DNA of 35,071 nt from IMG/VR virus record IMGVR_UViG_3300031692_000012, positions 1 to 35,071 of that record. One strand, 5' to 3'. Shown in pieces: positions 1 to 35,071 of the stretch (position 1 is the first letter of the stretch; the number at the start of each line of letters is the position of its first letter). A program made the translations under genes and the position numbers. The notes beneath the pieces were generated by a model that was given only the letters and a program-made list of their open reading frames with translations, was not told the DNA's origin and searched no databases. The DNA comes from a virus.

Positions 1-17
1 ACTCCAAATATTGGCGT

Positions 18-46
18 ATTTTATCATAGTAATATATCTTTGTCAA
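18..46 (-). promoter_or_regulatory. Leftward sigma70-type promoter
   Basis: On the - strand a perfect TTGACA (41-46) lies 17 bp from TAAAAT (18-23). Transcription would run out of the left end of the window. If base 35071 is joined to base 1, the transcript carries a GGAG about nine bases before the ATG at 35063 and so serves the GDGY-repeat ORF. The motif fit is seen directly; the circular junction is inferred. Confidence 0.6.
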
Positions 47-57
47 CCTGTTTACAA
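40..57. promoter_or_regulatory. Palindromic operator overlapping two divergent -35 boxes
   Basis: The 18-bp sequence TTGTCAACCTGTTTACAA is an imperfect palindrome; seven of nine positions match between half-sites (TTGT-N-AAC). It covers the -35 box of the leftward promoter (41-46) and that of the rightward promoter (51-56), so one bound dimer would affect both. The adjacent XRE-type regulator is the natural candidate ligand (inference). A second small inverted repeat, CCAA-ATA-TTGG, lies at 4-14. Confidence 0.45.
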
Positions 58-79
58 CATTCCAGTACTGTGATATAAT
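51..79 (+). promoter_or_regulatory. Promoter of the regulator/replication operon
   Basis: TTTACA (51-56) and a consensus TATAAT (74-79) are separated by 17 bp. The expected start of transcription is near base 86, giving a short leader with AGAGG at 92-96 before the ATG at 104. It is back to back with the leftward promoter at 18-46. Confidence 0.7.
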
Positions 80-103
80 AAATGATATTTAAGAGGTAAA
101 TCT

Positions 104-361
104 ATGTCAAAAATTCCTGCATTGAAACTATCTGTATTAGAACAAATCAGACGATCGATTGGTCTAACTAAAAAGGATTTTGCCAAGCAATTGGATATTA
201 ATGAAAGCACTTATTGCACCTATGAGCTAGGAGTAAGAACGCCCTCAGCCCATGCTATATATCTAATTATGCGTTTTTTGAAATCTTATAAACCGCCACT
301 GTCAGTCACTATTGAAGACGTACTCATGGATTATAAGAAGAAAATAAGGATAAAAAAATAA
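104..361 (+). CDS. XRE/Cro-type HTH regulator
   Basis: An 85-residue protein, small enough to be a single lambda repressor-like DNA-binding domain. Residues about 11-60 hold the five-helix pattern; the turn LTKKDFAKQLDINESTYCTYE (helix 2 to recognition helix 3) is clear, with the typical E-x-G-x-R-x-P at residues 46-51. There is no peptidase or dimerisation domain as in full-length CI, so it resembles Cro or a short control protein. The C-terminus is Lys-rich. It is the first gene of a rightward operon, with a good promoter and a palindrome overlapping both divergent -35 boxes; autoregulation is therefore likely but inferred. RBS AGAGG ends seven bases before the ATG. Confidence 0.8.
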   Translation: MSKIPALKLSVLEQIRRSIGLTKKDFAKQLDINESTYCTYELGVRTPSAHAIYLIMRFLKSYKPPLSVTIEDVLMDYKKKIRIKK

Positions 362-363
362 AT

Positions 364-561
364 ATGACAGATTTGAGAGAAATTGACTCTATAGAATTTC
401 CTACTTGTCCCCGTTGCTCATTATCTTTTCAGCATTGTGGAGGCTTTCCTAAGCTACTATATATCCCAGCATCAAAAATGTTAAAAACATTAAATAATAA
501 TGGTTATTATTGGTGTCCGAAATGCAATCGTTTTTTCCAAGATAATGATGAGGAAATTTGA
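364..561 (+). CDS. Small zinc-ribbon protein
   Basis: A 65-residue protein with two CxxC knuckles, C15-P-R-C18 and C51-P-K-C54, separated by about 32 residues, as in a zinc ribbon; C25 is extra. I do not recognise a specific family. It starts two bases after the stop of the XRE gene, so the two are presumably translated from one message. Small zinc ribbons in phage early operons often bind nucleic acid or a host protein; which applies here cannot be told from the sequence. Confidence 0.65.
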   Translation: MTDLREIDSIEFPTCPRCSLSFQHCGGFPKLLYIPASKMLKTLNNNGYYWCPKCNRFFQDNDEEI

Positions 562-614
562 GATATTGTCAACACGGAGCCTCCTTATCAATAAATTTTT
601 AATGGGAAAAATCT

Positions 615-1373
615 ATGTGTGAAAATCAATACTACAATCCATACAAATTATTCGTTGGGTCTTTTATCCCTAATTGGCTAATGGAAAGAACAGAAATTAG
701 TCAGGGAGCAAAGTTATGTTTTGCAAGACTGGCTCAATATGCCGGTAAAGAAGGGATTGCTTTTCCACATCAAGAGACTTTGGCGAAGGATTTGGGGGTA
801 AAGGAAAGACAAGTCAGAAGCTACTTATCAGAACTCAAGAATTGCAAGCTAATTATTGTGGAAATACAAGGGCTTGGTAAACCTAACTTGTATAAATTTT
901 GTTACAATGAATGGTTTCTATTGCCTGGTGGTCCGGCGGTATCCTGCCAATCTGAACGGCAGGATACTGCCGGTCATATATATAAAGATGAAGAGAATCA
1001 TATAAGAGAATCATATAATAATAATAAAAGCGGTAATAAGAATAATACTCAGAAAAAAGATATTGTACCGTATGAAAAGATAGTGAAAGCTTACAATGAT
1101 ATTTGTGTATTTAATGAACAAAAGCAAGGAGAGATGCCGATGGCTAGAACATGCACCGAAATAAGGAAAAAATTACTAAGAGCCAGATGGTATGAGTTTC
1201 CAGATCTTAATATATTTAGGCAAGTATTTTTGCAGGCGATCGATAGCGATTTCCTTTCGGGACGAACAAGTCATAATTTCCGTAACTGTAATATTGATTG
1301 GATATGTTCACCTACCCATTTTAAAGATATTTACGAGTGGAAATATGACAACGAGAGGTTCAAAAAAATATGA
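615..1373 (+). CDS. Winged-helix replication initiator (O-like)
   Basis: A 252-residue protein. Residues about 14-95 form a winged helix of the HTH_36 kind found in phage and plasmid replication initiators (WLMERTEISQGAKLCFARLA, then the helix around HQETLAKDLGVKERQVRSYL). A low-complexity Asn/Lys linker spans about residues 130-150. The C-terminal part (about 155-252) ends with the pattern SDFLSGR...DWICSPTHFKDIYEWKYD, familiar from replisome-organiser/O-type proteins that recruit the host helicase loader. The gene carries a strong hairpin and AT-rich tandem 13-mers between its two domains, as lambda ori lies inside O. The SD is weak (GGGAAA at 603-608). The stop overlaps the next start (ATGA). 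Confidence 0.75.
   Translation: MCENQYYNPYKLFVGSFIPNWLMERTEISQGAKLCFARLAQYAGKEGIAFPHQETLAKDLGVKERQVRSYLSELKNCKLIIVEIQGLGKPNLYKFCYNEWFLLPGGPAVSCQSERQDTAGHIYKDEENHIRESYNNNKSGNKNNTQKKDIVPYEKIVKAYNDICVFNEQKQGEMPMARTCTEIRKKLLRARWYEFPDLNIFRQVFLQAIDSDFLSGRTSHNFRNCNIDWICSPTHFKDIYEWKYDNERFKKI
933..973 (+). other. Strong hairpin inside the initiator gene (candidate origin element)
   Basis: Two 16-base arms (933-948 and 958-973) pair throughout, with one G-T wobble and a nine-base loop. The arms (CCGGCGGTATCCTGCC and its partner) are far richer in GC than the flanks. The hairpin lies in frame in the inter-domain region and encodes GPAVSCQSERQDTAGH. It could be a replication-initiation structure or an inserted palindromic element. 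Confidence 0.5.
974..1066 (+). other. AT-rich region with tandem 13-mers (candidate DNA-unwinding element)
   Basis: Immediately downstream of the hairpin, AGAGAATCATATA occurs twice in perfect tandem (992-1004 and 1005-1017), followed by ATAATAATAATAAAA and further A/T-rich sequence. Hairpin plus AT-rich direct repeats within an initiator gene matches the organisation of lambdoid origins. The function is inferred. Confidence 0.4.
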
Positions 1374-1765
1374 ATATTTGTCAAGCATGTAATCATAAGA
1401 ATTATAACAACGATGTTAAATGCGCCCACTGTGGTAAGCCGCTGCTTAGAAGTAATAATAAACTAGAAAAAAATTGCGAAGAATGCGGATTGTCGCGCAG
1501 TAAAGAAATCAATATTGGTGGACAAGAGCGACATCTCTGTTATGAGTGTTATACGAAAGCTACCCATAAATATTTTTATAGCTCAGAAGATACGTATAAA
1601 TTGCAGAGCAAGGCAGAGGCAGTGTATTTTTATTTTACATCATTACGTAATGAAGCACTCTATTATGGTGATGATGTTGCTGTTTATGAATATAAGATGC
1701 AGATAGCTGCTGATATGATGCATGGTTTAAATCCTCAAAATTGGTCAGAAATAACAAACATTTAG
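1370..1765 (+). CDS. Double zinc-ribbon protein
   Basis: A 131-residue protein with four CxxC pairs: C4/C7, C18/C21, C36/C39 and C57/C60. The first two and last two can form two zinc ribbons. The rest (about 61-131) is predicted helical and Tyr-rich, with no motif I recognise. Its ATG overlaps the stop of the initiator gene (ATGA), which suggests translational coupling and a role near replication, for example an accessory DNA- or helicase-binding factor (inference). It is the last gene of the rightward early operon. Confidence 0.65.
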   Translation: MNICQACNHKNYNNDVKCAHCGKPLLRSNNKLEKNCEECGLSRSKEINIGGQERHLCYECYTKATHKYFYSSEDTYKLQSKAEAVYFYFTSLRNEALYYGDDVAVYEYKMQIAADMMHGLNPQNWSEITNI

Positions 1766-1777
1766 TGAGATAAAGTA

Positions 1778-1838
1778 TGGTCGTGAGTTGAAGGGTAAGA
1801 AAGAGAGGATTGTTATTATGCAAAACAACTCACGACCA
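1778..1838. repeat. 13-bp perfect inverted repeat with 35-base spacer
   Basis: TGGTCGTGAGTTG (1778-1790) and its exact reverse complement (1826-1838) flank 35 bases. The spacer contains AAGAGAGGAT, the leader word used by the leftward small genes, here on the + strand and followed by an ATG (1818) opening a 14-codon ORF. It lies between convergent operons. Its role is unknown. Confidence 0.6.
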
Positions 1839-1844
1839 ATCTGT

Positions 1845-1884
1845 ACCCGCCTCTGGGCTTGAACCATGTTAGCGGGTTTATTTT
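1845..1884 (+). terminator. Probable terminator of the rightward early operon
   Basis: ACCCGC (1845-1850) pairs with GCGGGT (1872-1877), followed by a T-rich run (TTTATTTTA). It sits directly after the early operon and before the converging leftward genes. Read on the - strand the same element also resembles a tRNA minihelix (acceptor-like stem plus a GGTTCAA loop); see findings. Confidence 0.45.
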
Positions 1885-1889
1885 ATATA

Positions 1890-2141
1890 TTATATTCGCG
1901 TCTTCAGTTTTTCAACATCCTCCGTTATGTTTTTTATTAATAGCTCTACTTCGTTTTCATCATACTTGTATTTTTCCAACATTAATAATGATTGTTTGGC
2001 TGTTACTGTAATAGACTTAATGTTTTTTATCCTTTTTAATACAGACTTGATTGTTTTAGCCTCATCGTAACTGCTAACATCCATTAGTTTTTTCATATCA
2101 TCATTGCTTCCGTATTTCACGTATGAGATTTCATATATCAT
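1890..2141 (-). CDS. Hypothetical helical protein
   Basis: An 83-residue, Lys/Glu-rich protein predicted mostly helical, with hydrophobic heptad-like spacing in the C-terminal half (around YKYDENEVELLIKNITEDVE). I do not recognise a family. It is the last gene of the leftward cluster. Its start follows GGGAG, unlike the AGAGAGGATAA leader of the upstream genes, so it may be an older, non-shuffled member. There is no membrane segment and no cysteine pair. Confidence 0.5.
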   Translation of the reverse strand: MIYEISYVKYGSNDDMKKLMDVSSYDEAKTIKSVLKRIKNIKSITVTAKQSLLMLEKYKYDENEVELLIKNITEDVEKLKTRI

Positions 2142-2156
2142 GATAAAACTCCCGAT

Positions 2157-2402
2157 TTATAAGTCATTAATTATTTTTTGGGAAAACTTTTTGGAATGGG
2201 CATTATTAATTAAATCTTCAATTTTTTCAATGCCACACCTAATCCCGAATCTAATACATCGCAGCTCATTAATTCTTTTAAAATCCGGGAAAAATCCTTC
2301 ATGGTTTTTTGTTTTATAATTGATGATTTTAGTTAAAGAATCCTCCATTTCTTTGAGCTTTTGATGAGTTTCTATTACCGTAAATATAGTAGTTGGTTCC
2401 AT
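2157..2402 (-). CDS. Hypothetical helical protein
   Basis: An 81-residue protein, basic overall. An N-terminal amphipathic helix (ETHQKLKEMEDSLTKIINYK) precedes a segment with two cysteines (LRCIRFGIRCGIEKIEDL). No family is recognised. The start is preceded by AAGAGGTAAAAATT, a variant of the cluster's common leader. It lies 15 bases from the next leftward gene, so it is probably co-transcribed with it. Confidence 0.5.
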   Translation of the reverse strand: MEPTTIFTVIETHQKLKEMEDSLTKIINYKTKNHEGFFPDFKRINELRCIRFGIRCGIEKIEDLINNAHSKKFSQKIINDL

Positions 2403-2491
2403 AATTTTTACCTCTTAATTTGGTTTGGTTTTACTGATAAAGACATATTCTTTAAGAAAAAATAAACTAATTATAATTAAAGCGTTATACA

Positions 2492-2854
2492 TTATAATTT
2501 CTCCTTCAGGGCTAACAAAATACTAATAATTTCTAGCGCCGTTTCGTTCACAAGTTCATTGGTGGCGTTTATTTTTAAAACTAAATCTTCACTTTGATGA
2601 AGTGTTTCCCTTATTATTTGGGTTGTTCTAACTCCGTCGGAGGATTTATTGGTCTTGCTTATGTTTTCCTCTGTCGCAAGAGAAACAAAAAAAGAAGATA
2701 TCTGAACTAACGCCACTGCCATAGCTAGCGGGGTTTCTATCGCGCCACGTTGTGAAAGCGGTTTTAAATTTTCTAAACATTCATCGATCAATTTGTTCAT
2801 GTAGGTTTGTAGCTCGCTTTTTGTCATAATATTTTTTGTTGTTTTTTTAGTCAT
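2492..2854 (-). CDS. Hypothetical protein, mostly helical
   Basis: A 120-residue protein. The N-terminus is Lys/Thr-rich and contains an alternative in-frame Met at residue 10. A moderately hydrophobic helix (about residues 43-60, LAMAVALVQISSFFVSLA) and a long C-terminal Leu/Ile-rich helix suggest a helical bundle. No family is recognised. Its RBS, AAGAGAGGATAA, overlaps the last codons of the upstream gene, where the same bases encode QKRG and the stop, so translation of the two genes is coupled. Confidence 0.55.
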   Translation of the reverse strand: MTKKTTKNIMTKSELQTYMNKLIDECLENLKPLSQRGAIETPLAMAVALVQISSFFVSLATEENISKTNKSSDGVRTTQIIRETLHQSEDLVLKINATNELVNETALEIISILLALKEKL

Positions 2855-2857
2855 GAT

Positions 2858-3100
2858 TTATCCTCTCTTTTGATTATTATAAAGTCGAATTGTCTTATTG
2901 ACGTCGTTTAGTATCTGAGCTTCAAGTATTTTGGCTATCTGGATATTTGCAGTTGCCCCTCTGTAAAATTGAAAGTCCCATACAAGCTCACATAGACAGA
3001 TAATCGTTATCGGTAGATAGTCCCACAAGCTGATGTGTATAGCTATCCCCGCCGCTTTTAAAATAAAAAGTAAAACCCCTATCAGTATGCTTGTAATCAT
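2858..3100 (-). CDS. Small two-helix membrane protein, paralogue A
   Basis: An 80-residue protein with two hydrophobic segments, about residues 2-18 (MITSILIGVLLFILKA) and 28-44 (YLPITIICLCELVWDF), then a polar tail ending IRLYNNQKRG. The first 16 residues are identical to those of the next gene upstream, and the middle part is a recognisable but diverged copy. The stretch IRLYNN recurs at the C-terminus of the 152-residue protein at 3516-3974, so this gene joins two reused segments. It probably sits in the inner membrane. The function is unknown. Confidence 0.6.
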   Translation of the reverse strand: MITSILIGVLLFILKAAGIAIHISLWDYLPITIICLCELVWDFQFYRGATANIQIAKILEAQILNDVNKTIRLYNNQKRG

Positions 3101-3217
3101 AATGTTATCCTCTCTTTTTTAATAAAATTAAATAAATAATCTATCATTTCATCACACATCCGCGCTGCAAAGTAACAATCTTGCGGAGCTCGCATTATTA
3201 TTATAAAGTCGAATACC
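3054..3217. repeat. 164-bp direct repeat, copy 1
   Basis: Nearly identical (I see one difference) to 3418-3581, offset 364 bp. It spans the first codons of a small membrane-protein gene, its leader, and sequence that in the other copy encodes the C-terminus of the upstream 152-residue protein. It reads as the trace of a tandem duplication kept uniform by recombination. Confidence 0.9.
3152..3217 (-). pseudogene. Detached C-terminal remnant of the 152-residue GDGY protein
   Basis: This copy of the 164-bp repeat contains the same bases that encode IRLYNNNASSARLLLCSADV at the end of the gene at 3516-3974, but has no N-terminal part in frame. Instead the upstream paralogue B enters it in another frame and ends HVSWYSTL. 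It is a remnant carried along by the duplication, not an independent gene. Confidence 0.6.
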
Positions 3218-3464
3218 AGCTCACATGAAGCCCTGCCAAAGATATCGCTATAGCTATCATCACAGTTGTTGCCAGCGTTATAACCACGCCTTTATAAAAA
3301 TCAGTGGAGTAACAGCAAAAACTCTTGATTATTCTGAAGTCTAATAGCAACTCAGAGAGCATGATAATCACTAGCGGTAGCATATCACACCAGCCGATGT
3401 TCATGCTTACTCTCGTGGCTTTTAAAATGAAAAGTAAAACCCCTATCAGTATGCTTGTAATCAT
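3201..3464 (-). CDS. Small membrane protein, paralogue B
   Basis: An 87-residue protein. The N-terminal MITSILIGVLLFILKA is identical to paralogue A; residues about 20-45 (WCDMLPLVIIMLSELLLDFR) are a diverged version of A; a third hydrophobic stretch (about 59-78, GVVITLATTVMIAIAISLAG) is not in A. The last residues come from the repeat entered in a different frame. The identical 5' end next to diverged middles indicates gene conversion or recombination at the repeated leader. It is probably an inner-membrane protein of unknown function. Confidence 0.6.
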   Translation of the reverse strand: MITSILIGVLLFILKATRVSMNIGWCDMLPLVIIMLSELLLDFRIIKSFCCYSTDFYKGVVITLATTVMIAIAISLAGLHVSWYSTL

Positions 3465-3581
3465 AATGTTATCCTCTCTTTTTTAATAAAATTAAATAAA
3501 TAATCTATCATTTCATCACACATCCGCGCTGCAAAGTAACAATCTTGCGGAGCTCGCATTATTATTATAAAGTCGAATACC
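3418..3581. repeat. 164-bp direct repeat, copy 2
   Basis: This is the partner of 3054-3217. Here the repeat covers the start of paralogue B, the shared leader (AAAAAAGAGAGGATAA before ATG) and the true C-terminal codons of the gene at 3516-3974, ending just before the GDGY-coding tract. Confidence 0.9.
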
Positions 3582-3974
3582 TGAGCCCTCGCCATTGCCA
3601 TCGCCCTCGCCATAGCCATAGCCCGTGCCATCACCATATCCTGGAACATAGCTTGGAATATTTTGTTCTGTTTGACCTATCTTCTCTTCATAAAAAGATT
3701 TCCATTTGGAGTAATCGCACTTTATACGCGCGATAATAGTAAAGTTATTGAGTTCTACTAAACCAGCTTTGTCTAACAACGTATTTTCTTTCTTGCCTTC
3801 TAAAGCCAGCTCGCCTAGACCCCGACTCGTCCCCCAGCTACGTATCACATATGCATCAGTTAAAGTGCAATCATTTTCTTTTTTAGACAAAAATCCAATC
3901 ATCACAAATCCACGCTGCAAAATAACAATTTCTAACGCTTTTTCTTGCTCTTCTTCTTGCTCTTTAGTGTGCAT
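3516..3974 (-). CDS. Small phage protein with C-terminal GDGY tract
   Basis: A 152-residue protein in three parts. The N-terminus MHTKEQEEEQEKA is shared with the 47-residue ORF at 4660-4803. The core, about residues 14-100, contains VIRSWGTSRGLGELAL and LDKAGLVEL; I recall this RxWGTxxGLGELA pattern from small phage proteins (possibly DUF6948) but cannot confirm it. A Gly/Asp/Tyr repeat follows at about residues 112-132 (YGDGTGYGYGEGDGNGEG), then IRLYNN. The repeat is encoded by GGC-NAT hexamers like those of the ORF at 34740-35063. The 3' end lies in the 164-bp repeat. Leader AAAGAGAGGATAAAATT. Confidence 0.65.
   Translation of the reverse strand: MHTKEQEEEQEKALEIVILQRGFVMIGFLSKKENDCTLTDAYVIRSWGTSRGLGELALEGKKENTLLDKAGLVELNNFTIIARIKCDYSKWKSFYEEKIGQTEQNIPSYVPGYGDGTGYGYGEGDGNGEGSGIRLYNNNASSARLLLCSADV
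3582..3645 (-). repeat. Degenerate GGC-NAT hexanucleotide tract
   Basis: On the + strand this reads as alternating GCC-ATN/GCC-CTC units; on the - strand it encodes the Gly-Asp/Tyr/Glu stretch of the 152-residue protein. The unit matches the long tract at 34743-35030. A more decayed version lies near 4023-4058 in the 68-residue ORF. Confidence 0.75.
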
Positions 3975-4001
3975 AATTTTATCCTCTCTTTTTTAATAAA
4001 A

Positions 4002-4208
4002 TTAAATAAATAATCTATCATTGCCCGCGCCATCGCACTCGCCACAGCCCGCGCCCCAGCTAACATATCCTATCGCCTTTGCTATGGCGAAAGATTTTGC
4101 CGTAGTCATAAATATTACTATAGCCATTAATTCAACTATCATTTTTTCTAAAATCTTGGTTACATCATCGTAGGTCATGATGTCATTATCTCTTTGTGTA
4201 GGTTTCAT
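4002..4208 (-). CDS. Chimeric small ORF (shared N-terminus, decayed Gly-rich C-terminus)
   Basis: A 68-residue ORF. Residues 1-27 (MKPTQRDNDIMTYDDVTKIL onward) are identical to those of the 129-residue ORF upstream, at DNA level too (142-bp repeat). After this the sequence switches to a hydrophobic stretch (about 28-48) and a Gly/Cys-rich tail, GYVSWGAGCGECDGAGNDRL, a decayed form of the GDGY repeat. The last codons run into the leader of the next gene. It may be a working variant or a recombination by-product; the intact frame and RBS favour expression. Confidence 0.5.
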   Translation of the reverse strand: MKPTQRDNDIMTYDDVTKILEKMIVELMAIVIFMTTAKSFAIAKAIGYVSWGAGCGECDGAGNDRLFI

Positions 4209-4268
4209 AATTTTATCCTCTCTTTTTTTGATTTGATTACTTCACCCATTTTCCGACAAATCTTCCGT
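4127..4268. repeat. 142-bp direct repeat, copy 1
   Basis: By eye identical to 4545-4686, offset 418 bp. It contains the first 27 codons of the MKPTQRDND-type genes, their leader, and the end of the upstream coding region. The copy at 4237-4268 encodes GRFVGKWVK at the end of the 129-residue ORF. Confidence 0.9.
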
Positions 4269-4626
4269 AAAAATCTGTTTGGATCGTAAGTCTACCCTTT
4301 GCTATGTCGTCTGTGACATCGGTCAGGCGAGAAAACTGCGCCCCGATGCTTTCTTCTTCGTTGCACCACTGCCGCCATAATTTTAAGTTTATACTGATGA
4401 TCGCCTCTCTTGCCCATGCATAGGATGTAGCCACATAGTCTTTATGCATCTCGTCCATTAGCATTTCTTCTCCGCTGTAGCCTTTTTCATCTAGTAAAGC
4501 TTGTATCTCTTTTTCTTGCTCTTTATCTAGTAAAGCTTGTATCTTTAATTCAACTATCATTTTTTCTAAAATCTTGGTTACATCATCGTAGGTCATGATG
4601 TCATTATCTCTTTGTGTAGGTTTCAT
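4237..4626 (-). CDS. Hypothetical small phage protein
   Basis: A 129-residue, acidic N-terminal protein. Residues 1-27 are shared with the ORF at 4002-4208. A short internal duplication follows (IQALLDKEQEKE then IQALLDEKGY), which is a DNA repeat of about 24 bases. The rest (about 50-129), with LWRQWCNEEESIG and ending TIQTDFYGRFVGKWVK, is unique to this gene and looks like a folded domain, but I do not recognise it. Leader AAAGAGAGGATAAAATT. It is probably the full-length member from which the 68-residue chimera was derived. Confidence 0.55.
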   Translation of the reverse strand: MKPTQRDNDIMTYDDVTKILEKMIVELKIQALLDKEQEKEIQALLDEKGYSGEEMLMDEMHKDYVATSYAWAREAIISINLKLWRQWCNEEESIGAQFSRLTDVTDDIAKGRLTIQTDFYGRFVGKWVK

Positions 4627-4686
4627 AATTTTATCCTCTCTTTTTTTGATTTGATTACTTCACCCATTTTCCGACAAATCTTCCGT
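4545..4686. repeat. 142-bp direct repeat, copy 2
   Basis: This is the partner of 4127-4268. In this copy the bases that encode GRFVGKWVK are read in another frame by the 47-residue ORF, giving the ending TEDLSENG. A third, diverged copy of the VTKILEKMIVEL-coding part lies at about 4688-4745. Confidence 0.9.
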
Positions 4687-4803
4687 CAGTTTAATTATTA
4701 TTTTTTCCAAAAATTTAGTTACATCATCGTAGGTCTTGAGGTCATTATCTAGTAAATTTTCTATCGCTTTTTCTTGCTCTTCTTCTTGCTCTTTAGTGTG
4801 CAT
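4660..4803 (-). CDS. 47-residue chimeric ORF, first of the leftward cluster
   Basis: The ATG at 4803 is preceded by AAGAGAGGATAAAATT and opens a 47-codon frame ending in TGA (4660-4662). Residues 1-13 (MHTKEQEEEQEKA) match the start of the 152-residue protein; residues about 24-37 (YDDVTKFLEKIIIK) are a diverged copy of the YDDVTKILEKMIVE segment of the MKPTQRDND genes; the ending TEDLSENG is repeat DNA read in a shifted frame. Every part is therefore borrowed from neighbours. It may encode a small acidic peptide or be a recombination intermediate. Confidence 0.5.
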   Translation of the reverse strand: MHTKEQEEEQEKAIENLLDNDLKTYDDVTKFLEKIIIKLTEDLSENG

Positions 4804-4848
4804 AATTTTATCCTCTCTCTTAAAAAAAATTAAAGTAAAAGTAAAAAG

Positions 4849-4925
4849 ATTATCGTCTTCGGTGTTTATTTTTCTTTTTCCTGGCTGTCCCGGCAGCCGG
4901 GGTTGACGAGATGACGATAATCGTC
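4849..4925. promoter_or_regulatory. Nested inverted repeats in the leftward leader
   Basis: Outer arms ATTATCGTC (4849-4857) and GACGATAAT (4913-4921) enclose a GC-rich hairpin, CCTGGCTG (4880-4887) with CAGCCGGG (4894-4901) around a six-base loop. GACGATAATCGTC (4913-4925) is itself an interrupted palindrome. The hairpin is not followed by a T-run in either direction, so it is not a classical terminator. A structured 5' leader or a pair of operators is more likely (inference). Confidence 0.45.
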
Positions 4926-4998
4926 TATAATCATATATCGATAGTAATTGTATCGGTCAGGATTTTATTGCTATCTTTGTTTTTATGATTATGTCTAT

Positions 4999-5027
4999 AG
5001 TATAGTAAAGAAATTTGAGATTGTCAA
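4999..5027 (-). promoter_or_regulatory. Strong sigma70-type promoter of the leftward cluster
   Basis: On the - strand TTGACA (5022-5027) and TATACT (4999-5004) are separated by exactly 17 bp. The transcript would start near 4992, leaving a leader of about 190 bases before the ATG at 4803. It would cover all the small leftward genes, since no terminator is obvious between them. Confidence 0.75.
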
Positions 5028-5075
5028 TAAAAATATGTAAAAATATACAATATTTTTAAATATTTTTGTTTTTTT

Positions 5076-5100
5076 GGTGTGGTGTGGTGTGGTGTGGTGT
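5076..5100 (+). repeat. Five tandem GGTGT units
   Basis: Five perfect copies of the pentamer GGTGT are followed directly by GATTT-type repeats. This simple-sequence tract sits between the leftward promoter and the terminase genes. Slippage could alter spacing here, but no function is evident. Confidence 0.9.
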
Positions 5101-5204
5101 GATTTGATTTTGATTTGATTTGGTTTAAGTGTGATTTAAGTGTGATTTATATTTTTTCATGTAAAAAGATGTACTTACAGATATACTAGGCGGGGAGGGG
5201 GTCT

Positions 5205-5666
5205 GTGACGATGACGATAAGCTTACTTCCACGCGAAGATGTAAAAATTTCCGACGAAAAAGCCAGTGAGATACTGTATCGCTATGCACTTTTTATCGCC
5301 GATCGCCCGGAAGAGTGCATGGTGAAGCTTGCAGAGGAGGCGGGAGCAGACTGGATCCAGATTGAGGAGTGGGAGCGCTCAAGCTCCGCCGTTAGGGCTT
5401 TGCTTGCAACAGCGAGGAAAAAAAGAGCTTGGAGGATGATAGCCCTTGCCTACGACACCATCAAAAAGACTGACATCTCAGACGGCAATAGCGGAAAACT
5501 TAAACGAAATGGTCAATCTTTAGTCAAACTAAACGAACTTCTTGCCGACCTCTACCGCATCATGGCTGCTTATCTAGCACCTGACACCTTTGGTAACGTT
5601 GCGCACGAAATCCGTACTTTACAGAAAGAAATCGCCAGCGTTAAAAAATCGCTTACAAAACAGTAA
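5205..5666 (+). CDS. Candidate terminase small subunit
   Basis: A 153-residue protein encoded three genes before TerL. Residues about 15-55 look like a helical DNA-binding segment (RPEECMVKLAEEAGADWIQI), followed by a basic helix (about 70-90, ATARKKRAWRMIALAYDTIK) and a C-terminal coiled coil (about 125-153), which fits a small terminase that binds pac DNA and oligomerises. Position is the main argument; I see no diagnostic motif. The GTG at 5205 has the better SD spacing (GGAGG six bases upstream); an ATG at 5211 is the alternative. Base composition is GC-richer than in the flanking genes. Confidence 0.5.
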   Translation: MTMTISLLPREDVKISDEKASEILYRYALFIADRPEECMVKLAEEAGADWIQIEEWERSSSAVRALLATARKKRAWRMIALAYDTIKKTDISDGNSGKLKRNGQSLVKLNELLADLYRIMAAYLAPDTFGNVAHEIRTLQKEIASVKKSLTKQ

Positions 5667-5680
5667 ACCGAGGAGACACT

Positions 5681-5863
5681 ATGCCAGCAAAAAGTAAAAA
5701 GCAGCGCCGCCTCATGGCGATAGCAGAGCATGCCCCAAGCAAGCTTTACAAGCGTAACAAGAAAGTAACAAAAATGACCAAGGCTCAGCTACATGACTTC
5801 GCAAAAACAAAAGAAAGTCGTCTGCCCACAAAGAAAAAGCCAAAGTCAAAGCGGGGGCGGTAA
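5681..5863 (+). CDS. DUF3008-like small basic phage protein
   Basis: A 60-residue, highly basic protein. MPAKSKKQRRLMAIAEH and FAKTKESRLPTKKK match the MPAKSKAQ(Q/F)R.M...FA.TK...LP.KK pattern of a small protein found beside phage terminase and portal genes (DUF3008, from memory). Its function is unknown; its charge suggests nucleic-acid or capsid contact. It has a good SD (GAGGAG) and abuts the next gene directly (TAA then ATG). Confidence 0.65.
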   Translation: MPAKSKKQRRLMAIAEHAPSKLYKRNKKVTKMTKAQLHDFAKTKESRLPTKKKPKSKRGR

Positions 5864-6310
5864 ATGACGGAGCTTACAGGTCAAGACCTAATTTCAAAAA
5901 GAATATCAGTCGCAATCTACGGGATTGGGTTGGATCTGAAAGTTTTTAGGTCGCACATTTTTTACCCCTGGTCAGCTTTATCAAAAGCCGAGCTAAAGCA
6001 CTATCCTAACACTCTGACGACGTGTCATCTATATCATATAACTCTTACCTTTGGGAATGATGTGGTAGATATGGGGATCAAGGACGACCAAGAGACGGAC
6101 GCTTATGGCATAGCCGAGGGCTTTTTACGCCTGATAAGAGAATGTCTCGCCAGACAAGCATCGATGAGCAGCACACCTGCCGACGAATATTATGCGATTT
6201 TAGCCGTGGTGCGTATCAATGGAGCCTTTATAGCGCCTAATCCTCACCGCCCGGATGAGTTTTTTACATATAAGAAAGAAAAGCGTAAAGAAAAGCGTAC
6301 AGAACACTAA
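5864..6310 (+). CDS. Hypothetical protein in the terminase block
   Basis: A 148-residue protein that I do not recognise. It has a mixed alpha/beta pattern with several aromatic beta-like stretches (TTCHLYHITLTFGNDVVDMG) and a strongly basic C-terminal tail (YKKEKRKEKRTEH). The start abuts the stop of the DUF3008-like gene, and TerL follows six bases after its stop, so it belongs to the packaging transcription unit. It shares the higher GC content of this block. Confidence 0.55.
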   Translation: MTELTGQDLISKRISVAIYGIGLDLKVFRSHIFYPWSALSKAELKHYPNTLTTCHLYHITLTFGNDVVDMGIKDDQETDAYGIAEGFLRLIRECLARQASMSSTPADEYYAILAVVRINGAFIAPNPHRPDEFFTYKKEKRKEKRTEH

Positions 6311-6316
6311 GAACAG

Positions 6317-7927
6317 ATGTTAGATGTCGCTCAGCTAAAAGATGAAGTTTATGGTGTAAAACTGCAAGGGGCAGCTGATCTAAATGCGCGTCATGTCATC
6401 GTTGACCAAAAACTACACACCGTAGAAGTGCTAAATCGATATCACCAAGAATCTTGCGCAAAATATGTACCAACAACCACGTCTGCGATTTTCCATGCTT
6501 GTGATGACCGGGTGCGTGTGATACGCGGTCATGTAGGCTCAGGCAAGACTACAGCTATGTGCGCAGAGATAATCTTGCGGGCTTGTGCTATGCCCCCGTG
6601 CCGGGATGGTGTCCGCCGCTCACGGTGGGCGGTCATCCGGAACACTTACGGCGACTTAATCAAAACTACGATCCATACTTGGCAGCAGTGGTACCGGTAT
6701 CTAGGACAACAAACTGTTAGACAGACTCCCTCGTACTCCATTCATCATGTTTTTAATGATGGTGCGGGCGTAGTAGAAATGGAGCTCTTGCCGATAGCCC
6801 TTGATACTGTCGTGGATGTCAGCAAACATCTAAAATCCCTTGAAGTAACTGGTGTTTTTCTAAATGAGCTAAGTGAGCTCCATAGACTGGTCTTGGATTT
6901 CTTTTCAGGTGGACGTCTTCCCCGCTACCCACGCAAGATAGACTTTAGTGAGGAGATACAAGCGCAAAAGCGCATGTACTGGAGCGGAATCTTTGCTGAT
7001 ACTAATCCTCCGGACGAGGATAGCTGGATATATAAGCTTTTCGAGATGGACAGACCCCCGGAATATACGATGCTGGTCCAACCGCCTGCAGTTTTGAAAA
7101 TAGAAAATGGATATGTCATAAATCCGGAAGCTGAAAATATAGTCAATATCCCGAATGGAGAGGACGAGTATGTCAAGATGACGTATGGTAAATCCGATAA
7201 TTTCATCCGCGTTTATCTGATGGGCGAATACGGCACTCTTAGTGACGAGAAAAAAGTATATAATAACTACAATGACAACATTCATTCCGGAGTAGTGGAA
7301 GTAGCGGTTGACTGTCCGCTTATCATCGCCGCAGACCTTGGAACTGTGGCTCCGGCTGTTTTAGTGGCTCAGCTTGCTGATGGGCGTTTGCGGGTGGTCA
7401 AAGAATTTTGTGGGGAGTTTATGACAATTACGGAACTCACGGAACATTCCGTCATGCCGTGGTTAAGATCTAACTGTGATGGGATGGTGGTAGAGATAGT
7501 CTTGCATGATCCAGCAGATACGTATGACGGAGCGGAGCAACTGCGGGCTTTTTTTAGCCATGCTGTAAAACCAGCTTTAACCAATGCGAAAAATCCGAGG
7601 ATTAACTCCGTAAGCATGTGGCTAAATCGGCTTGTTATGGGGCAAGGAGCGATATGCATAGACAGAGCAAATTGTGCACAGTTGCGTAAAGGTTTTAATG
7701 GAAAATATTTTTACAAAAAGCTGAGAGTAATCGGTGAAGATAGATACAAGGAAGAGCCACATAAAAATCACCCTTTTAGTGATGTGCATGACTGTCTTCA
7801 ATATATTTGCTGCTATGTGAACAAAGAGTTATCATTTGACGATGAAACCGACGAAGAGATAGCAAGCTACGGGTATGAGTTTAGGCGTCTGCGAGAAACG
7901 CAAGCAGACAAAATTACGGGGTATTGA
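6317..7927 (+). CDS. terL: Terminase large subunit (ATPase/nuclease)
   Basis: A 536-residue DNA-packaging motor protein. The Walker A P-loop GHVGSGKTT is at residues 71-79 and a Walker B-like VFLNE at 180-184. The ATPase domain is followed by an RNase H-fold nuclease region with IIAADLGT (acidic residue near 340), VLHDPADTYDG (about 395-405) and a late HPFSDVHDCLQY (about 482-493) supplying further metal-binding acids. It translocates DNA through the portal and cuts the concatemer. GC content is near 45-50% in much of the gene, against about 35% in the portal gene. The ATG has a weak SD; the stop overlaps the portal start. Confidence 0.9.
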   Translation: MLDVAQLKDEVYGVKLQGAADLNARHVIVDQKLHTVEVLNRYHQESCAKYVPTTTSAIFHACDDRVRVIRGHVGSGKTTAMCAEIILRACAMPPCRDGVRRSRWAVIRNTYGDLIKTTIHTWQQWYRYLGQQTVRQTPSYSIHHVFNDGAGVVEMELLPIALDTVVDVSKHLKSLEVTGVFLNELSELHRLVLDFFSGGRLPRYPRKIDFSEEIQAQKRMYWSGIFADTNPPDEDSWIYKLFEMDRPPEYTMLVQPPAVLKIENGYVINPEAENIVNIPNGEDEYVKMTYGKSDNFIRVYLMGEYGTLSDEKKVYNNYNDNIHSGVVEVAVDCPLIIAADLGTVAPAVLVAQLADGRLRVVKEFCGEFMTITELTEHSVMPWLRSNCDGMVVEIVLHDPADTYDGAEQLRAFFSHAVKPALTNAKNPRINSVSMWLNRLVMGQGAICIDRANCAQLRKGFNGKYFYKKLRVIGEDRYKEEPHKNHPFSDVHDCLQYICCYVNKELSFDDETDEEIASYGYEFRRLRETQADKITGY

Positions 7928-10140
7928 TGATGGACAAAGCGGATGAAAAACTTTTAATAAAATATTCAAAAGAAATAAATCTTTGTGAATATGTAGACAA
8001 GAACAAATTAGAAAAAATTGGTAGAGATGTTGTAGAGTCGACAAAGGAAGATGATACAACGAGAACAGAATGGTTTGATACTTACAATGCTGCTTTAAAG
8101 ATAGCAAAGCAAGTTAATGACACAAAAACTTATCCTTTTGTTAATTCCTCAAATGTAAAAATTCCTTTGATATTAGTCGGTTGTGTGCAATTTAATGCGA
8201 GGATTTTACCAGAAATCATTCAAATGGGAAAAGCCGTGCAAGCTCAAATTATCGGCAAACCTACGTCGGAACTTGAGGCGCGCTCAAAGCGCGTTGGTGA
8301 TCACATGTCACTACAAACGGCTCAATCAACGTGGAACGTGGACACGGATAGAATGCTGATGCTACTACCACTGGTAGGTACGGTTTTTAGGAAGTGGACG
8401 TATGACGCTTTAGGTAGGAGAGCTGCGTCGCACTTATGCTTACCTACAGAAATTATCGTAAATAACGATATTTCATCAATTGAATCTGCTGAGCGAATTA
8501 CGCACGTTTTAAGGATGACAAAGAATGAAATCGTGGAGCGTACCAGATATGGTCTCTTTCGGGAAGTTGAGCTATTGGATTTAAAGAAAAAGGCTGAGGC
8601 GGATGTTATAACTTTTGGATTAAATATCAACCCAATCAATGATGATGAAAAGGTTTTACCATCAGAATTAGAAAACGACAATAATAAATACATAGTCTAC
8701 GAGCAGCACTGCTATTTAGATTTGGATGAGGACGGATACAAAGAACCGTATATTGTCACAGTAATCAAGGAAAATAATGAAGTAGTTAGAATTGCCCCAA
8801 GATTTGACGAAAATTCCTTTGTTTACAATGCCAAAAAAGAAATTGTTAAAATAAATCCGGATAATTATTTTGCTGCGCATATATTTATTCCAGCCCCAGA
8901 CGGGACTTTTTTAGGTATCGGTTTTGGTCAATTGTTGTTACATATTAGCAGTGCTGCGAATAGCATCACCAACAATCTCATCGACGCTGGAACCTTGTCC
9001 AATTTGAAAGCTGGGTTTATTAGTAAAGATTTAAGATTACCCAAAGGACACATGGAATTTTTACCGGGAGAATGGAAACAGGTAGATGTTCCCTATGGGC
9101 AGCGAGTGCAGGATTCCATATTTCCATTACCAGTTAGTGAGCCATCACAGGCACTGATGTCTCTGCTAACTTTTCTTATAGACTTCGGGAAGCAAGTAGC
9201 TAATATCAATGATATTTTGATGGGTACTCCTAGCGCGGCAAACATGCCGGCAACTTCCGTTGTTGCACTTGTAGAACAAGGCACAAAAATTTACAATTCA
9301 ATTTTAAAGCGGCTGTATGAAAGTTTAAGAACGGAATTTAATATTTTATATAAAATCAATAAGAAATATTTTAGTTTATACCCAAAAAAAGAGGTATATA
9401 CGGAATCAGGTTTTGTTACTGAAGAAGATTACACTGACGAAAATTTCAACATTATTCCTGTGGCAAATCCCGCGCTTGGTACTGATGCGGTACGATTGGC
9501 TAAGATGCAGGTGTTACTACAACTGGCACAAGATCCATTAATCAATCGGCAAGAAGTTTACAAACGATACTTTGATGTGCTTGGTATGTCAGACCCTGAC
9601 AAGCTTTTTTCACCGCCTCCACCACCACCGCCACCTTCTGCTGAAGACATTTTAAAACAAGCACAAGCAAAATATCTAAGTATGCAGACAGCTGAAATTC
9701 AAATGAAAGCAGAACTGGAGGCGTTATCGTTGATGGTAAAAGAAAAGCAGGCTCAAGCAGATGCTGCTTATAAAGGAGGGCAGCTTGCTAATCAGAGAGT
9801 GCAGGCAATATCCGATATGGCTAAAACTGAAGCAGTTACAAGTCCGCAAGATGTTAAAAGTGCTTCGGCAGTTGCAGATACAGCAAAACAGCAATCAGCA
9901 CTAGGCGTTGATTATGGAGATGTTTTTCAACAAACTGCACAAGAAATATCCCAAAATCAATTGCAACAAGGAGGAGGACAGAGTTATAATAAAGGCGGTG
10001 GTGAGCCGCAAATGCAACAGGCTGGAGGAGGTGAAGGAGCTCCCCAACTACCCCCGGAATTAGAATCGGCTTTACAAGGTGTTTCAGATAATAAAAATGC
10101 TGTGAGTCCACAAGGAGTGGTCGAAGCAGGAAAATTATAG
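7924..10140 (+). CDS. Portal protein
   Basis: A 738-residue protein of a portal family typical of P22-like and related phages. Recognisable stretches are TYPFVNSSNVKIPLI (about 67-82), the MSLQTAQSTWNVDTDRML region (about 128-145), GIGFGQLLLHISSAANSITN (about 336-355) and MGTPSAANMPATSV (about 434-447). A run of eight prolines near residue 565 marks the start of a helical, Gln/Ala-rich C-terminal extension (about 575-738) ending in Gly/Gln-rich sequence, comparable in position to the helical barrel of P22 portal. It forms the dodecameric ring for DNA entry and exit. Its ATGATG overlaps the TerL stop. AT-rich codon use starts here. Confidence 0.88.
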   Translation: MMMDKADEKLLIKYSKEINLCEYVDKNKLEKIGRDVVESTKEDDTTRTEWFDTYNAALKIAKQVNDTKTYPFVNSSNVKIPLILVGCVQFNARILPEIIQMGKAVQAQIIGKPTSELEARSKRVGDHMSLQTAQSTWNVDTDRMLMLLPLVGTVFRKWTYDALGRRAASHLCLPTEIIVNNDISSIESAERITHVLRMTKNEIVERTRYGLFREVELLDLKKKAEADVITFGLNINPINDDEKVLPSELENDNNKYIVYEQHCYLDLDEDGYKEPYIVTVIKENNEVVRIAPRFDENSFVYNAKKEIVKINPDNYFAAHIFIPAPDGTFLGIGFGQLLLHISSAANSITNNLIDAGTLSNLKAGFISKDLRLPKGHMEFLPGEWKQVDVPYGQRVQDSIFPLPVSEPSQALMSLLTFLIDFGKQVANINDILMGTPSAANMPATSVVALVEQGTKIYNSILKRLYESLRTEFNILYKINKKYFSLYPKKEVYTESGFVTEEDYTDENFNIIPVANPALGTDAVRLAKMQVLLQLAQDPLINRQEVYKRYFDVLGMSDPDKLFSPPPPPPPPSAEDILKQAQAKYLSMQTAEIQMKAELEALSLMVKEKQAQADAAYKGGQLANQRVQAISDMAKTEAVTSPQDVKSASAVADTAKQQSALGVDYGDVFQQTAQEISQNQLQQGGGQSYNKGGGEPQMQQAGGGEGAPQLPPELESALQGVSDNKNAVSPQGVVEAGKL

Positions 10141-10149
10141 AGAGGTTTT

Positions 10150-10443
10150 ATGCCACAAGTGCAAGCCAGCGCAACGAATAAAAATATAGAAGAGTTAAGG
10201 GAGATGTTTGCTGTTTGGAAAAATCATCCAATCACCAAAATTCTTCATAATTATTTATTATTTCTTTTAAAACAGGAGACCAATATTATCATGAGTCTCT
10301 ACAGCATGCACTTGGATGCTGATAACAAGCTTTTGAATTTGGGAGCGCATTCTCATAGGGCGCGTTTTATAGACGGACTTACAAAACTATCATTTGATGA
10401 ACTTATTCCCATAATTGAGGAACAACAGCGTGGCAAAATATAA
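10150..10443 (+). CDS. Hypothetical protein after portal
   Basis: A 97-residue protein, mostly helical (KILHNYLLFLLKQETNII). It could be a small assembly factor, but I do not recognise a family. It has a good SD (AGAGG) nine bases after the portal stop. Its 3' end overlaps the start of the next gene by 14 bases, as is common in compact phage operons. Confidence 0.6.
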   Translation: MPQVQASATNKNIEELREMFAVWKNHPITKILHNYLLFLLKQETNIIMSLYSMHLDADNKLLNLGAHSHRARFIDGLTKLSFDELIPIIEEQQRGKI

Positions 10444-10771
10444 AATTTGGGTAGCTGAAAATAGGATATTGATTAAAGAAAGAGTATATGAAGAACAGGT
10501 TAAACTGTCTATTGCTCTACCGGAAAGTGCAAAAGATAAGTACCAAGATATGGCAACTGAAGGGAGAATTTTAGCTCTAGGAGAGTCTGCTTTTAGTGAT
10601 ATTGATGTACTAAGGCGACCTAAAATCGGCGATATAATATATTTTCAAAAATTTGATGGATTCGGGATAAGGTATAAAGACGTAAATTACAGAATTCTTA
10701 CTGATGATTGCCACTTATGTTTTTCTCATGATTATATTGATAAAGATGAGGATTTATGCCTAATAAAATAA
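10430..10771 (+). CDS. Hypothetical protein between portal and scaffold
   Basis: A 113-residue protein with the GTG at 10430 as start; TGAGG (10416-10420) lies nine bases upstream, better than the in-frame TTG at 10415. The protein is mixed alpha/beta, with a C-terminal beta-rich part (KIGDIIYFQKFDGFGIRYKD) suggesting a small barrel, perhaps like head-tail or co-chaperonin-type folds, but this is only an impression. It overlaps both neighbours (10430-10443 and 10756-10771), so translational coupling is likely. Confidence 0.55.
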   Translation: MAKYKIWVAENRILIKERVYEEQVKLSIALPESAKDKYQDMATEGRILALGESAFSDIDVLRRPKIGDIIYFQKFDGFGIRYKDVNYRILTDDCHLCFSHDYIDKDEDLCLIK

Positions 10772-11811
10772 AAGATGTGCCTACAGAAACGAGTAATCAA
10801 GCCCATTTACCAAGTGAAGCAGACCTGGAATCAGCTAAAACATCTTTTTTGAAATCTGCTAGCGCTCAAACGGTAGATTTATCTAAATATAAAACTCAAA
10901 TTGAGGATAATGCGGAAGAAACTAAGTCTTCAGACGTACCTCCTGTAATTAAAGAAGAACCAGAGGTCCAGCCTGTCCAAAAAGCTGCTGAATATTCGGA
11001 AATAGAAAAACAAGCTATAAAAAATGGGTGGGTTCCGAAAGATGAATTTAGGGGTGATGTATCAAAATGGCGCGATGCTCACAGTTGGCTCGATAGAAAA
11101 GATTTATTTGAAAGAATTGATAGGCAAAATCACTACATTCAGCGTATGGAAGAGCGACAAGCGGAATTAATGGGCTTTTTAAAGACTAAATATGAAAAAG
11201 AAACGAATGAGCAGCGGGAAATATTAAAAAGTAAAAAGATTGAGGCTATTAAGCGTGGAGATGTAGACGAAGTAGCTAAAATTGAGGCTGCAATAGCAGA
11301 TTTAGTGACTCCTATGCCTAAAAATAAAGAAAATCCAGAGCATGTGACACCCACAGCCGATAATTCTGTGGATCCATTAGAAAAACAGCTTGTGGATTCT
11401 TTTATGCAACGTAATAAGTCATGGTTTAACATGGATTCGACGGAAAATAAGTTTTTAACTAAGACTGCTATAGATTATGAAAGAGTATTAGCAGGAGAAA
11501 ATCCTAATTTAACATTAGCTGAACGTATTGCAAAAACAGAACGTTATATGCAAGACAAATTTAATGCGGGTGTTCCAGCAAACGTACCTCCAACAGAAAG
11601 TAAAGTCAGAAGTATCAAAGCCAGAGCAGATGACATACCTTCTTTTGATAGCTTACCCCCACAAATAAAACAAATCATTGACTATTCAGTTAATACTTAT
11701 AATACACGGCTTAAAAATCTCAATATAAGTGGAAAGCGCAGGTCTAGAGAGTTTTATATCAAAGAGCTAGTCAAAACTAAGGCAATTGATAATTATGGTA
11801 ATATTTTATAA
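10756..11811 (+). CDS. Scaffolding-like capsid assembly protein
   Basis: A 351-residue, charged, mostly helical protein. An acidic, Pro-rich N-terminus (about 1-80) precedes a characteristic stretch, about residues 83-120: EIEKQAIKNGWVPKDEFRGD then KWRDAHSWLDRKDLFERI. I know this from phage proteins annotated as scaffold or capsid assembly. A long coiled coil follows (about 120-190), and then a basic C-terminus, as in scaffolds that bind the coat protein. Its place between portal and coat genes supports the role. There is no protease motif. Confidence 0.65.
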   Translation: MPNKIKDVPTETSNQAHLPSEADLESAKTSFLKSASAQTVDLSKYKTQIEDNAEETKSSDVPPVIKEEPEVQPVQKAAEYSEIEKQAIKNGWVPKDEFRGDVSKWRDAHSWLDRKDLFERIDRQNHYIQRMEERQAELMGFLKTKYEKETNEQREILKSKKIEAIKRGDVDEVAKIEAAIADLVTPMPKNKENPEHVTPTADNSVDPLEKQLVDSFMQRNKSWFNMDSTENKFLTKTAIDYERVLAGENPNLTLAERIAKTERYMQDKFNAGVPANVPPTESKVRSIKARADDIPSFDSLPPQIKQIIDYSVNTYNTRLKNLNISGKRRSREFYIKELVKTKAIDNYGNIL

Positions 11812-11822
11812 TAGGTGATTTT

Positions 11823-12251
11823 ATGACCGAAATAGGTAAAGAACCAGCAAAAAAAACAGCAAAAGGACCAAAGCGTATTCCGTTACATAAACAGCGCGGC
11901 TATGATTATGACGGTCTGGGATTAGATACCAAAAACTTTTTTTATTATTGGGCAAATGGCTATGAAGGTAACTTAGCTTCATTTGAAACTGCCGGGTTTT
12001 CTTATGTTCTTGATAAAGACGGCAAAAAAGTTAAAAAAAGGATGGGTAGATATCAAGACGGAGCACAGTTCTTAATGCGTCAACCAATGAAGTTACATGA
12101 AGAAGATGCTCTTTCATTGCTTGAAGAGCCGGAAAGTATTGAGCGAGAAATGCGCTCAAAAGGTTTTTCTGGTCAGCAATTGGGGCATGGTTCAGATCCG
12201 CGCTACCTGGTAGGTAAAGTAAAGATTCGCAGTGATAATATTGACATGTAA
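11823..12251 (+). CDS. Hypothetical protein upstream of capsid genes
   Basis: A 142-residue protein with a basic N-terminus (EPAKKTAKGPKRIPLHKQRG), then LDTKNFFYYWANGYEGNLAS and a helical acidic segment (LHEEDALSLLEEPESIEREM). The wording around the aromatic segment resembles small proteins coded near capsid genes in other podoviruses, but I cannot name it. It ends the portal-scaffold run; a 303-bp repeat-rich gap follows. Confidence 0.55.
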   Translation: MTEIGKEPAKKTAKGPKRIPLHKQRGYDYDGLGLDTKNFFYYWANGYEGNLASFETAGFSYVLDKDGKKVKKRMGRYQDGAQFLMRQPMKLHEEDALSLLEEPESIEREMRSKGFSGQQLGHGSDPRYLVGKVKIRSDNIDM

Positions 12252-12306
12252 ATTAATAAATGTTAATTTATTACCAGCATCATCTATGTAGATAGATTTT
12301 CAGCTC

Positions 12307-12407
12307 CTTCAGACACAGGTCTTTCAACAGTTCCATTCAATTACAGACAAATTTTAGTATCTTCAGACACAGGTCTTTCAACAGTTCCATTCAATCAGAC
12401 ACAGGTC
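12307..12407 (+). repeat. 35-bp direct repeat, two copies plus a 13-bp partial
   Basis: Copies at 12307-12341 and 12361-12395 are identical (core CAGACACAGGTCTTTCAACA) and spaced 54 bp apart, with a 19-bp unique spacer. A partial third copy, TCAGACACAGGTC, begins at the end of the second (12395-12407). With only two full copies and no cas gene this is not a CRISPR array. It lies in the gap before the decoration and capsid genes. Confidence 0.85.
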
Positions 12408-12446
12408 AAAAACAAAAGTAATTAATATTAATTAATTTTTTATGTA

Positions 12447-12530
12447 AGGACGATTGCGCCCTTTATTAGGACGATTGCGCCCTTTATTAGGACGATTGCG
12501 CCCTTTATTAGGACGATTGCGCCTTTTATT
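12447..12530 (+). repeat. Four tandem 21-bp repeats
   Basis: The unit (core GGACGATTGCGCCC, then TTTATT) occurs at 12447, 12468, 12489 and 12510; the first three are identical and the last has one C-to-T change. The 21-bp period equals two helical turns, so a bound protein would line up on one face of the DNA. The array ends 24 bp before the ATG of the decoration gene. It is GC-richer than its surroundings. Role unknown; it could be an activator/operator array or a structured leader. Confidence 0.9.
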
Positions 12531-12554
12531 TATTAATTTATTGAGGTATCAAAA

Positions 12555-13124
12555 ATGGCAAATACAAATACCGTTTTTGGCGCTCGCTTAGTTGATAGTC
12601 TTTCGGCAAGTTTGATGAATGGCAAAGTCCATCCATATACTGTACCAGCAACCGATGCTGTTGCTCTATTTGTAGGAGACTTTGTTAAATTAACTGGTGA
12701 ATCAGCCAATGGTGAAGACGGATTAAATCATCCCGTGGTTACTCAAGCTGCAGCTACCGAATTGTTAGTTGGTTTTGTTGCGGGATTTTTAGTAAACCCA
12801 AATTATTTAACACAATTGCATCGTACAGCAAATACGTTACGTACTGCTTTGGTTTTTGATGACCATATGGGGTTATTCGAGATCCAGTCTACAGGTGTAG
12901 GAGCAACGGGCGATATTGGGCAAAATGCCGATATCACTGTAGCTGCTGGTAGTACTATAACTGGACTATCCGGTATGCAATTAGATCACGCAACATTAGC
13001 TGGTGCTGATGGACAATTGCGTATTGTAAGTTTATCAAACACGGTTGCATCTGAGTTTGGGACATATACAAAATTTACATGTCTTATTAATGAACATTCC
13101 TATAAAGGGACTGTTGGAGTTTAA
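12555..13124 (+). CDS. Capsid decoration / structural cement protein
   Basis: A 189-residue protein directly before the coat gene. The pattern KVHPYTVPATDAVALFVGDFVKL (about residues 24-46) and the later GDIGQNADITVAAG are typical of phage cement/decoration proteins that bind the outer capsid. Its full length is paralogous to residues 1-187 of the 1347-residue fibre at 28477-32520 (shared YTV..TD...L..GD.VKL.G, DIG..A...V.AG, YTK..C.I..H). SD GAGG is ten bases before the ATG. The tandem 21-bp array lies in its leader. Confidence 0.75.
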   Translation: MANTNTVFGARLVDSLSASLMNGKVHPYTVPATDAVALFVGDFVKLTGESANGEDGLNHPVVTQAAATELLVGFVAGFLVNPNYLTQLHRTANTLRTALVFDDHMGLFEIQSTGVGATGDIGQNADITVAAGSTITGLSGMQLDHATLAGADGQLRIVSLSNTVASEFGTYTKFTCLINEHSYKGTVGV

Positions 13125-13136
13125 GGGGGATTATTT

Positions 13137-14051
13137 ATGGCTGGTGAAATAAATTCTGGTTCGTTAGCACGTTTTATGCGCCCGGGGTTGCATGATGACT
13201 TTGGGTTAAAATACGTACAATATCCTGATGAGTGGCGTCCGCTGTTCGAAATGAACGTTTCTCATATGGGATATGAAGAGGAACAAATGGTTACAACCAT
13301 GGGCTTACCTAAGGTTAAGACTCAAGGTGGTTCGTTAGAAGCTGATGATATAAAACAATCATATGGCGTTAGGTATACACACGTTGAATATGGTCTAAGT
13401 TTCATTGTCACAGAAATAGAAATTGAAGATAACTTATATCTGAAAGTTGCTGATTTTCGTACTGCAGGTTTAGCTTTTTCTATGAAGCAAGGTAAAAACC
13501 ATATTTTAGCTAATATATTTAATTTTGCTTTTACTGCTGGTGCTCATGCTGGTGGTGATGGAGTTGCAATGTTAAGTGCAACACATCCAACAGAATATGG
13601 CAATCAGAGCAATATATTACCTGTCGCACAAGATTTAAGTGAGTCTTCTTTAGAAGAGTGCTTAAATCAAGTTGAAGACTGTCGTGATAATAGGGGCAAA
13701 AAAATAGGCTTATTAGAAAATATGTTGCTTATACCTCATACTTTACAGTTTGATGCAAGTAGGATTTTAAGAAATCCACAGCGTCCTGGAACAGCAGATA
13801 GAGATATTAATGCTATGTATGTAATGGATAGATTCCCTGCTGGAGTTGTGAAAAATCATTTCTTAACAAATCCTAAAGCGTGGTTTGTAAAAACCAACTG
13901 TCCTAATAGCACAAAATATTTCGAACGTCGTCCATTAACCTTTAGTGTTGATAACGATATGTCTACTAAAAATCTAATAGTTGGCTGTGCTGAACGATAT
14001 TCTGCAGGATGTTCTGACTGGCGAGGATGGTTTGGTAGCCCTGGTGCTTAA
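13137..14051 (+). CDS. Major capsid protein
   Basis: A 304-residue protein, the right size for an HK97-fold coat protein without a delta domain. It is assigned from the order scaffold-decoration-coat and from its character: an N-terminal region with MGYEEEQMVTTMGLPKVKTQ, a long helix-like stretch (about 100-128, VADFRTAGLAFSMKQGKNHI), the E-loop-like region around QSYGVRYTHVEYGLSF and a C-terminal VGCAERYSAGCSDWRGWFGS. It starts 12 bases after the decoration gene and has an SD of AAGGGGGA. A clear intrinsic terminator follows, so the capsid block ends here. Confidence 0.8.
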   Translation: MAGEINSGSLARFMRPGLHDDFGLKYVQYPDEWRPLFEMNVSHMGYEEEQMVTTMGLPKVKTQGGSLEADDIKQSYGVRYTHVEYGLSFIVTEIEIEDNLYLKVADFRTAGLAFSMKQGKNHILANIFNFAFTAGAHAGGDGVAMLSATHPTEYGNQSNILPVAQDLSESSLEECLNQVEDCRDNRGKKIGLLENMLLIPHTLQFDASRILRNPQRPGTADRDINAMYVMDRFPAGVVKNHFLTNPKAWFVKTNCPNSTKYFERRPLTFSVDNDMSTKNLIVGCAERYSAGCSDWRGWFGSPGA

Positions 14052-14055
14052 TGGT

Positions 14056-14081
14056 AAAGGGGTAGTAATACCCCTTTTTTT
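14056..14081 (+). terminator. Intrinsic terminator after the capsid gene
   Basis: A nine-base-pair stem, AAAGGGGTA (14056-14064) with TACCCCTTT (14069-14077), and a GTAA loop, running straight into seven T residues (14075-14081). It starts two bases after the stop region of the coat gene. It is a strong rho-independent terminator, probably tuning coat expression relative to downstream genes. Confidence 0.9.
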
Positions 14082-14102
14082 AAATTAATAGAGGTAATAA
14101 AA

Positions 14103-16286
14103 ATGCCAATTACAAATTTTTCAAGATTTAGAAATGGAATAACTATTAATGATATTCCTTTAATTCTAACTCAAAATAAAAATGGCAACGTTTTTTGGGT
14201 TGATTCTTCAAATCAAACAGCAGCAAACGGTGGTAAAGGAACTTTTGAAAAACCTTTTGCAAGTATTGACTATGCAGTAGGCAGGTGTACGGCTGATCAG
14301 GGTGACATTATAATGGTTGCGGCAAATCATACTGAAAGTATCGTTGCTGCAGGAACATTAACAATTGATGTTGATGGAATAATTATTGTTTTTATGGGTG
14401 AAGGTGATTCTAGAGCTAAGCTTTCTTATGGAACGCTTACCACTGCATCAACGCTTATTACTGCAAATAGTGTTACATTAATTAATCCAAAACTAGTTAC
14501 TACTTTAGATGCAATTCATACAGCAATTACTATTTCAGGAACTGATTGTATTCTTGCCAATGTTGAAGTTTATGGGGCTGCGTCTAAGGCTATTTTGCGT
14601 GCCGTTTTGATTGAAAATACTGCAGTAAGAACTAAAATTCTTGGATATAAATTCTTTGATAGTACTGCCGGTACACAAAAAGTTTATAGTATTGGAATAT
14701 CAGGCGCTTCTTATATAACTTTAAAAGATATCCATATAGTTGGCGATTTTTCTGATGGAAATATCGACAACTCTGGTGCTGCTACTACTGTTTTATCATT
14801 AGAAAATGTTGTACTAAACAATTTAAATGTTGGACCAATACCTGGATTTACTAACCATGCTAATACTACTGGTATGGCTAAGAATCTAGATATCAGGGTT
14901 GCTAGTGGTACTACTTATACTACTTCAGTGGGTAAAATTAACTGGGATAATAATTGTTTAGGATATAATGCTGATGGTTATGGTGGTGATCCAATTGGAA
15001 CATCCAGCGGCTCAAGTATTGAAGCCAAAATAGATGCTATAGATGCTAATGTCGGCGACCCATCGGCAAGAACTAACTTCCAAAGTTTGGAAGCCATGAT
15101 TGGCATTCCAGATGCGGCTAACTCCTGCCTTGACGATATTATACGCTCGGGATTTGATTCAACTGCTATTACAGCTAATTTAAATGGTTCAGCATTAGAA
15201 ATATTAAAATATATTTCAAGCAGTTTAATTCCAGATATGGGTGGATTAGTTTTTGCTGGAACATGCGACACTGGTATGACTGGGTCAACTACTACTGTTG
15301 TATGTGCTGGTTTAGCGGGATATGTAGATGATAGTTTTAATAATAAATATTATATGCAAATCATTTTAAATGCTAATGCAGCTGGTGTTGCTCCAGAAGA
15401 TCAAGTTCGTCAAATTACAGATTATGATTCAACAACTGGAACATTTACGACTGCTGCTTTTGGTGCAAACGTTGAAGAAGCAGATAAATTTTTAGTATTG
15501 CATGAATCATTTATGTTTAATGGTTTAGATATCGATGCTATTACCACAGATAGTTTACAAGGTAAAATAGGTACTGATACTGAGTTGGCAGATAGATCAT
15601 TATTTGATTTATTAGGCGGTGATGGATTTACTACTTATCCTGCTGCTGCTGCTCCAGCCAACGATGTTTCTTTAGCTGAAGTAGCACGAGCTATTTATGA
15701 TGATACCGACACTATTTCAGGTGCTGCTTTACCAGCCGCTCCGGCTGCTGATTCTTTAGCTGCTTTCATAGCATCTGGTGGTACAGCTTTAGGTACTGAA
15801 TTAGCAGATTCTAAATCTTTAGTTGATGCCATTGGCTCTGATGGTACTACTTTATCTTATGGTTCCGGTTCTGTTTTAGGTGCTGTTGGAACTGTTGTCA
15901 TGGTATATAAGGTATTGACTTCAAGTGCCATTCTTCAAGCTGGAGTTGATGTTACCGCGGTGTCTACTGATGGTCAGCTCATGATCGAAGATATTTACAT
16001 GAATACTGATGCTACCGGACTAGCCGGTGGTACTAACTTCCAGTTAGAAACTGATAATGCTAAAGGTGTAACAGTCTTCTTTGCTGAAACTGTTGCTAAT
16101 CTTGGTGCTAATAAAACCGAGAATATAGCATCAGGTTCTGTAACGGCAATAACAGGAACGGTTCTTGAGACTGGCAAGAAAATTATTGCCAGAGCTACAG
16201 TTGCTGATTGTACGGGTGCAGGAACCATAACTTTAGCTATTAAGTTAAGACGTGTTGCAGCCGGTGCTAATATAGCAGCTGCTTAA
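14103..16286 (+). CDS. Beta-helix virion protein (candidate head fibre/appendage)
   Basis: A 727-residue protein. The N-terminal part (about 10-70), with NGNVFWVDSSNQTAANGGKG and FEKPFASIDYAV, starts a parallel beta-helix (about 40-270, rich in Thr/Asn/Ile/Val rungs). The central region (about 290-420) carries short helical NIGDPSARTNFQSLEAMI-type elements, and the C-terminal about 130 residues are a beta-rich domain. Proteins with this opening are commonly encoded beside the coat gene in metagenomic podoviruses. There is no catalytic signature of a depolymerase. It is a structural surface protein; the exact location is inferred. Confidence 0.6.
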   Translation: MPITNFSRFRNGITINDIPLILTQNKNGNVFWVDSSNQTAANGGKGTFEKPFASIDYAVGRCTADQGDIIMVAANHTESIVAAGTLTIDVDGIIIVFMGEGDSRAKLSYGTLTTASTLITANSVTLINPKLVTTLDAIHTAITISGTDCILANVEVYGAASKAILRAVLIENTAVRTKILGYKFFDSTAGTQKVYSIGISGASYITLKDIHIVGDFSDGNIDNSGAATTVLSLENVVLNNLNVGPIPGFTNHANTTGMAKNLDIRVASGTTYTTSVGKINWDNNCLGYNADGYGGDPIGTSSGSSIEAKIDAIDANVGDPSARTNFQSLEAMIGIPDAANSCLDDIIRSGFDSTAITANLNGSALEILKYISSSLIPDMGGLVFAGTCDTGMTGSTTTVVCAGLAGYVDDSFNNKYYMQIILNANAAGVAPEDQVRQITDYDSTTGTFTTAAFGANVEEADKFLVLHESFMFNGLDIDAITTDSLQGKIGTDTELADRSLFDLLGGDGFTTYPAAAAPANDVSLAEVARAIYDDTDTISGAALPAAPAADSLAAFIASGGTALGTELADSKSLVDAIGSDGTTLSYGSGSVLGAVGTVVMVYKVLTSSAILQAGVDVTAVSTDGQLMIEDIYMNTDATGLAGGTNFQLETDNAKGVTVFFAETVANLGANKTENIASGSVTAITGTVLETGKKIIARATVADCTGAGTITLAIKLRRVAAGANIAAA

Positions 16287-16297
16287 TATATTAAATG

Positions 16298-16326
16298 AAG
16301 GGCGTGACTGTTGGTTACGCCCTTTT
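16298..16326 (+). terminator. Hairpin terminator after the beta-helix gene
   Basis: AAGGGCGTGAC (16298-16308) and GTTACGCCCTT (16314-16324) form an 11-pair stem (one G-T) with a TGTTG loop, followed by only four T residues. The SD GGAGAG of the next gene follows directly, so it may act as a partial terminator or as protection of the downstream message. Confidence 0.7.
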
Positions 16327-16340
16327 GGAGAGATTAATTT

Positions 16341-16748
16341 ATGGCACATGCTTTAACAACACAGAAGATTACAGATGGTAGGCGTAATACAGTTATTAAA
16401 GTAAATATTAAAGGTGATGGCGTTACTGGTGAATTAGCAAATGAAGTTTTATTTGATGCATCTGCTTATTTTACTGCCTGTACTGATAATAAGTTGGTAG
16501 AAATTAAATATACACTTAATGGTTTTTCTGCTGAGTTGTTTTGGGATGCCACAGCTAATGTTCCTTTAATATCTTTAGCTAAAGATCATCCGGCATATGA
16601 AAATTATCGTGATGTAGGTGGAATTGTAAATAATTCAGGAGCTGGTAAAACTGGTGATATTTTGATTTCAACTACTGGTTTAGCCGCTTCTACTAAAGAT
16701 GGCTATATAGAGTTATACATAATTGAAAGGGGTTATATTACCCCATAA
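16341..16748 (+). CDS. Virion structural protein, small
   Basis: A 135-residue, beta-rich protein (MAHALTTQKITDGRRNTVIK opening; VNIKGDG, VEIKYTLNGFSAELFWDA). I have seen this opening in small structural proteins of podoviruses and cyanophages near the coat gene, but I cannot give a firm family name. It lies between two probable capsid or appendage genes and the gp4-like gene. SD GGAGAG is well placed. The 3' end holds GGGGT-TATATT-ACCCC, a short hairpin without a T-run. Confidence 0.55.
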   Translation: MAHALTTQKITDGRRNTVIKVNIKGDGVTGELANEVLFDASAYFTACTDNKLVEIKYTLNGFSAELFWDATANVPLISLAKDHPAYENYRDVGGIVNNSGAGKTGDILISTTGLAASTKDGYIELYIIERGYITP

Positions 16749-16767
16749 CTTTAAAAAAGGGGATAAT

Positions 16768-16998
16768 ATGCCTGCTAATCATTATAAGAAAGGCGATTGG
16801 AACGTTTGGTGTGACAAATGCGGATTTAAGTTTAAGGCTAGTCAATGTTTATTTGAGCGTAGATTTGGTCATAAAACGCTATTTGTCTGCAAAAAATGCT
16901 ACGATCCGCAACATCCTCAAGAATTCATAAAACCTCTTCGTAAACCAATGAAGCTACCGGTTGTAAGACCGCGACCTCCAATTATATTTGTGGATTAA
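16768..16998 (+). CDS. Zinc-ribbon phage protein
   Basis: A 76-residue protein when started at 16768 (SD AAGGGG six bases upstream), better than the in-frame ATG at 16723 inside the previous gene. GDWNVWCDKCGFKFKAS, with C15/C18 and C41-K-K-C44, forms a zinc ribbon, followed by YDPQHPQEF. This GDWN(V)xCDxCGxKxKAS...CxxCxxPxHPQ(D/E)F arrangement is widespread in phage structural regions, with unknown function. The Pro-rich tail (KLPVVRPRPPIIFVD) may bind a partner protein. Confidence 0.7.
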   Translation: MPANHYKKGDWNVWCDKCGFKFKASQCLFERRFGHKTLFVCKKCYDPQHPQEFIKPLRKPMKLPVVRPRPPIIFVD

Positions 16999-17000
16999 TT

Positions 17001-17963
17001 ATGGCAACATCAAATAGCATAGATTTTACAATTAACGCTGCTGAATGTGTAAAATGGGCTTTTATCAAAATTAATGTTTTAAACGAAGGTGATTACTTAG
17101 CGGATTATGATGCCAATCTTGGATTAAAATTTCTAAACATGATGATTAAGAGTTGGCAAAGTTTTGCCAATCATTTATGGGTTAAACAACTTGCCACTTT
17201 ATTTGTTCAAAATAGTCAGCGCGAATATATCATATCTACTACGACAACAGATCACTTTACTGCTGATACAATTATAAGTACTACTTTAGATGCAGCAGCA
17301 CCTTTAGGTTCTGCCGCTATAACTGTACCTGATAGTTCGGTTTTTACAGTTAACGATTATATTGGAATTCAACAGGACAATAATTATTTACATTGGACAA
17401 CTGTAAGTGGTATTCCTGATGCAACTACAGTACAACTCACAGCAGTGACAACTTATGCTGCAGCATCGGGTCAAACCGTATTTGGATATACTAATAAATT
17501 ATCTTTACCATTTCAGGTTTATTCAGCGGTTCGGCATTCAATTTTAGGCAACACAGATATTCATATAGGCATGCTTTCATATGAAGAGTATTTTGAACAA
17601 CCATCTAAAGAATCAAAAGCCACTCCCACAATGTGGAGTTACGATCGGCAGTTAGATCATTACAAAATATCTTTATTGCCGGTTCCAAATGGTATTAATG
17701 ATTATATCAAATTTGTTGTTGCGCGAAAAATACAAGATATAGACTCAATAGCTAATAATTTTGATTTTCCTCAAGAATGGGAAGAAACAATTGTAATGAA
17801 TTTAGCAGTACGTCTTGCACCTACTTATGGTAAGGCTCAAGGCAAGAATTTTGATGAATTAAAACTTCAGGCTGCGAGTTGCTTAAAACTAGCATTATGC
17901 AATGATAACGAGTTAGGTTCTATTTATTTACAGCCTAGCTATGACACAACAAGGAGGGGTTAG
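17001..17963 (+). CDS. P22 gp4-like head-to-tail adaptor
   Basis: A 320-residue protein. The N-terminal helical part (about 8-60: ECVKWAFIKINVLNEGDYLA, LKFLNMMIKSWQSFANHLW) is the signature of the P22 gp4 tail accessory family, which binds below the portal and starts tail assembly. An inserted beta domain (about 85-160) and a C-terminal helical region (PQEWEETIVMNLAVRLAPTYG) follow. It lies two bases after the zinc-ribbon gene and directly before the gp10-like gene, the same order as in P22-type tail modules. Confidence 0.75.
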   Translation: MATSNSIDFTINAAECVKWAFIKINVLNEGDYLADYDANLGLKFLNMMIKSWQSFANHLWVKQLATLFVQNSQREYIISTTTTDHFTADTIISTTLDAAAPLGSAAITVPDSSVFTVNDYIGIQQDNNYLHWTTVSGIPDATTVQLTAVTTYAAASGQTVFGYTNKLSLPFQVYSAVRHSILGNTDIHIGMLSYEEYFEQPSKESKATPTMWSYDRQLDHYKISLLPVPNGINDYIKFVVARKIQDIDSIANNFDFPQEWEETIVMNLAVRLAPTYGKAQGKNFDELKLQAASCLKLALCNDNELGSIYLQPSYDTTRRG

Positions 17964-20012
17964 ATGCAAAGAATCCCTTTAGAGTTTTCGGTTAAATCTT
18001 CTGATTATAAAGCCCGTGAAATAGATTCTCAGGTATGTAAAAACTGGTATGGTATGGTTGATGAGGAAGGAAAGTTCAAGATGCCAATGTTACCGTTTCC
18101 AGGTTCGGAATTAATTGCAGATGGAAGTTCTAATAAATCGGTAAGAGGTTTGTACAGCTTAAATAATGTTTTATATGCTGTAGTTGATGATGAATTTAGA
18201 ATTTATTCATCCAGTGGTGGCTACATTAAAAAAGGGACATTAAATACTTCTCAGGGTAGAGTTTTGTTTATGGCTAATGATAATCAGGTTTTTATATCTG
18301 ATGCATATAATGGCTATGTTTATCAATTAGTTGATACCATTTCAAGAAAGGCTGGTGATTTTTTTGTAATAGAAAACGCGACCTCATTTATTGGCACTGT
18401 AACTTTTGTAGGTTCTGGTATAAATGATCTAGCAGCAGATGGTACTTATATAGGAAGTAATGACAAAACTTATAAAATCGAAATTGATGGTCAGAGTGAA
18501 TCAAGTATTGGGATTGTAACATTCCATGGTACCGGATTAAATGATATGACTGCGGGTGGTACTTATACCGGGTTACGTAATAAAACTTTTAGAGTTCAAA
18601 TAGATGGTACTGGCACACCAGATACTTTCAAGTGGAGTGATGATGACGGTGGTACATGGCAGCAAAGTACTGTAGATATTACTGTAGATGCTCAAGAATT
18701 AGAAGAAGGTATTACGATAACTTTTGCAGCAACAACAGGACATACTGTTGATGATTATTGGTCATTTAATGCTATACCTGCTGGTGAGAATGATACTTTT
18801 AAGTGGAGTGATGATAATGGAGATACCTGGCTTGCTGAAGATATTTCTATAACTGGAGCTGCTCAATTATTAAATAATGGCGTAACTGTAACGTTTCAGC
18901 ATTTAACAGGGCATGCTACTAACGATTATTGGACTTTTGACGTATCGACTGATAGTGCTTTTTATGCACCATTTGTGCCTATTTATTACAGTCCTTATGG
19001 TATTTATCCAAAGCGCTATAGCAAAATATTTTATATAACAAGTATTGAAGATTTTAGTGCTATTAATGCTTTAGATTACGCAGGTGCTAATACTTTTCCT
19101 GATAATTTAGTTGTTGGAGCTGTTGTTTCTCAGGAAATAATTTTCTTATGCCGAACGACAATAGAGTTTTGGTATAATACGGCAAATCCTCAGTTTCCTT
19201 TTCAACGTCGACCTAATATTTTAATTAATTATGGATGTCTTGCTCCTTATACGTTAGCCGTTGGTGAAGGTAATAAATTATTTTGGTTAGGCAGAAGTCA
19301 AAACGGTGGGAAGATAGTTTTGATGATGCAGAATTACCAACCAATAGTAATTTCTGATTATGCTTTAAATGGTAAATTAGAAGAATATTCAGGATTAGAA
19401 GAAGCTTTTGCATTTATTATTGAATGGGAAGGACGAACTTTTTATTTTCTAACTATTCCACAGGAAGATGTAACGTGGGTATATGATATCTCATTAAAAA
19501 GATGGTATCAGCGCACTACTAGATACAAACCTGAAAATTTAAATACACATGAATATAAAGAAGGCAGATATTTAGCTAATTGTCATACATACCATGATGG
19601 TATGCATTTAATTGGTGATTGCAGAAGTGGCAATATTTATAAATTATCTAAAAATTATTATAAAGATGGTGATGAGTCAATAATTTGTGAAGCGATAAGC
19701 AAACCTATAAAAACAGAGAATTCGTCAATTATTTCTGTTTACAGTTTAACTATAGATTTTGAAAATGCACCTGGTCTTACTGTTGGACAGGGAAGCGATC
19801 CGCAAGCGATGCTGCAATATTCTAAAGATGGAGGTTTCACGTGGAGCAAAGAGCTTTGGCGTTCTTTAGGAAAGAAGGGTGAATATAGACGCAGAGTGCG
19901 GTGGAATAAATTAAATTACTCTAGAAGTGGAGTATATAAAATAAGAATTTCAGACCCGGTATATAGAGTATTACTCGGTGCTATTATTGAGCTGGAGGAT
20001 ACTTCGCAATGA
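17964..20012 (+). CDS. P22 gp10-like packaged-DNA stabilisation protein with inserted repeat domain
   Basis: A 682-residue tail-hub protein that plugs the portal after packaging. The opening (MQRIPLEFSVKSSDYKAREI, then QVCKNWYGM) and the beta-propeller-like strands (RGLYSLNNVLYAVVDDEFRI; IWLxGRSQNGG-type stretch near 440) match the gp10 family. Residues about 140-328 are an insertion made of two duplicated units: TVTFxGxGxND..A.GTYxG..KTxxxxIDG twice, then DTFKWSDDxGxTW...TFxxxTGHTxxDYWxF twice. P22 gp10 is about 470 residues, so the insertion accounts for most of the extra length. It overlaps the next gene by four bases. Confidence 0.75.
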   Translation: MQRIPLEFSVKSSDYKAREIDSQVCKNWYGMVDEEGKFKMPMLPFPGSELIADGSSNKSVRGLYSLNNVLYAVVDDEFRIYSSSGGYIKKGTLNTSQGRVLFMANDNQVFISDAYNGYVYQLVDTISRKAGDFFVIENATSFIGTVTFVGSGINDLAADGTYIGSNDKTYKIEIDGQSESSIGIVTFHGTGLNDMTAGGTYTGLRNKTFRVQIDGTGTPDTFKWSDDDGGTWQQSTVDITVDAQELEEGITITFAATTGHTVDDYWSFNAIPAGENDTFKWSDDNGDTWLAEDISITGAAQLLNNGVTVTFQHLTGHATNDYWTFDVSTDSAFYAPFVPIYYSPYGIYPKRYSKIFYITSIEDFSAINALDYAGANTFPDNLVVGAVVSQEIIFLCRTTIEFWYNTANPQFPFQRRPNILINYGCLAPYTLAVGEGNKLFWLGRSQNGGKIVLMMQNYQPIVISDYALNGKLEEYSGLEEAFAFIIEWEGRTFYFLTIPQEDVTWVYDISLKRWYQRTTRYKPENLNTHEYKEGRYLANCHTYHDGMHLIGDCRSGNIYKLSKNYYKDGDESIICEAISKPIKTENSSIISVYSLTIDFENAPGLTVGQGSDPQAMLQYSKDGGFTWSKELWRSLGKKGEYRRRVRWNKLNYSRSGVYKIRISDPVYRVLLGAIIELEDTSQ

Positions 20013-20845
20013 CAGGTTTAACATTAAATCCGCCTACTCCACATATGTTAGATGACAAAGATTCTATGTATAAATTTCTACTTGAAATTTGGGAGCGTAG
20101 TGGTGGTTATGTAGCATCAGATACTGATTTAACAGGGCTTACAGTAAGTGTTCCTGAGTTAAATATGTTAGAAGGAGTACGACTTGATGAAAGTGTGCAA
20201 GCGCAGCTTAATTCTAAAGCATCAACAGGAAATTTGGGAACAATGGCTTTTCAAAATGCCAATAATGTTAATATTACCTCGGGAGAATTAGCTCAAGTTT
20301 CTATATCTGATTCTAATATCAATAATGTTGCTATTGTTAATAGTTCAATTTCAAACACTGAGATTACTTTATTGACCGGATCTGCGCTTGTTGCGACGAC
20401 TGGTGGAACAATTGGCACAAATACAACGACTGTTGGTAATGTAGGTGCAGCTGAAACAGATTTACTTATCTTTAATTTAATAGCTAACACTTTAAATGAA
20501 AATAATAATTATATAGAAATTTTAGGGTTTGGTACGTTAGCTGCTAATGCAAATAATAAGCGCATTAGATTAAATATAGGTACTACAACTATTTATGATA
20601 CTACGGCATTAGCTATGAATAATGGTTCATGGAAGATCCATGCAACTATTATAAGGACAGCAGCTAATGCGCAAAAATGTATTGTAGAAGTTTCATCAAG
20701 TAATGCTTTATTAACTAATAGCGTTGCTTATTTAGTTTCTGCTGAAGATTTTACAACAGGATTTAATATTTCATTTACTGGAACGGCTGTTGCAGATAAC
20801 GACATTGTCCAGGAAGGATTAATTATTAAATATTATAAAGGGTAA
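20009..20845 (+). CDS. Virion protein, probable tail fibre or fibre adaptor
   Basis: A 278-residue protein. The N-terminus (PPTPHMLDDKDSMYKFLLEI) is helical. Then comes a repeat-like beta region rich in Asn/Ile/Ser (about 70-110: NVNITSGELAQVSISDSNIN), and a C-terminal beta-sandwich-like domain (about 135-278) of the kind seen in phage fibre proteins (LGFGTLAANANNKRIRLNIG). Its ATG overlaps the gp10-like stop (ATGA), so production is coupled to that tail protein. A trimeric appendage attached to the tail hub is the best guess. Confidence 0.55.
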   Translation: MTGLTLNPPTPHMLDDKDSMYKFLLEIWERSGGYVASDTDLTGLTVSVPELNMLEGVRLDESVQAQLNSKASTGNLGTMAFQNANNVNITSGELAQVSISDSNINNVAIVNSSISNTEITLLTGSALVATTGGTIGTNTTTVGNVGAAETDLLIFNLIANTLNENNNYIEILGFGTLAANANNKRIRLNIGTTTIYDTTALAMNNGSWKIHATIIRTAANAQKCIVEVSSSNALLTNSVAYLVSAEDFTTGFNISFTGTAVADNDIVQEGLIIKYYKG

Positions 20846-20849
20846 AGAT

Positions 20850-21776
20850 ATGTCATTTAGTGATATTTTTGGTGGTGGTAGTGATATAGATTTCAGCCAG
20901 GCTGAAGATGAATATAGCAAAATGTTGCAAAACGTCCAGGATTATATAGGGCAAATGTATGGTCAGGGACGAGGTGACATTTTACAAGGTATTCAACAGG
21001 CTTATGGTTATAACCAGCCTTATATGGAAGCTGGAAAAACATCTTTAACTGCTTTAATGAATAGTCTTGGGATAGGTCCTCAAGGTGCGAAAGGTCAGCA
21101 GGATGTATATCAGAAATTTGTTTCAGGTCCTGGCTACCAATACGCTTTAAATCAAGGTTTGCAGGCAACACGTACTGGTGCAGCTGGTGCTGGATTAACT
21201 GGTTCTGGTGCAGAGCAAAAAGCTTTACAGCAAACTGGTCAGGGTATGGCAGAACAAGGATGGAATCAATATTTAACTAATTATCAAAATAGATTATCTA
21301 ATTTAGCTGGTGCTGGACAAACCTCTGCAATGAGTCAGGCACAAATGTCTTATGGAGGAGGTCAAAGTTTAGCTGGTTTAGGATTGGGATATGCTGGTAT
21401 GGATGTAAATGCTCAGGAAATGGCTGCTAAAGCAAGGGCTGAGGCAGAAATGGCAGAGCAAGTACAAAAAGAGCAGGCTAAACAATCTATGTGGGGAAGT
21501 ATTGGAAGTATAATAGGCGGTGTAGGTAGTATAGCTACAGGTGGCGGCATGGGTTCTTTAGGTGCTCTTAGTGGTTTTGGTGGCGGTGGTGCTGGAAATT
21601 TAATGTCAGGCGGTATTGGACAGCAAGTGCAGATGGCAAATCCATTTGCTAATTTATTTTCTCAAGATGGTCAAGTTGGGTCAGGACAAAACATGAGTGT
21701 TTTTGAACGTTTGTTACAGCAAATAATGCAGTCCAGGCAAGGACAATTTGGTAATTATAGTTATGCACAACAATAG
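20850..21776 (+). CDS. Ejection protein (DNA transfer protein p32-like)
   Basis: A 308-residue, Gly/Gln/Ala-rich protein. YGYNQPYMEAGKTSLTALMN, QKFVSGPGYQYALNQGL and TGAAGAGLTGSGAEQKALQQ are the familiar core of proteins annotated as DNA transfer protein p32 in many podoviruses. These are stored in the head and released to help DNA cross the envelope. A hydrophobic Gly-rich stretch (about 212-255, SIGSIIGGVGSIATGGGMGS) may insert into membrane. It is the first of three consecutive ejection-type genes. Confidence 0.75.
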   Translation: MSFSDIFGGGSDIDFSQAEDEYSKMLQNVQDYIGQMYGQGRGDILQGIQQAYGYNQPYMEAGKTSLTALMNSLGIGPQGAKGQQDVYQKFVSGPGYQYALNQGLQATRTGAAGAGLTGSGAEQKALQQTGQGMAEQGWNQYLTNYQNRLSNLAGAGQTSAMSQAQMSYGGGQSLAGLGLGYAGMDVNAQEMAAKARAEAEMAEQVQKEQAKQSMWGSIGSIIGGVGSIATGGGMGSLGALSGFGGGGAGNLMSGGIGQQVQMANPFANLFSQDGQVGSGQNMSVFERLLQQIMQSRQGQFGNYSYAQQ

Positions 21777-21783
21777 GTGAATT

Positions 21784-23271
21784 ATGGGATATACTCCAAA
21801 TTATTTAGGTTTTTTACAAGCAGCACCGAAGACATCGCCATTAGAAAGAGCGATAAGTGGAGCGCTTGGGACATATGGCGACGTACAAAAGTTACGCCAG
21901 CAAACAGCAATAACCGAGAACCTGCCTAAACAATTAAAAGCTGAGCGGGAATTACAGGAAGCTAAAGTCGGTGAAGAACAAGCACGTGCTCAGTATTTGC
22001 CTACACAACTTAAACAAGAAGAGCAACAGCGTTCTGCTGATTTGCAGTTAAAACAATTATTAGTAAAAGCTGCTCCTGCTGATATTAGGGCGCATTTAAC
22101 TGGCGAACATTTAACTAATATATTGAATGAGCAGAAAGCGCAGGTAGGCGCTATGGGTTTAGAACAAAGCAAAGAAAGTTATATTAATAGTAAAATTGCA
22201 GAATTGTATCAAGAAACTTTAAAAGGAATGGGTGGTACTGATGATGAAAATGCGCCAGCGCCTCTTCCAGATGAAGTTGCTGCTAAACAATACCAAAACA
22301 TATTATCTAAAGGTAAAAAACTTAACTATGATATGTCTGGATTGCCCCAGCGATGGGAGGATGCTAAACCATACGCTGCTGCTTTATATGCGCATACTCC
22401 TGATAATATAAATATTAAGAAATTTCAAGTAGCAATGCATGAAAAATATTTATTGGGCAGAGCTGCGCTTGATGCTAAGGGCGCCAAAGATGATCCTGTA
22501 TATACAGCAAAGCAAATAGAACAAAATAAATATGATGAAAAATACGTTAATGAAGAAATTCCTAATGAAGCAAAGACAGCTGTTTCAAGCATGCCGATGG
22601 CTGAAGATTTACTTAGAATTATAAATCAACATCCAGACCAATTTGGTGCGGTAGTTGGTGATGTTTATAAGAGTTGGTCTACTGAAAATCAGAAAGCTAT
22701 TTTTGATTCAAGTCACTTTATAGCTGCTACTATGTCCCAAATGCCGGCAAGTGCATTACGTTCTTTTGCTAGCGCATTGAAGTATGTTCAAACTTTAAAG
22801 CCAGACCCTACTAAAAATACTTTAGGATCACTCCGTTATGCAACTCAAGTTGTACATGCAATGATGGTTTCAGAATTAGAAAAACAGAAATTTATTAATT
22901 TTATGGCTGATAATTATGGAATAATAAATAAGCGGGAACTAGAGGGGTCTTGGAACAAGTTTGTACAAAGCAATCCGTATATGGATAAAAATGGTCATAT
23001 TGACCCGCGTGGACTTGCTAACTGGAGCCAATGGTTTTCTCAGAACCCTGAAGCGGCGCCTCATTCATTACGCATTAAACGCGATATACAAGGCATGATG
23101 AACAATGCAGCGCAGGTTAATGCACAGCGTGCTCCTGGTGGACAAGCACAGCAGAATAACACTACTGCAGCAACTCAAAATGCTGTTTCTACAGGAGTTA
23201 TTTCTCCATGGCTTAAAAATTCATTTTCTGGTAGTAACACTTTAACTTCTATTCTTGGGGGATATGATTAA
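21784..23271 (+). CDS. Ejection protein, mid-size
   Basis: A 495-residue, mostly helical protein. The N-terminal part (about 18-100) is a Gln/Glu/Ala coiled coil (LKAERELQEAKVGEEQARAQ); the C-terminal half is helical with a Gln/Asn/Thr-rich end. I see no enzyme motif. Size, composition and position between the p32-like and 910-residue genes fit the second of the P22-type trio of internal head proteins (gp7, gp20, gp16). The assignment rests mostly on context. The stop and the next start share one base (TAATG). Confidence 0.6.
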   Translation: MGYTPNYLGFLQAAPKTSPLERAISGALGTYGDVQKLRQQTAITENLPKQLKAERELQEAKVGEEQARAQYLPTQLKQEEQQRSADLQLKQLLVKAAPADIRAHLTGEHLTNILNEQKAQVGAMGLEQSKESYINSKIAELYQETLKGMGGTDDENAPAPLPDEVAAKQYQNILSKGKKLNYDMSGLPQRWEDAKPYAAALYAHTPDNINIKKFQVAMHEKYLLGRAALDAKGAKDDPVYTAKQIEQNKYDEKYVNEEIPNEAKTAVSSMPMAEDLLRIINQHPDQFGAVVGDVYKSWSTENQKAIFDSSHFIAATMSQMPASALRSFASALKYVQTLKPDPTKNTLGSLRYATQVVHAMMVSELEKQKFINFMADNYGIINKRELEGSWNKFVQSNPYMDKNGHIDPRGLANWSQWFSQNPEAAPHSLRIKRDIQGMMNNAAQVNAQRAPGGQAQQNNTTAATQNAVSTGVISPWLKNSFSGSNTLTSILGGYD

Positions 23272-26003
23272 TGGCAGAACTTGGTTCTATGAAATCTATA
23301 CCTGATACTGATATCACAGCTACTCCAGAGATTACAGAAAATAAATTGCTGCGTCCATATGGTGCTTCAACTTCTATTTCACAATTAGATGAAATAGCTG
23401 ATAAAGAACGACAGAAATTCTTGCAAAACAAGAATCAGGAAACAGCGAATCCGCAATTTACACCACAAGATTCTACTCAAGAACCAACAATGCCTGCAGA
23501 AAATACGGTGTCTGATTTTAAACAGAGATTATCTGCTTATAAAATAGCTAATGATAGAATGATGCAAACAGCCAATCCTGTGCCAAATGAAATAGATGTG
23601 GATAAGGAGCCTTATGGTTATGATAAAAGTGATAAGATGGGAATGATGGGTTCTTTATTTCTTTCTGGTGTTTTAGGCGCAGAAGATACTGGCGCTGCTG
23701 TTGCTCAAAAGGGGGCATGGGGACTTGAAAAGTTACACTTAGTTAAAGCAGGCGCCAGTGATAATTTTACTGATTGGTATAATAGAACTAGGGCTAGAGA
23801 ATCTCTCTTACAGAATGCTATGCATGCGCATCCTGTAATAGCTTCAATTGGGCATTTTGCAGGCGGCTTAATTGCTAGTAGTCTTGCATTAAGCGCTGTA
23901 TTAGCAGCGCTACCTGAAGAGATAGTGGGGACAGGTATCGTCGCAGCCGGTGGCGCTACTGCAGCTAAAACAGCAGAAGAAATAGCTGCTATTGCGCCTC
24001 AAATAGCCTCAAAAGCAGGCGCTGCTATGACTGCAATTGATGGTGTTATTCAAAAATCTATTGGCGAAGGTGCTGCTAAATCTATTTTAAATTCTAAACG
24101 TCTTTCTAAAGCTTTTGGTCTTGTAAAGGCTTTTGGTAAAGGAGCTTTTATTGGTGAAACTCAATATGATGATGAAAACAATCATTATTTAGCACAAGGT
24201 ATTGGTGGTGGATTGTTCGCACTTGCTGTACCCCCGTCTATAAAATTTATGGGTAAATTTGCTTCTGCACAAGCACGCGATATTTTAGCTCTTTGTGAAA
24301 AACACAATATTTCTTTACCAACTATACCCGGTGTTGAAAAGCTTGCTTCTTATATGTCTTTTGGTTTTTTTAAAACTATGCTGCAAAAAAGAGCAGCAAT
24401 GTTACAGGATAAAGCTGGTTCATTAATGAGTTCAATACAGCAGCCAGCTAAAAAAGTAATGTTAGCTAATTTAATAGATAAGGAATCATTCCTTACTAAA
24501 TCTTTAGAGAAGCTCAAAACTGATCCATCGGCAGCACCATCTAAAATAACTGATTTCGAAAATAGAATTAAGAATGTTAAGGAATTGCAGGATAATATTA
24601 TTAATAATGAAGTTCATGTTAAAAATACTTTTGGTAGATTTTTAACAGGGAAATTAGCTGATTCACTACAGGAGGGTAGGAGCTCAGTTGCTAAATTAAA
24701 TAGTTCTTTAGATAATCTTGTTCCTAAAGATACAGTTCTGGATATTACATCGGCTAAGAATGAGGCTTCTAAATTACTAAATGATGAAAGTTCTTTATTT
24801 TCTTCTTTAAGGAGGAAGCCTCTTTTAGCAATTAGTCAAAGTTTACTTAGTAAAGAAGACCCCATCGGGGCAAGATTAACCCAAAACGGCATTACTGATC
24901 CAGAACAATTAAGCGCTATTTTAAATAACATTCTAAGTAAAAAAGGTACTCCGAATCTTGATCCTAAGATTTACAAAACCCTAGCTCCAGTTATGGGTGA
25001 TATTCAGGAGGCTCTTGGTAATGCTTCTGTTGACCCAACACAAGCCGAGGTGCTCCAAGTTGCGCAAAACATTCTAAGAGGCGATAACATGTCATATGGT
25101 GATATGCGTGCTAATTTAACTGCAATTGGAAGACGAATTGGTTCTATAGGTGATTTAGATGGTGGTTACAAACGTTTATATGGAGCTTTAAACTCTGATC
25201 TTCGTAAAGGATTATCAGATATAGGTAATCCTGAGGCATTAGATATTTTTGATAAGCAGGCAACTGTATATCGTAATCGCGTAGCTCCATTTAATGAGGG
25301 AATTTTAAGGCATTATCGACATGATTTAGCTGATTCTGATAATTTTATAAGCCATTTTTTAAAGCCAGGTAATAGAAATGGTGTGAGTTTATTATTACAT
25401 CAAATGCCGGAAGGAGATAAAGGCGCATCTAAATTAGCAGCACAAGCTGCAGTTTTAACCGAAGCATGGGAGCGCTCAAAAGTTGAGGGTGCTGGTATTA
25501 ATCCAATGAAGTTTATTAATTCTATATTGGGTACTGAAGGTAGTAAGGCGGCAGGACTTGCTCAAACAAATGATGTTATTTTCGATAAAAAAACTTTGTC
25601 TGTATTAAATGGATATCGTCATTTACTTAATGTAGTAAACAATATTAGTCCAGAAGCGCTGGAAGCTAAAATGGCTAAAGGTTATAGATCTGGTGAAAAT
25701 ATTTCTAAAGAGTTCTGGCATAAAAAAACAGTATTAAAAATGGGAGCTTTAGGGGGAGCTGCATTTGGAATAATGAAATATCCTAGTTATTCAACATGGA
25801 TAGTTCCTGTTTTAATGAGTTTTGGCGCGTTTGCTAAAGTAGCAACTTCAGATGCAGGAAGGTCTTTAATGATGAAGCTGACAAAACTTGGTATGAAAGC
25901 AACTTCTGAAGAATATTCCCCCATTATACAGAAAGTTATGAATTTAATTTTAATCCCAGCCACTGGTCGTGTTGGTTCCGAGGCTGCGAGAATTTCGAGG
26001 TAA
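23271..26003 (+). CDS. Large ejection protein (gp16-like position)
   Basis: A 910-residue, mostly helical internal virion protein. Hydrophobic or Gly/Ala-rich segments at about residues 185-225 (IGHFAGGLIASSLALSAVLA), 305-325 (IGGGLFALAVPPSIKFM) and 825-860 (MGALGGAAFGIMKYP, TWIVPVLMSFGAFAKVA) could insert into the host membrane during DNA delivery. A long helical central part lies between them. I see no lysozyme or protease motif. It is the third member of the ejection module; homologues are usually very divergent, so gene order is the main support. Confidence 0.6.
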   Translation: MAELGSMKSIPDTDITATPEITENKLLRPYGASTSISQLDEIADKERQKFLQNKNQETANPQFTPQDSTQEPTMPAENTVSDFKQRLSAYKIANDRMMQTANPVPNEIDVDKEPYGYDKSDKMGMMGSLFLSGVLGAEDTGAAVAQKGAWGLEKLHLVKAGASDNFTDWYNRTRARESLLQNAMHAHPVIASIGHFAGGLIASSLALSAVLAALPEEIVGTGIVAAGGATAAKTAEEIAAIAPQIASKAGAAMTAIDGVIQKSIGEGAAKSILNSKRLSKAFGLVKAFGKGAFIGETQYDDENNHYLAQGIGGGLFALAVPPSIKFMGKFASAQARDILALCEKHNISLPTIPGVEKLASYMSFGFFKTMLQKRAAMLQDKAGSLMSSIQQPAKKVMLANLIDKESFLTKSLEKLKTDPSAAPSKITDFENRIKNVKELQDNIINNEVHVKNTFGRFLTGKLADSLQEGRSSVAKLNSSLDNLVPKDTVLDITSAKNEASKLLNDESSLFSSLRRKPLLAISQSLLSKEDPIGARLTQNGITDPEQLSAILNNILSKKGTPNLDPKIYKTLAPVMGDIQEALGNASVDPTQAEVLQVAQNILRGDNMSYGDMRANLTAIGRRIGSIGDLDGGYKRLYGALNSDLRKGLSDIGNPEALDIFDKQATVYRNRVAPFNEGILRHYRHDLADSDNFISHFLKPGNRNGVSLLLHQMPEGDKGASKLAAQAAVLTEAWERSKVEGAGINPMKFINSILGTEGSKAAGLAQTNDVIFDKKTLSVLNGYRHLLNVVNNISPEALEAKMAKGYRSGENISKEFWHKKTVLKMGALGGAAFGIMKYPSYSTWIVPVLMSFGAFAKVATSDAGRSLMMKLTKLGMKATSEEYSPIIQKVMNLILIPATGRVGSEAARISR

Positions 26004-26006
26004 GAT

Positions 26007-27476
26007 ATGGCAACATTATTTCAAGTACCACAATTTTTTGATTCAGCTGGTAATCCATTAAGTGGAGGTACAATAGATTGGTATGCTGCAGGAACCGCTG
26101 TTTATAAAGATACCTGGCAAGACCAGGCTGAAACTACACCGCACACTAATCCTATTATTCTAACAACTGATGGTCGTGCTCCTGGTGGTGCAATATTTAT
26201 TCGTGGTTCATATAAGCTAATACTTAAGGATTCAGCTGGTAACGTAATTTGTACCATAGATGATATTAATGAATATGATTCATATGATTTTACAGGACTT
26301 ACTGCAAGTATTGCTGATTTAAATTCAACAACTACTACAGCTAAAAGTGTTTCTGGAACTTATAATGTTATTTTAACAGACCGCGGCAAAACCTTAATGG
26401 CTGATGCAAGTACTGGAAATGTAATTATCAATTTACTTGCTGCTGTAACTGCTGGAGATACTTTTAAAATTGGCATTAAAAAAATAGATAGTTCAATTAA
26501 TACTGTAACGATAATTCCTTCAGGGATTCAAACGATAGATGGTGGTGCTAATAAGGTTTTGTACGACCCGCAGGATTATATACAAATCCATTGTGATGGT
26601 TCTAATAACAAAATATTAGGTTCTTTAATTCGAGGAACTTTAAAAACCGTTTCTTCAGTTACTACTGTTGGTATAGAAGACAGTGGATTAATTTATAACT
26701 GTGATGCATCAGGTGGTACTTTTAATATTAATTTACCAGCATGCGTTACAGTTGGTAGAGGTTTTGCTGTTGGTTTTAAAAAAACCGATAACAGTGTTAA
26801 TTCCATTACGTTAGTTACAAATGGAACTGAAACAATTGATGGTAAATCAAGTTATTTTATTCATTTTGAAAATCAGTTTACTTATATTAAAACTGATGGA
26901 GTTAATTGGTATGTTTTCAATGAGTCCGGAAGTGCTTCTGAATTTACAACTGGTGATGTAAAACCTACTTACAACGGTACTCAAAATGGATGGGTGCAAA
27001 TGAATGATGGTTCTATAGGCAATGCTGCTTCAGGAGCTACAACAAGAGCAAATGCTGATACACAGGATTTATATGTTTTATTATGGACTAATGTAGGAGT
27101 TACTTATTGTCCTATGGATGATGGTAACCCTTATGGAGCATCCGCCTTAGATGATTTTAATGCTAATCGCGCTATGCGTCTTACTAAAACGTTAGGTCGT
27201 GTGTTATGTAGTATAGGAAGCGCGGATCCAGCATATACTTTTGTTTTGGGTCAGGATTTTGGTGAATACACTCATGTGCAAACAATAGCTGAAATGGCTG
27301 CTCATGATCATCAGTTCACATGGCAAAATTGGGGTCCAGGAGGAGCACAAGGAACAGTTGGCGGCACATTTGATCCTTCTTATGCATATGTCAATAATAC
27401 AACTACTACCGGTTCATCTGATGCATTTAATATCACGCAACCAATTTCAGCAATATATTTACTAATCAAATTATAG
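26007..27476 (+). CDS. Tail fibre with collar-type C-terminus
   Basis: A 489-residue protein. Residues about 8-90 hold the widespread virion-anchor domain FFDSAGNPLSGGTIDWYAAG ... DGRAPGGAIFIRGSYKLILK found at the start of podovirus fibres. Two copies of a beta-rich unit follow (about 115-200 and 210-295; compare FKIGIKKIDSSINTVTII with FAVGFKKTDNSVNSITLV). The C-terminal part (about 310-489) resembles phage tail-collar/receptor-binding modules, with GEYTHVQTIAEMAAHDHQF and the ending NITQPISAIYLLIKL. It probably binds the host surface. It starts three bases after the ejection gene. Confidence 0.75.
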   Translation: MATLFQVPQFFDSAGNPLSGGTIDWYAAGTAVYKDTWQDQAETTPHTNPIILTTDGRAPGGAIFIRGSYKLILKDSAGNVICTIDDINEYDSYDFTGLTASIADLNSTTTTAKSVSGTYNVILTDRGKTLMADASTGNVIINLLAAVTAGDTFKIGIKKIDSSINTVTIIPSGIQTIDGGANKVLYDPQDYIQIHCDGSNNKILGSLIRGTLKTVSSVTTVGIEDSGLIYNCDASGGTFNINLPACVTVGRGFAVGFKKTDNSVNSITLVTNGTETIDGKSSYFIHFENQFTYIKTDGVNWYVFNESGSASEFTTGDVKPTYNGTQNGWVQMNDGSIGNAASGATTRANADTQDLYVLLWTNVGVTYCPMDDGNPYGASALDDFNANRAMRLTKTLGRVLCSIGSADPAYTFVLGQDFGEYTHVQTIAEMAAHDHQFTWQNWGPGGAQGTVGGTFDPSYAYVNNTTTTGSSDAFNITQPISAIYLLIKL

Positions 27477-27483
27477 GTGATTT

Positions 27484-28464
27484 ATGGGACTACCAGAAGA
27501 AAAGGCTTTAAAAATTGAAGAATTAAGGCTTCATTGTTATGACATTAAGAATGATTATGTTACTACTGCTGATGGAACATTTTTTTCTTATCAGGGAAAA
27601 CTTTTTGATTGGTATTTTGAGTTTTTGACTTACACTAATTTAGGTGCTTTACCTGTCGGATATTATATTAATGATGTAAATTACAATCGGGTAACTATGG
27701 CAGCATTAGGTAATTTACAGGATGTGATAGATAGCATTACTGAATTATTTTATTACTCAAATATAATAGAAGATTCGCATAGAGCTGTTATAAGCGCGCT
27801 TACAACTATCCCCGAAGTACAAGCTTATGATTATAGCATAGGATGGCCGATCGTTCCCTACATTTTCGGTATAACTTTTCTAGCAGATTATTTTGATACT
27901 ATTAATGGTATTTCCGGACTTGGTGTATTAAATGGTGGCGCTATTGGTGGAGCGGCAATTGCTAATTTTACGCTTGATTTAGCACATGATGATGCGCGTT
28001 ATGTTAATTATGCTGCAGCTGGTAATGCTGATAGTCAGCAAGTTGGCACGATTAAATTTACTTTAATTCCTAATTATACGGGCGCTCCTACAGCAGATAG
28101 AGTTCTTTTTTCTATATGTGAAGCAGATGGTGATATTACAAATCTATTACAATTAACTCATGTAACAGGTACGGGTCAAATGAAAGTTGATATGTATGAT
28201 CAAGCAGATGCATTAATTAGTGGGGCTAATTTTGATATTTGGTCACCGGTAGCAGACACCCAATATGAAATTATTTTTAAATATGATTTAACTACGGGTG
28301 CTACTACTTTGCATATTGATGGAGTCCAAATAGGATTAACTAATACGGCAGTGGGGGTTAGAAGTGCTGCAATAGGTTTGTTAAGAGTTGGTGGCTCGTA
28401 TGATAGCGCAGCTCCAGATAATTCAGATTTTTCAGTTAGATTTTTTAGTGTTTACAATAATTAG
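27484..28464 (+). CDS. Appendage protein with LamG-like C-terminal domain
   Basis: A 326-residue protein. The N-terminal about 130 residues are helical and aromatic-rich. From about residue 140 the sequence has the alternating strand pattern of a concanavalin/LamG-type sandwich, including GTIKFTLIPNYTG, YEIIFKYDLTTGATTLHIDG (strand-turn-strand typical of LamG_3) and the ending SDFSVRFFSVYNN. Such domains bind sugars or proteins, so a receptor-binding accessory of the tail fibre is plausible. It sits between two fibre genes with short spacers. Confidence 0.6.
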   Translation: MGLPEEKALKIEELRLHCYDIKNDYVTTADGTFFSYQGKLFDWYFEFLTYTNLGALPVGYYINDVNYNRVTMAALGNLQDVIDSITELFYYSNIIEDSHRAVISALTTIPEVQAYDYSIGWPIVPYIFGITFLADYFDTINGISGLGVLNGGAIGGAAIANFTLDLAHDDARYVNYAAAGNADSQQVGTIKFTLIPNYTGAPTADRVLFSICEADGDITNLLQLTHVTGTGQMKVDMYDQADALISGANFDIWSPVADTQYEIIFKYDLTTGATTLHIDGVQIGLTNTAVGVRSAAIGLLRVGGSYDSAAPDNSDFSVRFFSVYNN

Positions 28465-28476
28465 GGGTGTAAAGAA

Positions 28477-31400
28477 ATGACAAATAATTATAGTCCGTGT
28501 GGTGGTAAAGCATTAGATACTTTAATTGCTACTAATTTTACGGGAAAAGTAAATAAATATACAGTAAATTCCACAGACATGACCGACCTATGGTGTGGTG
28601 ATGCGGTAAAATTAGTGGGTGGTTCTGATGATAATGGTATCCCATATATTACAAAAGCAGCGGCTGGTGAAAAGTTAGTTGGTTTTGTTTCATCTATTAA
28701 AAATATTTATCCTAACGAAGATATTATTTATCGGCAGGGCGGAGATGTAGTAAACGTTTATGTTTATGATGATCCATTTATGGAGTTTGAAATACAAGCT
28801 AATGGTAACATTACTGCTGCTGATATTGGCAAGGAAGCAAACCTTGCTGTTGAAGCTGGTAATGCTGCTGTAGGTGTATCGCGAACCCAAGTAGATGTTG
28901 CTACTTTGGGTGTATCTCCTAGCCAGATAAAAATAATTGATATAATAGAACGAGAAGGAAATATTCTTGGAGATTATACAAAATTACGCTGTATAATTAC
29001 CAATCATGCTTTTAAAGATTTAGCAGAAGATATTTTTGATAGAGATGCGGTAACAGGAAATATTACCACTCATAATGCTGGTGATTCTTTAGAGTTAGAT
29101 GGTGAACTTACTGTAAATAATAATGCTACTATTGATGGCAAATTAACTGTAACAGGTTTAATTGATCCAACTGGTTTAGCATTAGATGCCCAGGCTTTGG
29201 CTCCTGCTACTACTAATGGAACTATATTTTATAGTAGTGTTAGTAATTCATTTCAATTCCGCGCAGATAGTCAATGGGTGTCTTTACCGCAACCATTCCC
29301 GGTAATTAATGTTGCAGCAGATTTTCCATTTCTTAGTGCTGTATATCTTGGTGAAACTTATCGAATTGGTAATGATGTAACAGATAATGATCCCACAAGG
29401 ACAAATACCGGGCAAAGTTTTCCTGCCGGGAGTGAAATATTCTGGAATAACATTAATTGGACTTTAGTCGGCGCTATAGCGCTTTGGGGTGATGATGGCA
29501 CCAGATTAACTCCTATTAATGCTCGTAATGTTAATATTCTTACAGGTCAGGCTTATCAGATTAATTCTCTTGATTTTATTTCAGCACCTGGAACGAATAA
29601 TGCTTGTATAGGTTTTAATACTGATGGTTCTTTAACAACTGGTTCTGAAAACATCTTTATAGGAACCGACGCCGGAAGTTCTACTACCACAGGTTCTCAA
29701 AATGTTTATGTTGGTTATCAAGCTGGTAAAGGTGGTGTTGATGCACAATTTAATTTGTGCATGGGATATACTTCTGGTTCCTCTCTCACTAGCGCATCTA
29801 ATAATGTGTTTATGGGTAATTCTTCAGGGAAAAACACAACAACTGGCGGCTATAATGTTTTCATAGGCGCTTCAGCAGGATTACAAACCACAACTGGTAC
29901 AAACAATATCTGCATAGGTTATAAGGCGGGTAGAGTTAACAATGATAATTCTCAGGTTTTTATTGGTTATCAGGCAGCGATGGCTTTAGTTACCGGCAGT
30001 TGTAATATTCTAATTGGCTGTAATGTGGGATCCGCGTTAACAAGTGGTAATAATAACGTTATCCTGGGATGGGGTGCTGCTGCTACAGCTACTACTTCTG
30101 TTGGTAATACATTGGTGGGTGCTAATACTGGATTTTCTTTTACTACCTCTACTAATAATGTTTGTGTCGGTCTAAATGCCGGTTATGGAACTTCTACCGC
30201 ATCTAACAGTGTTTATATTGGATATAATGCTGGATATACTGCTAATTCTAACTCACTTGTTCTTATTGGGTATCTTGCGGGAGAAGATTTGGGTACCGCT
30301 TTAAATAATGTGTTTATCGGGAGTGCCGTTGGAAAAGAGATAATCGGTGGTGATGATAATGTGCTAATTGGAAATAATGTTGCGACTACTGCATTAGCAT
30401 CCACATCAAATACTATTGTTGGCAGTCACGGAGGGTTTGCCTTAACTACAGGAACTACCAATACAATCTTAGGTCATTATGCTGGTGGTTCATTAACAAA
30501 TCATACCGGGAATGTACTCATTGGTTATAATGCTGGTAAGAATTTAGCCGCGTCTAATAAACTTTATATTTCTAATTCTGATACAGCAACGCCGTTAATT
30601 GAAGGTGATTTTTCAGTTCCTAATGTAATTATAAATGGAACGCTAAGAGCTACAAATTTAACCGCATCTTCTTTAATCGGTGCAAATGCATCTAAGGATA
30701 TTGTAACAATTACTGCTTTACCTGATGGAACCACAGCAACTACTCAGGCTCCTGGAGATAATTCTACTAAGGTAGCAACAACTGCATATGTTGAAGCTGC
30801 AGTTTTAGTAGAAAATCTATGGGATAGGGCTGGAACAGTTATAAGCCCACATACTTCTGGTGATTCTTTAAGTATTAATGCAATTGATGAAGAGACTGGT
30901 GGCTCTGGAGTTACGATTCAAGGAGTTGTTATAGACGAAACAGGGGCTAATTCTTTTACGATGACTCGTGGCACATCTGTATTAACAGTATCTTCAAGTT
31001 GTACTCTTGACCAAAGTTTAGCTATTGCAGATTCTCCAACTCACTCAGGATTAACTCTGAGTTCACTTAATGTTGCAGGTGGTATTGTGCAGACTAATGG
31101 ATCTGGTGTTTTGTCAAGCAGCACTGCCTTACCTGATGGGACCACGGCAACTACTCAGGCACCGGGAGATAATTCTACTAAGGTAGCAACAACTGCATAT
31201 GTTGAAGCAGCTGTTGGTGTAGAAAGTATGTGGGATAGAGCTGGAACAGTTATAAGTCCACATACTGATGGTGACTCTTTGAATGTTAATGCAATTAATG
31301 AACAGTCTGGTGCCTCTGGAGTAAGGATCCAGGGTATTCAGATAGATGAAGGCGGTGCTAATACATTTGTTATGATTCGTGGAATAACACTTCTGAGCGT

Positions 31401-32520
31401 AACTGCTACATGCACACTTAACCAAAATTTATCTACAACCTCAGACGTAGATTTTAAGACTGGGACATTTACTCCAACTACATTTGTGCCTGGAGTTAAA
31501 ATTGTTGTGCCGTCTGCTGTTGCTGGATCTACTGCATTTTTGGAAATAGACACCACTGATGTTAACGACCAATCCATGGTGCAGTTTGATAAAGCTGGAA
31601 CTATGACTTGGCAATTAGTGAGTCGGAATGAGATAGACGCTGGCGAAAATGACAGATTATCATTTTATGATGCAAGTAATTTTGAGGTTGGTTACTTTAA
31701 ACAGGACGGCGGATTACGCGTAATTGGTTTAAATGGTGTTACACCGCTTTATTCTGAAGTTTATATAGATGCTAAAAACCAAAGCCGATTATACTCAGGT
31801 TTGCTATGGAACCAGTTAGAGGGAAATCTAAAAATGGTTGATGTTGGTCTTAGGCTATCTAAATCAGCTTGGAATGCTGACATGGATGGAAGTGGTATCG
31901 CTATGACTTTTGATTTAGCTTACAACTCCACGCCTGATTATGACGAAATGGGAAGAATTTATTGTGCATCTGAAACCGATTGGACAAGCACGGCTGCTAG
32001 TCGTGATGCATATATGATGTTACAAGTAGCAAGGGATGGCGTGAGCCGCGATGGCTTTAAAATTGACTCCAATCAAGAAACCTATATTTATAATAACTTA
32101 AATGTAATGGTTGGAAGTGTGCTTTTTAGTGATACATCCGGTCAATTAATAAGCATGAGTCCGGGGGTTGGTAATGCTGTACACATAGGGTGTGATTCTA
32201 CCGGCTATGATACCCTTGCATTTAATGATACATTCGGTACAATTTTAAGTAGTAGCGGCAGTGCGTTTATCATGATTGATACGGATAATAGCGGCACTGA
32301 CGCTTATCTTTCAGTAAGAGGGAATGGAACCAACCCTGGAGGGACTTCGAGCTTATTCAAAGTATATGAAAGCGGCGAAATTGAAATTTATAACGAAGGG
32401 CTCTATTTTGGTGATATTGATTCTAATGATACATGGCGAATAATTAGATCTGGAAATAATTTAGTTATTGAAAGAAGAGAAACCGGGAGCTATGTTACTA
32501 AAGATACCATCATTCCGTAA
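28477..32520 (+). CDS. Giant fibre: decoration-protein domain fused to YadA-like repeats
   Basis: A 1347-residue protein. Residues 1-187 are a full paralogue of the capsid decoration protein (KVNKYTV..TD...L.CGDAVKLVG, ADIGKEANLAVEAG, YTKLRCIITNHAFKD). Residues about 370-695 hold about a dozen repeats of the form N.(V/I)(F/Y)IG..AG...TTG, as in YadA-type trimeric heads. Then ALPDGTTATTQAPGDNSTKV-type modules occur twice (about 747 and 883), with nearly identical DNA 408 bp apart. The C-terminal about 350 residues are a separate beta-rich domain. It is probably a trimeric fibre anchored to the capsid through its decoration-like domain (inference). Confidence 0.7.
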   Translation: MTNNYSPCGGKALDTLIATNFTGKVNKYTVNSTDMTDLWCGDAVKLVGGSDDNGIPYITKAAAGEKLVGFVSSIKNIYPNEDIIYRQGGDVVNVYVYDDPFMEFEIQANGNITAADIGKEANLAVEAGNAAVGVSRTQVDVATLGVSPSQIKIIDIIEREGNILGDYTKLRCIITNHAFKDLAEDIFDRDAVTGNITTHNAGDSLELDGELTVNNNATIDGKLTVTGLIDPTGLALDAQALAPATTNGTIFYSSVSNSFQFRADSQWVSLPQPFPVINVAADFPFLSAVYLGETYRIGNDVTDNDPTRTNTGQSFPAGSEIFWNNINWTLVGAIALWGDDGTRLTPINARNVNILTGQAYQINSLDFISAPGTNNACIGFNTDGSLTTGSENIFIGTDAGSSTTTGSQNVYVGYQAGKGGVDAQFNLCMGYTSGSSLTSASNNVFMGNSSGKNTTTGGYNVFIGASAGLQTTTGTNNICIGYKAGRVNNDNSQVFIGYQAAMALVTGSCNILIGCNVGSALTSGNNNVILGWGAAATATTSVGNTLVGANTGFSFTTSTNNVCVGLNAGYGTSTASNSVYIGYNAGYTANSNSLVLIGYLAGEDLGTALNNVFIGSAVGKEIIGGDDNVLIGNNVATTALASTSNTIVGSHGGFALTTGTTNTILGHYAGGSLTNHTGNVLIGYNAGKNLAASNKLYISNSDTATPLIEGDFSVPNVIINGTLRATNLTASSLIGANASKDIVTITALPDGTTATTQAPGDNSTKVATTAYVEAAVLVENLWDRAGTVISPHTSGDSLSINAIDEETGGSGVTIQGVVIDETGANSFTMTRGTSVLTVSSSCTLDQSLAIADSPTHSGLTLSSLNVAGGIVQTNGSGVLSSSTALPDGTTATTQAPGDNSTKVATTAYVEAAVGVESMWDRAGTVISPHTDGDSLNVNAINEQSGASGVRIQGIQIDEGGANTFVMIRGITLLSVTATCTLNQNLSTTSDVDFKTGTFTPTTFVPGVKIVVPSAVAGSTAFLEIDTTDVNDQSMVQFDKAGTMTWQLVSRNEIDAGENDRLSFYDASNFEVGYFKQDGGLRVIGLNGVTPLYSEVYIDAKNQSRLYSGLLWNQLEGNLKMVDVGLRLSKSAWNADMDGSGIAMTFDLAYNSTPDYDEMGRIYCASETDWTSTAASRDAYMMLQVARDGVSRDGFKIDSNQETYIYNNLNVMVGSVLFSDTSGQLISMSPGVGNAVHIGCDSTGYDTLAFNDTFGTILSSSGSAFIMIDTDNSGTDAYLSVRGNGTNPGGTSSLFKVYESGEIEIYNEGLYFGDIDSNDTWRIIRSGNNLVIERRETGSYVTKDTIIP

Positions 32521-32548
32521 AGTTTATTAACAATATAAGGTATAATTT

Positions 32549-32743
32549 ATGAAGCATGCTGTTTTTTTCAGGCAACCAAAAAAACACGTTAAGTTTTTCC
32601 ATAATTTTGAAAAAAATTATCCGAAAATGGTAGAGCGTGCTAAACATGTTAAACAACTATATGAAATAAAAATACAGCAAGATCGGGAAGAGTATATGAG
32701 ACCAGCTGAGGTTTATGCTTCGACTAGAACTTGTTGCTTTTAA
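32549..32743 (+). CDS. Small basic hypothetical protein
   Basis: A 64-residue, Lys/His-rich protein (MKHAVFFRQPKKHVKFFHNF) ending in CCF. No family is recognised. The SD is AAGG, ten bases before the ATG. It lies 28 bases after the giant fibre and before small genes leading to lysis. The Cys-Cys at the C-terminus is notable but not diagnostic. Confidence 0.5.
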   Translation: MKHAVFFRQPKKHVKFFHNFEKNYPKMVERAKHVKQLYEIKIQQDREEYMRPAEVYASTRTCCF

Positions 32744-32769
32744 CAAAATTTATTAATAATGAGGTATAC

Positions 32770-33054
32770 ATGAAATTAAATCTAAACTTTAAATTAAAAA
32801 ACTTAGCTGGTGAAGAATTAGCCCCCGAGACGGCAGGTCAATTATTTGCTAATGCTTTAGCGATTGGTCAATCTGAAAAACCCATGAAGATGTTAACTTT
32901 CGCTCATAGCTTATATGATAATGGCGAAATAGAAGTTGATTTGGATGATTTGAAATTACTTGAAGATTTTGTAAGCAAGCACAAAACGTTTACTAATATT
33001 TTTAAAGCGGAGCTTTTGTCAGCTATTGAAAAATCAAAAATACCAAATAAGTAA
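32770..33054 (+). CDS. Hypothetical small acidic phage protein
   Basis: A 94-residue protein starting at 32770, where AATGAGG provides an SD; an in-frame ATG at 32731 would overlap the previous gene and adds residues unlike the rest. MKLNLNFKLKNLAGEELAPE, then TAGQLFANALAI and a helix with YDNGEIEVDLDDLKLLEDF, match a small protein pattern I associate with late phage regions, of unknown function. It is predicted cytoplasmic. It could be an assembly or lysis-timing factor; I have no specific evidence. Confidence 0.55.
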   Translation: MKLNLNFKLKNLAGEELAPETAGQLFANALAIGQSEKPMKMLTFAHSLYDNGEIEVDLDDLKLLEDFVSKHKTFTNIFKAELLSAIEKSKIPNK

Positions 33055-33057
33055 TTT

Positions 33058-33333
33058 ATGAAAAAAGCTTCCGATAATTTAAAATATGGTGAATTAGATT
33101 TTGGATCGGAAATTGGTATATTGGCATTTGATTTAACTGATGCTGAAGCGGCTCTTTCTTTTAAGCGGCATTCTAAATGTTTAGAAATGGCAATAGCTTT
33201 ATTTAATATTTCAGAAATTTGTCATCATAAAATTAAATATGCAGATAATGAGACTCTTACTATTGATGAAGTAGAGGACATTTTGACTGAAATTAGTGAT
33301 ATCGCATCAGAATATTGTGATTTAATACAATAA
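33058..33333 (+). CDS. Hypothetical small helical protein
   Basis: A 91-residue acidic, helical protein (DFGSEIGILAFDLTDAEAAL; LTIDEVEDILTEISDIASEY). No family is recognised. The ATG is four bases after the previous stop (TAATTTATG), so it probably depends on translational coupling. The endolysin gene starts five bases after its end. Confidence 0.5.
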   Translation: MKKASDNLKYGELDFGSEIGILAFDLTDAEAALSFKRHSKCLEMAIALFNISEICHHKIKYADNETLTIDEVEDILTEISDIASEYCDLIQ

Positions 33334-33338
33334 AAAAC

Positions 33339-33677
33339 ATGTCAAAACTATTAGAAAAACAATTTATTTTTTCTAAAAATGTAGCAAAATTATTATTATA
33401 CATTAATTCTGAAGGTTACGAAGTCACATTGGGAGAAGCATATAGGACTAAGGAGCAGGCTATTATTTATGCCAAACAGGGTTCCGGCATTGTCAATAGT
33501 CAACATTGCAAGCGATTGGCTATTGATTTAAATATTTTTGCGCTTATAGATGGCAAAATGCAATGGCTTACTGACAGTAAAGATTATAAAAAGTTTGGAG
33601 ATTTTTGGGAAAGACTAAACCATCACAATCGATGGGGAGGTCATTTTAATGACGGCAACCATTTTGAGATGAAATGA
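33339..33677 (+). CDS. M15-family endolysin (peptidoglycan peptidase)
   Basis: A 112-residue zinc peptidase of the VanY/L-alanyl-D-glutamate type. EAYRTKEQA (33-41) is the family's R-T motif. The zinc ligands are H56 and D63 in SQHCKRLAID and H108 in NHFEM near the C-terminus, with WGGHFNDGNHFE just before. The usual Gly of HxxGxAxD is Arg59-Leu here (HCKRLAID). It has no signal peptide, so it needs a holin. It is the first of the lysis genes, with an ATGA overlap to the holin candidate. The protein is slightly shorter than most family members (about 120-150). Confidence 0.85.
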   Translation: MSKLLEKQFIFSKNVAKLLLYINSEGYEVTLGEAYRTKEQAIIYAKQGSGIVNSQHCKRLAIDLNIFALIDGKMQWLTDSKDYKKFGDFWERLNHHNRWGGHFNDGNHFEMK

Positions 33678-33922
33678 AAAAAAATACCAAAACTATAATC
33701 CATGACCATGATGGGAAAGTTAGCCATAAGCGCTTATTTTCTACGGTGCTAATGATTTCAGGTATTGTAATGGCTATTATTGCTTATGCGCTTGCTTTAT
33801 TTATGCCAATTGGAGATTCACATCTAATTCGAGACCTTGTGGCTATAATTTTAGGCTTAGGTAGTGGTTTAAGTGGCGTTAGCATTTTTGATGCTATTAT
33901 TAAGCGGAGGAAAAATGATTGA
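33674..33922 (+). CDS. Holin candidate, two transmembrane helices
   Basis: An 82-residue protein. A charged N-terminus (MKKNTKTIIHDHDGKVSHKR) is followed by two hydrophobic helices, about residues 22-44 (FSTVLMISGIVMAIIAYALA) and 52-73 (LVAIILGLGSGLSGVSIFDA), and ends KRRKND. This is the form of a class II holin, which opens the inner membrane to let the endolysin out. It lies between the endolysin and spanin genes, with overlapping starts, which supports the role. The family is not specifically recognised. Confidence 0.65.
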   Translation: MKKNTKTIIHDHDGKVSHKRLFSTVLMISGIVMAIIAYALALFMPIGDSHLIRDLVAIILGLGSGLSGVSIFDAIIKRRKND

Positions 33923-34127
33923 TATAATCGCAAAAATAGTAACGATTATTATTTGCTTAATAGCTCTATATATTTTTGGATATAGGACAGGAACTAAAAA
34001 TACCAAACTTAAAAATCTAGAGGAGACTGTTAAAGATGCTAAAAAAACTAAAGAACGCCAGCTTGAGCGCCGCAGTACTCCTATCTCTGCTATTCGCGAA
34101 CGGATGCGCAAATACCTCCGCAAGTAA
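33915..34127 (+). CDS. Inner-membrane spanin (Rz-like)
   Basis: A 70-residue protein starting at 33915 (GCGGAGG four bases upstream). Residues about 4-23 (IIAKIVTIIICLIALYIFGY) are one membrane anchor. The rest is charged and helical (NTKLKNLEETVKDAKKTKER), suited to a periplasmic coiled coil. With the lipoprotein encoded in another frame (34036-34251) it forms a two-component spanin that fuses the inner and outer membranes at lysis. It overlaps the holin candidate by eight bases. Confidence 0.75.
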   Translation: MIDIIAKIVTIIICLIALYIFGYRTGTKNTKLKNLEETVKDAKKTKERQLERRSTPISAIRERMRKYLRK

Positions 34128-34251
34128 TTTTTGCTTATGGGCAAAACCTATTACCGTAACAGAAGAAGAGCTACGGTATCTAACGGAGGAAACGTTAAGG
34201 CAAATAGATGAATATAATCAAGAACTTGAGTACCACTGCGGAAAAAGATGA
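34036..34251 (+). CDS. Outer-membrane spanin lipoprotein (Rz1-like)
   Basis: A 71-residue protein whose first 92 bases overlap the Rz-like gene in a different frame. A basic start (MLKKLKN), a hydrophobic core and LLSLLFANGC24 form a lipoprotein signal peptide with the lipid-acceptor Cys24. The mature part, with CLWAKPITVTEEELRYLTEE and QIDEYNQELEYHCGK, matches the typical Rz1 ending (C.WA.PI ... T...I...N..Y...C). Partial nesting of the two spanin genes is common in phages of Gram-negative hosts. Confidence 0.85.
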   Translation: MLKKLKNASLSAAVLLSLLFANGCANTSASNFCLWAKPITVTEEELRYLTEETLRQIDEYNQELEYHCGKR

Positions 34252-34544
34252 TGAGTTTACTTGAAATAAATCTTCTTGCTAATTTTCTAAGGGACTATGC
34301 TACTGGTTTAAATATATTAATTGATGCAGGACTTATAGGTTATGTAATTTACCTTAAGAAGGAAATTAACAAACGGATTACTAAAGATGATTTAGAACAG
34401 ATACAGAATAATTTAATAGAACAGTTTAAAAGCGAAGTTAAGCATATCAAAGACCAAAATACTATTTCTATTACTGCTATTAATCAACGTATTGATGATT
34501 TAAAATCAACTTTACTTGCTGAGCTTAGGAGTATGAGGAAATAG
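34248..34544 (+). CDS. Small membrane-anchored coiled-coil protein
   Basis: A 98-residue protein. One hydrophobic segment lies at about residues 19-35 (LNILIDAGLIGYVIYLKKE), and a long charged coiled coil follows (about 40-98; LEQIQNNLIEQFKSEVKHIK). It could be a second holin or antiholin, or a superinfection-exclusion type protein; the sequence does not decide. The start overlaps the Rz1 stop (ATGATGA). It is the last rightward gene. Confidence 0.55.
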   Translation: MMSLLEINLLANFLRDYATGLNILIDAGLIGYVIYLKKEINKRITKDDLEQIQNNLIEQFKSEVKHIKDQNTISITAINQRIDDLKSTLLAELRSMRK

Positions 34545-34584
34545 CTCCCTTCGCATCACTAATCACAAGAGTGCACCAAAAAAT

Positions 34585-34614
34585 TTAAAAAATATTATTT
34601 ATTTTTGCTATAAT
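34585..34614 (+). promoter_or_regulatory. Extended -10 promoter before the structured element
   Basis: TGCTATAAT (34606-34614) is a perfect extended -10. The -35 is poor (TTAAAA at 34585-34590), as is usual for extended -10 promoters. Transcription would begin near 34621, at the first base of the structured element and not at any convincing coding gene. Confidence 0.6.
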
Positions 34615-34620
34615 AGTTAT

Positions 34621-34705
34621 ACCGAGCCTCTGTGGCTCGAACTGCCCCCGATGGGTGCGCATGGCTAGGTAACCATTCTAGCCTAGGTCACAGAGACGCC
34701 TTTTT
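34621..34705 (+). ncRNA. Candidate structured small RNA
   Basis: The roughly 85 bases after the extended -10 promoter fold well. CGAGCC (34623-34628) pairs with GGCTCG (34634-34639) around a TCTGT loop; GGCTAG (34663-34668) pairs with CTAGCC (34678-34683); CTCTGTG (34628-34634) can instead pair with CACAGAG (34689-34695), closing the whole element or forming a pseudoknot. Five T residues follow (34701-34705). It is much richer in GC than the flanks and no convincing ORF runs through it. No known RNA class is recognised; it may be an sRNA, a regulatory switch or a packaging/recombination site. Confidence 0.4.
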
Positions 34706-34739
34706 ATTATTGAAAATGCCAAATATTACTTATCTTTTT

Positions 34740-35063
34740 CTATTCATAGCCATAGCCATCACCATCACCATAGCTATAGCTATAGCTATAGCTATAGCGA
34801 AAGCCACAACCTAAGCCATCGCCATCGCCTGAGCCATAGTTGCCGAAACCATAGCCATCGCCATCGCCTGAGCCATAGCCATAGCCCCAGCCATCGCCCT
34901 TGCCATCGCCTGAGTCATAGCCTGAGCCATAGCGACCAAAGCCCTCACCATCGCCATCGCAGAAGCCATAGTCATAGCCATAGCCAATGCCATCGCCTAA
35001 GCCATAGCCATCGCCAAAGCCAGAACTTGATTGATTCTGATCAAAATTAATTGTTCTTTTCAT
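34740..35063 (-). CDS. GDGY hexanucleotide-repeat protein
   Basis: A 107-residue ORF. After a short unique start (MKRTINFDQNQSSSGF) almost every second residue is Gly, alternating with Asp or Tyr and some Ser/Phe (for example YGYGSGDGDGYGFGNYGSGD). It is coded by imperfect GGC-NAT hexamers. One unit near the C-terminus has become RYSYSYSYSY. No known fold is implied; it is probably disordered or amyloid/adhesive-like. The start is near the window end, with AGTAACCA upstream; the matching SD and promoter are at bases 1-46 if the ends join. The same tract ends the protein at 3516-3974. Confidence 0.6.
   Translation of the reverse strand: MKRTINFDQNQSSSGFGDGYGLGDGIGYGYDYGFCDGDGEGFGRYGSGYDSGDGKGDGWGYGYGSGDGDGYGFGNYGSGDGDGLGCGFRYSYSYSYSYGDGDGYGYE
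34743..35030 (-). repeat. Long GGC-NAT hexanucleotide repeat tract
   Basis: On the + strand the tract is alternating GCC and AT(C/A) units with occasional GAG/CCC/TTG variants, broken by TAGCTATAGCTATAGCTATA (about 34772-34795). Because the unit lacks stops in most frames, several frames on both strands stay open. This is a tandem-repeat low-complexity locus that is prone to slippage. Confidence 0.85.
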
Positions 35064-35071
35064 TGGTTACT

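Follow-up and report, generated by a model that had tools for sequence, protein, structure and literature searches.

The nine small leftward ORFs between the replication-initiation and terminase genes of this viral contig illustrate with unusual clarity a known form of gene tinkering by ordinary recombination, and nothing points to machinery dedicated to shuffling. In our preferred reading, to which we give a probability of roughly two in three, they make up an accessory operon, read leftward, whose small and rapidly evolving genes would have undergone multiple rounds of segmental duplication and of unequal homologous or illegitimate recombination, yielding chimeric ORFs. The repeats, the frames in which they are read, their rarity and the leftward composition of the island are direct observations. 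The window, meaning the whole stretch of DNA analysed, is the complete IMG/VR record IMGVR_UViG_3300031692_000012 (35,071 bases), from a virus of bacteria.

The contig carries a rightward block of podovirus-like structural genes (terminase, portal, capsid protein, head closure, ejection protein and endolysin), the capsid protein giving a weak Mu gpT match, and a helix-turn-helix regulator and replication initiator in its left part. The island occupies positions 1890-4818 (Table 1). Its leftward coding is supported because GC skew is negative at 2001-5000, as it is elsewhere only at the right end of the contig, and because each ORF frame is open and the other two frames hold 4-19 stops. Codon-usage coding-potential scores of the small ORFs are weak, the ORFs being too short for such scores to decide frames. 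Two promoter-like sites, a strong leftward one and a rightward one, face each other next to an operator-like palindrome; Rfam and tRNA scans gave no matches.

Table 1. Coordinates of the ORFs, leader words, repeats and putative control sites of the island
Feature	Position	Strand	Remarks
g1	1890..2141	-	83 aa; without AGAGAGGATAA
g2	2157..2402	-	81 aa; without AGAGAGGATAA, has AGAGGTAAAAATT instead
g3	2492..2854	-	120 aa; leader present, without shared coding block
g4	2858..3100	-	80 aa; g5 paralogue over first ~46 codons, ends IRLYNNQKRG
g5	3201..3464	-	87 aa; starts MITSILIGVLLFILKA, ends WYSTL
g6	3516..3974	-	152 aa; MHTKEQEEEQEKA..., Gly-X tract, then IRLYNNNASSARLLLCSADV
g7	4002..4208	-	68 aa; N-terminal block that of g8 through KMIVEL, 3' part different
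g8	4237..4626	-	129 aa; MKPTQRDNDIMTYDDV...YGRFVGKWVK
g9	4660..4803	-	47 aa; MHTKEQEEEQEKA...TYDDVTKFLEKIIIKL, then TEDLSENG
AGAGAGGATAA of g3	2858..2868	-	
AGAGAGGATAA of g4	3105..3115	-	
AGAGAGGATAA of g5	3469..3479	-	
AGAGAGGATAA of g6	3979..3989	-	sole leader where upstream and downstream blocks switch partners
AGAGAGGATAA of g7	4213..4223	-	
AGAGAGGATAA of g8	4631..4641	-	
AGAGAGGATAA of g9	4808..4818	-	Shine-Dalgarno region
142-nt exact repeat, copy 1	4545..4686	-	g9 3' end through leader into opening codons of g8
142-nt exact repeat, copy 2	4127..4268	-	g8 3' end through leader into opening codons of g7; 418-bp unit
152-nt exact repeat, copy 1	3430..3581	-	g6 3' end through leader into opening codons of g5
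152-nt exact repeat, copy 2	3066..3217	-	g5 3' end through leader into opening codons of g4; 364-bp unit
54-nt exact repeat, copy 1	4765..4818	-	leader and MHTKEQEEEQEKA of g9
54-nt exact repeat, copy 2	3936..3989	-	leader and MHTKEQEEEQEKA of g6
44-nt block, three copies	3979..4022, 3469-3512, 3105-3148	-	ends at leader
18-nt block ATTCGACTTTATAATAAT	2873..2890, also 3197-3214, 3561-3578	-	first copy at 3' end of g4
31-nt copy	3899..3929	-	90% identical to sequence in both 152-nt blocks; 5' part of g6, different frame
Open third frame	3100..3291, also 3464-3676, in part 3935-4069	-	ends ...CELVFDFIIIMRAPQDCYFAARMCDEMIDYLFNFIKKERITL; stop overlaps next ATG
Sigma70-like promoter TTGACA-17-TATACT	4999..5027	-	reads left into island; 11/12, consensus match only
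Sigma70-like promoter TTGACG-17-TATAAT	4903..4931	+	reads right toward packaging genes
Palindrome GACGATAATCGTC	4913-4925		perfect, operator-like; in spacer of rightward promoter-like site

The island's repeats are genuine and greatly exceed chance. They include direct repeats, exact over 152, 142, 54 and 44 nt, together with shorter fragments, and 805 of the 1981 nt at 2840-4820 (41%) lie in exact repeats of at least 18 nt; elsewhere in the contig the figure is 0-147 nt per 2931 nt. In dinucleotide shuffles the longest exact repeat was 11.9 nt on average and 18 nt at most, and outside the island the longest exact repeats of the contig are 44, 35 and 32 nt. The N-terminal blocks named in the preliminary description were all found: MITSILIGVLLFILKA twice, MHTKEQEEEQEKA twice, and MKPTQRDNDIMTYDDV twice with a diverged copy, DNDLKTYDDV. 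The same holds for its observation of identical 5' ends beside diverged middles, which is exemplified by g5 and g4: their identity is 96% over codons 1-16, falls to about 62-67% over codons 17-44, and from about codon 46 the two are unalignable. The middle blocks of g8 and g9 are 82-85% identical, and diverged copies overall 82-93%. Over 16 codons of g8 and g9, differences at codon positions 1, 2 and 3 number 4, 0 and 5, a pattern that is consistent with constraint at the protein level; between g5 and g4 the corresponding numbers are 20, 13 and 19, with no concentration at third positions.

Each of the seven copies of AGAGAGGATAA in the contig lies on the minus strand of the island, and a scan allowing up to one mismatch returned the same seven only (0.74 expected; none of 100 shuffles reached seven). 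All nine ORFs had been said to share this leader; this is so for g3 to g9, while the two leftmost lack the word. The ATG of each of the seven genes follows 3-4 bases past its copy, the normal place for a Shine-Dalgarno sequence, and the leader includes the Shine-Dalgarno core AGAGAGGA with 6-7 nt to the ATG. Related but variable sites occur at other genes of the contig, for example AGAGAGGTTTT at 10150. Because at least 118 viral contigs contain the word together with a start codon, mostly in one copy each and without shared island genes, AGAGAGGATAA is best read as the ribosome-binding site of the operon, its exact identity here probably resulting from copying. As a marker of relatives the word was rejected on the same count.

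The copied DNA is not read in a single frame. The 142-nt block starts with ACGGAAGATTTGTCGGAAAATGGGTGA, which forms the end of g8 (YGRFVGKWVK) and, in another frame, the TEDLSENG of g9. Similarly, ATTCGACTTTATAATAAT is translated as IRLYNN in g6 and g4 and as WYSTL in g5, so that the description of IRLYNN as a shared C-terminal block is right for two ORFs and fails for the third, where the same DNA is out of frame. The other C-terminal block that had been described, GDGY, is absent from the island as a literal string: g6 has a GYGDGTGYGYGEGDG tract, and the ORF with the GDGY repeat is at 34740-35063. The 44-nt block encodes the final residues of g7, but its copies behind g6 and g5 fall between genes. 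Out-of-frame ends in the island are TEDLSENG, SGIRLYNNNASSARLLLCSADV and WYSTL. In addition, the third frame of both 152-nt blocks reads VFDFIIIMRAPQDCYFAARMCDEMIDYLFNFIKKERITL, its stop overlapping the following ATG, and is open upstream; a stretch related to this reading, MIDYLFNFIKKERI, lies behind g7. These third-frame stretches are probably remnants of an ancestral gene end, copied without regard to frame. Blocks are therefore re-used at the level of DNA and not as protein modules, and since copied DNA is read in different frames, the C-terminal blocks are mostly DNA scars and not exchangeable protein parts.

Repeated recombination or gene conversion, as suggested previously, is well supported: exact blocks end abruptly against diverged or unrelated sequence, and there is a switch of partners at the g6 leader (3989). 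If upstream and downstream blocks are denoted U and D, the pairing at the leaders is U3-D1 at g9, U2-D2 at g8 and g7, U1-D1 at g6, and U1-D3 at g5 and g4. The upstream block at g6 is otherwise joined to MITSILI, and the downstream block (MHTKEQ) otherwise stands behind a different upstream block, which implies at least one switch at this leader. The narrower idea that recombination takes place at the leaders is borne out by this one junction at most, but not by the remainder of the edges, six of eight being away from leaders; the two at a leader are both at that of g6. Since leaders make up ~7% of the stretch, two of eight edges at a leader would be expected by chance about one time in ten, by our own arithmetic. 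The long blocks (142 and 152 nt) have the leader inside and their edges within coding sequence.

These patterns bear on the suggestion that the island is a cassette system, in which recombination directed to the AGAGAGGATAA leaders keeps making new N- and C-module combinations of small early proteins. Although the g6 junction and the identical leaders of seven genes would fit such a system, blocks are joined out of frame or re-used as coding and non-coding DNA, most of their edges fall inside coding sequence, and words of the leader type are common in unrelated phages, usually one per contig. Moreover, searches of the contig, which may be a fragment, with Phage_integrase, Resolvase and RVT_1 found no match. 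As far as this contig extends, the island differs from diversity-generating retroelements, which have a reverse transcriptase, and from shufflon- or integron-type systems, which have a site-specific recombinase and exchange modules in frame at a fixed site. We consider an active cassette system very unlikely.

Ordinary recombination could have built the island as follows. The starting state would have been paralogous copies arranged head to tail, of the g4/g5 type (with a hydrophobic, helix-like N-terminus) and of the g7/g8/g9 type (TYDDVTKxLEK). Exchange between common 5' ends and leaders may then have put the 142- and 152-nt stretches beside unrelated sequence, the copied unit being the end of one gene, a ribosome-binding site and the start of the next. 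The outcome would be chimeric, truncated ORFs, several with copied DNA out of frame; AGAGAGGATAA would have travelled with the copies and could, as short repeats do, offer homology for further exchange. Recombination between paralogues is favoured because the steps in g5/g4 identity are not given by a plain tandem duplication that aged. Such a route also suggests continuing instability, the exact repeats predicting that deletion or duplication of g8 (418 bp) or g5 (364 bp) may still be possible. A stronger version, in which the operon is a standing recombination nursery whose leaders and 5' ends serve as homology for frequent exchange, with many protein versions per population and some born out of frame, appears improbable to us. 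The island offers a compact view of a way in which phages may produce new small proteins: the junction of two genes is duplicated, spliced beside something else, and the old ends are read in a new frame. If the repeats still recombine in populations, it would offer a case from nature in which gene birth through out-of-frame fusion can be tested.

All nine ORFs are presumed to be expressed. Alternatively, most of the run might be decaying and unexpressed, the debris of old genes that are being scrambled and lost. The out-of-frame fusions, the open third frame resembling an ancestral gene end and the weak coding scores would agree with this, as would the lack of family matches: none of the nine ORFs matched Pfam or NCBIfam above curated cut-offs, PHROG gave nothing better than E about 0.05, and PADLOC gave no match, so that no ORF hit a defence-related model. 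AlphaFold models made without alignments had a mean pLDDT of 43 (g8) and 58 (g3), too poor for a fold search. However, nine ORFs remain open on one strand, seven of them keep an intact ribosome-binding site at the correct spacing, and g8 and g9 show no second-position changes, so that we regard general decay as possible but unlikely. None of these searches lends support to the anti-defence or host-takeover role proposed earlier, and an anti-defence role for the island is a guess from its position and the size of its genes.

It could also be argued that strain variants or repeats were wrongly joined during assembly. The contig is metagenomic and two of the exact repeats, at 142 and 152 nt, are about as long as common short reads, so how many times each loop occurs depends on the assembly. 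Even so, an artefact is unlikely to explain everything, because diverged copies (82-93%) cannot arise by mis-joining one sequence. Furthermore, the arrangements g9-R-g8-R-g7 and g6-B-g5-B-g4 appear to be simple loops, in which case the order would be forced and only the loop copy number uncertain. Taken as an account of the island, mis-assembly is highly improbable.

We gauged rarity by counting pairs of ORFs with at least 22 exact bases in common across the start codon, in 229 phage loci (2.28 Mb, 3799 ORFs) that included the window. The window has seven such pairs; three other loci have one pair each, and none other has several. Another locus, L065, has an 81-nt repeat that spans two successive small-gene starts. 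Of 120 Gly-X loci, five more gave hits, most of the hits lying in the tandem array of L339. The island stands out, although other loci show the process too. Searches of viral contigs, genomes and phage records for siblings by TerL, portal and island proteins found none, in collections that may omit the window's own or a near-identical record. With an MCP profile, the best match had 47% identity, and in genomes the best full-length match had 44%, neither of them a sibling, and the 26 loci of distant MCP relatives had no leftward run of at least four small ORFs before the terminase.

Tandem copies of small phage genes are known from T4, which amplifies dmd-tifA, small counter-defence genes, via recombination between 6-10 bp microhomologies; the resulting units are identical and arose under selection in the laboratory (PMC9391042). 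In the island, too, small genes are tandemly duplicated, with exact repeats of 142 nt spaced 418 bp apart and of 152 nt spaced 364 bp apart, and recombination would likewise supply raw material for new variants. Unlike the T4 units, the copies in the island have diverged, and they are chimeric and in part read out of frame. A second parallel is with the Start-Associated Sequences of Cluster K mycobacteriophages, 13-bp GGGATAGGAGCCC elements typically 3-7 bp from start codons, present in 11-19 copies over the non-structural half of a genome and conserved across phages, which their authors suggest may also be recombination targets (PMC3203893). The island word is similarly repeated at the ribosome-binding sites of small genes, with a Shine-Dalgarno core at start-codon distance. 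In contrast to the mycobacteriophage element, it is a different word (AGAGAGGATAA), probably explained by copying and ordinary Shine-Dalgarno pairing, and all seven copies lie within 2858-4818, in one operon.

The Gly-X tandem arrays of L303, L344 and L339 resemble the island in that their small genes lie head to tail and have nearly identical leaders and N- and C-termini around different middles. Their ends keep to one frame, and variation is limited to the length and composition of the repeat, whereas the island has out-of-frame joints, and a clear Gly-X tract is found in g6 only. This tract and that of the ORF at 34740-35063 also pointed us to phage ORFs with (Gly-X)n tracts as a widespread class. 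Some of them form tandem arrays whose leaders and ends are nearly identical, and some adjoin DUF6948 genes.

ORFs with (Gly-X)n tracts, in which X is mostly Tyr, Asp, Ser or Asn, are a widespread phage class present on at least 120 viral contigs; a literature search for them found no account of these ORFs. The window holds one such ORF, and a further tract lies in the 3' part of g6, one of the nine small leftward ORFs of the island.

Gly-X tracts and genes. Loci are other phage or viral contigs unless marked window.
Feature	Locus	Position	Strand
Gly-X ORF	window	34740-35063	-
Gly-X tract, 3' part of g6	window	about 3577-3645	
TrAA12 match on Gly-X tract, above Pfam cut-off	L338	2276-3079	-
TrAA12 match on Gly-X tract, above Pfam cut-off	L350	3859-4359	+
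Gly-X gene next to DUF6948 gene	L097	1971-2578	+
Gly-X gene next to DUF6948 gene	L273	2387-3199	+
Gly-X loci on other contigs	L303, L344, L339, L255, L251, L273, L097, L123		

In some cases the genes stand in tandem, as many as six in a row; their tracts differ, and the leaders, N-termini (MTEYFYPVG, MKYPNG) and C-termini (STRTRRRS, YPYRLVTR) around the tracts are nearly identical. Serine in the Gly-X ORFs is encoded almost exclusively by TCN, AGY being rare, a bias that may reflect a rule acting on the repeat at the DNA level. The final 80 positions of the Pfam profile TrAA12 (PF22807) score on the tracts, above the profile's cut-off on two contigs; this is probably a false match caused by low complexity.

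On two different phage contigs a DUF6948 gene (PF22253) lies directly 5' of a Gly-X gene. PHROG 18306 aligns with DUF6948 proteins through its profile positions 152-232 and, only weakly (E 0.13), with g6 in its Gly-X region (104-134), which suggests that fused versions exist and that the two are functionally linked.

Copied gene junctions also occur on another contig, L065, where an 81-nt exact repeat (7186-7725, minus strand) is present in two copies, each running from the end of a small gene into the start of the following one. This is a second, independent instance of the kind of copying seen in the island.

Left of the island, window 1776-1877 (plus strand; fold z-score -3.74) forms a perfect 13-bp stem (arms TGGTCGTGAGTTG/CAACTCACGACCA), whose loop carries a ribosome-binding site (AGAGAGGAT) and the ATG of a 14-codon ORF (MQNNSRPICTRLWA); a terminator-like hairpin (ACCCGC...GCGGGT) follows 3'. 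Directly preceding the capsid-module gene at 12555 are non-coding repeats (12307-12523): a direct repeat of 35 nt (CTTCAGACACAGGTCTTTCAACAGTTCCATTCAAT) and a unit of ~21 nt (AGGACGATTGCGCCCTTTATT) in four tandem copies. Within the gene for a 1347-aa putative tail protein, a 44-nt exact repeat (30754-30797 and 31165-31208) belongs to an internal duplication.
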